Shown here in pieces: positions 1 to 43,726 of a stretch of DNA of 43,726 nucleotides (position 1 is the stretch's first letter; every line of letters begins with the position of its first letter). Source of the stretch: Bartonella tribocorum (GTDB taxonomy: Bacteria > Pseudomonadota > Alphaproteobacteria > Rhizobiales > Rhizobiaceae); contig NZ_NJPP01000002.1 of assembly GCF_002778015.1 (NCBI RefSeq), positions 69,365-113,090 on the forward strand, written 5' to 3'. The position numbers were made by a program, and so were the translations under genes. Below the pieces are notes generated by a model. It did not search any database. It was given only the letters and a program-made list of their open reading frames with translations, and was not told the origin of the DNA.

Positions 1-160
1 AAACAATTTCCGTCAGAGAACCGCCAATAGAGACAATACGTGCATTTTCAGAAAAATGTGTGACAGCCTCAGCAATAACACGTTGAGAAAAAAAGCTAAG
101 AGAAAGAAGTGCAAAAAAAAGAAAAAAAGCCAATCGTCTGCACAAAAAAAGTATAAGCAT
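1..160 (-). CDS. hutB: Hemin ABC transporter periplasmic binding protein HutB (5' part only)
   Basis: Only the first 53 codons are in the window; the gene continues past the left edge. Reading the minus strand from an ATG at 160, a very hydrophobic leader (after an LCRRLAFF-like start) runs into the mature region ENARIVSIGGSLTEIV. That IVSxGGSLTEIV pattern is how hemin-binding lipoprotein-like receptors of the HutB/HmuT family begin. The start lies 11 bp after the hemS stop, so the two are almost certainly cotranscribed. In the family, this periplasmic protein hands hemin to an inner-membrane permease/ATPase pair (HutC/HmuV), which would lie outside the window. An ATG at 169 in another frame is rejected because it stops after 24 codons. 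The assignment rests on a short piece plus context. Confidence 0.8.
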   Translation of the reverse strand, partial: MLILFLCRRLAFFLFFALLSLSFFSQRVIAEAVTHFSENARIVSIGGSLTEIV

Positions 161-171
161 ATTTCATCTTT

Positions 172-1215
172 CTAAGCGACGACTAATTCTTGATAGGGAA
201 GAAGAGACTTCAATAAAGAACGCCAATCCTCACGCTCTTTTTGACCTTCTTTGCGCAAGCCAAAGAATTGAACAATCATTTCATCATTTTTATTGAAAAC
301 TTCAAGTGAACTGACATAACCATCACGGGTAGGTTTGCGAACATGCCATACACGAGCAATTCCAGATGTGAGTAAATGAAGATCAAAATGTGGATCGAGA
401 ACATTAAGCCAAGGACCCGTTTGCTTAATATTTTTTACAGTCCCACTAAAAATTTGAATACACCCTCCATTACCAACAAAGCACATAATTGGCAGTTCTT
501 GTTGTGCGGCTTGGTTAAGCATCATTTCAACAGCATTTACCTGTAATTCATCGGCAAATTCATTACCAACATGTTTTACAGCGTGATGCCGATTAATTTT
601 AAATTCGGAAATAATTTTATGAAGTTGGTGTACATCTGTCATTTTCCGCCAACGGTCCCGAAAATTCTCAATATCCAATTCTGTTACATCACACTGGACT
701 GGAAGAGAAACGGGAAGAATGTCAAGAACAGAAGATTGATCTTCAAGCAGAAGCTTTTCAACAAGTTTATTCCATTCTTCCATATTTGTCATATCTTTAG
801 AATAGACTTTTAAAATAGCAACGCCATGTTGATCAAAAAACTGCAGACTTTTTGTAGGTTTTCCAAGAATAACCACATCATATTCGAAACCGAACTTCCA
901 TTGTTTTGCAAAAATACGCAAATCAATTTCACCAAGTGTGATAGGAACATGTTCGTTTTGAACAATTTTTTCAAAACGTCCCGTTATTTCGTGAACAGCA
1001 TATTCGTTGCGTGTTAAGACCATAACTGTTCCAAGTCGAGGAGCACTTTCCAAAAGAATAGCAACATCAGTTTTTAGTCTTTTTGCTTTTCCAACGGTAC
1101 AATAGGCCGCAATAAGTTCCGCTTCAGATATACCAATCGAAACCGCAAAATCGCGGTTTCGCATTTCTTTTTTTTCTTCACGCAAACGAAGAATCATTTC
1201 AGCTGTATGTGCCAT
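172..1215 (-). CDS. hemS: Hemin-degrading / heme-trafficking factor HemS (HmuS/ChuS family)
   Basis: Cytoplasmic heme-binding protein that receives imported hemin and stores, delivers or degrades it. The C-terminal repeat carries the family signatures GNGGCIQIFSGTV, NVLDPHFDLHL and ARVWHVRKPTRDGYVSSLE; the N-terminal repeat has the related LTRNEYAVHEITGRFE. Two tandem HemS-type halves and 347 residues match the usual 340-350. The reading frame opens with GTG at 1224, but ATG at 1215 is preferred: it has AAGGTGA about six bases upstream, and the GTG lies inside that Shine-Dalgarno sequence. It is followed 11 bp later by hutB. A putative promoter and a palindrome lie in the 255-bp gap to hutA, so hemS-hutB probably forms its own iron/heme-controlled unit. 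Whether this homologue opens the porphyrin ring cannot be told from sequence. Confidence 0.93.
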   Translation of the reverse strand: MAHTAEMILRLREEKKEMRNRDFAVSIGISEAELIAAYCTVGKAKRLKTDVAILLESAPRLGTVMVLTRNEYAVHEITGRFEKIVQNEHVPITLGEIDLRIFAKQWKFGFEYDVVILGKPTKSLQFFDQHGVAILKVYSKDMTNMEEWNKLVEKLLLEDQSSVLDILPVSLPVQCDVTELDIENFRDRWRKMTDVHQLHKIISEFKINRHHAVKHVGNEFADELQVNAVEMMLNQAAQQELPIMCFVGNGGCIQIFSGTVKNIKQTGPWLNVLDPHFDLHLLTSGIARVWHVRKPTRDGYVSSLEVFNKNDEMIVQFFGLRKEGQKEREDWRSLLKSLLPYQELVVA

Positions 1216-1286
1216 GGACTTCACCTTATGTTACTTCACTTAAAAACTAACTTTCAAATTTCATAATCCTAAGGCAATAGATTAAA

Positions 1287-1298
1287 CTCTCTTAAGAG
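1287..1298 (-). promoter_or_regulatory. Candidate operator of the hemS promoter (10-bp palindrome)
   Basis: The perfect palindrome CTCTTAAGAG at 1289-1298 sits just downstream of the predicted -10 box of hemS. On the hemS strand it reads CTCTTAAGAGAG. Similar CTTA-GA elements occur downstream of the predicted hutA (3689-3697) and tonB (3877-3883) promoters. Hemin-locus promoters of Bartonella are known to be under Irr/Fur-type control, so this is a plausible operator. That role is inference. Confidence 0.35.
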
Positions 1299-1314
1299 TT
1301 CGATCTATCACAAA

Positions 1315-1343
1315 ATTATGCTTTATCGCCAACAGCCGAACAA
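1315..1343 (-). promoter_or_regulatory. Putative hemS-hutB promoter
   Basis: On the minus strand TTGTTC (1343-1338) and CATAAT (1320-1315) are separated by exactly 17 bp. This is a good sigma-70-like match in a 255-bp gap, placing transcription start near 1308, about 95 bp before the chosen hemS ATG. Confidence 0.5.
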
Positions 1344-1479
1344 TCAAAAAACGATAAAAAAGAAAGCATTAAAGTTTTTCTATCAAATCTTTGTAATTTT
1401 AAAGATGTTGAAAATAGAAACACAATAATTTATCCTTTTATCGATATGGTTTTATTAACCTAATCGTTAACAGAAGTGA

Positions 1480-3657
1480 CTAAAACTTTTGTACGAACGA
1501 TACCTTAAAGTTACGACCAGGCTGGCTATAATAATCCTTCGGTGTTGTACTTTTTCCTGAAGGAAGTTCAGATGCATTCCAATATTTTGTATTGAAAAGA
1601 TTATAAACACCAGCTCTTAGAATAGGTCCTGTTTCACCGAATGGCTTCCACCACCCTGTTATATCAACAACATGATATCCTGGAATTTTTTGGTAATCAG
1701 ATGCTTCAGCTACTTTATCACGTTTGGCTGCCAAAGTGAGAATAATATCACTTCCCCAAGCCTCCTTCGCATATCCTAATCCGATAACTGCTTTCAAAGG
1801 AGGAATTGAGTTAAGATGTTCCTTTTTATCAAGATCTTTCCCTTGTGAATAAGCAAGGGCAACATTACTGTGAAAACCATTTTTAAGAACTAAATGCGCT
1901 TTTGTTTCAATACCAAAAATCTGCACACGTAAACGATTTATGTAATGCTGACGCGAAAGCCTAAATTCTTCTGATGGACCCCTATCCTCAAGATCTATGA
2001 AGTTCTTATATTGGTTGATAAAGCCACCAAAGGAACCACCAAAATTTTCATTTCCATATCGCAGACCAACATCATATCCATTGCTTGTTTCTGGTTGAAG
2101 ATCAGGATTTCCTTTTACGTAATAAGCAGAAGGTTTGATATAAGAGACGTAAAGTTCTGAAATACGTGGTGCACGAAAAGCTTGTGCCCACTGAGCATAA
2201 AGTGTTACTTGATTATGAACATCCCACTCCATGCGTAATTTAGGGGAAAAGCGTGATCCACTTCTTTCTGGGGGGAATTTATCAGAAATCAGTGCTTTCT
2301 CATAAGCAGGTGTTTCTTGAGGAACATATTTGTACCAATCATACCGAACTCCCGGCGTTATACGAAAACGATTATCAACGAATCCAACTTCCTCTTCAAA
2401 AACAAAACCTAAATTGTAACCATTTGTGTCTGGTGAATCCGATCGATTAGCAGGAACATAAAGACATCCGTGAGCGTATTCTTTTATATGACAATTGTCT
2501 TTACCAAACAAATAGTGATGAAATTTAGATAACGAAACATTCGTTGCAAACTTTAACGTATGGCTTACAGTACCAAAATCTACTTTTTTAAGCGCATCAG
2601 CATTAAAACCATAATTGATATTACGCAAAAAATTATCTCTCAAATAATCCCCTTTAGGGGCTGAAACACGAACACCAGTCATCAGATCGCGATCCGATTG
2701 CCTTTGCCAATAAAGTAGTCCATTAAAAGCATCAAGAACCGCGTCCCCATCACCATTATAATTATAAGAGAGAGAAAGGCGTTCACGAAGCTTATTATTC
2801 CGCTCATAAACGGAACCTGGAGCATATCTTTTAGGGGAATTTAATGCATGTGTGTTACTATTATGATCAAAACGCTCTGCGGTAAAACCAAGCCGATGAT
2901 TATCACCCAAATATTGATGAATTTTAAAAAGCAAGTTATTTTTGTCAAACTGAGAAGGGTTTTTGCGTGTGCGTTCTTCATATCCTTCCACTGTTCCCAT
3001 ATTTTTGCGCTCATGACCTGCTACATAAGACCCTTGGAAAAGCAAAAATGTTCGGTAATTACGCACAGCAAAAGCTTGATCAATGCGCCAGCTGTTATCA
3101 ACAGAATGATAACCACCTTTTATAAGGCTTCCCCAATTTTTTCCTTCCATGATAAGGTCTTCAGGATTAAGGGTACGCAATGCAATGACTCCCCCTAGGG
3201 CACCAGAACCATAAAGACTAGAATCTGATCCTTGAATAGTATCAAACGTAGAAAGTGCATTAAAATCAAAAGTTGTGTTTCCACCTCCACCCCGCAGGAT
3301 ATCATCAAACCATGGAAGAGAAATACCATCTATTGTCGTAAGGACACGGCTCGCATCTAAACCACGAATAACGAAACTGTTATTTGCTGAGTTATAGGAT
3401 ACAGAAGGATTAAGACGACTTACGTCATACACATCAGTTATTTGTTTATCATCAATATTCTTGTTGGTTTTACGATCAGTTAGAATGGTTATTGAATTTG
3501 AGGCATCCTCTACTTTTTTTCCTTTAATAAGAATTGGTTTGAGCTCAGTCACAACACTCTTATCACTGTTTTGTGCAAAAACAAATGAAGGTATACAGAC
3601 CGATAACGCACCTAAAATTACACAGCTTTTATGGATATTTTTTCGTCTTATTCGCAT
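1480..3657 (-). CDS. hutA: TonB-dependent outer-membrane hemin receptor HutA
   Basis: Outer-membrane beta-barrel receptor for hemin or hemoproteins, energised by TonB. The 725-residue protein has an N-terminal signal peptide ending near SFVFAQ, a short segment ELKPILIKGKK in the TonB-box position, a plug domain (NPSVSYNSANNSFVIRGLDA; SSLYGSGALGGVIALRT) and a barrel ending in Phe (VSFVQKF), as expected for insertion by the Bam machinery. The hemin-receptor FRAP box is at residues 494-497 and NPDL at 517-520. Unlike classical HemR-type receptors, no His lies between these boxes; the interval is Tyr-rich. The start ATG at 3657 has AAAGG about 12 bases upstream. It is divergent from tonB across 243 bp holding promoters for both genes, and lies upstream of hemS-hutB on the same strand. 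Confidence 0.93.
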   Translation of the reverse strand: MRIRRKNIHKSCVILGALSVCIPSFVFAQNSDKSVVTELKPILIKGKKVEDASNSITILTDRKTNKNIDDKQITDVYDVSRLNPSVSYNSANNSFVIRGLDASRVLTTIDGISLPWFDDILRGGGGNTTFDFNALSTFDTIQGSDSSLYGSGALGGVIALRTLNPEDLIMEGKNWGSLIKGGYHSVDNSWRIDQAFAVRNYRTFLLFQGSYVAGHERKNMGTVEGYEERTRKNPSQFDKNNLLFKIHQYLGDNHRLGFTAERFDHNSNTHALNSPKRYAPGSVYERNNKLRERLSLSYNYNGDGDAVLDAFNGLLYWQRQSDRDLMTGVRVSAPKGDYLRDNFLRNINYGFNADALKKVDFGTVSHTLKFATNVSLSKFHHYLFGKDNCHIKEYAHGCLYVPANRSDSPDTNGYNLGFVFEEEVGFVDNRFRITPGVRYDWYKYVPQETPAYEKALISDKFPPERSGSRFSPKLRMEWDVHNQVTLYAQWAQAFRAPRISELYVSYIKPSAYYVKGNPDLQPETSNGYDVGLRYGNENFGGSFGGFINQYKNFIDLEDRGPSEEFRLSRQHYINRLRVQIFGIETKAHLVLKNGFHSNVALAYSQGKDLDKKEHLNSIPPLKAVIGLGYAKEAWGSDIILTLAAKRDKVAEASDYQKIPGYHVVDITGWWKPFGETGPILRAGVYNLFNTKYWNASELPSGKSTTPKDYYSQPGRNFKVSFVQKF

Positions 3658-3688
3658 AACACATTATAACCTTTTTTAAAAACATCCC

Positions 3689-3697
3689 CTCTCTAAG
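3689..3697 (-). promoter_or_regulatory. Candidate heme/iron operator element in the hutA leader
   Basis: CTTAGAGAG on the minus strand, about 13-20 bp downstream of the predicted hutA -10 box. It resembles CTTAAGAGAG at the equivalent place before hemS. Support is similarity in position and sequence only. Confidence 0.25.
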
Positions 3698-3709
3698 CTT
3701 GAAATTTCA

Positions 3710-3739
3710 CATATAAAAACGCTTGACTTAACCCTACAA
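3710..3739 (-). promoter_or_regulatory. Putative hutA promoter
   Basis: On the minus strand TTGTAG (3739-3734) and TATATG (3715-3710) are separated by 18 bp. It lies about 55 bp upstream of the hutA ATG and is the best match in the divergent spacer. Confidence 0.4.
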
Positions 3740-3827
3740 AAAATTAGCCAACCAAGCAGGAATGATTTAACAACACAAAATCATAAAGAGACCATATAAA
3801 ACATGATAAAATCAGTCAAGAAAAAAG

Positions 3828-3855
3828 TTGCAATTTCAAAATAGCTTGTTTTAAT
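3828..3855 (+). promoter_or_regulatory. Putative tonB promoter
   Basis: TTGCAA (3828-3833), 16-bp spacer, then TTTAAT (3850-3855), 45 bp before the tonB ATG. A CTTAGAA element follows at 3877-3883 in the leader. A CTTGAC hexamer at 3722 is also alphaproteobacterial -35-like but has no convincing -10. Confidence 0.4.
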
Positions 3856-3900
3856 GAGATGAAAGACCAATACTGACTTAGAATAGCGGCGGAAAAAACG

Positions 3901-4680
3901 ATGAACTTTGCAAATATGAGGCAGTTATCAACTCTTTGGATTGGTGCATTTGTTGGCGCTCTTTTTTTGCATATTGCATTGGGAACACAGTTTTATTTTC
4001 AGAAGACTGGTGTCAGTAATGGTATGCTCTCACCGACGCTTATACTAACTCTTGCTCAAGAGAGTGTATATCTCGATGCTGATATAGATTCACCGAAGCC
4101 AGATCATGATACAGATTTATCAAATGTCAGCACAAAATCAGAACCATTGCAGCCAGATCTTACTGAGAAAGAGCCAGAGATATTGGAAACAGTGGATGAA
4201 ATTCAATCGGAAGAGCCCCAGCACACTGTAGAAAAAGATGATTTTACAGTAAAATCTTTGGAAGAATCTCCTCCTCAAAAAGAAGAAGATAAAATATTTG
4301 AGAAAAAAACAATACCAAAGACAGTTGTAAAGAAGCCACCTGTAAAGGCCGTGCGTTCACTTACTGCCAGACAGAGCGGTAGTACAGCAGGGCTTGAAGA
4401 TATGGTGTTAATGGAGTGGTTAGCAAAGGTACAGTCGCAATTAGAAAGGCAAAAAAATTATGTTGTGAGACGGCGTACCAGCTGGGCAAAAGGAACGGTG
4501 AAGTTAGAATTTAAGGTGCATGAGCGGGGGAGCATTTTTTCTAGCCGTGTTGTCGTTTCTGCTGGAGATCCAGAGCTTGATCGATTGGCTATGGCAGCCC
4601 TTCAACGCGTTGGTTCTTTTCCTCCCCCTCCACCATCAAAAGTGAATAAAACGATTAGAGTATCCTTGATATTTAGCTGA
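3901..4680 (+). CDS. tonB: TonB energy-transducing protein of the hut locus
   Basis: Inner-membrane protein that couples proton-motive force (with ExbB/ExbD, not in this window) to HutA. The 259 residues follow the TonB plan: a short cytoplasmic start, one membrane segment around residues 13-31, a long acidic/proline-containing periplasmic spacer (about 55-150, many Glu, Lys and Pro) and a C-terminal TonB domain with YVVRRRTSWAKGTVKLEF, SSRVVVSAGDPELDRLAM and VGSFPPPPPSKVNKTIRV. The spacer is not the usual EP/KP repeat but a looser charged sequence. The ATG at 3901 has only a weak purine-rich GCGGAAAAAA upstream; an in-frame ATG at 3916 is an alternative start. It is divergent from hutA, which fits a shared heme-responsive control region. 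Confidence 0.9.
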   Translation: MNFANMRQLSTLWIGAFVGALFLHIALGTQFYFQKTGVSNGMLSPTLILTLAQESVYLDADIDSPKPDHDTDLSNVSTKSEPLQPDLTEKEPEILETVDEIQSEEPQHTVEKDDFTVKSLEESPPQKEEDKIFEKKTIPKTVVKKPPVKAVRSLTARQSGSTAGLEDMVLMEWLAKVQSQLERQKNYVVRRRTSWAKGTVKLEFKVHERGSIFSSRVVVSAGDPELDRLAMAALQRVGSFPPPPPSKVNKTIRVSLIFS

Positions 4681-4714
4681 TTTTTTATAGAGTGCTCTGT
4701 TTGGATAATATATT

Positions 4715-4800
4715 GATTTAGAATGATTGCTCATCATTTTACAATTTGAATGAAATATAGTTCTCTCCAAATCTTTTTGACGTTGAATCAATCAAAACCA
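4715..4800 (+). repeat. Diverged intergenic repeat, copy A
   Basis: Begins GATTTAGAATGATTGCTCAT and ends GAATCAATCAAAACCA. It aligns with 5525-5621 over the first 34 bases (about three quarters identical by eye), across a middle where copy B carries an extra hairpin, and again over the last roughly 20 bases. Confidence 0.5.
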
Positions 4801-5029
4801 TTCGCTTAATATGTGATAAGGGGCAAGGGGGAACATGGATAAAAAACTTTGGGAGTGAATATATTTCTTATGAATGTTCTAAATGAAAGGGCTGTTGCAA
4901 CATTGGGCATTCGGGGATGATAGAGCTATAGCTTTTATCTCATTAAAGGCAATATATTTAATTGATTTTTATACCATTCGTGAGAGGATTTTTATAAGCA
5001 CTTTTCAGGTTCACTGTTGTGAAATGAAC

Positions 5030-5059
5030 TTAGAAACATTAAAATTAGAAACATTAAAA
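5030..5059 (+). repeat. Tandem 15-bp direct repeat
   Basis: TTAGAAACATTAAAA occurs twice in immediate succession (5030-5044 and 5045-5059), followed by an A6-TG-T6 stretch. It is a local duplication in non-coding DNA. Confidence 0.75.
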
Positions 5060-5524
5060 AATGTTTTTTAAAAACAAAAACAGGAATAAGAAACACATAT
5101 TATTAGGCTAGATATCCCGTTTTGTATCAAGGGTGTGGGCTTATATATAAAGCTTAAGAGAAATAAAGGGTAAAGATTCATCTGCATATTTTAAAAGATA
5201 TTAATATGTTTGAAAGTCGTAAAGCTGAATGAAAAGGGAAGGGGAGAGAGAATATTTTTATTTTTAAGGTTTATCTTACTCAATGGTCTCTTTTTGCTTT
5301 AGAGATGATTAAAATAGATATATGCAATAACGCATGCCTATTGGGTATAGAAATATTGTAAGCAGAAAAAACGCCCTCAAAATACGCTGTTGTACAAGAT
5401 TTGAATGTTGATGAATAAGCAACAGTAAAAGGATGGGTTATTCGTTTCACTTTTTTACATTGATAACTTCTACGATATTATCGTTTATGTGTTGAAAAGA
5501 AATGAAGTGTTTGTGCAATATGAT

Positions 5525-5621
5525 GATTTATAATGATAATTCATTATTTTGTATTTGGAATGAGAAATCCGCGTAGGATTTCTCCATTGCAGCTCTATTG
5601 ATTCTGAAGCAATTAAAATCA
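5525..5621 (+). repeat. Diverged intergenic repeat, copy B
   Basis: Begins GATTTATAATGATAATTCAT and ends GAAGCAATTAAAATCA. It is the partner of 4715-4800 in the same orientation and contains the perfect hairpin 5562-5584, which copy A lacks. Confidence 0.5.
5562..5584. repeat. Perfect 9-bp inverted repeat (hairpin)
   Basis: Arms GAGAAATCC and GGATTTCTC around loop GCGTA. There is no T-run on either side and no adjacent gene end, so it is not an ordinary Rho-independent terminator. It could be a folded repeat unit or RNA element. Confidence 0.7.
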
Positions 5622-5723
5622 CTTACTTGCCCATTAAGAATGAGATTGTATGTGGATACTCTTTGAAGAAGGAATAAAAATGTCTCTTAAAAACGCAATG
5701 CTCTTTAGGAAGGTTTAGGCATA

Positions 5724-7817
5724 TTATTTCCATTGACCAGAAAGCAGGTCAGTTTTTATATCTATTTTCCCAGTGAGTCTTGCTTTGTAGACACCGTAAT
5801 TTTCCATGACACGCATCACGTAATTGCGTGTTTCAGTATAAGGGATACGTTCAATCCAATCAATGATGTTATCGAGAGATTGTCCTCGAGGATCGCCATA
5901 ACGTTTGATCCATTCATCGACCCGACGGGGACCTGCATTATAGCCAATAAGAGTTAGTATATAAGATCCATTAAAACGTTCTAATTGTTCATTGAGAAAA
6001 TGGGCCCCTAATGTCACATTATAATGAGCATCACTGCTGAATTTTTTATAAGACCATGCGATTGAATATTTTTTTGCGAGTGCTTTTGCTGTGGTAGGAA
6101 GCAATTGGAGTATGCCTTGTGCACCTGCTTTTGATATGGCTGTTGGATTAAATTCGCTTTCTTGGCGTGCAATAGCATAGATAAGCGATTTTTCTTCTAT
6201 AGAAATATGCGCAGAAGCTGGTATAGCTCCTAAAGGATGAGAAAGCGCTCCGACATTTTTTCCCTGAAGAGCAGCCATTTTTCCGATTTTGAGGCTGGTA
6301 TAATAGTCACCATTTTTTTCTGCCATAACAGCCAGAAGGGCTAATTCACCGGGGCTTTCTATTTTTTTCCCAAGTTCTCTATAAAGAACTTTAGCAAAAT
6401 CAGCATATCCGGCTTCTTCAAGACGTTGAATTGCTTTGATCACTTTTCGTGCACTAAAATGTTGTCGCTCAGCGATGGTTGGTTTAGGAAAAGAAATATT
6501 AAGCTTTTTTTGGTTGAGTCGCGCAGCAGCTAATTGACCATAATACGTTGCACCAAAATGAGCTGCGCGATAAAAGTAATGCTGGGCATTTTTGTGTTCT
6601 CCTAGCGTTTCTGCTGTTCGTCCCATCCAATAATATCCACGTGATGCAGAAAAAGGTAAAGAAGAGAGTTGAGGAATGCGTGAAAAATGCTGCATTGCCA
6701 ATTTAGGGTTATGAAGAAACCGTAGCGCATACCATCCTGCATGAAACTCTGCATCGACAGCTAATGCAGATGTCATACCAGTGTGCTTTACAACGAGTTG
6801 ATAAGCCATTTGGGGTTTGTTTAAATCAAGCATCTCGCGAGAAAGGGCGCGTTGTTCTTTCCACAATGAATGAGGGTTCATAAGATGGAATGTATCTTTT
6901 GATGTTTTCATCATGAGCATTGCGGCGGCATCATATTGCTCTGTTCGGCGAAGATGGCGCATTCGAGCAAACTGGAAGAGAGGATCTTTTTTCCATGTTC
7001 TCTCTACAGCTTGTAACTTTTGTGTCGCTTTAGGATCATTTTTTTCAACGGCCACAAAAGCATCAAAAAGAGATTGAGCATGAGCTAATTTTGCAACGCG
7101 TGCCGCTGAATCAAAACGATGTGTATACAGCATAAACTGCATGCGTTTTAAATGATCAATAGGTTTTAAGGCCGCACTTGCATTTTTAAGAACAAACACT
7201 TCTTCTTTTTCATTAAGCCGTGTTTTATGCCACCACGGTGCAATAATGTGTTGAGCACGGGTGATTTGTCTTGTTGCAATAAGTGCTTTAACAAAGAGAG
7301 CCATGCCTTGTGCTGTGAGGGGGGGATGATGAGAAAATTTTTGGATAATGGCGCCTGTGACATTGGTTTCGTTAAGAAAAGCACGTTCAGCATTGCGTTG
7401 CATCGTTTCTATACCAGGCCATCCCTTTAGCATGTTGATAGCATTATATATTTCAGAACTTGGTATATTATCTTGGTTTGATAGCCCCAGCGCCCATGTC
7501 AAAATATGACGATCAAGGCTATGTTTTTCCATTGAATTACGCAAGTTTATTGTTTTTGCAATATTTTTGTTGGCAAGGGCATCTAGCCCAGCTTTTAGTT
7601 GCTTGAGTGTTGCAGTATTGTGCAATATCGTGCGTCTTTGCTGAAGCGGTTCTTGAGTTTTTTGTTTGATCGTAAGGGGGGTAGGGCGTGCTGAAGGGAT
7701 TGTTGCTTTCCCATGTAAAAGCGGTGTTTGTGCATAAGCACTTGAAAATAAAATTCTTATTGCCAGTATAAGTGCAGTAAAGGTTGATACGAAAAGAGAG
7801 GTGGAAAATACACGCAT
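5724..7817 (-). CDS. slt: Soluble lytic murein transglycosylase (Slt70-like, GH23)
   Basis: Periplasmic enzyme that cleaves peptidoglycan between MurNAc and GlcNAc, forming 1,6-anhydro-MurNAc ends. The first part is a long alpha-helical, TPR-like superhelix; the C-terminal catalytic SLT domain has ARQESEFNPTAISKAGAQG with the catalytic Glu at residue 553, ILQLLPTTA, GYNAGPRRVDEWI and the closing ERIPYTETRNYVMRVMENY. The frame opens at TTG 7850, but ATG 7817 is preferred because it places a clean signal peptide (MRVFSTSLFVS...SSAYAQ) at the N-terminus; the product is then 697 residues, in the normal range for Slt. AAGG lies about 14 bases upstream, a rather long spacing. It is divergent from dapA, and its 3' side faces the gene-free kilobase. 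Confidence 0.93.
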   Translation of the reverse strand: MRVFSTSLFVSTFTALILAIRILFSSAYAQTPLLHGKATIPSARPTPLTIKQKTQEPLQQRRTILHNTATLKQLKAGLDALANKNIAKTINLRNSMEKHSLDRHILTWALGLSNQDNIPSSEIYNAINMLKGWPGIETMQRNAERAFLNETNVTGAIIQKFSHHPPLTAQGMALFVKALIATRQITRAQHIIAPWWHKTRLNEKEEVFVLKNASAALKPIDHLKRMQFMLYTHRFDSAARVAKLAHAQSLFDAFVAVEKNDPKATQKLQAVERTWKKDPLFQFARMRHLRRTEQYDAAAMLMMKTSKDTFHLMNPHSLWKEQRALSREMLDLNKPQMAYQLVVKHTGMTSALAVDAEFHAGWYALRFLHNPKLAMQHFSRIPQLSSLPFSASRGYYWMGRTAETLGEHKNAQHYFYRAAHFGATYYGQLAAARLNQKKLNISFPKPTIAERQHFSARKVIKAIQRLEEAGYADFAKVLYRELGKKIESPGELALLAVMAEKNGDYYTSLKIGKMAALQGKNVGALSHPLGAIPASAHISIEEKSLIYAIARQESEFNPTAISKAGAQGILQLLPTTAKALAKKYSIAWSYKKFSSDAHYNVTLGAHFLNEQLERFNGSYILTLIGYNAGPRRVDEWIKRYGDPRGQSLDNIIDWIERIPYTETRNYVMRVMENYGVYKARLTGKIDIKTDLLSGQWK

Positions 7818-7950
7818 AGAGAAAAGACCTTGAGACCTTGCTTTTTGCAAAAACTTAAGGGTTTATAGAACACAAGCATGAAAAACGCGTTAATATAAAC
7901 AGCTTATCTGAAGGAAATATTCAAAATTTAAGGAGGGACATATTCATCTT

Positions 7951-8034
7951 ATGGAGGCTTTTTTTGAAATTCATCTTGCTTCAATGATGGAGCAAGATTA
8001 TGCTCTATTTAAAATTTATAAAGGCGATTATTAA
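7951..8034 (+). CDS. Possible 27-codon leader ORF upstream of dapA
   Basis: ATG at 7951 opens a 27-residue frame ending TAA at 8034, 34 bp before dapA. A strong AGGAGG (7931-7936) precedes it, though at 14 bases, longer than ideal. The predicted peptide is Met/Phe/Tyr/Lys-containing ([17 protein letters not shown] at the start) and not recognisable. It may be a leader peptide or chance; the Shine-Dalgarno sequence is its main support. Confidence 0.25.
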
Positions 8035-8068
8035 AAAGAATAAAAGCGAACATTATAGGGAGTTTATC

Positions 8069-8953
8069 ATGCTCAAGGGAGCGATAACTGCGCTTATTAC
8101 ACCGTTTGATCACAAGGGTGCAATTGATGAAAAAGCGTTTTGTGATTTTGTTGAATGGCAGGTCACACAAGGGATTAACGGTGTAAGCCCTGTTGGGACA
8201 ACAGGTGAATCAGCAACTTTAAGTCATGAAGAACATAAGAGAATTATAGCATTGTGTGTTGAACAGGTCGCAAAGCGTGTTCCTGTTGTTGCTGGAGCAG
8301 GATCCAATAGCACAAGTGAGGCTATAGAGCTTGCACAATACGCACAAAAGGCTGGTGCAGATGCCGTTTTGGTTGTTACGCCCTATTATAATAGACCCAA
8401 TCAGTCTGGTTTATATAAGCATTTTTCTTCCATTGCCAAAGCTGTTTCTATTCCGATTATAATTTATAATATTCCTGGTCGTTCTGTTATCGATATGGCT
8501 GTGGAAACGATGAGAGACCTTTATCAAGATTTTAACAATATCATTGGTGTTAAGGATGCAACGAGCAGAATTGAGCGCGTGAGTGAACAAGTTGAAAAGT
8601 GTGGCAAAGATTTTGTGCAGCTTTCTGGTGATGATTGTACAGCATTAGGTTTTAATGCACATGGAGGTGTTGGCTGTATTTCAGTTTCCTCTAATGTTGC
8701 TCCAAAACTTTGTTCAGAGCTTCAGGCTGCTTGTTTTCATGGTGATTATAAAACAGCACGGGAATTAAATGATCGCCTTATGCCTCTCAATCGTGCTGTG
8801 TTTATTGAACCGAGCCCAGCAGGGATTAAATATGCTGCTGCAAAATTGGGTTTTTGTGGTGAGACTGTGCGTTCTCCGATTGTTCCATTAACAGAGAGCA
8901 CAAAGAAGATTATTGATGCAGCCCTTAGTCATGCTGGTCTTTTAAACGCATAA
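8069..8953 (+). CDS. dapA: 4-Hydroxy-tetrahydrodipicolinate synthase DapA
   Basis: Condenses pyruvate with aspartate semialdehyde in the first committed step toward diaminopimelate and lysine, so it supplies peptidoglycan cross-links. The 294-residue TIM barrel has the GTTGES motif with Thr44/Thr45, Tyr133 (IIYNIPGRS, with Arg138 for substrate binding) and the Schiff-base Lys162 in GVKDATSR. The frame is open back to 8000, but ATG 8069 is chosen because AGGGAG lies just upstream and it gives the canonical [14 protein letters not shown]-terminus. smpB follows 17 bp later, so the two likely share a transcript. The 250-bp upstream gap to slt holds a possible short leader ORF. Confidence 0.97.
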
Positions 8954-8970
8954 ATGATATCGACAAAGCC

Positions 8971-9447
8971 ATGAATAAAAAAAAGAATGCGCCCGTACGG
9001 AAAATAATTGCTGACAATCGTAAGGCACGTTTTAATTTTGAAATCCTTAATAATCTTGAAGCGGGTCTTGTTCTTCAAGGAGCGGAAGTGAAGTCTTTAC
9101 GTTCTAATCACGCTAATATTGCTGAAAGCTATGCCAGTTTTGAAAATGGGGAGTTATGGTTAGTAAACAGCTATATTCCTGAATATACGCAGGCCAATCG
9201 TTTTAATCATGAGCCGAGACGTTTGCGTAAGTTATTACTTTCAAAACGCGAGATGGCACGCTTTTTTAATGCAACATCTCGTGAAGGAATGACACTTATT
9301 CCTCTCAAACTTTATTTTAATGAACGTGGGCGTGTTAAGTTAGAGATTGCTCTAGCGCGTGGAAAAAAACTTCATGATAAGCGCGAAACGGAAAAAAAAC
9401 GTGATTGGGGACGTGAAAAAGCAAGACTTTTAAAAAGATATGGATGA
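8971..9447 (+). CDS. smpB: SsrA (tmRNA)-binding protein SmpB
   Basis: Binds tmRNA and brings it to stalled ribosomes for trans-translation. The 158 residues show the SmpB core: [42 protein letters not shown], then the C-terminal helix region rich in Lys/Arg ([25 protein letters not shown]). Length and motifs are normal. It lies 17 bp after dapA, an arrangement seen in related Rhizobiales. The tmRNA gene itself was not recognised in this window. Confidence 0.97.
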
Positions 9448-9489
9448 TCGATGTGGATATCCTTTATTTATAGTGTTTTTGAAACAGTT

Positions 9490-10158
9490 TTAGCATTGAT
9501 CTAAGTATGTTTTTGCTGCTTGAAAAATTTGGTGAAACATAGCGTCCGTCAAGCGGCCAGTATTCGTATTATAACGAGAACAGTGATAGCTTGAAAAGAT
9601 GCGTAATCTACCAATATTATTGATTTTTCCATGTCCAAAAGGGTGAGCTAAAACTTTTGCATTAAGAGCACGTATCGTTGAATGGTGTGCAATGGTCCCT
9701 AAGGTAATAATGGCTTTAAGTTTGGGAAGATTTGTTAAAAGAGGCGAAAAGAAAGAACGGCACGTGTTAATTTCTGCACCGGTGGGTTTGTTTTCTGGTG
9801 GAACACAACGAACAGAATTAACGATTGCAGCATCAATCAGTTCAAGATTATCATTTGCTCTTTCTTCAAAGGTCCCTTGGGCAAATCCGAATTTTTTCAA
9901 AGTGGAATAAAGTAAGTGCCCAGCATAATCACCCGTGAATGGACGTCCAGTTCGGTTGGCGCCGCGTAATCCAGGAGCAAGACCAACAATGAGAAGACGC
10001 GTTGTATCTGCGCCTTTATAGGGAAAGAAAGGGCGTACTGGTGCGTTATGCCAGCTTGGTTCTTTTATACGCCAGTCAGCAATAAACTGATGGAGCCTAG
10101 GGCATAAATTGCAATTTCGGGGAGGCTCTGGGCAAAGTGATGTTAATGGACTATTCAT
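9490..10158 (-). CDS. Uracil-DNA glycosylase, family 5 (UdgB)-like, iron-sulfur type
   Basis: Base-excision repair enzyme removing uracil (and in family 5 other deaminated bases) from DNA. In 222 residues it has motif A GLAPGLRGANRTGRPF from residue 59, where family 5 lacks the catalytic Asp/Asn of other families, and the closing motif SSYHCSRYNTNTGRLTDAMF at 189-208. Four cysteines at 16, 19, 118 and 133 match the 4Fe-4S pattern C-x2-C...C-x14-C of families 4 and 5. The usual HPS of motif B is HCS here. The gene converges on smpB with 42 bp between stops. The start ATG at 10158 gives the expected N-terminus just before the first cluster cysteines. Confidence 0.88.
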   Translation of the reverse strand: MNSPLTSLCPEPPRNCNLCPRLHQFIADWRIKEPSWHNAPVRPFFPYKGADTTRLLIVGLAPGLRGANRTGRPFTGDYAGHLLYSTLKKFGFAQGTFEERANDNLELIDAAIVNSVRCVPPENKPTGAEINTCRSFFSPLLTNLPKLKAIITLGTIAHHSTIRALNAKVLAHPFGHGKINNIGRLRIFSSYHCSRYNTNTGRLTDAMFHQIFQAAKTYLDQC

Positions 10159-10727
10159 GGCTTAAGGATCAATACTTTTTTATTCTTTTGAGTCTTTTAT
10201 AACGTATATGACGGGTTATGTTTTGATAAACAATTTAGCATATCAATAAACTATTTTAGAAGAAAGTTTAACATAAACCTATGGCTAATTATGATGTAAC
10301 GAGAGGCAATTTTTCAGTCATTTATTCAATGAAATAAGAGTACAATACATAGAGATGTTTAAAGAAAAAAATTCTGTCTTTCATAAATATATTATCATAA
10401 AGTGTGCATAAGGCTGCTTTTATTGGCAAAGAATTTTAAGAGCTGGTATTTCTTTTAAAAGGATAAAGGCTCTTAGTAAAAGATTCCTTGGTAAGAAATA
10501 CCCACCTTTGTTTGAATCCAATCTATTGAAATCCTTTTAAGAGCAGCTTTGATAACCAACACGATATACATTTTTTTATATTTTTATAAGTTTTCCAAGA
10601 ATTTTCTTAAATAAGTTCTTTAAGCAAAAAATATGAAAGCTTGTGTTGTTTTTCTTGTGTTTTATTTTGATTATTGTATATACTTCCTATTCGCTATTAA
10701 ATTTTTTTATTTGAGAAAGAGGCATAA
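10159..10727. other. 569-bp spacer upstream of rpoZ
   Basis: A+T-rich divergent spacer between the UDG gene and rpoZ. No gene, tRNA or known RNA was recognised. A short inverted pair occurs (CTTTTAAAAGGAT near 10455 and ATCCTTTTAAGAG near 10531). The rpoZ promoter lies at the right end. Confidence 0.6.
10654..10682 (+). promoter_or_regulatory. Putative rpoZ promoter
   Basis: CTTGTG (10654-10659), 17-bp spacer, TATATA (10677-10682), close to the alphaproteobacterial sigma-70 consensus CTTGAC-N17-CTATAT. The start site would be about 40 bp before the rpoZ ATG. Confidence 0.5.
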
Positions 10728-11126
10728 ATGGCCCGCGTAACGGTAGAAGATTGTATTGATAAAGTTGATAACCGCTTTGAATTGGTACTTTTAGCAGGTC
10801 ATCGGGCGCGTCAGATTTCACAAGGAGCGCAGATTACGGTTGATCGTGATAATGATAAAAATCCAGTTGTCGCTTTGCGTGAAATAGCAGAAGAAACATT
10901 ATCGCCTGCTGATTTAAAGGAAGATCTTATCCATTCGATGCAAAAGCATGTGGAAGTAGATGAGCCAGAAATGGCAAGTGGATTTATCACCCATTCAAGT
11001 GAAGCTGAAAGTGTTTTTAATACATCATCACAAGAAGAAGGAACTTCGTTTGATCATATGTCAGAAGAAGAGCTTTTAGCGGGGATTGAAGGTTTGGTTG
11101 TTCCAGAAAAAAGTGACGATTATTAA
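10728..11126 (+). CDS. rpoZ: RNA polymerase omega subunit
   Basis: Small subunit that stabilises beta' in RNA polymerase. The N-terminal 75 residues carry the omega fold ([51 protein letters not shown]). The protein then has a roughly 50-residue acidic tail rich in Glu, Asp and Ser, giving 132 residues against about 90 in E. coli; such tails are usual in Rhizobiales. GAGAAAGAGG precedes the ATG. It is followed by rsh after 129 bp, the conserved rpoZ-spoT/rsh neighbourhood, which links polymerase and (p)ppGpp genes. Confidence 0.97.
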
Positions 11127-11255
11127 TTGCGCCGGCTAATATGACAGAAGTAAAGATACCTTATTATGTAAGGAGAAGTTATTTTTCTTGTCTTTTAGTG
11201 ACAAGTTGTGTTCAATAAGGATTTAAAGGTGTAAAAAGATAAAGGATATGCTCGT

Positions 11256-13478
11256 ATGATGCGTCAGTGTGAGCTTGTTGCGCGTATTCAACGTTACAAG
11301 TCTGACGTAGATGAGGCTCTTTTAAACAGAGCCTATGATTATGCAATGAGGAAGCATGCACATCAAACGCGTGCTTCAGGTGATCTTTATTTTTCTCATC
11401 CTCTAGAAGTTGCTTCTATTTTAACAGATATGCGGTTGGACGAAGCAACGATTGTGGTTGCTCTTTTGCATGATACGATTGAAGATACAAGCGCTACGCG
11501 AGCAGAAATTGATCAGCTTTTTGGTTCTGAAATTGGGAAGTTAGTTGAAGGGCTTACAAAGCTTAATAAGCTGGATCTTGTATCAAAGAAAGCTGTACAG
11601 GCAGAAAACCTTCGTAAACTTCTTATTGCCATTTCTGATGATGTTCGTGTTCTTTTAGTCAAACTTGCAGACCGCCTCCATAATATGCGTACCCTTGGAG
11701 TTATGCGTGATGATAAACGTCGACGAATTGCTGAGGAGACAATGGATATTTATGCGCCACTTGCGGGTCGTATGGGTATGCAGGATATGCGCGAGGAATT
11801 AGAGGACCTCTCTTTCTTTTATTTAAATCCAGAAGGTCATCGTACGATTACTAATCGACTTTCTGAACTATTGAAGCACAACCGTGATTTGCTTTCCACA
11901 ATTGAAAATGAATTGACAAAACTTTTTTTGGAAAATGGCATTAAAGCAGATGTTAAAAGCCGTCAGAAAAAATCTTATTCAGTTTTTCGCAAAATGGAAA
12001 GTAAAGCATTATCTTTTGAACAGTTATCGGATATTTTTGGATTTCGTGTGATTGTTGAAACGGTAAATGATTGTTATCGTGCTCTTGGTATCATCCATAC
12101 GACATGGCCGATAGTTCCTGGTCGTTTTAAAGATTATATCTCTATCCCAAAGCAAAATGATTATCGTTCTATTCATACAACCATTGTGGGGCCTTCGAGA
12201 CAACGCGTTGAATTGCAAATTAGAACGGCTGCCATGAATGAAGTTGCTGAATATGGGGTTGCAGCCCATTCCATATATAAAGAGCAGGGTTCCAATTATT
12301 CAACTTTGAAGCTATCAAGCGAAACGAATGCTTATGCATGGTTGCGTCAAACGATACAATCTTTATCTGATGGCGATAATCCGGAAGAGTTTTTAGAACA
12401 TACAAAACTTGAGCTTTTTCAAGACCAAGTTTTTTGTTTTACACCAAAAGGTCGATTAATTGCTTTTCCTAAAGGAGCGACACCTATTGATTTTGCTTAT
12501 GCCGTTCATACAGATATTGGCGATTCTTGTGTGGGCGTAAAAATCAATGGTCGTATTATGCCTTTAATGACTAAATTAAAAAATGGTGACGAAGTTGATA
12601 TTATCCGTTCACACGCTCAAATTCCACCAGCTGCGTGGGAATTTCTTGTTGTCACAGGTAAAGCACGTTCAGCTATTCGACGCGCAAGCCGAGCAGCGGT
12701 ACGTAAGCAATATTCGGGTTTAGGATATCGTATTCTTGAGCGTTCGTTTGAATATATAGGAAAACAATTTTCAAAAGATGTTTTGAAGAAAGTTCTGCCA
12801 CGTTTGGCACGTAAAGACGTAGAGGATGTATTGGCTGCTGTTGGGCGTGGAGAGCTGTTTCCCGCTGATGTGATTAAAGCGGTTTATCCCGATTATCAAG
12901 AGCGTGTGGCTCAAAAGTCATCTTTTAAGTCTGGGGAAGAAGGGTGGTTTAATATTGCAAATGCCCAAGGAATGATTTTTAAAGTTCCAGAAAATGAAAA
13001 GGATGCAATGGTCGAAAATAATCAATCTAAGGCATTGCCTATTCGAGGAACCAGTGGAGATATCCCTGTACGTTTTTCACCAGAAGGGGCTGTGCCTGGA
13101 GATCGGATTGTTGGTATTATGCAACCAGGCGCTGGGATCGTTATTTATCCAATACAGTCTTCAGCTTTGATGGCGTATGATGATCAGCCAGAACGATGGA
13201 TTGATGTCCGCTGGGATATTGATTCACAAATGAAAGAGCGTTTTCCTGCACGGATGAATATTTTGGTTGTAAATAGTCCTGGTTCTTTGGCTGAAATTAC
13301 GCAAATAATTTCTGCAAACGATGCCAATATCCAAAATTTATCTTTTATTCGTACAGCACCAGACTTTATAGAAATGATGATTGATTTAGAAGTTTGGGAT
13401 TTAAAACATTTGAATCGTATTTTTTCTCAGTTAAAAAAGGCAGATTCAGTGAGTACAGTACGGCGGGTTCATGGATAA
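11256..13478 (+). CDS. rsh: Bifunctional (p)ppGpp synthetase/hydrolase Rsh
   Basis: Makes and degrades the alarmone (p)ppGpp and so controls the stringent response. The 740 residues show the full long-RSH plan: HD hydrolase (YFSHPLEVASIL, LLHDTIEDT and KLADRLHNMRT), synthetase (FGFRVIVETVNDCYRALG, GRFKDYISIPKQNDYRSIHT, VELQIRT), TGS (QVFCFTPKGRLIAFPKGATP) and a C-terminal ACT domain (NILVVNSPGSLAEITQIIS). Intact HD and synthetase motifs suggest both activities; Rhizobiales usually have this single long enzyme. It starts ATG-ATG with AAAGG about ten bases upstream. Its stop overlaps a possible early start of pyrE. Confidence 0.96.
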   Translation: MMRQCELVARIQRYKSDVDEALLNRAYDYAMRKHAHQTRASGDLYFSHPLEVASILTDMRLDEATIVVALLHDTIEDTSATRAEIDQLFGSEIGKLVEGLTKLNKLDLVSKKAVQAENLRKLLIAISDDVRVLLVKLADRLHNMRTLGVMRDDKRRRIAEETMDIYAPLAGRMGMQDMREELEDLSFFYLNPEGHRTITNRLSELLKHNRDLLSTIENELTKLFLENGIKADVKSRQKKSYSVFRKMESKALSFEQLSDIFGFRVIVETVNDCYRALGIIHTTWPIVPGRFKDYISIPKQNDYRSIHTTIVGPSRQRVELQIRTAAMNEVAEYGVAAHSIYKEQGSNYSTLKLSSETNAYAWLRQTIQSLSDGDNPEEFLEHTKLELFQDQVFCFTPKGRLIAFPKGATPIDFAYAVHTDIGDSCVGVKINGRIMPLMTKLKNGDEVDIIRSHAQIPPAAWEFLVVTGKARSAIRRASRAAVRKQYSGLGYRILERSFEYIGKQFSKDVLKKVLPRLARKDVEDVLAAVGRGELFPADVIKAVYPDYQERVAQKSSFKSGEEGWFNIANAQGMIFKVPENEKDAMVENNQSKALPIRGTSGDIPVRFSPEGAVPGDRIVGIMQPGAGIVIYPIQSSALMAYDDQPERWIDVRWDIDSQMKERFPARMNILVVNSPGSLAEITQIISANDANIQNLSFIRTAPDFIEMMIDLEVWDLKHLNRIFSQLKKADSVSTVRRVHG

Positions 13479-13494
13479 TAAGAAAGATTTTGCA

Positions 13495-14073
13495 ATGAAT
13501 ACACAAGATGTCATTGATATTTTTAAACAAGCGGATGCTATTCTAGAAGGACATTTTATTTTAACATCAGGGTGCCATAGTGCGGTTTATATGCAAAAGG
13601 CGAAGGTGTTTATGCATGCTGACTTAACGGAAAAGCTCTGTCGTGGATTGGCTGAAAAAATAAAAGAATCTATCGAGGAACAAATTGATTATGTCGTTGG
13701 TCCCGCAATTGGCGGTCTTATCCCTTCCTATGAGACTTCACGTCACCTTAGAGTTCCTTCTCTTTGGGTAGAGCGTGTCAATGGCATCTTTGAATTGCGT
13801 CGTTTTGAAATCCATAAGGGCGCACGGGTTGTTATTGTCGAAGATATTGTGACAACGGGTCTTTCCATTCGTGAAACCGTTGAGGCGCTGACGGCAGCAG
13901 GAGCAGAGGTATTGGCAAGTGCTTGTATCCTTGATCGTTCTGGTGGTAAGGTTGATGTTGGTGTTCCATTAATTGCGCTTGCTGAATATGAGATAGCCTC
14001 TTATGCGAGTGATGCGCTTCCTGCAGATCTTTCTGTTCTTCCAGCGATTAAACCAGGTAGTCGAAATATTTAA
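13495..14073 (+). CDS. pyrE: Orotate phosphoribosyltransferase PyrE
   Basis: Transfers phosphoribose from PRPP to orotate, giving OMP in pyrimidine synthesis. The PRPP-binding signature is RVVIVEDIVTTGLSI; the N-terminal part reads IFKQADAILEGHFILTSG and DYVVGPAIGGLIPSYETSR. ATG 13495 is preferred (192 residues), as it gives the usual MNTQDVIDIFK beginning. An in-frame ATG at 13471 overlapping the rsh stop would add eight residues (MDNKKDFA). The spacing places it in an operon with rsh. Confidence 0.95.
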   Translation: MNTQDVIDIFKQADAILEGHFILTSGCHSAVYMQKAKVFMHADLTEKLCRGLAEKIKESIEEQIDYVVGPAIGGLIPSYETSRHLRVPSLWVERVNGIFELRRFEIHKGARVVIVEDIVTTGLSIRETVEALTAAGAEVLASACILDRSGGKVDVGVPLIALAEYEIASYASDALPADLSVLPAIKPGSRNI

Positions 14074-14166
14074 TTGTCTTTCTATTTTTTTTATACAAAA
14101 ACTTTAAAAGATTAATTTGGATGATATAGATTGTTTCATCATCAAAAGATGTATATTGAGAGTCAT

Positions 14167-14757
14167 ATGCTTTTTCGTCGTCGAGAACCAATAGATTTTT
14201 TAACACGTATTCGACTTTGGTTATGGCCACGTCGTTCATTTTCTCGCTCATTTTCTTACATCTATAAACGTATTTTGCGTATATCAGCAACACCGCATGA
14301 AGTTGCATTAGGGTTTGCTATTGGCATTTTTTTAGCCTGTTCCCCTGTCTTCGGGGTGCATATTATCTTGGCAATATTTTTTTCTTGGATTTTGCGTGCA
14401 AACTTTGCAGCTGCAATTATTGGGACTGTTTTTTCTAATCCACTTACATTTTTATTGATTGTTATGGCTGATTATAAAGTAGGGTATTTTTGTTTATCGC
14501 TTGTTAGTGATGTCAATGAGATTTCTCTTTCTCAAATTCGTGCTTTGTTTAATGGATTGACAATGTCAAATTTTTCTCTCCTTTTTAAAGGTGCATGGGA
14601 TACAATTATGAGGCCTATGATTTTAGGTGGTACTCTTTTAGGTGTTGTTTTTGGGGGTATATCTTATATAGGTGTTTACAGAGCAACGGTTCGTTTTAAG
14701 CAAAAGCGATATCAAAAGATTATAAAAAAAAAGCGTTTAAAGAAGCGTTCATCGTAA
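14167..14757 (+). CDS. DUF2062 membrane protein
   Basis: Predicted integral membrane protein of unknown function. The conserved part is a basic N-terminus (WLWPRRSFSRSFSYIYKRIL), then SATPHEVALGFAIGIFLACS and NFAAAIIGTVFSNPLTF, typical of DUF2062. Three or so hydrophobic segments lie at about 48-75, 80-110 and 160-180, and the tail is strongly basic (KQKRYQKIIKKKRLKKR). ATG 14167 with GAGAG upstream gives 196 residues; the frame is open from TTG 14131. It sits between pyrE and acpS, 20 bp before acpS, so it is probably cotranscribed. A role linked to envelope or lipid metabolism is only suggested by the neighbours. Confidence 0.85.
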   Translation: MLFRRREPIDFLTRIRLWLWPRRSFSRSFSYIYKRILRISATPHEVALGFAIGIFLACSPVFGVHIILAIFFSWILRANFAAAIIGTVFSNPLTFLLIVMADYKVGYFCLSLVSDVNEISLSQIRALFNGLTMSNFSLLFKGAWDTIMRPMILGGTLLGVVFGGISYIGVYRATVRFKQKRYQKIIKKKRLKKRSS

Positions 14758-14777
14758 GAAAGAGTGAGTAATATCTT

Positions 14778-15179
14778 ATGATTGTTGGTCTTGGAAATGA
14801 TTTGGTTGATATACGACGGATTGAGAGAATGTTGGTTCGTTATGGCGAGCGTTTTATCCAACGTATTTTTACGGATATTGAAAGGAATAGATCCGAAAAA
14901 CTCAAAAAAAATTCTTCTTCTTATGCGAAAAGATTTGCCGCTAAAGAAGCATGCGCTAAAGCCTTAGGAACGGGAATCGCTTGTGGTATCAATTGGAAAG
15001 ACATGGGGGTGGTTAATTTGCCATCTGGTAAACCAATCATGCAATTAACAAATCGTGCGCAAGTGCAACTTCAGAAGTTATTACCTCCTCATCATGATGC
15101 GGTTATTCATCTCAGCATAACAGATGATTTTCCTTGGGCGCAGGCATTTGTTATTATCGAAGCACTTCCACGTGGATAG
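14778..15179 (+). CDS. acpS: Holo-[acyl-carrier-protein] synthase AcpS
   Basis: Transfers 4'-phosphopantetheine from CoA to the serine of AcpP. The 133-residue protein has both signatures: the N-terminal [19 protein letters not shown], with the Mg-binding Asp, and [16 protein letters not shown] with the catalytic Glu. Trimeric AcpS proteins are usually 120-135 residues. The ATG lies 20 bp after the DUF2062 gene and the stop 80 bp before lepB. Its substrate gene acpP is in the same window at 42647. Confidence 0.96.
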
Positions 15180-15259
15180 ATGGCGTGAGAGATTGTGCTT
15201 TTACTATTTGAATATTATGATGAAAAAAAGTTATATTTGTGATGAGAAGGTAGTTGGTG

Positions 15260-16072
15260 ATGGTCCAAAAAGATGAAGTGCATAAAAAAGAAAAAAAAGG
15301 TGGGATTCTTGAATTAATTTCTGTTCTAATACAGGCTTTGCTTTTAGCAGCCTTTATTCGGACACTTTTTTTCCAGCCTTTTAGTATTCCTTCTGGTTCA
15401 ATGCGTCCTACTTTATTAGTGGGGGATTATCTTTTTGTTTCTAAGTATGCATATGGATATTCTCATTTTTCCCTTCCCTTTTCTCCTCCCCTTTTTTCTG
15501 GGCGTATTTGGGCATCTCAACCTAAACGGGGAGATGTGGTCGTTTTTCGTTTACCAAGTAATCCGAAGATTGATTATATAAAACGCGTTGTTGGGCTACC
15601 AGGTGATCGTATACAAGTTCGTCAAAGTGTTCTTTATATTAATGATGAGGCTGTTTCGCGTCACTTTATGGGGAAGATTGATAATTCTGATATAACGGAA
15701 GTGAACTATCCTGTTGAGGTTTATCGCGAGACACTCCCTAATGGTGTTTATTACGATACGCTTGATTTGGCTTTCATCCCAAAAGTTGATGATACAAAAG
15801 TCTTTGAAATTCCTCAGGGACATTATTTTATGATGGGTGATAACCGCGACAATTCAGATGATAGTCGTTTGGATGTAGGCTATGTTCCAGAAGAAAATCT
15901 TATTGGTCGCGCGAGCCTGATTTTCTTTTCTATCAGTAATGGTTCAAGTGCTTGGCAGATTTGGCGCTGGCCATTTGATGTGCGTTGGAAACGTTTGTTT
16001 TCTTTCATAAATACGGTTCATGATTTGCCGCTTATCAAGCAAGGAAACAACGATGAAACGTCTCATGATTAA
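15260..16072 (+). CDS. lepB: Signal peptidase I LepB
   Basis: Inner-membrane serine/lysine protease that removes signal peptides from exported preproteins. It has one membrane segment at about residues 17-37, the catalytic Ser47 in FSIPSGSMRPTLLVGDYLF, the Lys general base in YIKRVVGLPGDRI, and GHYFMMGDNRDNSDDSR. The 270-residue length is typical. The frame opens TTG-GTG-ATG at 15254; ATG 15260 with AGAAGG upstream is chosen. Its last 20 bases overlap the start of rnc, a lepB-rnc-era arrangement conserved in many proteobacteria and suggesting translational coupling. Confidence 0.97.
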   Translation: MVQKDEVHKKEKKGGILELISVLIQALLLAAFIRTLFFQPFSIPSGSMRPTLLVGDYLFVSKYAYGYSHFSLPFSPPLFSGRIWASQPKRGDVVVFRLPSNPKIDYIKRVVGLPGDRIQVRQSVLYINDEAVSRHFMGKIDNSDITEVNYPVEVYRETLPNGVYYDTLDLAFIPKVDDTKVFEIPQGHYFMMGDNRDNSDDSRLDVGYVPEENLIGRASLIFFSISNGSSAWQIWRWPFDVRWKRLFSFINTVHDLPLIKQGNNDETSHD

Positions 16073-16760
16073 TCAGCTTTTTAAGCTGACGGGGCATCGT
16101 TTTAAAGATGAAGAGAAATTAAAAAAAGCATTAACACACGCGAGTGTACAAGATTCGGAACAGGGAAATTATGAACGACTAGAGTTTCTAGGTGATCGAG
16201 TTTTAGGGCTTTTGATTGCAGAAATGCTGTATCAACTTTTTCCTCAGGCAAGTGAAGGTGAATTATCAGTTCGCTTGAATCATCTGGTCAATGCGCAGAC
16301 ATGTGCTGATATTGCACGCGAAATGAGACTGCCTGATATGATCCAAGTTGGTTTTGAGATGAGAAATTTTGAAGGGCGTCGGCTTATCAATATGCATGCA
16401 GATGTTGTGGAAGCTTTGATTGCGGTGATGTATCTTGAAGGAGGGTTGGAAAGCGTTCGTCCTTTTATTCAAAAATATTGGCAAAGTCGGGCAAAGAAAA
16501 TGGATGCTGGTCGGCGTGATGCCAAGACAGAGTTACAAGAATGGGCGCATATCCAAGGCAATGCACAACCACATTATCAGGTTATCAAACGTTCAGGTCC
16601 AGATCACGATCCTGTTTTTATGGTAGAAGTCAGTATTTCAGGTTTTGCTTCGGAGATTGGGCAGGGAAGCTCTAAAAGATATGCTGAAAGAATGGCAGCT
16701 GAAAAAATTTTGCGACGAGAAGGTGTATGGAAAACGGTGGGAAAAAAGGATCATGAGTGA
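16053..16760 (+). CDS. rnc: Ribonuclease III
   Basis: Double-strand-specific endoribonuclease that processes rRNA precursors and structured mRNAs. The RNase III signature ERLEFLGDRVLGLLIAEML and the second acidic site VVEALIAVMYLEGG lie in the N-terminal domain; a dsRNA-binding domain follows (DAKTELQEWAHIQGNAQPHY, SSKRYAERMAAEKIL). It has 235 residues, normal length. ATG 16053 follows AAGGAAACAACG and lies inside the end of lepB; its stop overlaps era by 8 bp. All three genes are thus translationally linked. Confidence 0.97.
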   Translation: MKRLMINQLFKLTGHRFKDEEKLKKALTHASVQDSEQGNYERLEFLGDRVLGLLIAEMLYQLFPQASEGELSVRLNHLVNAQTCADIAREMRLPDMIQVGFEMRNFEGRRLINMHADVVEALIAVMYLEGGLESVRPFIQKYWQSRAKKMDAGRRDAKTELQEWAHIQGNAQPHYQVIKRSGPDHDPVFMVEVSISGFASEIGQGSSKRYAERMAAEKILRREGVWKTVGKKDHE

Positions 16761-17658
16761 CGTTATGAAAACGCGTTCTGGATTTGTTGTGCTTATTGGG
16801 ATGCCGAATGCTGGTAAATCGACATTGGTTAATCAATTAGTTGGAACAAAGGTTTCAATTGTAACACATAAGGTACAAACAACACGAACTTTAATCCGCG
16901 GTATTGTCATTCATGATGATGTGCAAATTGTGTTTGTCGATACACCGGGGGTTTTTCGTCCCCATAAGTGTTTAGAGCGTGCCATGGTTTCTGCTGCTTG
17001 GGGAAGTGCTAAGAGTGCTGATGTTCTGCTTGTTTTAATTGATGCTCAAAGTGGTCTTTCGGATGAAGTTGATAGGATGTTAGATATTGTAAACAATATG
17101 AAACAAGAAAAAGTTCTCGTTCTAAATAAGGTTGATACAGTTGTTAAATCATCTCTTCTAGCCTTAACGACTAAAATAAATGAACGTATAAAGTTTGCGC
17201 AAACATTTATGATTTCTGCTCTAAACGGTTCTGGTTGCAAGGATTTACTTCATGCATTAAGTAATATGATGCAAGAGGGGCCATGGTATTATCCGGAAGA
17301 TCAAATTTCCGATATGCCTATGCGTCATCTTGCTGCTGAAATTACGCGTGAAAAACTTTTTCTTCGTCTTCATGATGAGCTTCCCTATTCCTCAACGGTT
17401 GAAACAGAAAGCTTTGAAGAGCGTTCAGATGGTTCCGTTAAAATTAATCAAGTTATTTATGTAGAGCGTGAGAGTCAGAGGAAAATTGTTTTGGGAGCAA
17501 AAGGCGATACAATTAAAACGATTGGTCAAGCAGCACGCAAGGAACTTATGGAAATGATGGATCAAAAGGTTCATCTTTTTCTTTTTGTGAAAGTGCGCAA
17601 TAATTGGGATACCGATCCAGAACGTTATCGTGAAATGGGATTGGATTTTTTAAAATAA
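16753..17658 (+). CDS. era: GTPase Era
   Basis: Ras-like GTPase with a C-terminal KH domain that binds 16S rRNA and aids 30S maturation. Motifs are G1 GMPNAGKST, G2 around QTTRTLIRG, G3 DTPG in FVDTPGVFRPH and G4 NKVD; the KH region holds VYVERESQRKIVLGAKGD-like sequence (here beginning IYVERESQRK) followed by IKTIGQAARKELMEMM. The ATG at 16753 overlaps the rnc stop and gives 301 residues; ATG 16765 is a possible second start. recO begins 10 bp after the stop. Confidence 0.97.
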   Translation: MSDVMKTRSGFVVLIGMPNAGKSTLVNQLVGTKVSIVTHKVQTTRTLIRGIVIHDDVQIVFVDTPGVFRPHKCLERAMVSAAWGSAKSADVLLVLIDAQSGLSDEVDRMLDIVNNMKQEKVLVLNKVDTVVKSSLLALTTKINERIKFAQTFMISALNGSGCKDLLHALSNMMQEGPWYYPEDQISDMPMRHLAAEITREKLFLRLHDELPYSSTVETESFEERSDGSVKINQVIYVERESQRKIVLGAKGDTIKTIGQAARKELMEMMDQKVHLFLFVKVRNNWDTDPERYREMGLDFLK

Positions 17659-17668
17659 TTAAGACAAA

Positions 17669-18415
17669 ATGAAGTGGAAAGAACAAGCTGTTATTCTTGG
17701 TGTGCGCCAATATGGTGAAACAAGCGTTATTCTTGAGATTATGACGCGTGAACGTGGTCGTTATATGGGGGTGGTAAAAGGGGGGCGTTCGCGTCGTATG
17801 GCAGCTCTTCTTCAACCCGGAAATTTTGTGGAGGCTGAATGGAGTGCGCGTTTAGAAGAACATTTGGGACTTTTTCGCCTTGAAGCTCTTGATTTACATG
17901 CGGCACGATTAATCTGTCTACCAGAAGCACTGTATGCTTTGCAATTGATTGCTTTTCATTTACGGCTTCTTCCCGAGCGTGATCCGCACCCCGTTTTATA
18001 TGATATTTTATACCTTTTTATGCAGAATTTTGATGAACCATTTATCAATGCAGAATTGCTGGTACGTTTTGAAATGCGGCTTCTTGAAGAACTCGGGTTT
18101 GGTCTTGATTTATCTTGTTGTGCTGCAACTGGTTGCCAAGAAAAACTTTATTACGTATCGCCAAAATCTGGACGGGCTGTCTGTGAAGAAGCAGGGGAAC
18201 CTTGGAAAAAAAAGCTTCTCATTCTCCCACAGTTTCTTGTGCAAAAAGCGATCCGTCCTACTGATTTTAGGGATATAACGAATGGTTTTAACTTAACGGG
18301 TTTTTTTCTTATGCGTCATGTTTGGGAGCCACGAGATATAAAACAGCCATCAGTGCGCACGAATTTGATACAGTTGTTTGAGCGTCGATTTGGTATACAG
18401 GCATTCATTTGCTGA
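17669..18415 (+). CDS. recO: DNA repair protein RecO
   Basis: Works with RecF/RecR to load RecA at gaps and anneals single strands. The N-terminal OB-fold begins WKEQAVILGVRQYGETSVIL, with RGRYMGVVKGGRSRR. The C-terminal part has a Cys cluster (LSCCAATGCQEKLYYVSP and GRAVCEEAG) that fits the zinc site found in many RecO proteins. At 248 residues it is a usual length. It is 10 bp behind era, the standard era-recO pair, and 28 bp before panC. Confidence 0.95.
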   Translation: MKWKEQAVILGVRQYGETSVILEIMTRERGRYMGVVKGGRSRRMAALLQPGNFVEAEWSARLEEHLGLFRLEALDLHAARLICLPEALYALQLIAFHLRLLPERDPHPVLYDILYLFMQNFDEPFINAELLVRFEMRLLEELGFGLDLSCCAATGCQEKLYYVSPKSGRAVCEEAGEPWKKKLLILPQFLVQKAIRPTDFRDITNGFNLTGFFLMRHVWEPRDIKQPSVRTNLIQLFERRFGIQAFIC

Positions 18416-18443
18416 TCTGATAATAATGGAATAAAATGGGAAA

Positions 18444-19304
18444 ATGAAAATTTTAAAGACAATTGCTGAAGTTCGCCAATATACTTCAGAGGAGCGGCGT
18501 TTAGGCCTTTTGATTGGTTTTGTGCCAACAATGGGAGCACTCCATGAGGGGCATCTTTCGCTAGTACAGCGTGCAAAAGCCATGTGTGATCGCGTATTGG
18601 TGTCTATTTTTGTCAATCCAAAACAATTTGGACCTCATGAAGATTTTGCCCAATATCCAAGAGATTTGAGGAGCGATTGTACTTTATTAAAAAAAGCAGG
18701 TGTTGAATGTGTTTTTGCGCCTTCTGTCGATGAAATGTGGCCATCGGGAAATGATACAATTGTGAGGGTGGAAAAATTATCACGTATTTTGATGGGAAAA
18801 TTACGTCCAGGGCATTTTTGTGGTGTAACGAGTGTTGTTGCTAAGCTTTTTAATATTGTTCAGCCCGATAAGGCTTTTTTGGGAGAAAAGGATTTTCAAC
18901 AAATTTTAATCATTCGGCGTATGGTTAAAGATTTAGCCTTTCCTGTTGAGATTGTTGGCGTTCCTATTCTACGTGAAGCAGATGGTGTTGCGCATTCTTC
19001 ACGCAATCAGTTTTTAACATTAGAAGATCGTAAAGCGGCCAAAATTATTCCTAAAAGTGGAAAAGCTGCTGAAAAGCTTTACCATGAAGGTGAACGATCG
19101 GTTGATAAATTATGCCAAACTGTTCATGATATTTTACAAAAAGAACCGCGTGCAATCATTGAAGCAATAGATTTACGGGATATGGAAACTTTATGCGCGG
19201 TCAAAGGAACACTGAATAAACCAGCAGTTTTACTTCTTACTGTCCGTTTTGGTGAGGTAAGGCTTATTGATCAATACATATTGCAAGAGAAGGGCGGAAA
19301 ATGA
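18444..19304 (+). CDS. panC: Pantothenate synthetase PanC
   Basis: Joins pantoate and beta-alanine with ATP to form pantothenate, the precursor of CoA and the ACP prosthetic group. The nucleotide-binding HIGH-like motif is in [16 protein letters not shown]; further signatures are [35 protein letters not shown] and [12 protein letters not shown]. 286 residues is normal. Its stop overlaps the panB start by 4 bp (ATGA), so the two are translationally coupled. panD, for beta-alanine, is not in the window. Confidence 0.96.
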
Positions 19305-20116
19305 GTATACATAAAATAGTCAAACGTATAACATCTTCTGAAATACGCGCAAGAAAGGGACAACAGCCGATTGTTTCTTTGACAGCTTATCAAGCTTATA
19401 CTGCGCGGATTGCTGATCCCTATTGCGATATCCTTTTGGTTGGTGATAGCGTTGGTATGGTTGTGTATGGGTTCGAGACAACGCTTCCTGTTAATTTAAA
19501 TATGATGATTTTACATGGGAAAGCCGTGGTGCGTGGGTCTCAAAAAGCTCTTGTCGTTATTGATATGCCTTTTGGCTCTTATGAGGAAAGTAAAGAGCAA
19601 GCTTTTTTAAATGCATCGTGTATTCTTGCCCAAACGGGATGTGGGGCTGTTAAGCTTGAAGGTGGTGTTTATATGGCGGACACAATAGATTTTTTGTGTA
19701 AACGTGGCATTCCAGTGATGGGGCATATTGGTCTCACCCCCCAAGCGATGAATCGTTTTGGAGGTTTCAAAACACAAGGGTGCAAGGAGAGCGATTGGCA
19801 AAGAATTGAAGAAGATGGAGCAGCGATTGAAGAGGCAGGTGCTTTTGCTGTTGTTTTAGAAGCAATTGTCGAGCCTTTAGCGGTGAAACTTACCAAAAAG
19901 CTTTCTATTCCTACGATCGGGATAGGCGCGTCCAATCAATGCGATGGACAAATATTGGTGATGGAAGATATGTTAGGCTATGGTTCCCATGTGCCAAAAT
20001 TTGTACGGCGTTATGGCAACCTTGAGCAAGCTATGGAAGCAGCCATCAAGAATTATGCAGAAGATGTTACATCTCGTGCTTTTCCAGCGGAAAGAGAAGT
20101 TTATAAACTAAAATAA
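19301..20116 (+). CDS. panB: 3-Methyl-2-oxobutanoate hydroxymethyltransferase PanB
   Basis: Adds a one-carbon unit from methylene-tetrahydrofolate to ketoisovalerate, making ketopantoate. Metal-site motifs [13 protein letters not shown] and [13 protein letters not shown] are present, followed by GAVKLEGG and [17 protein letters not shown], then [20 protein letters not shown]. The 271 residues match PanB. Order panC-panB with an ATGA overlap. No terminator was seen; the 596-bp spacer downstream appears decayed. Confidence 0.96.
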
Positions 20117-20712
20117 ACTTTTGTTTAAGGTGAACAGTTTGACAAGAGGACATTTGCTGTTTTGATAATGAAAGTGCATGATTTCATATATTTTTGTATG
20201 TAATTTTAGCTGTGATTTTTTTTATTGCTTTCATGGGGGCATTCTCTCATGCAAAATAGAACGCTGTTGAGGGGATAATTTGCATGCTTTTAAAAAAGAA
20301 ACATTGAGACACCTCATTTCACATTCGCGATAGTGCCTATGAATGGTATGATGGTGAAGTCTCGAAGAACTGTATAAAACTATAAAGCGCGATCATCTTT
20401 ATGCTTCCTAAAAAAGCAAGCGGGTACCCATCACACCTTTGCCAACTTCCAATGTTGCGGACAACGCTTGCGTAGCACTTGAAATGGTCCATAAGAAGCA
20501 TTTTTAGCTCTTTCTTATACAAATTTTACCCATACTTTTCTCATCATTTATGATGTGCAAGCAAACGATTTTTGTTGATGCCATATAAGAAGGTCTGAAA
20601 TGAGTAAATCCTACGACATTTGAGACTCTTATTCAACATGAAAAACAATGAATTATTATTATAAATCAGTGTGATGAGTTTTTAATGATAAGGAATCAAC
20701 AATGCAAAGAGT
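20117..20712. other. 596-bp spacer between panB and the HD-domain gene
   Basis: No intact gene. The middle (about 20311-20510) contains broken plus-strand reading frames with a resemblance to PAP2/class A acid phosphatase motifs, annotated separately. The rest is A+T-rich sequence without recognisable signals. Confidence 0.6.
20311..20510 (+). pseudogene. Possible relic of a PAP2 / class A acid phosphatase gene
   Basis: Plus-strand frames interrupted by stops and shifts read SKNCIKL, then LPKKASGYPS (ending at 20433), then in other frames HHTFANF and VALEMVHKKH (20472-20501). The order resembles KPC..LPKxASYPSGHTTFxx..ALAEMVPEKK of class A nonspecific acid phosphatases, with the Gly of PSGH lost and frameshifts after it. 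The match is by eye, short and weak; it may be chance. Confidence 0.3.
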
Positions 20713-21330
20713 CTATAATTTTTGGACATCCAAGTCATTAAAGCGCGTTAAAAATGCGTTTTCAATTTGTTGGGTAGAGTAGGGGTGTAAATTAAGATCA
20801 TCGGATGAAATATTATTGGGAGAGCCAAAATAGCGAAGGGCTTCTTCTATATTAAATCCAGCAAGCATGATCGCTTCATGATATGCAGCAATACGATCGG
20901 CTTGTTTGATTTTTTTTAAAAGTTTTTGAGAAAGATCAACGGGAAGAGAAAAGCGCATATGGATCGCATCTTGGATGCACTTTTCAATGCGTTCATATTG
21001 TTTTCCTATGATAGCTTTAAAGGGTGAAATCATATCACCGATAACATATTCTGGTGCATCATGAAGAAGAGCACAGAGACATTCATTTCTCGGCGACTGT
21101 GGAAAAAGTTTTTGAAATATTTGTTCGACCAAAAGTGAATGTTGTGCAACAGAATAGGCATGCTCTCCTCGTGTTTGACCATTCCACCGTGCCACACGAG
21201 CAAGTCCATGGGCAATATCTTCAATTTCAATATCAAAAGGAGAAGGATTGAGAAGATCAAGTCTGCGTCCAGAGAGCATTCTTTGCCAAGCGCGTGCTTC
21301 TCCACTTTTTAATAATTCAGCTTTAGCCAT
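20713..21330 (-). CDS. HD-domain hydrolase, YfbR-like (putative 5'-nucleotidase)
   Basis: Metal-dependent phosphohydrolase of the HD superfamily. HD ligands are visible in GEHAYSVAQHSLLVEQIF, in LLHDAPEYVIGDMISPFK and in the later Asp of KKIKQADRIAAYHEA. This layout resembles E. coli YfbR 5'-deoxynucleotidase, with the N-terminal AWQRMLSGRRLDLLNPSPFD typical of an alphaproteobacterial subgroup. It has 205 residues. The ATG overlaps the end of the upstream YgfZ-like gene by 8 bp, so the pair is translationally coupled. The substrate is unproven. Confidence 0.85.
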   Translation of the reverse strand: MAKAELLKSGEARAWQRMLSGRRLDLLNPSPFDIEIEDIAHGLARVARWNGQTRGEHAYSVAQHSLLVEQIFQKLFPQSPRNECLCALLHDAPEYVIGDMISPFKAIIGKQYERIEKCIQDAIHMRFSLPVDLSQKLLKKIKQADRIAAYHEAIMLAGFNIEEALRYFGSPNNISSDDLNLHPYSTQQIENAFLTRFNDLDVQKL

Positions 21331-22195
21331 GTGTATTTTCTACAGTATTTTCAGGAAAGGTAAAATTCATATTTTCAGCAATATGTATGGTGACAGGAAT
21401 GTTTTTGACGCTAAAGGGAATGTTATGATCCATAGTATCTTTGACATGGTCAATACGCATTAAAGCAAGAGCCTCATTTGCAACACATGTTGCCAAGTGA
21501 CCAAGTACTTTTGTTCCTGCTGCAATGCTCGATTGAGGGGGGAGATCAAACTGACTTTTTATAATTAAAATACGGCGGCGTATAGCGCGGCGATGGTGCA
21601 TTCGTGAAACAATTTCTTGTCCAATATAACACCCTTTGTTGAATGCAAGTCCATTGATTTGATCATAATTAATATCATGAGGAAAGACTTTGCCAATTTC
21701 ATAGTCTTGACCACTTTCTGCAATTGCATAACGGATACGCAATTGATTCCATGGGGCATAATCTTCTGAAGCTAAAAAAGGGACTTTGCCGTAGATTCGG
21801 ATGATTTTTTCTTGTTGTGGGAAGCGTTTATCAACAAAATATGAATCAAAATTTAAAGTATCTGATTCATTTTTCCAAGAAACGGTGACAATCTCTTGTA
21901 ATGGTTGTATAATTTCTACTTTTTTACGCAGTTTATAGAGCAACAGACGCTTGTAGAGTATATCAGCCAAAGACATCACAATATCAATAAAATAACCATC
22001 CTCTCTTTTTCCGATAAGAAAATCAGCAAGAACCTTTCCTTGTGGGGATAAGAGGGCTCCAGGGAAAAGTCCTTGGGGAGTAATTTTTTTGACATCTGTT
22101 GTGATCAGGGATTGTAAAAAATCTGTTGCTTCTTCACCTGTAATTTGAATAATTCCACGGTTTTTTAAGCAAATGGCGTTTGGTTTTTCAATCAT
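21323..22195 (-). CDS. ygfZ: Folate-binding YgfZ-like protein (GcvT-related, Fe-S cluster maintenance)
   Basis: Family proteins bind tetrahydrofolate and support repair or assembly of certain Fe-S enzymes. The diagnostic YgfZ motif is present as KGCYIGQEIVSRMHHR; upstream are GIIQITGEEATDFLQSLITT and LSPQGKVLADFLIG of the GcvT-like fold. ATG 22195 is chosen (AAAGG about eight bases upstream; 290 residues); the frame is open from TTG 22216. It is divergent from the dihydroorotase-family gene across 65 bp, and its 3' end overlaps the HD hydrolase. A link with Fe-S demands of the heme/iron lifestyle is inference. Confidence 0.9.
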   Translation of the reverse strand: MIEKPNAICLKNRGIIQITGEEATDFLQSLITTDVKKITPQGLFPGALLSPQGKVLADFLIGKREDGYFIDIVMSLADILYKRLLLYKLRKKVEIIQPLQEIVTVSWKNESDTLNFDSYFVDKRFPQQEKIIRIYGKVPFLASEDYAPWNQLRIRYAIAESGQDYEIGKVFPHDINYDQINGLAFNKGCYIGQEIVSRMHHRRAIRRRILIIKSQFDLPPQSSIAAGTKVLGHLATCVANEALALMRIDHVKDTMDHNIPFSVKNIPVTIHIAENMNFTFPENTVENTHG

Positions 22196-22260
22196 GGTTC
22201 TTGCCTTTCTGCTCAAAGTTCCATAATCGATAAGTGAGCAATATGTAAGGAGCTTGGCCT

Positions 22261-23589
22261 ATGTTTAAAACATTTGATACAATTTTTAAAGGTGCAACAC
22301 TTGTGAATCATGATGGAAGAAGCAAGCGTGATATTGGTGTGACAAATGGCCGTATTGCTGCAATTGGCGATCTTACATGTGTTTCGGCTGGTGAGGTGAT
22401 TGATTGTACGGGGCTTCATATTTTGCCGGGAATTATTGATAGTCAAGTGCATTTTCGTGAGCCAGGCAATGAATATAAGGAGGATTTAGAAAGTGGATCG
22501 TATTCTGCGGTGTTAGGAGGGGTTACAGCAGTGTTTGAGATGCCTAATACCAATCCATTGACAACATCAGAAGAAACATTAAGCGATAAGGTTAAGCGCG
22601 GATTTCATCGAATGCATTGTGACTTTGCATTTTGGGTTGGAGGAACGCGTGAAAATGCTCATGAACTGTCTGAGTTAGAAAGACTTCCTGGTGCAGCGGG
22701 AATTAAAGTTTTTATGGGGTCTTCTACCGGAGATCTTTTGGTCGATGATGATGAAAGTGTACGTCTTATTTTGAAAAATACACGCCGTCGTGCAGCTTTT
22801 CATTCTGAAGATGAGGAAAGGCTCAAAGAGCGTAAAGTGCTGCGTATTGAAGGGGATGCATCCTCGCATCCCATTTGGCGTGATGAGATTGCAGCGTTAA
22901 AGTGTACGCAGCGTTTGGTAAAAATTGCCCATGAGACGAAAGCACGCATTCATGTATTACATCTTTCGACAGAAGAAGAAATTGATTTTCTAAAAAAACA
23001 TAAAGATATTGCAACAATTGAAGTGACACACCATCATTTGACTCTTACGGCGGATGATTATAAGCAGTTTGGTACATTAATTCAGATGAATCCACCTATT
23101 CGCGAATCGCGCCACCGTGAAGCCCTTTGGTATGGTGTTCAACAGGGGATTATTGATGTTTTAGGCTCAGATCATGCGCCTCATACCCTTGAGGACAAGC
23201 TTCAATCTTATCCCTCTTCACCTTCAGGAATGACAGGAGTACAAACAACAGCAGCAATTATGTTGACACATGTGAATGCAGGAAAGATATCCCTTGAGCG
23301 TTTTGTTGATCTCACGTCACATGGCCCTAGTCGTATTTTTGGTATAAGCTGTAAAGGACGTCTTGCTGTCGGATATGATGCTGATTTAACCATTGTTGAT
23401 CTGAAGCGTGAAGAAATTATTACGAATGGCTTAATTGGTTCGCGTGCCGGCTGGACACCTTATGATGGCCAAAAGGTCAAAGGTTGGCCTGTCGGGACTA
23501 TTATCCGTGGTATGCGCGTTATGTGGGAAGGTGAAATTGTCACACCTTCACAAGGAGAGCCTATTAAATTTATAGAAACTTTGGTGTAA
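22261..23589 (+). CDS. pyrC: Dihydroorotase-family amidohydrolase
   Basis: Cyclic amidohydrolase; annotated relatives interconvert carbamoyl-aspartate and dihydroorotate in pyrimidine synthesis. In 442 residues, the likely metal and catalytic positions are His64 (DSQVHFREPG, 60-69), Lys149 (GAAGIKVFMG, probably carboxylated), His181 (FHSEDEERL), His231/His234 (HVLHLST) and Asp304 (LGSDHAPHT). The first His of the usual HxH pair is Gln62 here. The C-terminal composite domain ends with the usual PYDGQKVKGWPVGTIIRG. AAGGAG lies upstream of the ATG. Rhizobiales commonly also have a pyrC beside pyrB, so this copy could be the working enzyme, a paralogue with another substrate, or one with altered metal content. 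Confidence 0.85.
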   Translation: MFKTFDTIFKGATLVNHDGRSKRDIGVTNGRIAAIGDLTCVSAGEVIDCTGLHILPGIIDSQVHFREPGNEYKEDLESGSYSAVLGGVTAVFEMPNTNPLTTSEETLSDKVKRGFHRMHCDFAFWVGGTRENAHELSELERLPGAAGIKVFMGSSTGDLLVDDDESVRLILKNTRRRAAFHSEDEERLKERKVLRIEGDASSHPIWRDEIAALKCTQRLVKIAHETKARIHVLHLSTEEEIDFLKKHKDIATIEVTHHHLTLTADDYKQFGTLIQMNPPIRESRHREALWYGVQQGIIDVLGSDHAPHTLEDKLQSYPSSPSGMTGVQTTAAIMLTHVNAGKISLERFVDLTSHGPSRIFGISCKGRLAVGYDADLTIVDLKREEIITNGLIGSRAGWTPYDGQKVKGWPVGTIIRGMRVMWEGEIVTPSQGEPIKFIETLV

Positions 23590-23998
23590 ACAGCATAAGT
23601 TTTATCTTGTTATGCCAAAAACATCATCTTTTATAGAGTAATAATGTGATATAAGACATATCAGCTTCTTTAACATGTCAGTATTTTAGTATGTGATGAA
23701 TGTTCTTAGGTTTTTTTGTAGAGTTTCACAGCACATCACATGGTGGAAAGCCAAGTAGAACGCACGAGCATTTGGGCTATTTACAAACCATATTGGATTA
23801 AGAATCTTCATCCTTTGAAGATAGGGAGGAAGCCAAAGAGTAATTTTTACAGAGAAAAGGTACTTATAAGAATAAAAACATATCAAGGCACTCTTCTTCA
23901 AAAGTTTTTTATTTTCAAAAGCAACTTATTGATCTCTTCATTTGTGAGGGGGGCATCATTGATATCGCTTAAATTGAAGCAGATGCTTTTCATACAGG
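23590..23998. other. 409-bp spacer downstream of the dihydroorotase-family gene
   Basis: Convergent spacer with no supported gene. Open stretches on either strand (for example 23740-24018 plus) lack ribosome sites and recognisable motifs. A short GCATAA...TTATGC inverted pair just after the pyrC stop is too weak, and without a T-run, to call a terminator. Confidence 0.6.
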
Positions 23999-24370
23999 TT
24001 AGTTGTTATAATGCATGAGAAGATTTTCGGATAAAGTTCTTCCTTCTTCAATGTATCTTTGATTGGCTTCAATGGCTGCTTGTGTACAATGATGATAATT
24101 TTCTGAAAAAGCGCGATAGGCTTCATTAAATGCTTCATAAAAATAAGCGCGCCTTTGTGGGATGGGGTGTTCTGCTTCAATCAGTGCGTTCATATAGTCA
24201 TACCATTGGCTGGTTTGAGGTTCACAAAGATTTTGGAGAGAATGCAATGATCCCAAAATTTCTGCGAGACGAAGTAATTTTTTTTCATAAGGTGGAGATT
24301 GTTGTGCGAAGGTTGGCATTGAAACAACAAGAAATATTAAAAGAATGATTTTTCTCAATTTATTCCACAT
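23999..24370 (-). CDS. TIGR02301-type small exported protein
   Basis: Conserved alphaproteobacterial protein of unknown function. It has a signal peptide (basic MWNKLRKI, hydrophobic run, SMPTFAQQ) and the family pattern PPYEKKLLRLAEILGSLHSL, LCEPQTSQWYDYMNALIEAE, RRAYFYEAFNEAYRAF and the end RYIEEGRTLSENLL. Two cysteines in the mature part (NLCEP; HHCTQ) could form a disulfide in the periplasm. 123 residues matches the family. It stands alone, convergent with the pyrC-family gene. Confidence 0.8.
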   Translation of the reverse strand: MWNKLRKIILLIFLVVSMPTFAQQSPPYEKKLLRLAEILGSLHSLQNLCEPQTSQWYDYMNALIEAEHPIPQRRAYFYEAFNEAYRAFSENYHHCTQAAIEANQRYIEEGRTLSENLLMHYNN

Positions 24371-24850
24371 TATTTTGTATTACTTTCTTTGAATAAAGCT
24401 CTGTACAGATAAAATAATTTTGTCATAAGAACGATGTTAAAAAATAGGGTTAATTGCGACATTGTTCTCAATGATTGGTTACAAAATATAGGGCGTAAAA
24501 GACAGTAAGGAACCCATTGTGGAATATTAAAATACTGATGAAGCTTTTTGTGTGGTTAGAATTTTTAAGATTTGCTTCCTGTAATCTATTTTTCATATAA
24601 ATATTCATTGCCTATGGAATTTTTTCTAAACTCCTTTTTTCAAGGAGGGGGGAGCTCTCTATCTATAGAATGCTTTTGTCAAATCAAATAAAAGAGATTG
24701 TTTTTATGATAAATGATGGATACAGCTTCACTTACAATAGGGAAGAAGAATTTAACTATAAGGTAAAAGTTTTAGTCTAAACCGCATAATGCGATCATTT
24801 GAGATAAGAGATATCTAAGGAGCAGTGCGTAATATCGTTTACGGAGTATA
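24371..24850. other. 480-bp divergent spacer before cysS
   Basis: No gene recognised. A small hairpin CTCCTT-TTTTC-AAGGAG lies at 24631-24647 but is followed by G's, not T's. CGCATAATGCG near 24784 is an 11-bp palindrome. The cysS leader probably starts in the right third, but no clear promoter stands out. Confidence 0.55.
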
Positions 24851-26362
24851 ATGATGAGTAAGTTGCGACTTTATAATACGCTGACACGTAAAAAAGAAAA
24901 TTTTATACCAATAGATCCAACAAAAGTGCGTCTTTATGTTTGTGGCCCAACAATTTATGATTACGCACATATAGGAAATGCACGTCCTATCATTGTTTTT
25001 GATGTTTTATTTCGCTTATTACGTCATGTTTATGGCAATGATCATGTTTTATATGCGCGTAATATTACAGATGTTGATGATAAAATTAATGCACGAGCTG
25101 CTTGTGAATATCCAAATTTGTCACTGAATGACGCTATTCGTCAATTAACAGAACGCACATATTCTCAGTTTCAACAAGATACAATAGCGCTTGGTTGTCT
25201 CTTGCCAACCAGTCAACCACGTGCCACCGAGCATTTAGAGGAGATGCGCGTGCTCATCGAAAAATTGCTTGAAAAGGGGCATGCTTATAAAGCGGAAAAT
25301 CATATATTATTCTCTATAAATAGCATAAAAAATCCTCCCCATTATGGGGCATTTGCAAATCGTTCTTTAGATGAAATGAGGGCGGGCGCACGTATTGATG
25401 TTGCTGCTTATAAAAGGGAGGAGATGGATTTTGTTTTATGGAAGCCTTCTGTAGAAGGAGAACCAGGTTGGGAATCGCCGGGCGGAATTCCTGTTTTAGG
25501 TCGTCCAGGTTGGCATATTGAATGTTCTGCCATGTCAATGGCGAAGTTATTGGCTCCCTATGGTGGTGGTTTAACTTGTGATGATCCGATTGCAAATATT
25601 TTTGACATCCATGGGGGTGGACTTGATTTAATTTTTCCTCACCATGAAAATGAGATTGCACAAAGTTGTTCAGCTTTTGGGACAGAGCGAATGGCTAATT
25701 TTTGGATGCATAACGGCTTTTTACAAGTTGAAGGTAAAAAGATGTCAAAAAGCTTTGGCAATTTCATAACCATTCGTTCTGTATTAGAAAATGATTTTTT
25801 GGAATTTAATGGTGTTTTAGCCGATGAAATGAAGCAAAATTGGGCGGGTTTGTCTGCACGTTTTTCAATGCTTCAAACGCATTATCGTGAACCATTAAAT
25901 TGGACAGCACAGCGTTTAATGCAATCGAGCAGTGAACTGTATCGTTGGTATGAATTGCTTCGCAGTAAAAAGAGTATGATGGAAAACAATGAAGCGCTTG
26001 AATATACTTTAATAGATGCCCTCAGTGATGATCTTAATACGCCAAAAGCATTAACTCTTTTGCGAAAATTTTATAAAGCAGACGATGTTTTGGCTCTTGC
26101 GAATGGCATGAATTTATTAGGACTATTACGACAAGACTGGATTAAAGCAATAGATTGCCCATTATTTATAAAAAAAACGTCTCTTGATTCAAAATTTATT
26201 GATCAGTGCATTGCCGAAAGACTGCGGCTTATCCATAATAAAGAGTGGGAAGCTGCGGATAAAATTCGCAATGAGCTTGCAGCCGAGGGGATTCTCTTAA
26301 GAGATAGTAAGGATTCGCAAAGTGGTAAGCGTATAACTGTGTGGGAAATCAAACGACTCTAA
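24851..26362 (+). CDS. cysS: Cysteinyl-tRNA synthetase
   Basis: Class I synthetase that charges tRNA-Cys. Zinc and HIGH-type motifs occur together in [18 protein letters not shown]; further features are WHIECSAMS (Cys ligand), [20 protein letters not shown] and the KMSKS loop [13 protein letters not shown]. 503 residues is somewhat long for CysS (about 460-500), with an insertion around [17 protein letters not shown], common in alphaproteobacteria. The start is ATG-ATG at 24851 with GGAG just upstream; the second ATG (24854) is equally possible. The DUF421 gene follows 45 bp later. Confidence 0.96.
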
Positions 26363-26407
26363 TTTCCCTATTCCAGCAGCTTTCATAAATTAAAGGGAGA
26401 AAGTTTG

Positions 26408-27079
26408 ATGGAATTTTTATATCATTATGGATACATCACGCTTAAGCTTTCTGTAGGTCTTGTTGCTTTCCTATTTATTTTAAGAACGACGGGTTGTGGG
26501 AGCCTTAGTCAGATGACACCCGTTGATTTGGTCAGCAATTTTGTCATGGGAGGTATTATTGGAGGAGTCATTTATAATCAGAATATTAGCAGCATTCAAT
26601 TATTGCTTGTTTTACTGATTTGGCAAATCTTGATTGCATCTTTTAATTTTTTTGCACGCTATTCAGTTTTTTTTCGTCGTCTTATTGCAGGGCAGAATGT
26701 CACATTGGTTTTAGATGGGGACTTTCAAATGGATAAGATTAAGAATTTAGGGATCAATGTTAATGATCTCATTACAATGTTACGCCTTAAAGGGTGTCAC
26801 TTACATGAAGCTGCTTTTGTGCGTTTGGAAACCAATGGGGAGTGCACTGTTATTAAAAAGGAAGAGGGTAAGAAATCAACAATTGTCGTAGAAAATGGTG
26901 AAGTTATTGATGATAGTCTAAAAGAGATTGGTAAAACAAAAAAGTGGCTTCAGGCAGAATTGAAAAAAAAGCATGTAAAAATTGAAAATTTATTTGCAGC
27001 AGAATGGTATGAGCACACAGCTCCAAATAATAAACTATATAGTGGATTATTTCTTGTTCCTTTTTCAAAAACAGTCTAA
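26408..27079 (+). CDS. DUF421 (YetF/YcaP-like) membrane protein
   Basis: Unknown function. The N-terminus has three hydrophobic segments (about 10-27, 40-58, 62-82) with LRTTGCGSLSQMTPVDLVSN. The cytoplasmic part begins with the DUF421 signature RRLIAGQNVTLVLDGDFQMD and INVNDLITMLRLKG. The tail is Lys-rich and charged. ATG 26408 with AGGGAGAAAG upstream gives 223 residues. It lies between cysS and the Atm1-type exporter; a functional link to either is not visible. YetF relatives occur in Bacillus spore and envelope contexts, which does not help here. Confidence 0.85.
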   Translation: MEFLYHYGYITLKLSVGLVAFLFILRTTGCGSLSQMTPVDLVSNFVMGGIIGGVIYNQNISSIQLLLVLLIWQILIASFNFFARYSVFFRRLIAGQNVTLVLDGDFQMDKIKNLGINVNDLITMLRLKGCHLHEAAFVRLETNGECTVIKKEEGKKSTIVVENGEVIDDSLKEIGKTKKWLQAELKKKHVKIENLFAAEWYEHTAPNNKLYSGLFLVPFSKTV

Positions 27080-27184
27080 CTTCAAACAACGAATAAGTAT
27101 AGCTTATCAGAAGCGTAAGAAACTTATAAACAACTACAGGGGGTGTTTTCCCTTTTGTGTGGATGATAGAGAAGTAAGGGCTTT

Positions 27185-29083
27185 ATGAGACGTAATGAAA
27201 TGACAAAAACTGTATCATCAGATACAGGGAAAACTCTGCGCACACTTTATAATTTATGGCCTTATATGTGGCCGGCCGATCGGCGAGATCTAAAAATACG
27301 TGTATTATGGGCAATATTTTATCTTGTTTTGGCCAAGCTCGTTCTTATATCTGTACCATATTTCTTTAAATATTCTACGAATGTGCTTGATGCAAGCTTT
27401 CAGCTCCCTACATGGTTTCCATCCAGTTTGATTATTCCAATCATGCTTGTTTTGGCATATAATGTCGCTCGTATTATGCAGGCTGGATTAAATCAATTAC
27501 GCGATTCCCTTTTTGCTACTGTTGGTCAATACGCTGTTCGTCAATTAGCTTATAAAACCTTTGTACATATTCATGAGTTATCTTTACGATTTCATTTAGA
27601 ACGCCGAACTGGTGGGCTTTCTCGTGTGATTGAGCGTGGTACAAAAGGAATTGAAGTGATCGTAAGGTTCTCAATCCTCAGTACCGCACCGACAGTTTTA
27701 GAATTCATATTAACAGCGCTTGTATTTTATATAAGTTACGGATGGCACTATCTTCTCATTATTGTTGTAACGGTTTTTTTATATACCTTATTTACCATTA
27801 AGGCGAGTGATTGGCGTATTCGTATTCGGCAACAAATGAATACAGCAGATACTGAGGCAAATACGCGCGCTGTTGATTCTCTTTTGAATTTTGAAACGGT
27901 CAAATATTTTGGCAATGAAACTCTAGAAGCCGATCGTTTTGATGCTTCTATGGCAGGTTATGAAAAAGCCGCAACAAAGATTTGGACATCATTAAGCTGG
28001 CTTAATTTTGGTCAGGCTCTTATCTTTGGTCTTGGAATGACGATCATGATGCTGATGTCAGCTTATGAAGTTTTTTATAAGACACAAACTTTAGGAGATT
28101 TTGTTTTTATTAATGCCCTTTTAATGCAACTTTCCATTCCACTGAATTTTATTGGTTCAATTTATCGTGATGTTCGACAAGGTTTAACGGATATTGAAGC
28201 GATGTTTGATCTTTTAGATGTTCAGCAGGAGATCATTGATAAATCGAATGCTAAACCGTTAGAGATAAGCGATGGGACCATTCGTTTTCATCAGGTAAAG
28301 TTCTCTTATGATTCGACGCGTCAGATTCTCAGAGATATTGATTTTGAAGTCCCTGGGGGAAAAACAGTCGCCATTGTCGGTCCATCGGGTGCAGGTAAAT
28401 CAACCATTTCTCGATTACTTTTTCGCTTTTATGATGTTGAGGCCGGTTCTATCACAATTGACGGGCAGGATATTCGTGACATAACACAAAAAAGTCTACG
28501 TGAAGCGATCGGCATGGTCCCACAAGATACGGTGTTATTTAATGATACAATTGCCTATAATATTCGCTATGGGCGACCAAGTGCGACCGATGAAGAGATG
28601 CGCAAAGCTGCTGAAATGGCACAAATATCAAAATTTATTGAGATGTTACCGGAAGGTTTTCAGTCTATGGTAGGAGAGCGTGGTCTCAAATTATCAGGGG
28701 GTGAAAAACAACGTGTGGCTATTGCACGGACACTCTTAAAAGCTCCTCCACTTCTTATTTTAGATGAAGCAACTGCCGCTCTTGATACGGCGACGGAACA
28801 GGAAATTCAACAAGCATTGGATATTGTAAGCCGTGGACGTACAACATTAATTATTGCGCATCGTCTTTCTACGGTTATCAATGCTGATGAAATTTTGGTT
28901 CTTAAAAGTGGCCGTATTATTGAAAATGGGACGCATACAGAGCTCTTACGAAAAAAAGGTCTCTATGCTTCAATGTGGAATAAGCAGCTTGAGGCATCGC
29001 AAGCTGAAGAAAAATTACGTAAAATGCGTGAAGAAGATGAGACGGGTATTGTTAACCGCAAAAATAAAGTGGGAAAAATGTAA
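27185..29083 (+). CDS. Atm1-type ABC exporter (ABCB7/HMT family half-transporter)
   Basis: Inner-membrane homodimeric exporter; alphaproteobacterial Atm1 relatives move glutathione derivatives or metal-glutathione complexes. The 632 residues have an N-terminal membrane domain with about six helices (AIFYLVLAKLVLISVPYFFK onwards, NFGQALIFGLGMTIMMLMS) and a nucleotide-binding domain with Walker A GPSGAGKST, Q-loop MVPQDTVLFNDT, signature LSGGEKQR, Walker B LLILDEATAALD and H-loop IAHRLS. The Atm1 hallmark NFETVKYFGNE is present. ATG 27185 with TAAGGG upstream; ATG 27200 is an alternative. Given the heme locus in the window, a role in iron-sulfur or metal homeostasis is plausible but not shown. 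Confidence 0.92.
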   Translation: MRRNEMTKTVSSDTGKTLRTLYNLWPYMWPADRRDLKIRVLWAIFYLVLAKLVLISVPYFFKYSTNVLDASFQLPTWFPSSLIIPIMLVLAYNVARIMQAGLNQLRDSLFATVGQYAVRQLAYKTFVHIHELSLRFHLERRTGGLSRVIERGTKGIEVIVRFSILSTAPTVLEFILTALVFYISYGWHYLLIIVVTVFLYTLFTIKASDWRIRIRQQMNTADTEANTRAVDSLLNFETVKYFGNETLEADRFDASMAGYEKAATKIWTSLSWLNFGQALIFGLGMTIMMLMSAYEVFYKTQTLGDFVFINALLMQLSIPLNFIGSIYRDVRQGLTDIEAMFDLLDVQQEIIDKSNAKPLEISDGTIRFHQVKFSYDSTRQILRDIDFEVPGGKTVAIVGPSGAGKSTISRLLFRFYDVEAGSITIDGQDIRDITQKSLREAIGMVPQDTVLFNDTIAYNIRYGRPSATDEEMRKAAEMAQISKFIEMLPEGFQSMVGERGLKLSGGEKQRVAIARTLLKAPPLLILDEATAALDTATEQEIQQALDIVSRGRTTLIIAHRLSTVINADEILVLKSGRIIENGTHTELLRKKGLYASMWNKQLEASQAEEKLRKMREEDETGIVNRKNKVGKM

Positions 29084-29184
29084 TCTATATCTTTATATGG
29101 AGTGATTGATTTAATAGATAAAAAGAGACAAGGGGAACAAAAAGATTTATTACTTGTTTAAGTTTACGATGAATAGGAAATTAT

Positions 29185-29883
29185 ATGAGTATTCTGCAAT
29201 CTGTCCATAATAGCTTTGTGCCGATCCATAAAGAAGGCTATCCTTTTATTGTAGCGTTTTTTGTTATTTCGCTCATTCTTGGTTGGATATGGAGTCCATT
29301 ATTTTGGTGTGGTCTTATTCTTACAGTGTGGTGTATATACTTTTTCCGTGATCCAGATCGTGTGATCCCTTTGAATTCAAATTGGGTTATGTCGCCTGCA
29401 GATGGGCGCATTTCATTTGTGGAATCCTGTATTCCACCTGAAGAATTAGGCTTAGGGAAAGATGAAATGACCCGTATCTCCATTTTTATGGATGTTTTTT
29501 CATGTCATATTAACCGTATTCCTATCAGTGGTACAGTAGAGTCTATCGTTTATCATCCAGGTCGGTTTACCAATGCGGAGTTTGATAAGGCCAGTCAGTT
29601 TAATGAACGGAATGGAGTGGTCATTGATAGCAAGCATGGAAAAATTGGTATCGTACAAATCGCGGGGATGTTTGCCCGTCGGATTGTTTGTTGGTCAAAA
29701 GAAAACGATGCTGTTATCACAGGAGAGCGATTTGGATTGATTCGTTTTGGTTCTCGCCTTGATATTTATATACCCACTGCAATGAAATTGCGTGTTACGG
29801 TTGGACAAACAGCTATTGCTGGAGAGACAGTTTTGGGTTCTTTTGATGATAAGAGTGCTATAACGGACTTCAGATACGATTAG
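29185..29883 (+). CDS. psd: Phosphatidylserine decarboxylase proenzyme
   Basis: Decarboxylates phosphatidylserine to phosphatidylethanolamine. The 232-residue short-type enzyme has two membrane segments near the N-terminus ([20 protein letters not shown]), [31 protein letters not shown] and, near the C-terminus, [16 protein letters not shown]. Self-cleavage before the Ser of FGS would create the pyruvoyl cofactor. Its stop is 9 bp before pssA, so the two enzymes of phosphatidylethanolamine synthesis form an operon. Confidence 0.96.
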
Positions 29884-29892
29884 GACCGCACA

Positions 29893-30732
29893 ATGAAAAA
29901 TTTTTCGCCATTTTCTTCATTCAATCCTGAGGGGCAGCATGATGATATTGCAAATCGGCGGCGTTCACCTACATCAATGCGGTATGTTATTCCCAATATT
30001 ATTACTATTTTGGCCATTTGTGCAGGGATGAGCAGCATTCGTTTAGCTTTTGAGAATCGCTATGAGGCTGCGATTTTAATGGTGCTTTTGGCTGCAGTTT
30101 TAGATGGGGCTGATGGTCGTATTGCGCGTTTAATAGATGGGAGTTCATCTTTTGGGGCGCAGATGGATTCTCTTGCTGATGTTATAAATTTTGGTGTTAC
30201 TCCTGCACTTATTGTTTATTCCTTTATTTTGAATCAGGCATACCATATTGGTTGGGTTGCGGCTCTTGTTTATTGTGTTGCTTGTTGTTTGCGATTAGCG
30301 CGTTTTAATGTGATGTTGGAGAGCAACAATATACCTCAATGGCAGAAAAGTTATTTTGTTGGTGTTCCAACACCAGCAGGAGCGTTACTCCTTTTATTGC
30401 CTATGTATCTAGGCGCTCTTGGTTTGGTTCCCAGTTGGGGATGGGCCTTGTTTTTTAGTCTTTATACTGTAATTATTTCTTTTCTTTTGATTAGTCGTTT
30501 ACCCGTGTGGAACGCAAAGTCAATTGATCAAAATTTGAGACGTGATATCGTTATACCTTGCATGTTGGTCATCGTTATTTATGTGGGTTTTCTTGCAACT
30601 TACACATGGAAAACTTTATTGATTACAGCTGTTGGCTATATGATTTTTCTCCCCTGTAGTTTTGTCTCTTATAATAAACGCGCTGCTTTAGAAGAGAAAA
30701 AGGTTGACGCTAAAGCTATCCCAGAATCATAA
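29893..30732 (+). CDS. pssA: CDP-diacylglycerol-serine O-phosphatidyltransferase PssA
   Basis: Makes phosphatidylserine from CDP-diacylglycerol and serine; Psd then converts it. It carries the CDP-alcohol phosphotransferase signature D-G-x2-A-R-x8-G-x3-D-x3-D, seen as DGADGRIARLIDG, then SFGAQMDSLAD. About seven hydrophobic segments fill the 279 residues. The N-terminus (first 30 residues) is polar and charged, with RRSPTSMRYVIPNIITIL before the first helix. Lies 9 bp after psd. The stop faces a convergent SDR gene with a weak hairpin between. Confidence 0.95.
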   Translation: MKNFSPFSSFNPEGQHDDIANRRRSPTSMRYVIPNIITILAICAGMSSIRLAFENRYEAAILMVLLAAVLDGADGRIARLIDGSSSFGAQMDSLADVINFGVTPALIVYSFILNQAYHIGWVAALVYCVACCLRLARFNVMLESNNIPQWQKSYFVGVPTPAGALLLLLPMYLGALGLVPSWGWALFFSLYTVIISFLLISRLPVWNAKSIDQNLRRDIVIPCMLVIVIYVGFLATYTWKTLLITAVGYMIFLPCSFVSYNKRAALEEKKVDAKAIPES

Positions 30733-30741
30733 AGTGTTTCA

Positions 30742-30769
30742 TTTTTCTGTTGAGAAGCACAGGAAAAAG
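30742..30769. terminator. Possible bidirectional terminator between pssA and the SDR gene
   Basis: TTTTTCTGT and ACAGGAAAAA can pair with one bulge around a loop of nine bases. The A/T-rich outer stem could act from either side. It lies in the 69-bp convergent gap, which supports the call. Confidence 0.35.
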
Positions 30770-30801
30770 AGAGTTTCAACTATTTACGTTTCAGGTGATG
30801 A

Positions 30802-31553
30802 TTAATGAGGGGCATGATAATCCACAAACCGATTTTTACGGACATCAAAGAGTTTTCCAGTTTCCTTTAAATCAGGGGATAGCAAATGGATTATTTTTTT
30901 TGCAACCTCTTGTGGCGAGGGGAGTGTTTGTGGATCTTCTCCAGGCATAGCTTTAGCGCGCATGGCTGTGCGTGTGGCTCCAGGGTTGACACAATTAATC
31001 TTAATAGAGGTTTGTTTGAGTTCTTCTGCCCAACAGCGGGCAATCATTTCTAAGGCCGCTTTAGAGGCTGCATAAGCTCCCCAAAAAGGGCGTGCAACAT
31101 GCGCAACGCTTGATGACAACAGGATGGCGCGTCCAGCATCAGATTCACGTAGTAAAGGCTCAACGGTTTTTATTAAGCGCCATTGACTGAAAAGATTTAT
31201 TTGGAAGACATCTTCAAATACTGTGTTTTCTATATGCGCTATTGGTGAGAGTGTTCCAAGGATTCCTGCATTTGCAACGATAATATCAAGTTTTTTCCAG
31301 CGTTTGGCAATTGAGACAGCAAGAGTATCGATGTTTTCCATATGATGCAAATCCAGTGGAACGAGGGTTGCATGAGCCCCTTTTTCTCGGATTTTATTGT
31401 CCAATTCAGTAAGTCCACTAACTGTTCGTGCAAGAGCAATAATATGAGCGCCGCGTTCAGCAAGCTCGAGTGCCAAATAATAGCCAATGCCCCTTGATGC
31501 ACCAGTAACAAGTGCAACACGCCCATGGAGACTAAAATCACGTTTTGTCATCA

Positions 31554-31554
<1 letters not shown>
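30802..31554 (-). CDS. Short-chain dehydrogenase/reductase (SDR)
   Basis: NAD(P)-dependent oxidoreductase of unknown substrate. It has a Rossmann start VALVTGASRGIGYYLALELA (TGxxxGIG), NAGIL in IIVANAGILGTL, a Ser in LSSSVAHVARPF and the YxxxK pair in GAYAASKAALEMIARCW. C-terminal INCVNPGATRTAMRAKAMPG is also typical. 250 residues. The start is ATG-ATG at 31554, overlapping the last base of the purF stop, so it is coupled to purF; an SDR follows purF in many Rhizobiales. Its physiological role is not known to me. Confidence 0.9.
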
Positions 31555-33047
<1,493 letters not shown>

Positions 33048-33122
33048 ATTCTTTCAGTTGTGATAGAGAAGAATCATTAATACCACATTTTACATCGTTT
33101 AGTTCTCTTCCCTCCTAAAAAG

Positions 33123-33704
33123 CTATTCTCCATTTTTCAGAAGTGTCTTTTCATGAGAATTTTGTTTATGCGTATGTTTATCGCTGTCTTTAAACAAATT
33201 TTCCACCTTTTCGAGAACAGATCCAAGATCTTTTGGGAGTACTTCCCAAACTTTTTGTCCCAGTGAATCTAAAATAGGCCTCATTTTAGCATCTTTTAAC
33301 CAGTTCGCTTGGTGCTCCGGTTTAATTAAGGCATTAATCAGCAACATAGCGATGACCATAATCAGGAAACCGCGAAGGGCTCCAAAAATAAAACCAAGAG
33401 TGCGGTCTAGGATACCAATTCGACTATCAATAATAAAATCGGAGATTTTCATTGTAATAATTGAAGTAATAATGAGAACAATAATAAAAATTGTGACCAA
33501 TGTTGTGATCAATGCAATCATTTTATTAGAGAGGTATTGTTCAAAAAAAGGTAAGACAGGTTTGAATAAAAACAGTGTCGTAACAGCTGAAACTGCCCAA
33601 GAAATCAACGATAACACTTCACGTGAAAATCCTCGAAGCATAGCAAGAAAAGCGGACAACAGGATGATTAGTACGACAATTCCATCAAGGATTGTTATGA
33701 TCAT
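33123..33704 (-). CDS. cvpA: CvpA family membrane protein
   Basis: Inner-membrane protein named for a role in colicin V production; its precise function is unresolved. It has four hydrophobic segments: IITILDGIVVLIILLSAFLA at the start, then SLISWAVSAVTTLFLF, ALITTLVTIFIIVLIITSII and LRGFLIMVIAMLLINAL. The CvpA pattern LRGFSREVLSLISW and RTLGFIFGALRGFL is clear. The tail is hydrophilic and Lys/His-rich. ATG 33704 with AAGGAA is chosen over an upstream frame start (33752), giving 193 residues. The order cvpA-purF fits the family's usual setting. Confidence 0.9.
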   Translation of the reverse strand: MIITILDGIVVLIILLSAFLAMLRGFSREVLSLISWAVSAVTTLFLFKPVLPFFEQYLSNKMIALITTLVTIFIIVLIITSIITMKISDFIIDSRIGILDRTLGFIFGALRGFLIMVIAMLLINALIKPEHQANWLKDAKMRPILDSLGQKVWEVLPKDLGSVLEKVENLFKDSDKHTHKQNSHEKTLLKNGE

Positions 33705-33843
33705 TTGTTTGTTCCTTATACATAAATTTGTGTTCTTTAAGCCTATGTGCAAATATATTTTGTGATGCTATTTTTTATTCTTATAGCAAGGATATTTTGT
33801 ATTTTATAGAGTTTTTTCTATATTATTCGGTCTGTGGTGCGGA

Positions 33844-35220
33844 TCATTTTTTACTTGCGGTAAGAATAGCAACGAGTTCGGGAAGGTCGGAGAAAGTTTT
33901 TTGTTGAAAATTGAGCGACTTTATCATTTCGGTTGTTGTTGTGGGATGAAATGCCCCCTGAAATCCGAGTTTTTTTGCTTCATTGATGCGCTGTGCTGAA
34001 TGTGCAACAGCGCGTGTCGCTCCTGAAAGACTAACTTCACCAAAATATACATAATCCGTTGGCAAAGGGATATTGGCAAGAGAAGATATCAAAGCAGCGG
34101 CTACAGCTAAATCAGCAGCAGGTTCTGATATACGATATCCCCCTGCTACATTTAGATAAACATCGTGCTGTCCAAAGCGAATGCCGCAATGGGCTTCTAA
34201 AACGGCAAGAATCATAGAAAGACGATTTCCATCCCATCCGATAACCGCACGTCGTGGTGTTCCAAGGGAAGAAGGAGCAACAAGCGCTTGAATTTCTACC
34301 AATATCGGGCGTGTTCCTTCCATGCCTGCGAAAACCGCAGCGCCTGGTGCTTTTTCATTGCGTTCTCCTAAAAACAATTCGGATGGATTGATCACTTCGC
34401 GTAATCCCTTGTCAGACATTTCAAAGACACCAATTTCATCCGTTGGTCCGAAGCGATTTTTTACAGTTCTAAGAATGCGATAATGATGTCCTCCTTCCCC
34501 CTCAAAATAGAGAACGCCATCAACCATATGTTCAACGACTCGAGGACCAGCAATTTGGCCATCTTTTGTAACATGACCAACAAGAACAACAGCAGCCCCT
34601 GTTTTTTTAGCGAAGCGAATCATAGCCTGAGCACCAATACGGACTTGTGTGACAGTGCCGGGTGCTGAATCTGCTGTATCTGACCATAAGGTTTGAATCG
34701 AATCGATAATCACCATATCAAGGTTTTTATGCTCGCTTAAGGTTGCAAGAATATCTTCAACATTGGTTTCAGCAGCAAGTTTCACCTCTGTATTATGAGC
34801 GCCAAGCCTTTGCGCGCGCAGACAAATTTGCGCAATAGCCTCTTCACCTGAGACATAGATAATATGATGTCCTTTGCGTGATAAAGCAGCAGCTGTTTGT
34901 GTGAGCAATGTTGATTTTCCAATACCTGGATCACCACCAACAAGGAGTGCTGATCCACGGACAAAGCCCCCACCAGTAACACGATCAAGTTCAGCAATAC
35001 CAGAACAAATACGTGGAGCATTTTGGATTTCTCCAGAAAGAGAGGTAAGGGCAACGATGCGCCCTTTACGAGCATTTTGCTTAGGACCACTTCCTATGCC
35101 GCCATTTATATTTTCTTCAACAAGAGAATTCCATTCTCCACAGGCACTACATTTTCCTGCCCAACGAGAATGGACGGTCCCGCAATTTTGACAGATAAAT
35201 TGAAGTCGGTTCCGTACCAT
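33844..35220 (-). CDS. radA: DNA repair protein RadA (Sms)
   Basis: RecA-like ATPase that promotes branch migration in recombination. Domains in order: C4 zinc finger (CQNCGTVHSRWAGKCSACGEW), Walker A GGDPGIGKSTLL, the RadA-specific KNRFGPTDEIGVFEM, and a C-terminal Lon-like domain with the usual FGEVSLSGATRAV. 458 residues is normal. The start ATG at 35220 lies 6 bp after the dnaB stop with no strong ribosome site, suggesting coupling to dnaB translation. It precedes cvpA by 139 bp, in which cvpA may have its own promoter. Confidence 0.97.
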   Translation of the reverse strand: MVRNRLQFICQNCGTVHSRWAGKCSACGEWNSLVEENINGGIGSGPKQNARKGRIVALTSLSGEIQNAPRICSGIAELDRVTGGGFVRGSALLVGGDPGIGKSTLLTQTAAALSRKGHHIIYVSGEEAIAQICLRAQRLGAHNTEVKLAAETNVEDILATLSEHKNLDMVIIDSIQTLWSDTADSAPGTVTQVRIGAQAMIRFAKKTGAAVVLVGHVTKDGQIAGPRVVEHMVDGVLYFEGEGGHHYRILRTVKNRFGPTDEIGVFEMSDKGLREVINPSELFLGERNEKAPGAAVFAGMEGTRPILVEIQALVAPSSLGTPRRAVIGWDGNRLSMILAVLEAHCGIRFGQHDVYLNVAGGYRISEPAADLAVAAALISSLANIPLPTDYVYFGEVSLSGATRAVAHSAQRINEAKKLGFQGAFHPTTTTEMIKSLNFQQKTFSDLPELVAILTASKK

Positions 35221-35226
35221 AGTGAT

Positions 35227-36717
35227 TTAACCAATTTGTTCTGGAAGATAATTGCTATCTGCCAGATCACTAAAGCGTGTGAAATCAGATTGAAAGGCAA
35301 GGGATACGATTCCTGTCGGTCCGTGACGTTGTTTTGCAACAATAACATCAGCTTTTCCCATAATTTTATCCATTTCATCTTGCCATTTTTGATGTTCCAA
35401 AGTCCCTAATTTTGGTTCTTCATTTTTGAAGTAATATTCTTCGCGATAGACAAATAGAACAATGTCGGCATCTTGCTCAATAGAACCAGATTCACGCAAA
35501 TCTGAGAGTTGTGGGCGTTTATCTGTTCTGTTTTCGACTTGGCGCGAAAGCTGTGAAAGAGCAATAATAGGGATATTCAACTCTTTGGCTAAGGCTTTGA
35601 GCCCCGTCGTAATTTCCGTAATCTCTTGAACACGATTTTCAGATGAACGCTTTGAGCTACTTGTCATGAGTTGGATATAATCGATAATTAAAACATCCAA
35701 ACCATGTTGTCGCTTGAGACGCCGGGCACGGGCAGCCAGTTGCGTAATTGATATTCCCCCAGTTTGATCAATATAAAGGGGGGCCTTTTGGAGTTGGTTT
35801 ACTGCACGGATGATTTTTGAAAATTGTTCATCTGAAATATGACCACGCCGAATATCAGAAGAAGAGACTTCCGTTTGTTCAGAAATAATACGCGTTGCAA
35901 GCTGTTCTGAGGACATTTCAAGTGAAAAGAATCCTACAATGCCGCCTTCATTTTCTTCGGCATTACTATTATGATTATAAGCATTGGCAATATTAAAGGC
36001 AATGTTGGTTGCTAATGAAGTTTTCCCCATACCAGGGCGTCCCGCAAGGATAATTAAGTCTGATGCTTGTAATCCCCCCATTTTTTCGTCAAGTGTTTTA
36101 ATATGGGTTGCTATCCCTGATAATTGTGAAGAACGCCTTTTTGCAGCACTGGCCATATCAAGTGCTTTTTTGACAGCCTCATTAAAATTTTCAAATCCGC
36201 CTCCATATTTTCCTTTTTCTGCGAGCTCAAATAACTGATTTTCAATAGTTTCAATTTGTTGGATCGGCGAAAGCTCTACAGGGGCATCAAAGGCAGTATT
36301 GACAACTTGAGTTCCAAGGTTGATCAAAGATCGACGGATAAAAAGGTCGTAAATAACGCGTCCATAATCTTCAGCATTAATAATGGTGACCGCCTCCTTG
36401 GCTAAGCGAACAACATACTGGTAGACAGTAATATCTCCAATTTTCTCTTCCATTTGGATATGAGGCTTGATCGTAACCGGATCTACAAGTTTTCCTGTTT
36501 TAATAAGGTGAGATAAAACAGCATAAATCTTTTGATGCAACGGTTCAAAAAAATGCTCTGATTTTAAAAAATCCGAAACGCGGTCGAGAGAATCATTGTT
36601 GATAAAGATGGCTCCAAGTAATGCTTGTTCAGCTTCAATATTATGCGGAAGTTGCCGAAAAGAAGGGGGATCTTCTTTTTTCGAAGAGCTGATATTAACA
36701 ATGCTCGTTTCTTCCAT
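35227..36717 (-). CDS. dnaB: Replicative DNA helicase DnaB
   Basis: Hexameric fork helicase. The N-terminal domain begins with RQLPHNIEAEQALLGAIFIN; the RecA-like domain has Walker A GRPGMGKTSLATNIA, FFSLEMSSEQLATRII, IDYIQLM (Walker B) and LSQLSRQVENRTDKRPQLSD, LRESGSIEQDADIVLFVYRE. 496 residues with no intein. It is the first gene after a 543-bp spacer, and radA follows 6 bp later. In several alphaproteobacteria an alanine racemase gene lies between dnaB and radA; there is no room for one here. Confidence 0.97.
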   Translation of the reverse strand: MEETSIVNISSSKKEDPPSFRQLPHNIEAEQALLGAIFINNDSLDRVSDFLKSEHFFEPLHQKIYAVLSHLIKTGKLVDPVTIKPHIQMEEKIGDITVYQYVVRLAKEAVTIINAEDYGRVIYDLFIRRSLINLGTQVVNTAFDAPVELSPIQQIETIENQLFELAEKGKYGGGFENFNEAVKKALDMASAAKRRSSQLSGIATHIKTLDEKMGGLQASDLIILAGRPGMGKTSLATNIAFNIANAYNHNSNAEENEGGIVGFFSLEMSSEQLATRIISEQTEVSSSDIRRGHISDEQFSKIIRAVNQLQKAPLYIDQTGGISITQLAARARRLKRQHGLDVLIIDYIQLMTSSSKRSSENRVQEITEITTGLKALAKELNIPIIALSQLSRQVENRTDKRPQLSDLRESGSIEQDADIVLFVYREEYYFKNEEPKLGTLEHQKWQDEMDKIMGKADVIVAKQRHGPTGIVSLAFQSDFTRFSDLADSNYLPEQIG

Positions 36718-37260
36718 AATATTTTTCCACTAAAATTCTGAGTCTAGCTACTTTAGGCGATAAATTGAAGGATATACATCAAGAAAATAGAACTATAAAT
36801 CTTCATTTTAAGTTAAAATTACATTATTTTTAAAAACTCTCTTTTCGTTGCTCATTTATCATTCGCGTATTATTTTTATAATATGTTGTGATTTTTAAGG
36901 AGCCGTTTCAGCATTCTAAATTTAAGTATTTTTAAGTTACGTGATCTTAAAATATAAGTAGAATTTCTTTTCTATAATTGAAATGATTTTAGATCATATG
37001 AAGATATAATCAACTTACTGCTCATGAAATTTTTACCTTAAGGGTAGAACTTTAAATTACTTCTATGCTGGAAAATAAAAAACATTTCCTCTTAAGTAAT
37101 ATTATCATTTTTGGCATGAATATATTTAAATAAGATATTTCTAATTTTTAAAAAAAGCTGGTCCCACAAAAGCCATAAAATACTCAATTGTAAAGCATAA
37201 GTATTTTATGGCCAATATTTTAAATGGTAAAAGATATAAAACAGAAAGCAAAAGGAGCAA
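36718..37260. other. 543-bp A+T-rich spacer between rplI and dnaB
   Basis: No coding sequence. It holds the rplI terminator at its right end (37172-37212) and must carry the dnaB promoter and leader on the minus strand, though no single -35/-10 pair stands out in such A+T-rich DNA. CCTTAAGG lies near 37037. Confidence 0.65.
37172..37212 (-). terminator. Rho-independent-like terminator of the DUF2232-rplI unit
   Basis: Perfect 13-bp arms GCCATAAAATACT and AGTATTTTATGGC around a 15-base loop, 48 bp past the rplI stop. On the transcribed strand a TTTTG tract follows. The U-run is short, and the stem is A/T-rich except at its base. Confidence 0.6.
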
Positions 37261-37857
37261 TTAAGCTTCTTGATGAAAATTGTTTATATCGTTGTCATTA
37301 ATTTCTTCTGCCAATAATTCTTCCTGATCTTCTTCTAAGATTTTTTCTTGAATATTATATATTTCTTCAGCAAAAGTAAGAGTTTCACCTTCTGCTTGAC
37401 GTTGTGCTTCATTGGTGGAACGTGCAACGTTAATAACCACAGAAATTTGAACTTCAGGATGAAGGCTAAGAGTAATCGTGTGAAGACCGATCATTTTTAT
37501 TGGATGATTAAGTTCAATTTGATTTCGCCCAATAGAGAATCCTTCATCTGTTATGATTTCAGCAATATCGCGCGTTGACACAGATCCATAAAGTTGTCCT
37601 GTTTCACCAGCAGAACGAACAGCAATAAATGATTGACCATCAAGTTTTTCAGCAATTTTTTGTGCTTCACTTTTGCGTTCAAGATTACGTGTTTCAAGTT
37701 GTGCACGTTGGATCTCAAAATGCTTTTTATTAGCTTCATTTGCGCGTAAAGCTTTACCTTGAGGCAAGAGAAAATTACGTGCATAACCATCTTTCACTGA
37801 GACAATATCACCCATCTGACCAAGACGAGGAATGCGCTCAAGTAGAATAATATTCAT
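37261..37857 (-). CDS. rplI: Large-subunit ribosomal protein bL9
   Basis: Binds 23S rRNA near the L1 stalk. The N-terminal domain starts [20 protein letters not shown] with [20 protein letters not shown], the classical L9 signature; a connecting helix and the C-terminal domain ([29 protein letters not shown]) follow. The protein is 198 residues against about 150 in E. coli, because of a roughly 45-residue acidic tail rich in Glu, Asp and Asn, which occurs in Rhizobiales. AAGGAAAA lies before the ATG. It is 25 bp downstream of the DUF2232 gene. Confidence 0.97.
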
Positions 37858-37882
37858 AGTTTTTCCTTTCGAACAAATAAAT

Positions 37883-38863
37883 TTAGGGAAGTTTTTTGTG
37901 TGATTGAAAGTTGTATTGAATAGCAGCCCAAATCCCCATCAAAATTATCAATAAAGAAATAGGTGGTAAGAAAACGACAGTTAACATAGCAAGATAAACA
38001 AGAAAAAGTATAATAATCCGACCGTTAACCCCTTTTGTAATATTGTGAAGATATGCTAAACCGCTAATTGATATGATAACAGTATAGGCGGAGCTAAAGA
38101 CACATGTCCCCAAATTAAGAGAACTATTCAATTCAGTCATTGACGCGATAGAAACAGCGATGAAAATAACAATTCCAGAAATTGGAAGGCGAAAAGTTGC
38201 ACTCCAATCATCTCGAGGTCTTTTCAGCCATTTCATATATCGGGCTGTTATTATTGAGAAATAAAGATTACCAATGAGAAAAATAAAACTATAAACTGTT
38301 AGAGCGATAGCAGCTAAAGTTACGGCATGCGCCATTAAAAACTCACGAATATTAAGTGTATCATCTTCTTTGAATGACTGCAATTGTTGTAGAGTTTGTA
38401 CGATGTTTTCAATAATTTTTTTTGCAATAAGAGGAGTGTCTGGAGCAGCTTTCACATAGAGTCCAATGAAAGTAACTATAAGCGCAATAAAGTTGGTTAA
38501 ATGAAAAATAACCGATGATAATGGATACCATATCAGTGTGTTCTCTTTTTGTGCTGGTCGCGCAAGTCCAAGAAGCCAAGAGGCATAAACAGCAGGAAGA
38601 AAAGATAACAGCATAAGCCCGAGAGCAATATAGATATCAGTGGCTATGACAAAAATAACAGTCGCACTTATTAAGGCAACGAAGCTGGCAAAAGTTCCTT
38701 GAGCAAAGGCAACAATAAAAATTGGCAATGAAAGAAAGTAGCCAAGAAGAAGAGAAAAAGCGGGAGCGATATTGGCAACACTGAAGATTGCCATTCCTAT
38801 CACAACAGCAAACAATCCAGCTAAAACACCGGTTAATATCTCATAAGTACGATTTGTTTTCAT
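37883..38863 (-). CDS. DUF2232 membrane protein
   Basis: Multi-pass membrane protein of unknown function. The 326 residues contain about eight hydrophobic segments, beginning [20 protein letters not shown]. Further parts are [20 protein letters not shown] and [20 protein letters not shown]. The location between rpsR and rplI is the standard place for this family in Rhizobiales. A clean hairpin after rpsR separates it from the S6/S18 genes, and rplI starts 25 bp later, so it probably forms a unit with rplI. Nothing in the sequence shows a catalytic site. Confidence 0.85.
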
Positions 38864-38976
38864 TTATTGCTGTCCTGCTTTCAGCAGTTAGAGGCATGTC
38901 ACTGTCTCAACTTTTATATTTAAGTGCTTAATATAAAATAAAATATAATAAGCTATTTTTCTCACTATACAAGAAA

Positions 38977-39003
38977 AGCAACTGGAGAGTTTTTCCAGTT
39001 GCT
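38977..39003 (-). terminator. Rho-independent-like terminator or attenuator after rpsR
   Basis: Perfect 10-bp arms AGCAACTGGA and TCCAGTTGCT with a 7-base loop, 16 bp past the rpsR stop. On the minus strand it is followed by TTTCTTG. Stem G+C and position fit termination, complete or partial, before the DUF2232 gene. Confidence 0.7.
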
Positions 39004-39019
39004 AGAATGTTTTGATCGT

Positions 39020-39271
39020 TTACTTTATAACATATGGAAGTAAGCCTAAAAAGCGAGCACGTTTTATAGCGTTCGCTAATTCACGCTGTTTTTTCTGACT
39101 AACAGCTGTAATTCGCGAAGGAACGATTTTCCCACGTTCAGAAATATAACGTTGTAACAATTTGATATCTTTATAATCAATTTTAGGAGCCTTAGCCCCT
39201 GAAAAAGGACACGTCTTACGACGACGATGAAAAGGGCGACGTGCAGAGTTTTGATTCGTATCAGTCATCAT
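39020..39271 (-). CDS. rpsR: Small-subunit ribosomal protein bS18
   Basis: Binds the 16S central domain as a heterodimer with bS6. The 83 residues contain [40 protein letters not shown] and [20 protein letters not shown], the diagnostic core. The start is ATG-ATG at 39271, overlapping the rpsF stop by 4 bp, so S6 and S18 are translationally coupled. One Cys only (KTCPF). Confidence 0.97.
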
Positions 39272-39675
39272 TCTACCTCTTCTATAGCATTTTCACGCTG
39301 ACGACGCGGGGAACGAGAGCGCTCTTCATCCTGCCCAATGTGCGTATTGCGATCAAGGTGCGAAAGCATCGCAGATTTTTCTTTTTCGTGTTTTTCTACA
39401 CGAATGGTCATATAGCGCAAAATATCCTCATTGATTCGCATCTGGCGCTCCATTTCAGCAATTGCTGCAGCTGATGAATCAATATTGACCAATACATAAT
39501 AAGCCTTACGGTTTTTACGAATACGATAAGCAAGAGGACGAAGTCCCCAATTTTCTATACGCCCAATCTTTCCACCGTGCATTTCAATGACACCTTTGTA
39601 AAGGTTCAAAAGTTCATCAACTTGCTGCGGTGCAATATCTTGTCGGGCAAGGAACATATGTTCATAAAGAGCCAT
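39268..39675 (-). CDS. rpsF: Small-subunit ribosomal protein bS6
   Basis: Partner of bS18 on the platform of the 30S subunit. The core is [60 protein letters not shown] and [23 protein letters not shown] 39675 with AAAGG about nine bases upstream gives 135 residues; an in-frame start at 39693 is less likely. A charged tail (Glu, Arg, Ser) of about 35 residues extends beyond the folded domain, as in related alphaproteobacteria. It begins the rpsF-rpsR unit, with a 345-bp leader/promoter region to the divergent PAP2 gene. Confidence 0.97.
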
Positions 39676-40020
39676 TATTTTGCCTTTCTTCAATTAATCC
39701 TACCGGTTTTAGCGCAAAGCCTCTGCGACTTGTCTTTTTTGGAAATCCAAAGAAGAAAGGACGCGTTCATGATTTGAGACATCTCAGAGCGGAGACACGG
39801 GAGGCCGGAAACATTGTATTTCCTACTGATATTCTACAGCCCTCCGTTCAACCTCCAGCTAAAGTGCCGGTAACGAACATTCCATATCTACAGGTTATCT
39901 TTTAAAATAGCAAGTTTACATACATAAAAAATGGATTTATTAAATCTTGATATATTTTCAATATATTTCTCTCTTCTACAAAAAGATAGTACTGTAAAAT
40001 ACAGATAAAGGAAAAGAAAA
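39676..40020 (-). promoter_or_regulatory. rpsF promoter/leader region (345 bp, divergent spacer)
   Basis: The spacer between rpsF and the PAP2 gene has no gene. On the minus strand TTGCTA (39914-39909) and TAGATA (39891-39886) are a modest promoter pair, which would give a leader of about 200 nt. Near the rpsF start the leader reads AAAACCGGTAGGAT; a CCG-containing element in rpsF leaders is known in other bacteria as the S6:S18 autoregulatory site. That role here is a guess. Confidence 0.35.
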
Positions 40021-40608
40021 ATGGATTTTTTAAACCAGATTGATGTGACACTTTTTAAGATGTTTGTCGGCAATCATCGGTCTTGGTCAATCTTAGTTTT
40101 GTTGAGTATTTTTTGTGCAAAGTTTTTAATTTACATTATCCCTCTTCATCTTTATGTATTATGGTTTTGTGGTGGAGAAAGAGAACGGTGTGTTGTGCTA
40201 AGCATTTGCATGAGCATTTGTACTGCTCTTTTTATAGGTTATCTCATTTCTCTTTTTCATTTTCACCCACGCCCATTTGTTGTAGGTTTGACAACACCAC
40301 TGATTAAACATCGTCCAACAGCTTCTTTTCCTAGTAATCATGCCTTGACCATTGCATCTTACACAGCAAACTTTTATTTTTATCGATACAAAGGTACTTT
40401 TAAATTTGCTGTGGTATTTTTATGCTTGATTTGTTGGGCTCGCATTTTTGTCGGCGTACATTACCCCTTTGATATTTTAGCAGGTATAGTTTTAGGAAGT
40501 CTGATAAGTCTGAGTGTTATTCAGTTTATAGCTCCCTATTTTCCTAAGTTTTTATATCAAATTCCACCCTTAAAATATAATTTGAAGAGAAATATTCATT
40601 CTAAATAA
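40021..40608 (+). CDS. PAP2-family phosphatase (BcrC-like, putative undecaprenyl-diphosphatase)
   Basis: Membrane phosphatase likely acting on lipid pyrophosphates such as undecaprenyl diphosphate. The tripartite PAP2 motif is complete: HFHPRPFV (RP), SFPSNHALT (PSxH) and ARIFVGVHYPFDILAG (SRxxxxxHxxxD with Ala for Ser). Five or so hydrophobic segments fill 195 residues. AAAGGAAAAG precedes ATG 40021. BcrC is the closest subfamily by length and layout; the substrate is inferred. It is divergent from rpsF and 78 bp before fabD. Confidence 0.88.
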   Translation: MDFLNQIDVTLFKMFVGNHRSWSILVLLSIFCAKFLIYIIPLHLYVLWFCGGERERCVVLSICMSICTALFIGYLISLFHFHPRPFVVGLTTPLIKHRPTASFPSNHALTIASYTANFYFYRYKGTFKFAVVFLCLICWARIFVGVHYPFDILAGIVLGSLISLSVIQFIAPYFPKFLYQIPPLKYNLKRNIHSK

Positions 40609-40686
40609 AGGACTTTATCTTGACTTTTTGCGGATAAATAAGGTCAAAAGAAAATAATTTAATTGCACAATTAAAGGAGTCGATTA

Positions 40687-41631
40687 ATGGGTGCAGCTTT
40701 TATTTTTCCAGGACAAGGGAGTCAACTTGTTGGGATGGGGAAGGCGCTTACAGAGCAATTTTTTGCGGCGCGAATGGTTTTTGAGGAAGTTGATGATGCT
40801 TTGGGAGAGAAATTATCGGAAATCATTTTTGAGGGACCAGTAGATGTTTTAATGTTAACAGCCAATGCACAACCGGCATTAATGGCTGTATCTATGGCTG
40901 TTATTCGTGTGATGGAACAGTTAGGGCTTCGTATAGAAGAAAAGGTAAAGTTTGTTGCTGGTCATTCTTTAGGCGAATATTCGGCTCTTTGTGCGGCTGG
41001 TACATTGAGTCTCGCAGATACGGCAAGGCTTTTGCGCATTCGTGGCAATGCCATGCAGGCTGCCGTTGCGGTTGGTGAAGGCTCTATGGCAGCACTTATC
41101 GGTTTGGAAGAGCACGTTGTGGAAGAAATTTGCAAAACTGTTTCTGAAGAAGGACTATGCCAAATTGCCAATGATAATGGTGGTGGGCAAATTGTTATTT
41201 CCGGTGAAGCAAAAGCCGTTGAGAAAGCGGTAGAGATTGCATCAACAAAAGGTGCAAAACGCGCACTTCTTCTTCCAGTTTCTGCACCTTTTCATTCGTC
41301 TTTAATGCAGCCTGCTGCGGATGCCATGAAGAAAGCACTTTTGGCTGTTAACAAAACGGCACCTATTGTTCCTTTAATTGCCAATGTTTCTGTTGCACCA
41401 GAAAGTGATCCGGAGCGTATTGCTACTCTTCTTGTTCAACAAGTAACTGGGAGGGTGCGGTGGCGTGAAACAATAGAATGGATTGGTGCTAATGGGGTTG
41501 ATACGCTTTTTGAAGTTGGTTCTGGAAAAGTATTAACGGGTTTAACGCGCCGTATTAACAAGGATATAAAGGGGGGAACAATTGGAACAGTTGATGAAAT
41601 AGAATCAGCGCTAGAAATGCTTGGCGTTTAA
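40687..41631 (+). CDS. fabD: Malonyl-CoA:ACP transacylase FabD
   Basis: Loads malonyl groups onto AcpP for fatty acid elongation. It has GQGSQ at 9-13, the nucleophile elbow GHSLGEYSAL with Ser94, and the active-site His in PVSAPFHSSLMQPAA. Then FEVGSGKVLTGLTRRI closes the protein. 314 residues is standard. AAAGGAG lies upstream of the ATG. fabG follows 18 bp after the stop, in the classical fabD-fabG-acpP-fabF cluster. Confidence 0.97.
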   Translation: MGAAFIFPGQGSQLVGMGKALTEQFFAARMVFEEVDDALGEKLSEIIFEGPVDVLMLTANAQPALMAVSMAVIRVMEQLGLRIEEKVKFVAGHSLGEYSALCAAGTLSLADTARLLRIRGNAMQAAVAVGEGSMAALIGLEEHVVEEICKTVSEEGLCQIANDNGGGQIVISGEAKAVEKAVEIASTKGAKRALLLPVSAPFHSSLMQPAADAMKKALLAVNKTAPIVPLIANVSVAPESDPERIATLLVQQVTGRVRWRETIEWIGANGVDTLFEVGSGKVLTGLTRRINKDIKGGTIGTVDEIESALEMLGV

Positions 41632-41649
41632 TCTATAAGGAGTAAAAAA

Positions 41650-42387
41650 ATGTTTGAATTAACAGGACGTAAGGCTCTTGTAACGGGGGCATCGGGAGGA
41701 ATTGGTGAGGCAATTGCACGTTGTTTCCATGCACAAGGGGCCATTGTTGGTCTTCATGGAACACGTGAAGACAAGCTTAAAGAAGTGGCAGAAGAATTAG
41801 GAGAGAATGTTTTTGTGTTTCCCGCTAATCTTTCTGATCGTCAATCGATTAAACAATTGGCTGAAGTTGCAGAAAAAGAAATGGATGGTGTTGATATTTT
41901 GGTCAACAATGCGGGAATCACTAAGGATGGTCTTTTTGTGCGTATGCAAGATAAAGATTGGGATGATATTTTAGAAGTTAACCTAACAGCTGCTTCTCTT
42001 TTGACCCGTGAATTAACACATTCTATGATGCGTCGTCGTTATGGAAGGATTATTAATATTACATCTGTTGTTGGTGTTGTAGGAAATCCTGGACAAACGA
42101 ATTATTGTGCTGCAAAAGCAGGTTTGATAGGTTTTTCTAAAGCATTGGCACAAGAAATTGCTTCACGAAATATTACTGTCAATTGTATTGCTCCAGGGTT
42201 TATTAAGTCTGCCATGACAGATAAGCTTAATGAAAAGCAAAAAGAAGCCATTATGGCCACGATTCCGATGAAGCGTATGGGGGGTGGGCAAGAAATAGCC
42301 ACTGCTGCTGTATATCTAGCGAGCGATGAAGCGGCCTATATGACAGGTCAAACACTCCACATTAATGGTGGAATGGCAATGATTTAA
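41650..42387 (+). CDS. fabG: 3-Oxoacyl-[ACP] reductase FabG
   Basis: NADPH-dependent SDR that reduces beta-ketoacyl-ACP in each elongation round. The cofactor motif is ALVTGASGGIGEAIA; NNAGITKDGLF, ITSVVGVVGNPGQTNYCAAK (catalytic Ser, Tyr and Lys) and NCIAPGFIKSAMTDKL follow. 245 residues. AAGGAG lies just before the ATG. It is 18 bp after fabD and 259 bp before acpP, a gap that leaves room for a separate acpP promoter. Confidence 0.97.
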   Translation: MFELTGRKALVTGASGGIGEAIARCFHAQGAIVGLHGTREDKLKEVAEELGENVFVFPANLSDRQSIKQLAEVAEKEMDGVDILVNNAGITKDGLFVRMQDKDWDDILEVNLTAASLLTRELTHSMMRRRYGRIINITSVVGVVGNPGQTNYCAAKAGLIGFSKALAQEIASRNITVNCIAPGFIKSAMTDKLNEKQKEAIMATIPMKRMGGGQEIATAAVYLASDEAAYMTGQTLHINGGMAMI

Positions 42388-42646
42388 GTATTTTCTTGTA
42401 TTCCACATTGATTTATAAGCTGTATTATTTTAGATAGTAATGATAGAAATGGAAAGATCGCTGTTTCTTTAACATGGTCGTTGATCTATTGATGTCGGAA
42501 TGTCAGATTGTTCATTTTGTAGGGGATATCCACAGGATGTTTTTAATCATTGCTAAAATCTTTTAAAGTAATGCATCTATTGCTTTATGAGACGAGCCGA
42601 TATAGTTAACCAAATTATAGGAAAATATAAATTCGAGGATTTCAAC

Positions 42647-42883
42647 ATGAGTGATACAGTAGAGCGCGTTAAGAAGATTATTGTGGAACATCTTGGGGTT
42701 AATGCTGATAAAGTCGTAGAAAATGCGAGCTTTATCGATGATCTAGGGGCTGATAGCCTTGATACGGTTGAACTCGTTATGGCTTTTGAAGAAGAATTTG
42801 GTGTAGAAATTCCAGATGAAGCTGCTGAAACGATTTTCACAGTTGGTGATGCAGTCAAGTTCATTGATAAAGCTTCTGCATGA
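42647..42883 (+). CDS. acpP: Acyl carrier protein AcpP
   Basis: Carrier of growing acyl chains. The phosphopantetheine attachment serine is Ser37 in [20 protein letters not shown]; the protein is small (78 residues) and acidic as expected. ATG 42647 with GAGGA upstream is chosen because it gives the standard [16 protein letters not shown] start; the frame extends back to 42587 without support. It sits between fabG and fabF and is followed by two hairpins. AcpS (14778) would activate it. Confidence 0.97.
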
Positions 42884-42890
42884 TTCCTAA

Positions 42891-42917
42891 AGGCAAAGGC
42901 ATTCATTGCTTTTGCCT
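42891..42917 (+). terminator. Hairpin after acpP (terminator or attenuator)
   Basis: AGGCAAAGGC and GCTTTTGCCT pair over ten positions (one G-T) around a seven-base loop, 7 bp after the acpP stop. The following sequence is GTATTC, so there is no good T-run. Partial termination would favour acpP over fabF transcript. Confidence 0.5.
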
Positions 42918-42927
42918 GTATTCTTCG

Positions 42928-42950
42928 AAGCTCTTTTAAAAAGAGAGCTT
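42928..42950 (+). terminator. Second hairpin between acpP and fabF
   Basis: AAGCTCT and AGAGCTT arms around TTTTAAAAAG-like sequence, ten bases after the first hairpin and 34 bp before fabF. The stem is short; it may act with the first hairpin or not at all. Confidence 0.3.
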
Positions 42951-42983
42951 TGAGAGTTGAGGTTTAGTTCAAGGTTAGAAGTT

Positions 42984-43726
42984 ATGAGACGTGTTGTTGT
43001 TACTGGTTTAGGATTAGTGTCTCCATTGGCTGGTAATGTTGAATATAGTTGGAAACGACTTCTTGAAGGGAGAAGTGGTGTTCGGCGTATTACTGAATTT
43101 GATGTGTCTGATTTACCATGCCAGATTGCAGCGCGTATCCCCTTAGGGGATGGTACAGAGGGGACCTATAATGCTGATTTATATATGGAACCTAAAGAAC
43201 AACGTAAGGTCGATGCATTTATTGTTTATGCAGTGGCTGCTGCTAATCAAGCGCTTGCAGATGCTGAGTGGTTTCCTAAGAGTGATGAAGATCAGATTTG
43301 TACAGGGGTATTGATTGGTTCGGGGATTGGAGGGATTGAGGGCATTGTTGAAGCTGGTTATACGCTTCGTGATAAGGGTCCTCGCCGTGTTTCTCCTTTT
43401 TTTATTCCAGGTCGTTTGATTAATCTTGCTTCTGGTTATGTGTCTATTCAACATGGTTTACGGGGGCCTAATCATTCGGTTGTGACGGCTTGTTCAACAG
43501 GGGCTCATGCGATCGGTGATGCGGCACGTTTGATTATGTTCGGTGATGCAAAAGTCATGGTGGCAGGGGGAACCGAATCTCCGATAAATCGGATATCTCT
43601 TGCGGGCTTTTCTGCTTGTAGAGCTCTTTCTACTTGTCGCAATGATGATCCTGAACGGGCCTCACGTCCTTATGATGCTGATCGTGATGGTTTTGTGATG
43701 GGGGAGGGAGCGGCGGTTGTTGTTTT
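42984..43726 (+). CDS. fabF: 3-Oxoacyl-[ACP] synthase II FabF (5' part, cut by the right edge)
   Basis: Condensing enzyme of fatty acid elongation. Only the first 247 codons are present. The N-terminus MRRVVVTGLGLVSPLAGNVE is typical; the nucleophile is Cys170 in NHSVVTACSTGAHAIGDAAR, followed by VMVAGGTESPINRISLAGF and RPYDADRDGFVMGEGAAV near the edge. The catalytic His pair lies beyond the window. AAGGTT precedes ATG 42984. A 100-bp gap with two hairpins separates it from acpP. Confidence 0.96.
   Translation, partial: MRRVVVTGLGLVSPLAGNVEYSWKRLLEGRSGVRRITEFDVSDLPCQIAARIPLGDGTEGTYNADLYMEPKEQRKVDAFIVYAVAAANQALADAEWFPKSDEDQICTGVLIGSGIGGIEGIVEAGYTLRDKGPRRVSPFFIPGRLINLASGYVSIQHGLRGPNHSVVTACSTGAHAIGDAARLIMFGDAKVMVAGGTESPINRISLAGFSACRALSTCRNDDPERASRPYDADRDGFVMGEGAAVVV

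Follow-up and report, generated by a model that had tools for sequence, protein, structure and literature searches.

A glutamine in place of the first histidine of the HxH motif marks a clade of dihydroorotases that includes PyrC of Bartonella tribocorum

The stretch of DNA analysed here (the window) comprises 43,726 nt from Bartonella tribocorum. It carries a dihydroorotase gene, pyrC, of the PRK09060 type I family at 22261..23589 on the forward strand, an open reading frame that starts with ATG and encodes 442 aa. Profile searches identified a divergently oriented YgfZ-like gene (TIGR03317) at 21323-22216 on the reverse strand and cysS (TIGR00435) at 24851-26362 on the forward strand, 1.3 kb downstream of pyrC. 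Among 80 alphaproteobacterial loci, ygfZ was found near pyrC in all 80 and cysS in 62.

Translation and alignment placed the motif DSQVHFREPG at residues 60-69 of the protein (22438..22467; this and all following residues are on the forward strand). Gln62, encoded by CAA at 22444-22446, takes the place of the first histidine of the HxH metal motif (D60-S-Q62-V-H64-F-R-E-P-G69). This substitution had been noticed in a sequence-only reading of the same DNA, in which the residue numbers of the motif were right but the coordinates, 22441-22470, were one codon late. The second motif histidine is His64 (22450-22452). The remaining ligands, which that reading had described as intact, were indeed so when aligned with 2GWN and related families. 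They are Lys149 (22705..22707), which aligns with the lysine of 2gwn and 7uof and which we take to be the carboxylated bridging ligand; His181 (22801..22803) and His234 (22960..22962), presumably both ligands of the beta metal; and Asp304 (23170..23172), the assumed catalytic base and alpha-metal ligand. Arg66 (22456-22458) and Asn96 of MPNTNP (22546..22548) also matched in these alignments; from knowledge of the family we take Arg66 to be the residue for the substrate carboxylate and Asn96 to be a further substrate residue. Measured against a strict two-metal HxH definition, the window protein has five of the six ligands, with glutamine for the first histidine. The corresponding E. coli set is His16, His18, Lys102, His139, His177 and Asp250 (PMC2770081).

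The window protein scored 788.1 bits over its full length against NCBIfam NF006559, the PRK09060 dihydroorotase equivalog (cut-off 482), which exceeds the score of every other family listed for it. Pfam gave Amidohydro_1 and, weakly, Amidohydro_3. An AlphaFold2 model made from a 16-row alignment (pLDDT 90.3, pTM 0.92) had 2gwn as its best PDB match in Foldseek (E 8.8e-46, TM 0.93). In VIA-align the model and 2GWN gave Z 53.1 and rmsd 1.9 over 432 residues, tied with the L-hydantoinase 1gkr at Z 53.5. Both lists are evidence of fold only and say nothing about metals, and the modelled fold alone would not separate a dihydroorotase from a hydantoinase or allantoinase. The different substrate that had been suggested for the protein is unlikely in view of its intact substrate residues and its score against the equivalog.

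The dN/dS ratios between the window pyrC and eight Bartonella relatives were 0.050-0.091, so the Gln protein is under strong purifying selection. Five named Bartonella records, including B. queenslandensis and B. tribocorum, were 97% identical at pyrC. Decay of the gene was ruled out by the intact ligands, the identity to these nearest relatives and the low dN/dS. Glutamine stood at the motif position in 79 of 80 close relatives, where the codons were CAG in 50, CAA in 29 and CGG (Arg) in one. Since both CAA and CAG are present across the relatives, a sequencing error at the Gln codon was also ruled out. The exception, L072 from Brucella cytisi, has CGG at 6184-6186 where its relatives have CAG; it is a single genome, and the arginine is either a real variant or a sequencing error. 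Gln62 is a genuine substitution of long standing and looks functional.

The same residue was present in all 40 PRK09060 rows, which represent 36 different genes besides that of the window (row L101), three rows being repeats (L145, L146 and L148). Thirty of 32 PRK09060 genes over the cut-off were fetched, and the 91 PRK09060 genomes over the cut-off were counted only, with the residue unread. In the PRK09236 family glutamine occurred in 25 of 26 rows, the exception being L195 with histidine. The other seven scored residues were identical across all these PRK09060, close-relative and PRK09236 rows. The earlier proposals of a specific substitution rather than decay, and of a glutamine that is clade-wide, are both borne out.

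A tree of 68 rows was built with the Gln column removed beforehand and without cyanobacterial PRK07575 members. It united PRK09060, PRK09236 and 2GWN in one group of 43 rows (41 with Gln, one with Arg and one with His) with support of 99/99, and HxH rows were placed around this group. Gln62 therefore marks a large, well-supported dihydroorotase clade and is not a private oddity. The histidine row belongs to a PRK09236 dihydroorotase with HxH on one IMG/VR contig of 136,864 bases (L254/L195, L254 being the longer record), a natural His counterpart of the Gln enzymes. Within the PRK09236 part of the group L254 is the first to branch, and it retains all of the eight other residues characteristic of the Gln clade. 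His and Gln thus occur in enzymes that are otherwise alike, and glutamine is not tied to a remodelled pocket. Glutamine was also found in L197 and L198, which belong to a separate PRK09059/PRK09357-like group and branch there one after the other. The fewest Gln/His changes on the tree were four, with gains and losses indistinguishable. Outside the main clade, glutamine thus arose at least once more; two separate gains are not certain, since a single gain with later reversion to histidine would also fit.

Some records deserve comment in their own right. The PRK09060 gene of L074 (74% identity) resembles those of Brucellaceae, although the record bears the title Bacillus subtilis SK6B4; the assembly is probably mislabelled or contaminated. 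Two PLSDB 'plasmids' with a dihydroorotase-like gene, L249 (Listeria, 2.9 Mb) and L250 (Fusobacterium, 2.1 Mb), are chromosome-sized.

Two genes in the window's genome matched the TIGR00857 profile. The second lies at C78:40090-41292, next to pyrB, the aspartate carbamoyltransferase gene (TIGR00670, 314.6 bits) at C78:41403-42296. The sequence-only reading had expected such a neighbour of pyrB, and it is present. The pyrB-side copy reads DARVFVGEPG, MPDT and VSSHDP, with Arg, Phe, Gly, Asp, Glu, Gln and Ser at the seven scored ligand and substrate positions, and it keeps none of the five scored metal positions (the Lys position was left unscored in pyrB-side copies because intact members of that family are also without Lys). 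The idea that this copy is the real enzyme was rejected on account of the lost metal residues, and we consider it a pseudo-dihydroorotase, PyrX. In Pseudomonas aeruginosa, pDHO is described as an inactive pyrB-side partner of the carbamoyltransferase (PMC7053772). In Sinorhizobium meliloti the pyrB-side smc01361 was proposed to be an inactive PyrX, with an essential PyrC elsewhere, and its disruption also gives pyrimidine auxotrophy (PMC5929573). No pyrC_dimer gene (TIGR00856) exceeded the cut-off in a profile search of the window's genome. Because the other TIGR00857 gene is without ligands and no pyrC_dimer passed the cut-off, the Gln protein is the only candidate dihydroorotase found in its genome. 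Outside the window, C1:18340-18953 of the same genome has two weak TIGR00670 stretches and 7 in-frame stops, and looks like a decayed carbamoyltransferase gene.

These results bear on the proposal that a pyrC beside pyrB covers pyrimidine synthesis and has freed the window copy to become a paralogue with another cyclic-amide substrate, or to decay. The adjoining pyrC-like gene is real, as that proposal needs, but we find the scheme scarcely credible: the residues at the seven scored positions of the pyrB-side gene, the Arg66 and Asn96 kept by the Gln protein, its low dN/dS and the eight clade residues retained by the HxH member L254 all stand against it. The copy that was supposed to be redundant is the only candidate found.

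The distribution of dihydroorotase types was surveyed in 190 alphaproteobacterial genomes. PRK09060 (E<=1e-85) was found in 92 and pyrC_dimer (E<=1e-60) in 38. The two occurred together in one genome, G401 (Fisher p 9e-12, ignoring kinship), and 61 genomes had neither. A PRK09059 match (E<=1e-40) was present in 126 of the 190, at least three of which (G415, G460 and G514; E about 1e-42 to 1e-43) were probably matched through the PRK09060 gene. In genomes with PRK09060 or pyrC_dimer, none of the 39 PRK09059-type copies examined had the ligand set; these were the 30 genes behind the 31 best-scoring rows plus nine picked, out of about 110 such copies, and linkage of this type to pyrB refers to the window's own genome only. 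In genomes with neither, the ligand set was complete in five of 11 copies examined, all five in genomes 93-100% complete, which rules out that PRK09059-type copies are always dead. Two of the five intact copies carry QxH (L197 and L198), and each is the only TIGR00857 match in its genome (G063 and G371). Two of the genomes with an intact copy, G467 and G540, contain additional, weaker TIGR00857 matches beyond the copies examined. Five of the six copies without the ligand set came from genomes 71-84% complete. G512 (99% complete), with a PRK09059-type copy that lacks the ligand set and other TIGR00857 matches of 200, 179 and 22 bits, is a real exception. A twelfth genome with neither enzyme, G552, yielded only a fragment and was left out of the 11. 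We read this pattern as suggesting that a cell needs one intact dihydroorotase and that glutamine is compatible with being that enzyme.

The window protein would accordingly interconvert N-carbamoyl-L-aspartate and dihydroorotate as the only dihydroorotase found in its genome. We infer this activity from the family, the sole-candidate status and the intact Arg66 and Asn96. A two-metal centre is most likely still held: the beta metal would be bound by His181 and His234, a carboxylated Lys149 would bridge, and the alpha metal would be bound by His64, Lys149 and Asp304. Gln62 may act as a weak ligand through its side-chain oxygen or may merely lie adjacent to the metal. An ordinary dihydroorotase with two metals, its activity argued from sequence and its metal state from the two zincs of 2GWN, is the explanation of the Gln62 enzyme that we consider probable.

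According to PMC3880350, every known type I or type II dihydroorotase has its alpha site formed by HxH. A published table, from which the 2GWN zincs are known here, lists that structure as type I with Zn(alpha,beta) and cacodylate and gives no peer-reviewed description of it (PMC12524618). As 2GWN has the same glutamine and is listed with zinc at both sites, Gln need not abolish a two-metal centre. The altered metal content that had been proposed for the window protein finds no support in this entry, whose metal could stem from purification or crystallisation. A literature search, with most subscription papers beyond its reach, turned up neither activity nor metal data for any PRK09060 enzyme, and no discussion of a Gln ligand. 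E. coli NagA, with QxN for HxH, has metal at the beta site only (PMC3880350), and on this precedent the alpha site of the window protein might be empty, with the beta metal alone catalysing. One-zinc dihydroorotases are reported from Aquifex and Staphylococcus aureus, there with the beta site empty (PMC3880350). We regard a one-metal enzyme as improbable, because all examined rows of PRK09060 and PRK09236 retain His64, Lys149 and Asp304, whose conservation would be unnecessary had the alpha site been lost, and because 2GWN is listed with both zincs. The sequence-only reading had set against its own view an ordinary two-metal dihydroorotase that is the only one in the genome; it is the only one found, and two-metal probably, not certainly.

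Another possibility is that Gln62 spares zinc. It would weaken or change the alpha site, so that less zinc, or a different divalent metal (Fe, Mn, Co), would suffice for activity, and the same property would have let the PRK09236 branch become a backup dihydroorotase under zinc starvation. PA5541 (PyrC2) is assumed here to belong to PRK09236, and its glutamine is taken from the family. PyrC2 has been called a Zn-independent paralogue (PMC4542158, PMC10393844), and a Zur-predicted PyrC without the conserved zinc residues is reported to have dihydroorotase activity (PMC2770081). On a Klebsiella plasmid (L150, NZ_CP125195.1) a Gln-type dihydroorotase with DDQVHFREPG lies among a repressor, a GTP-binding protein (used as the query for COG0523), dksA, folE2, carbonate dehydratase, a threonine-tRNA ligase-like gene, M14 peptidase and hemB. 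On the basis of PMC2770081 and PMC4542158 this would be a zinc-starvation-type cluster. Matching plasmid records numbered 1042, of which 573 were Klebsiella; they were not each checked.

The PRK09236 cut-off was passed by 22 of 398 genomes of the phylum, all outside the window's class and presumably gammaproteobacteria, and all 22 fetched genes have Gln. Eleven of the 22 genomes also have pyrC_dimer. Homologues of the GTP-binding protein, carbonate dehydratase or FolE2 lay near the PRK09236 gene in 11 of these 11, three of which (L238-L240) had only a weak GTP-binding match of 38-46 bits, and near three of the 11 genes in genomes without pyrC_dimer (flanks of about 6 kb, or less in the case of L220, L221 and L235). 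The contrast weakens if DksA-family matches count, which raises the latter group to 8/11, or if only matches above 100 bits count, which leaves 8/11 in the pyrC_dimer group. Matches to CysRS, paralogues of which are among Zur-linked families (PMC2770081), occurred near four of the 22. Of the 11 PRK09236 genomes that lack pyrC_dimer, 10 have no TIGR00857 match (E<=1e-25) other than the Gln enzyme, which is therefore no backup there. The eight zinc-cluster query proteins had no match in any of the 80 alphaproteobacterial loci (flanks of 6 kb, or less in the case of L015 and L081) or in the window; the window gene, unlike a Zur-controlled zinc-sparing PyrC2, is not located with zinc-starvation genes. 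The two zincs listed for 2GWN (PMC12524618) also speak against zinc sparing. In a 2025 preprint one method gave a PyrC2 change of 0.434 (p 0.423) and the other did not detect the protein, so that its induction was not significant in that source (PMC11761036). Zinc sparing is possible, but we doubt it. Because members inside and outside zinc-starvation clusters share the glutamine, it is not tied to such clusters.

Only one of six ligands differs in PRK09236 as aligned, so if PyrC2 belongs to the family, 'zinc-independent' becomes a testable hypothesis about a single residue. The HxH rule fails for an entire clade, to which the sole dihydroorotase of many alphaproteobacteria apparently belongs. 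More speculatively, the exchange of His for Gln could be a switch that evolution can throw repeatedly, making dihydroorotases less demanding or less selective in their metal. It would have founded a low-zinc clade, used as sole enzyme by many alphaproteobacteria and recruited elsewhere as a zinc-starvation backup, with one or more further origins among PRK09059/PRK09357-like enzymes, where the gene is the genome's only TIGR00857 match. We think this rather unlikely.

Among known systems, the window protein is a member of NF006559 (PRK09060) with no difference found. Taken together with its sole-candidate status and the two-metal explanation, it is quite probably an ordinary dihydroorotase of a known family. 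Porphyromonas gingivalis 2GWN shares with it QVHFREPG, the aligned Lys, His, His and Asp and the whole fold, but is 34% identical and groups with PRK09236 in the tree. The sister clade is PRK09236, with dihydroorotases from other Pseudomonadota and from the Klebsiella plasmid cluster. It has QxH (25 of 26 rows) and keeps the other scored residues, and the members measured are 33-35% identical to the window protein. Some of its genes adjoin zinc-starvation-type genes, whereas the alphaproteobacterial genes do not. PyrX (PyrC') beside pyrB is homologous and occurs in the same genome, but its metal residues are lost; the window gene keeps its ligands apart from the first His and lies on contig C12, away from pyrB on C78. 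In E. coli NagA, too, Gln replaces the first HxH histidine (PMC3880350), but this enzyme has also lost the second His (QxN), acts on a different substrate and holds one metal.
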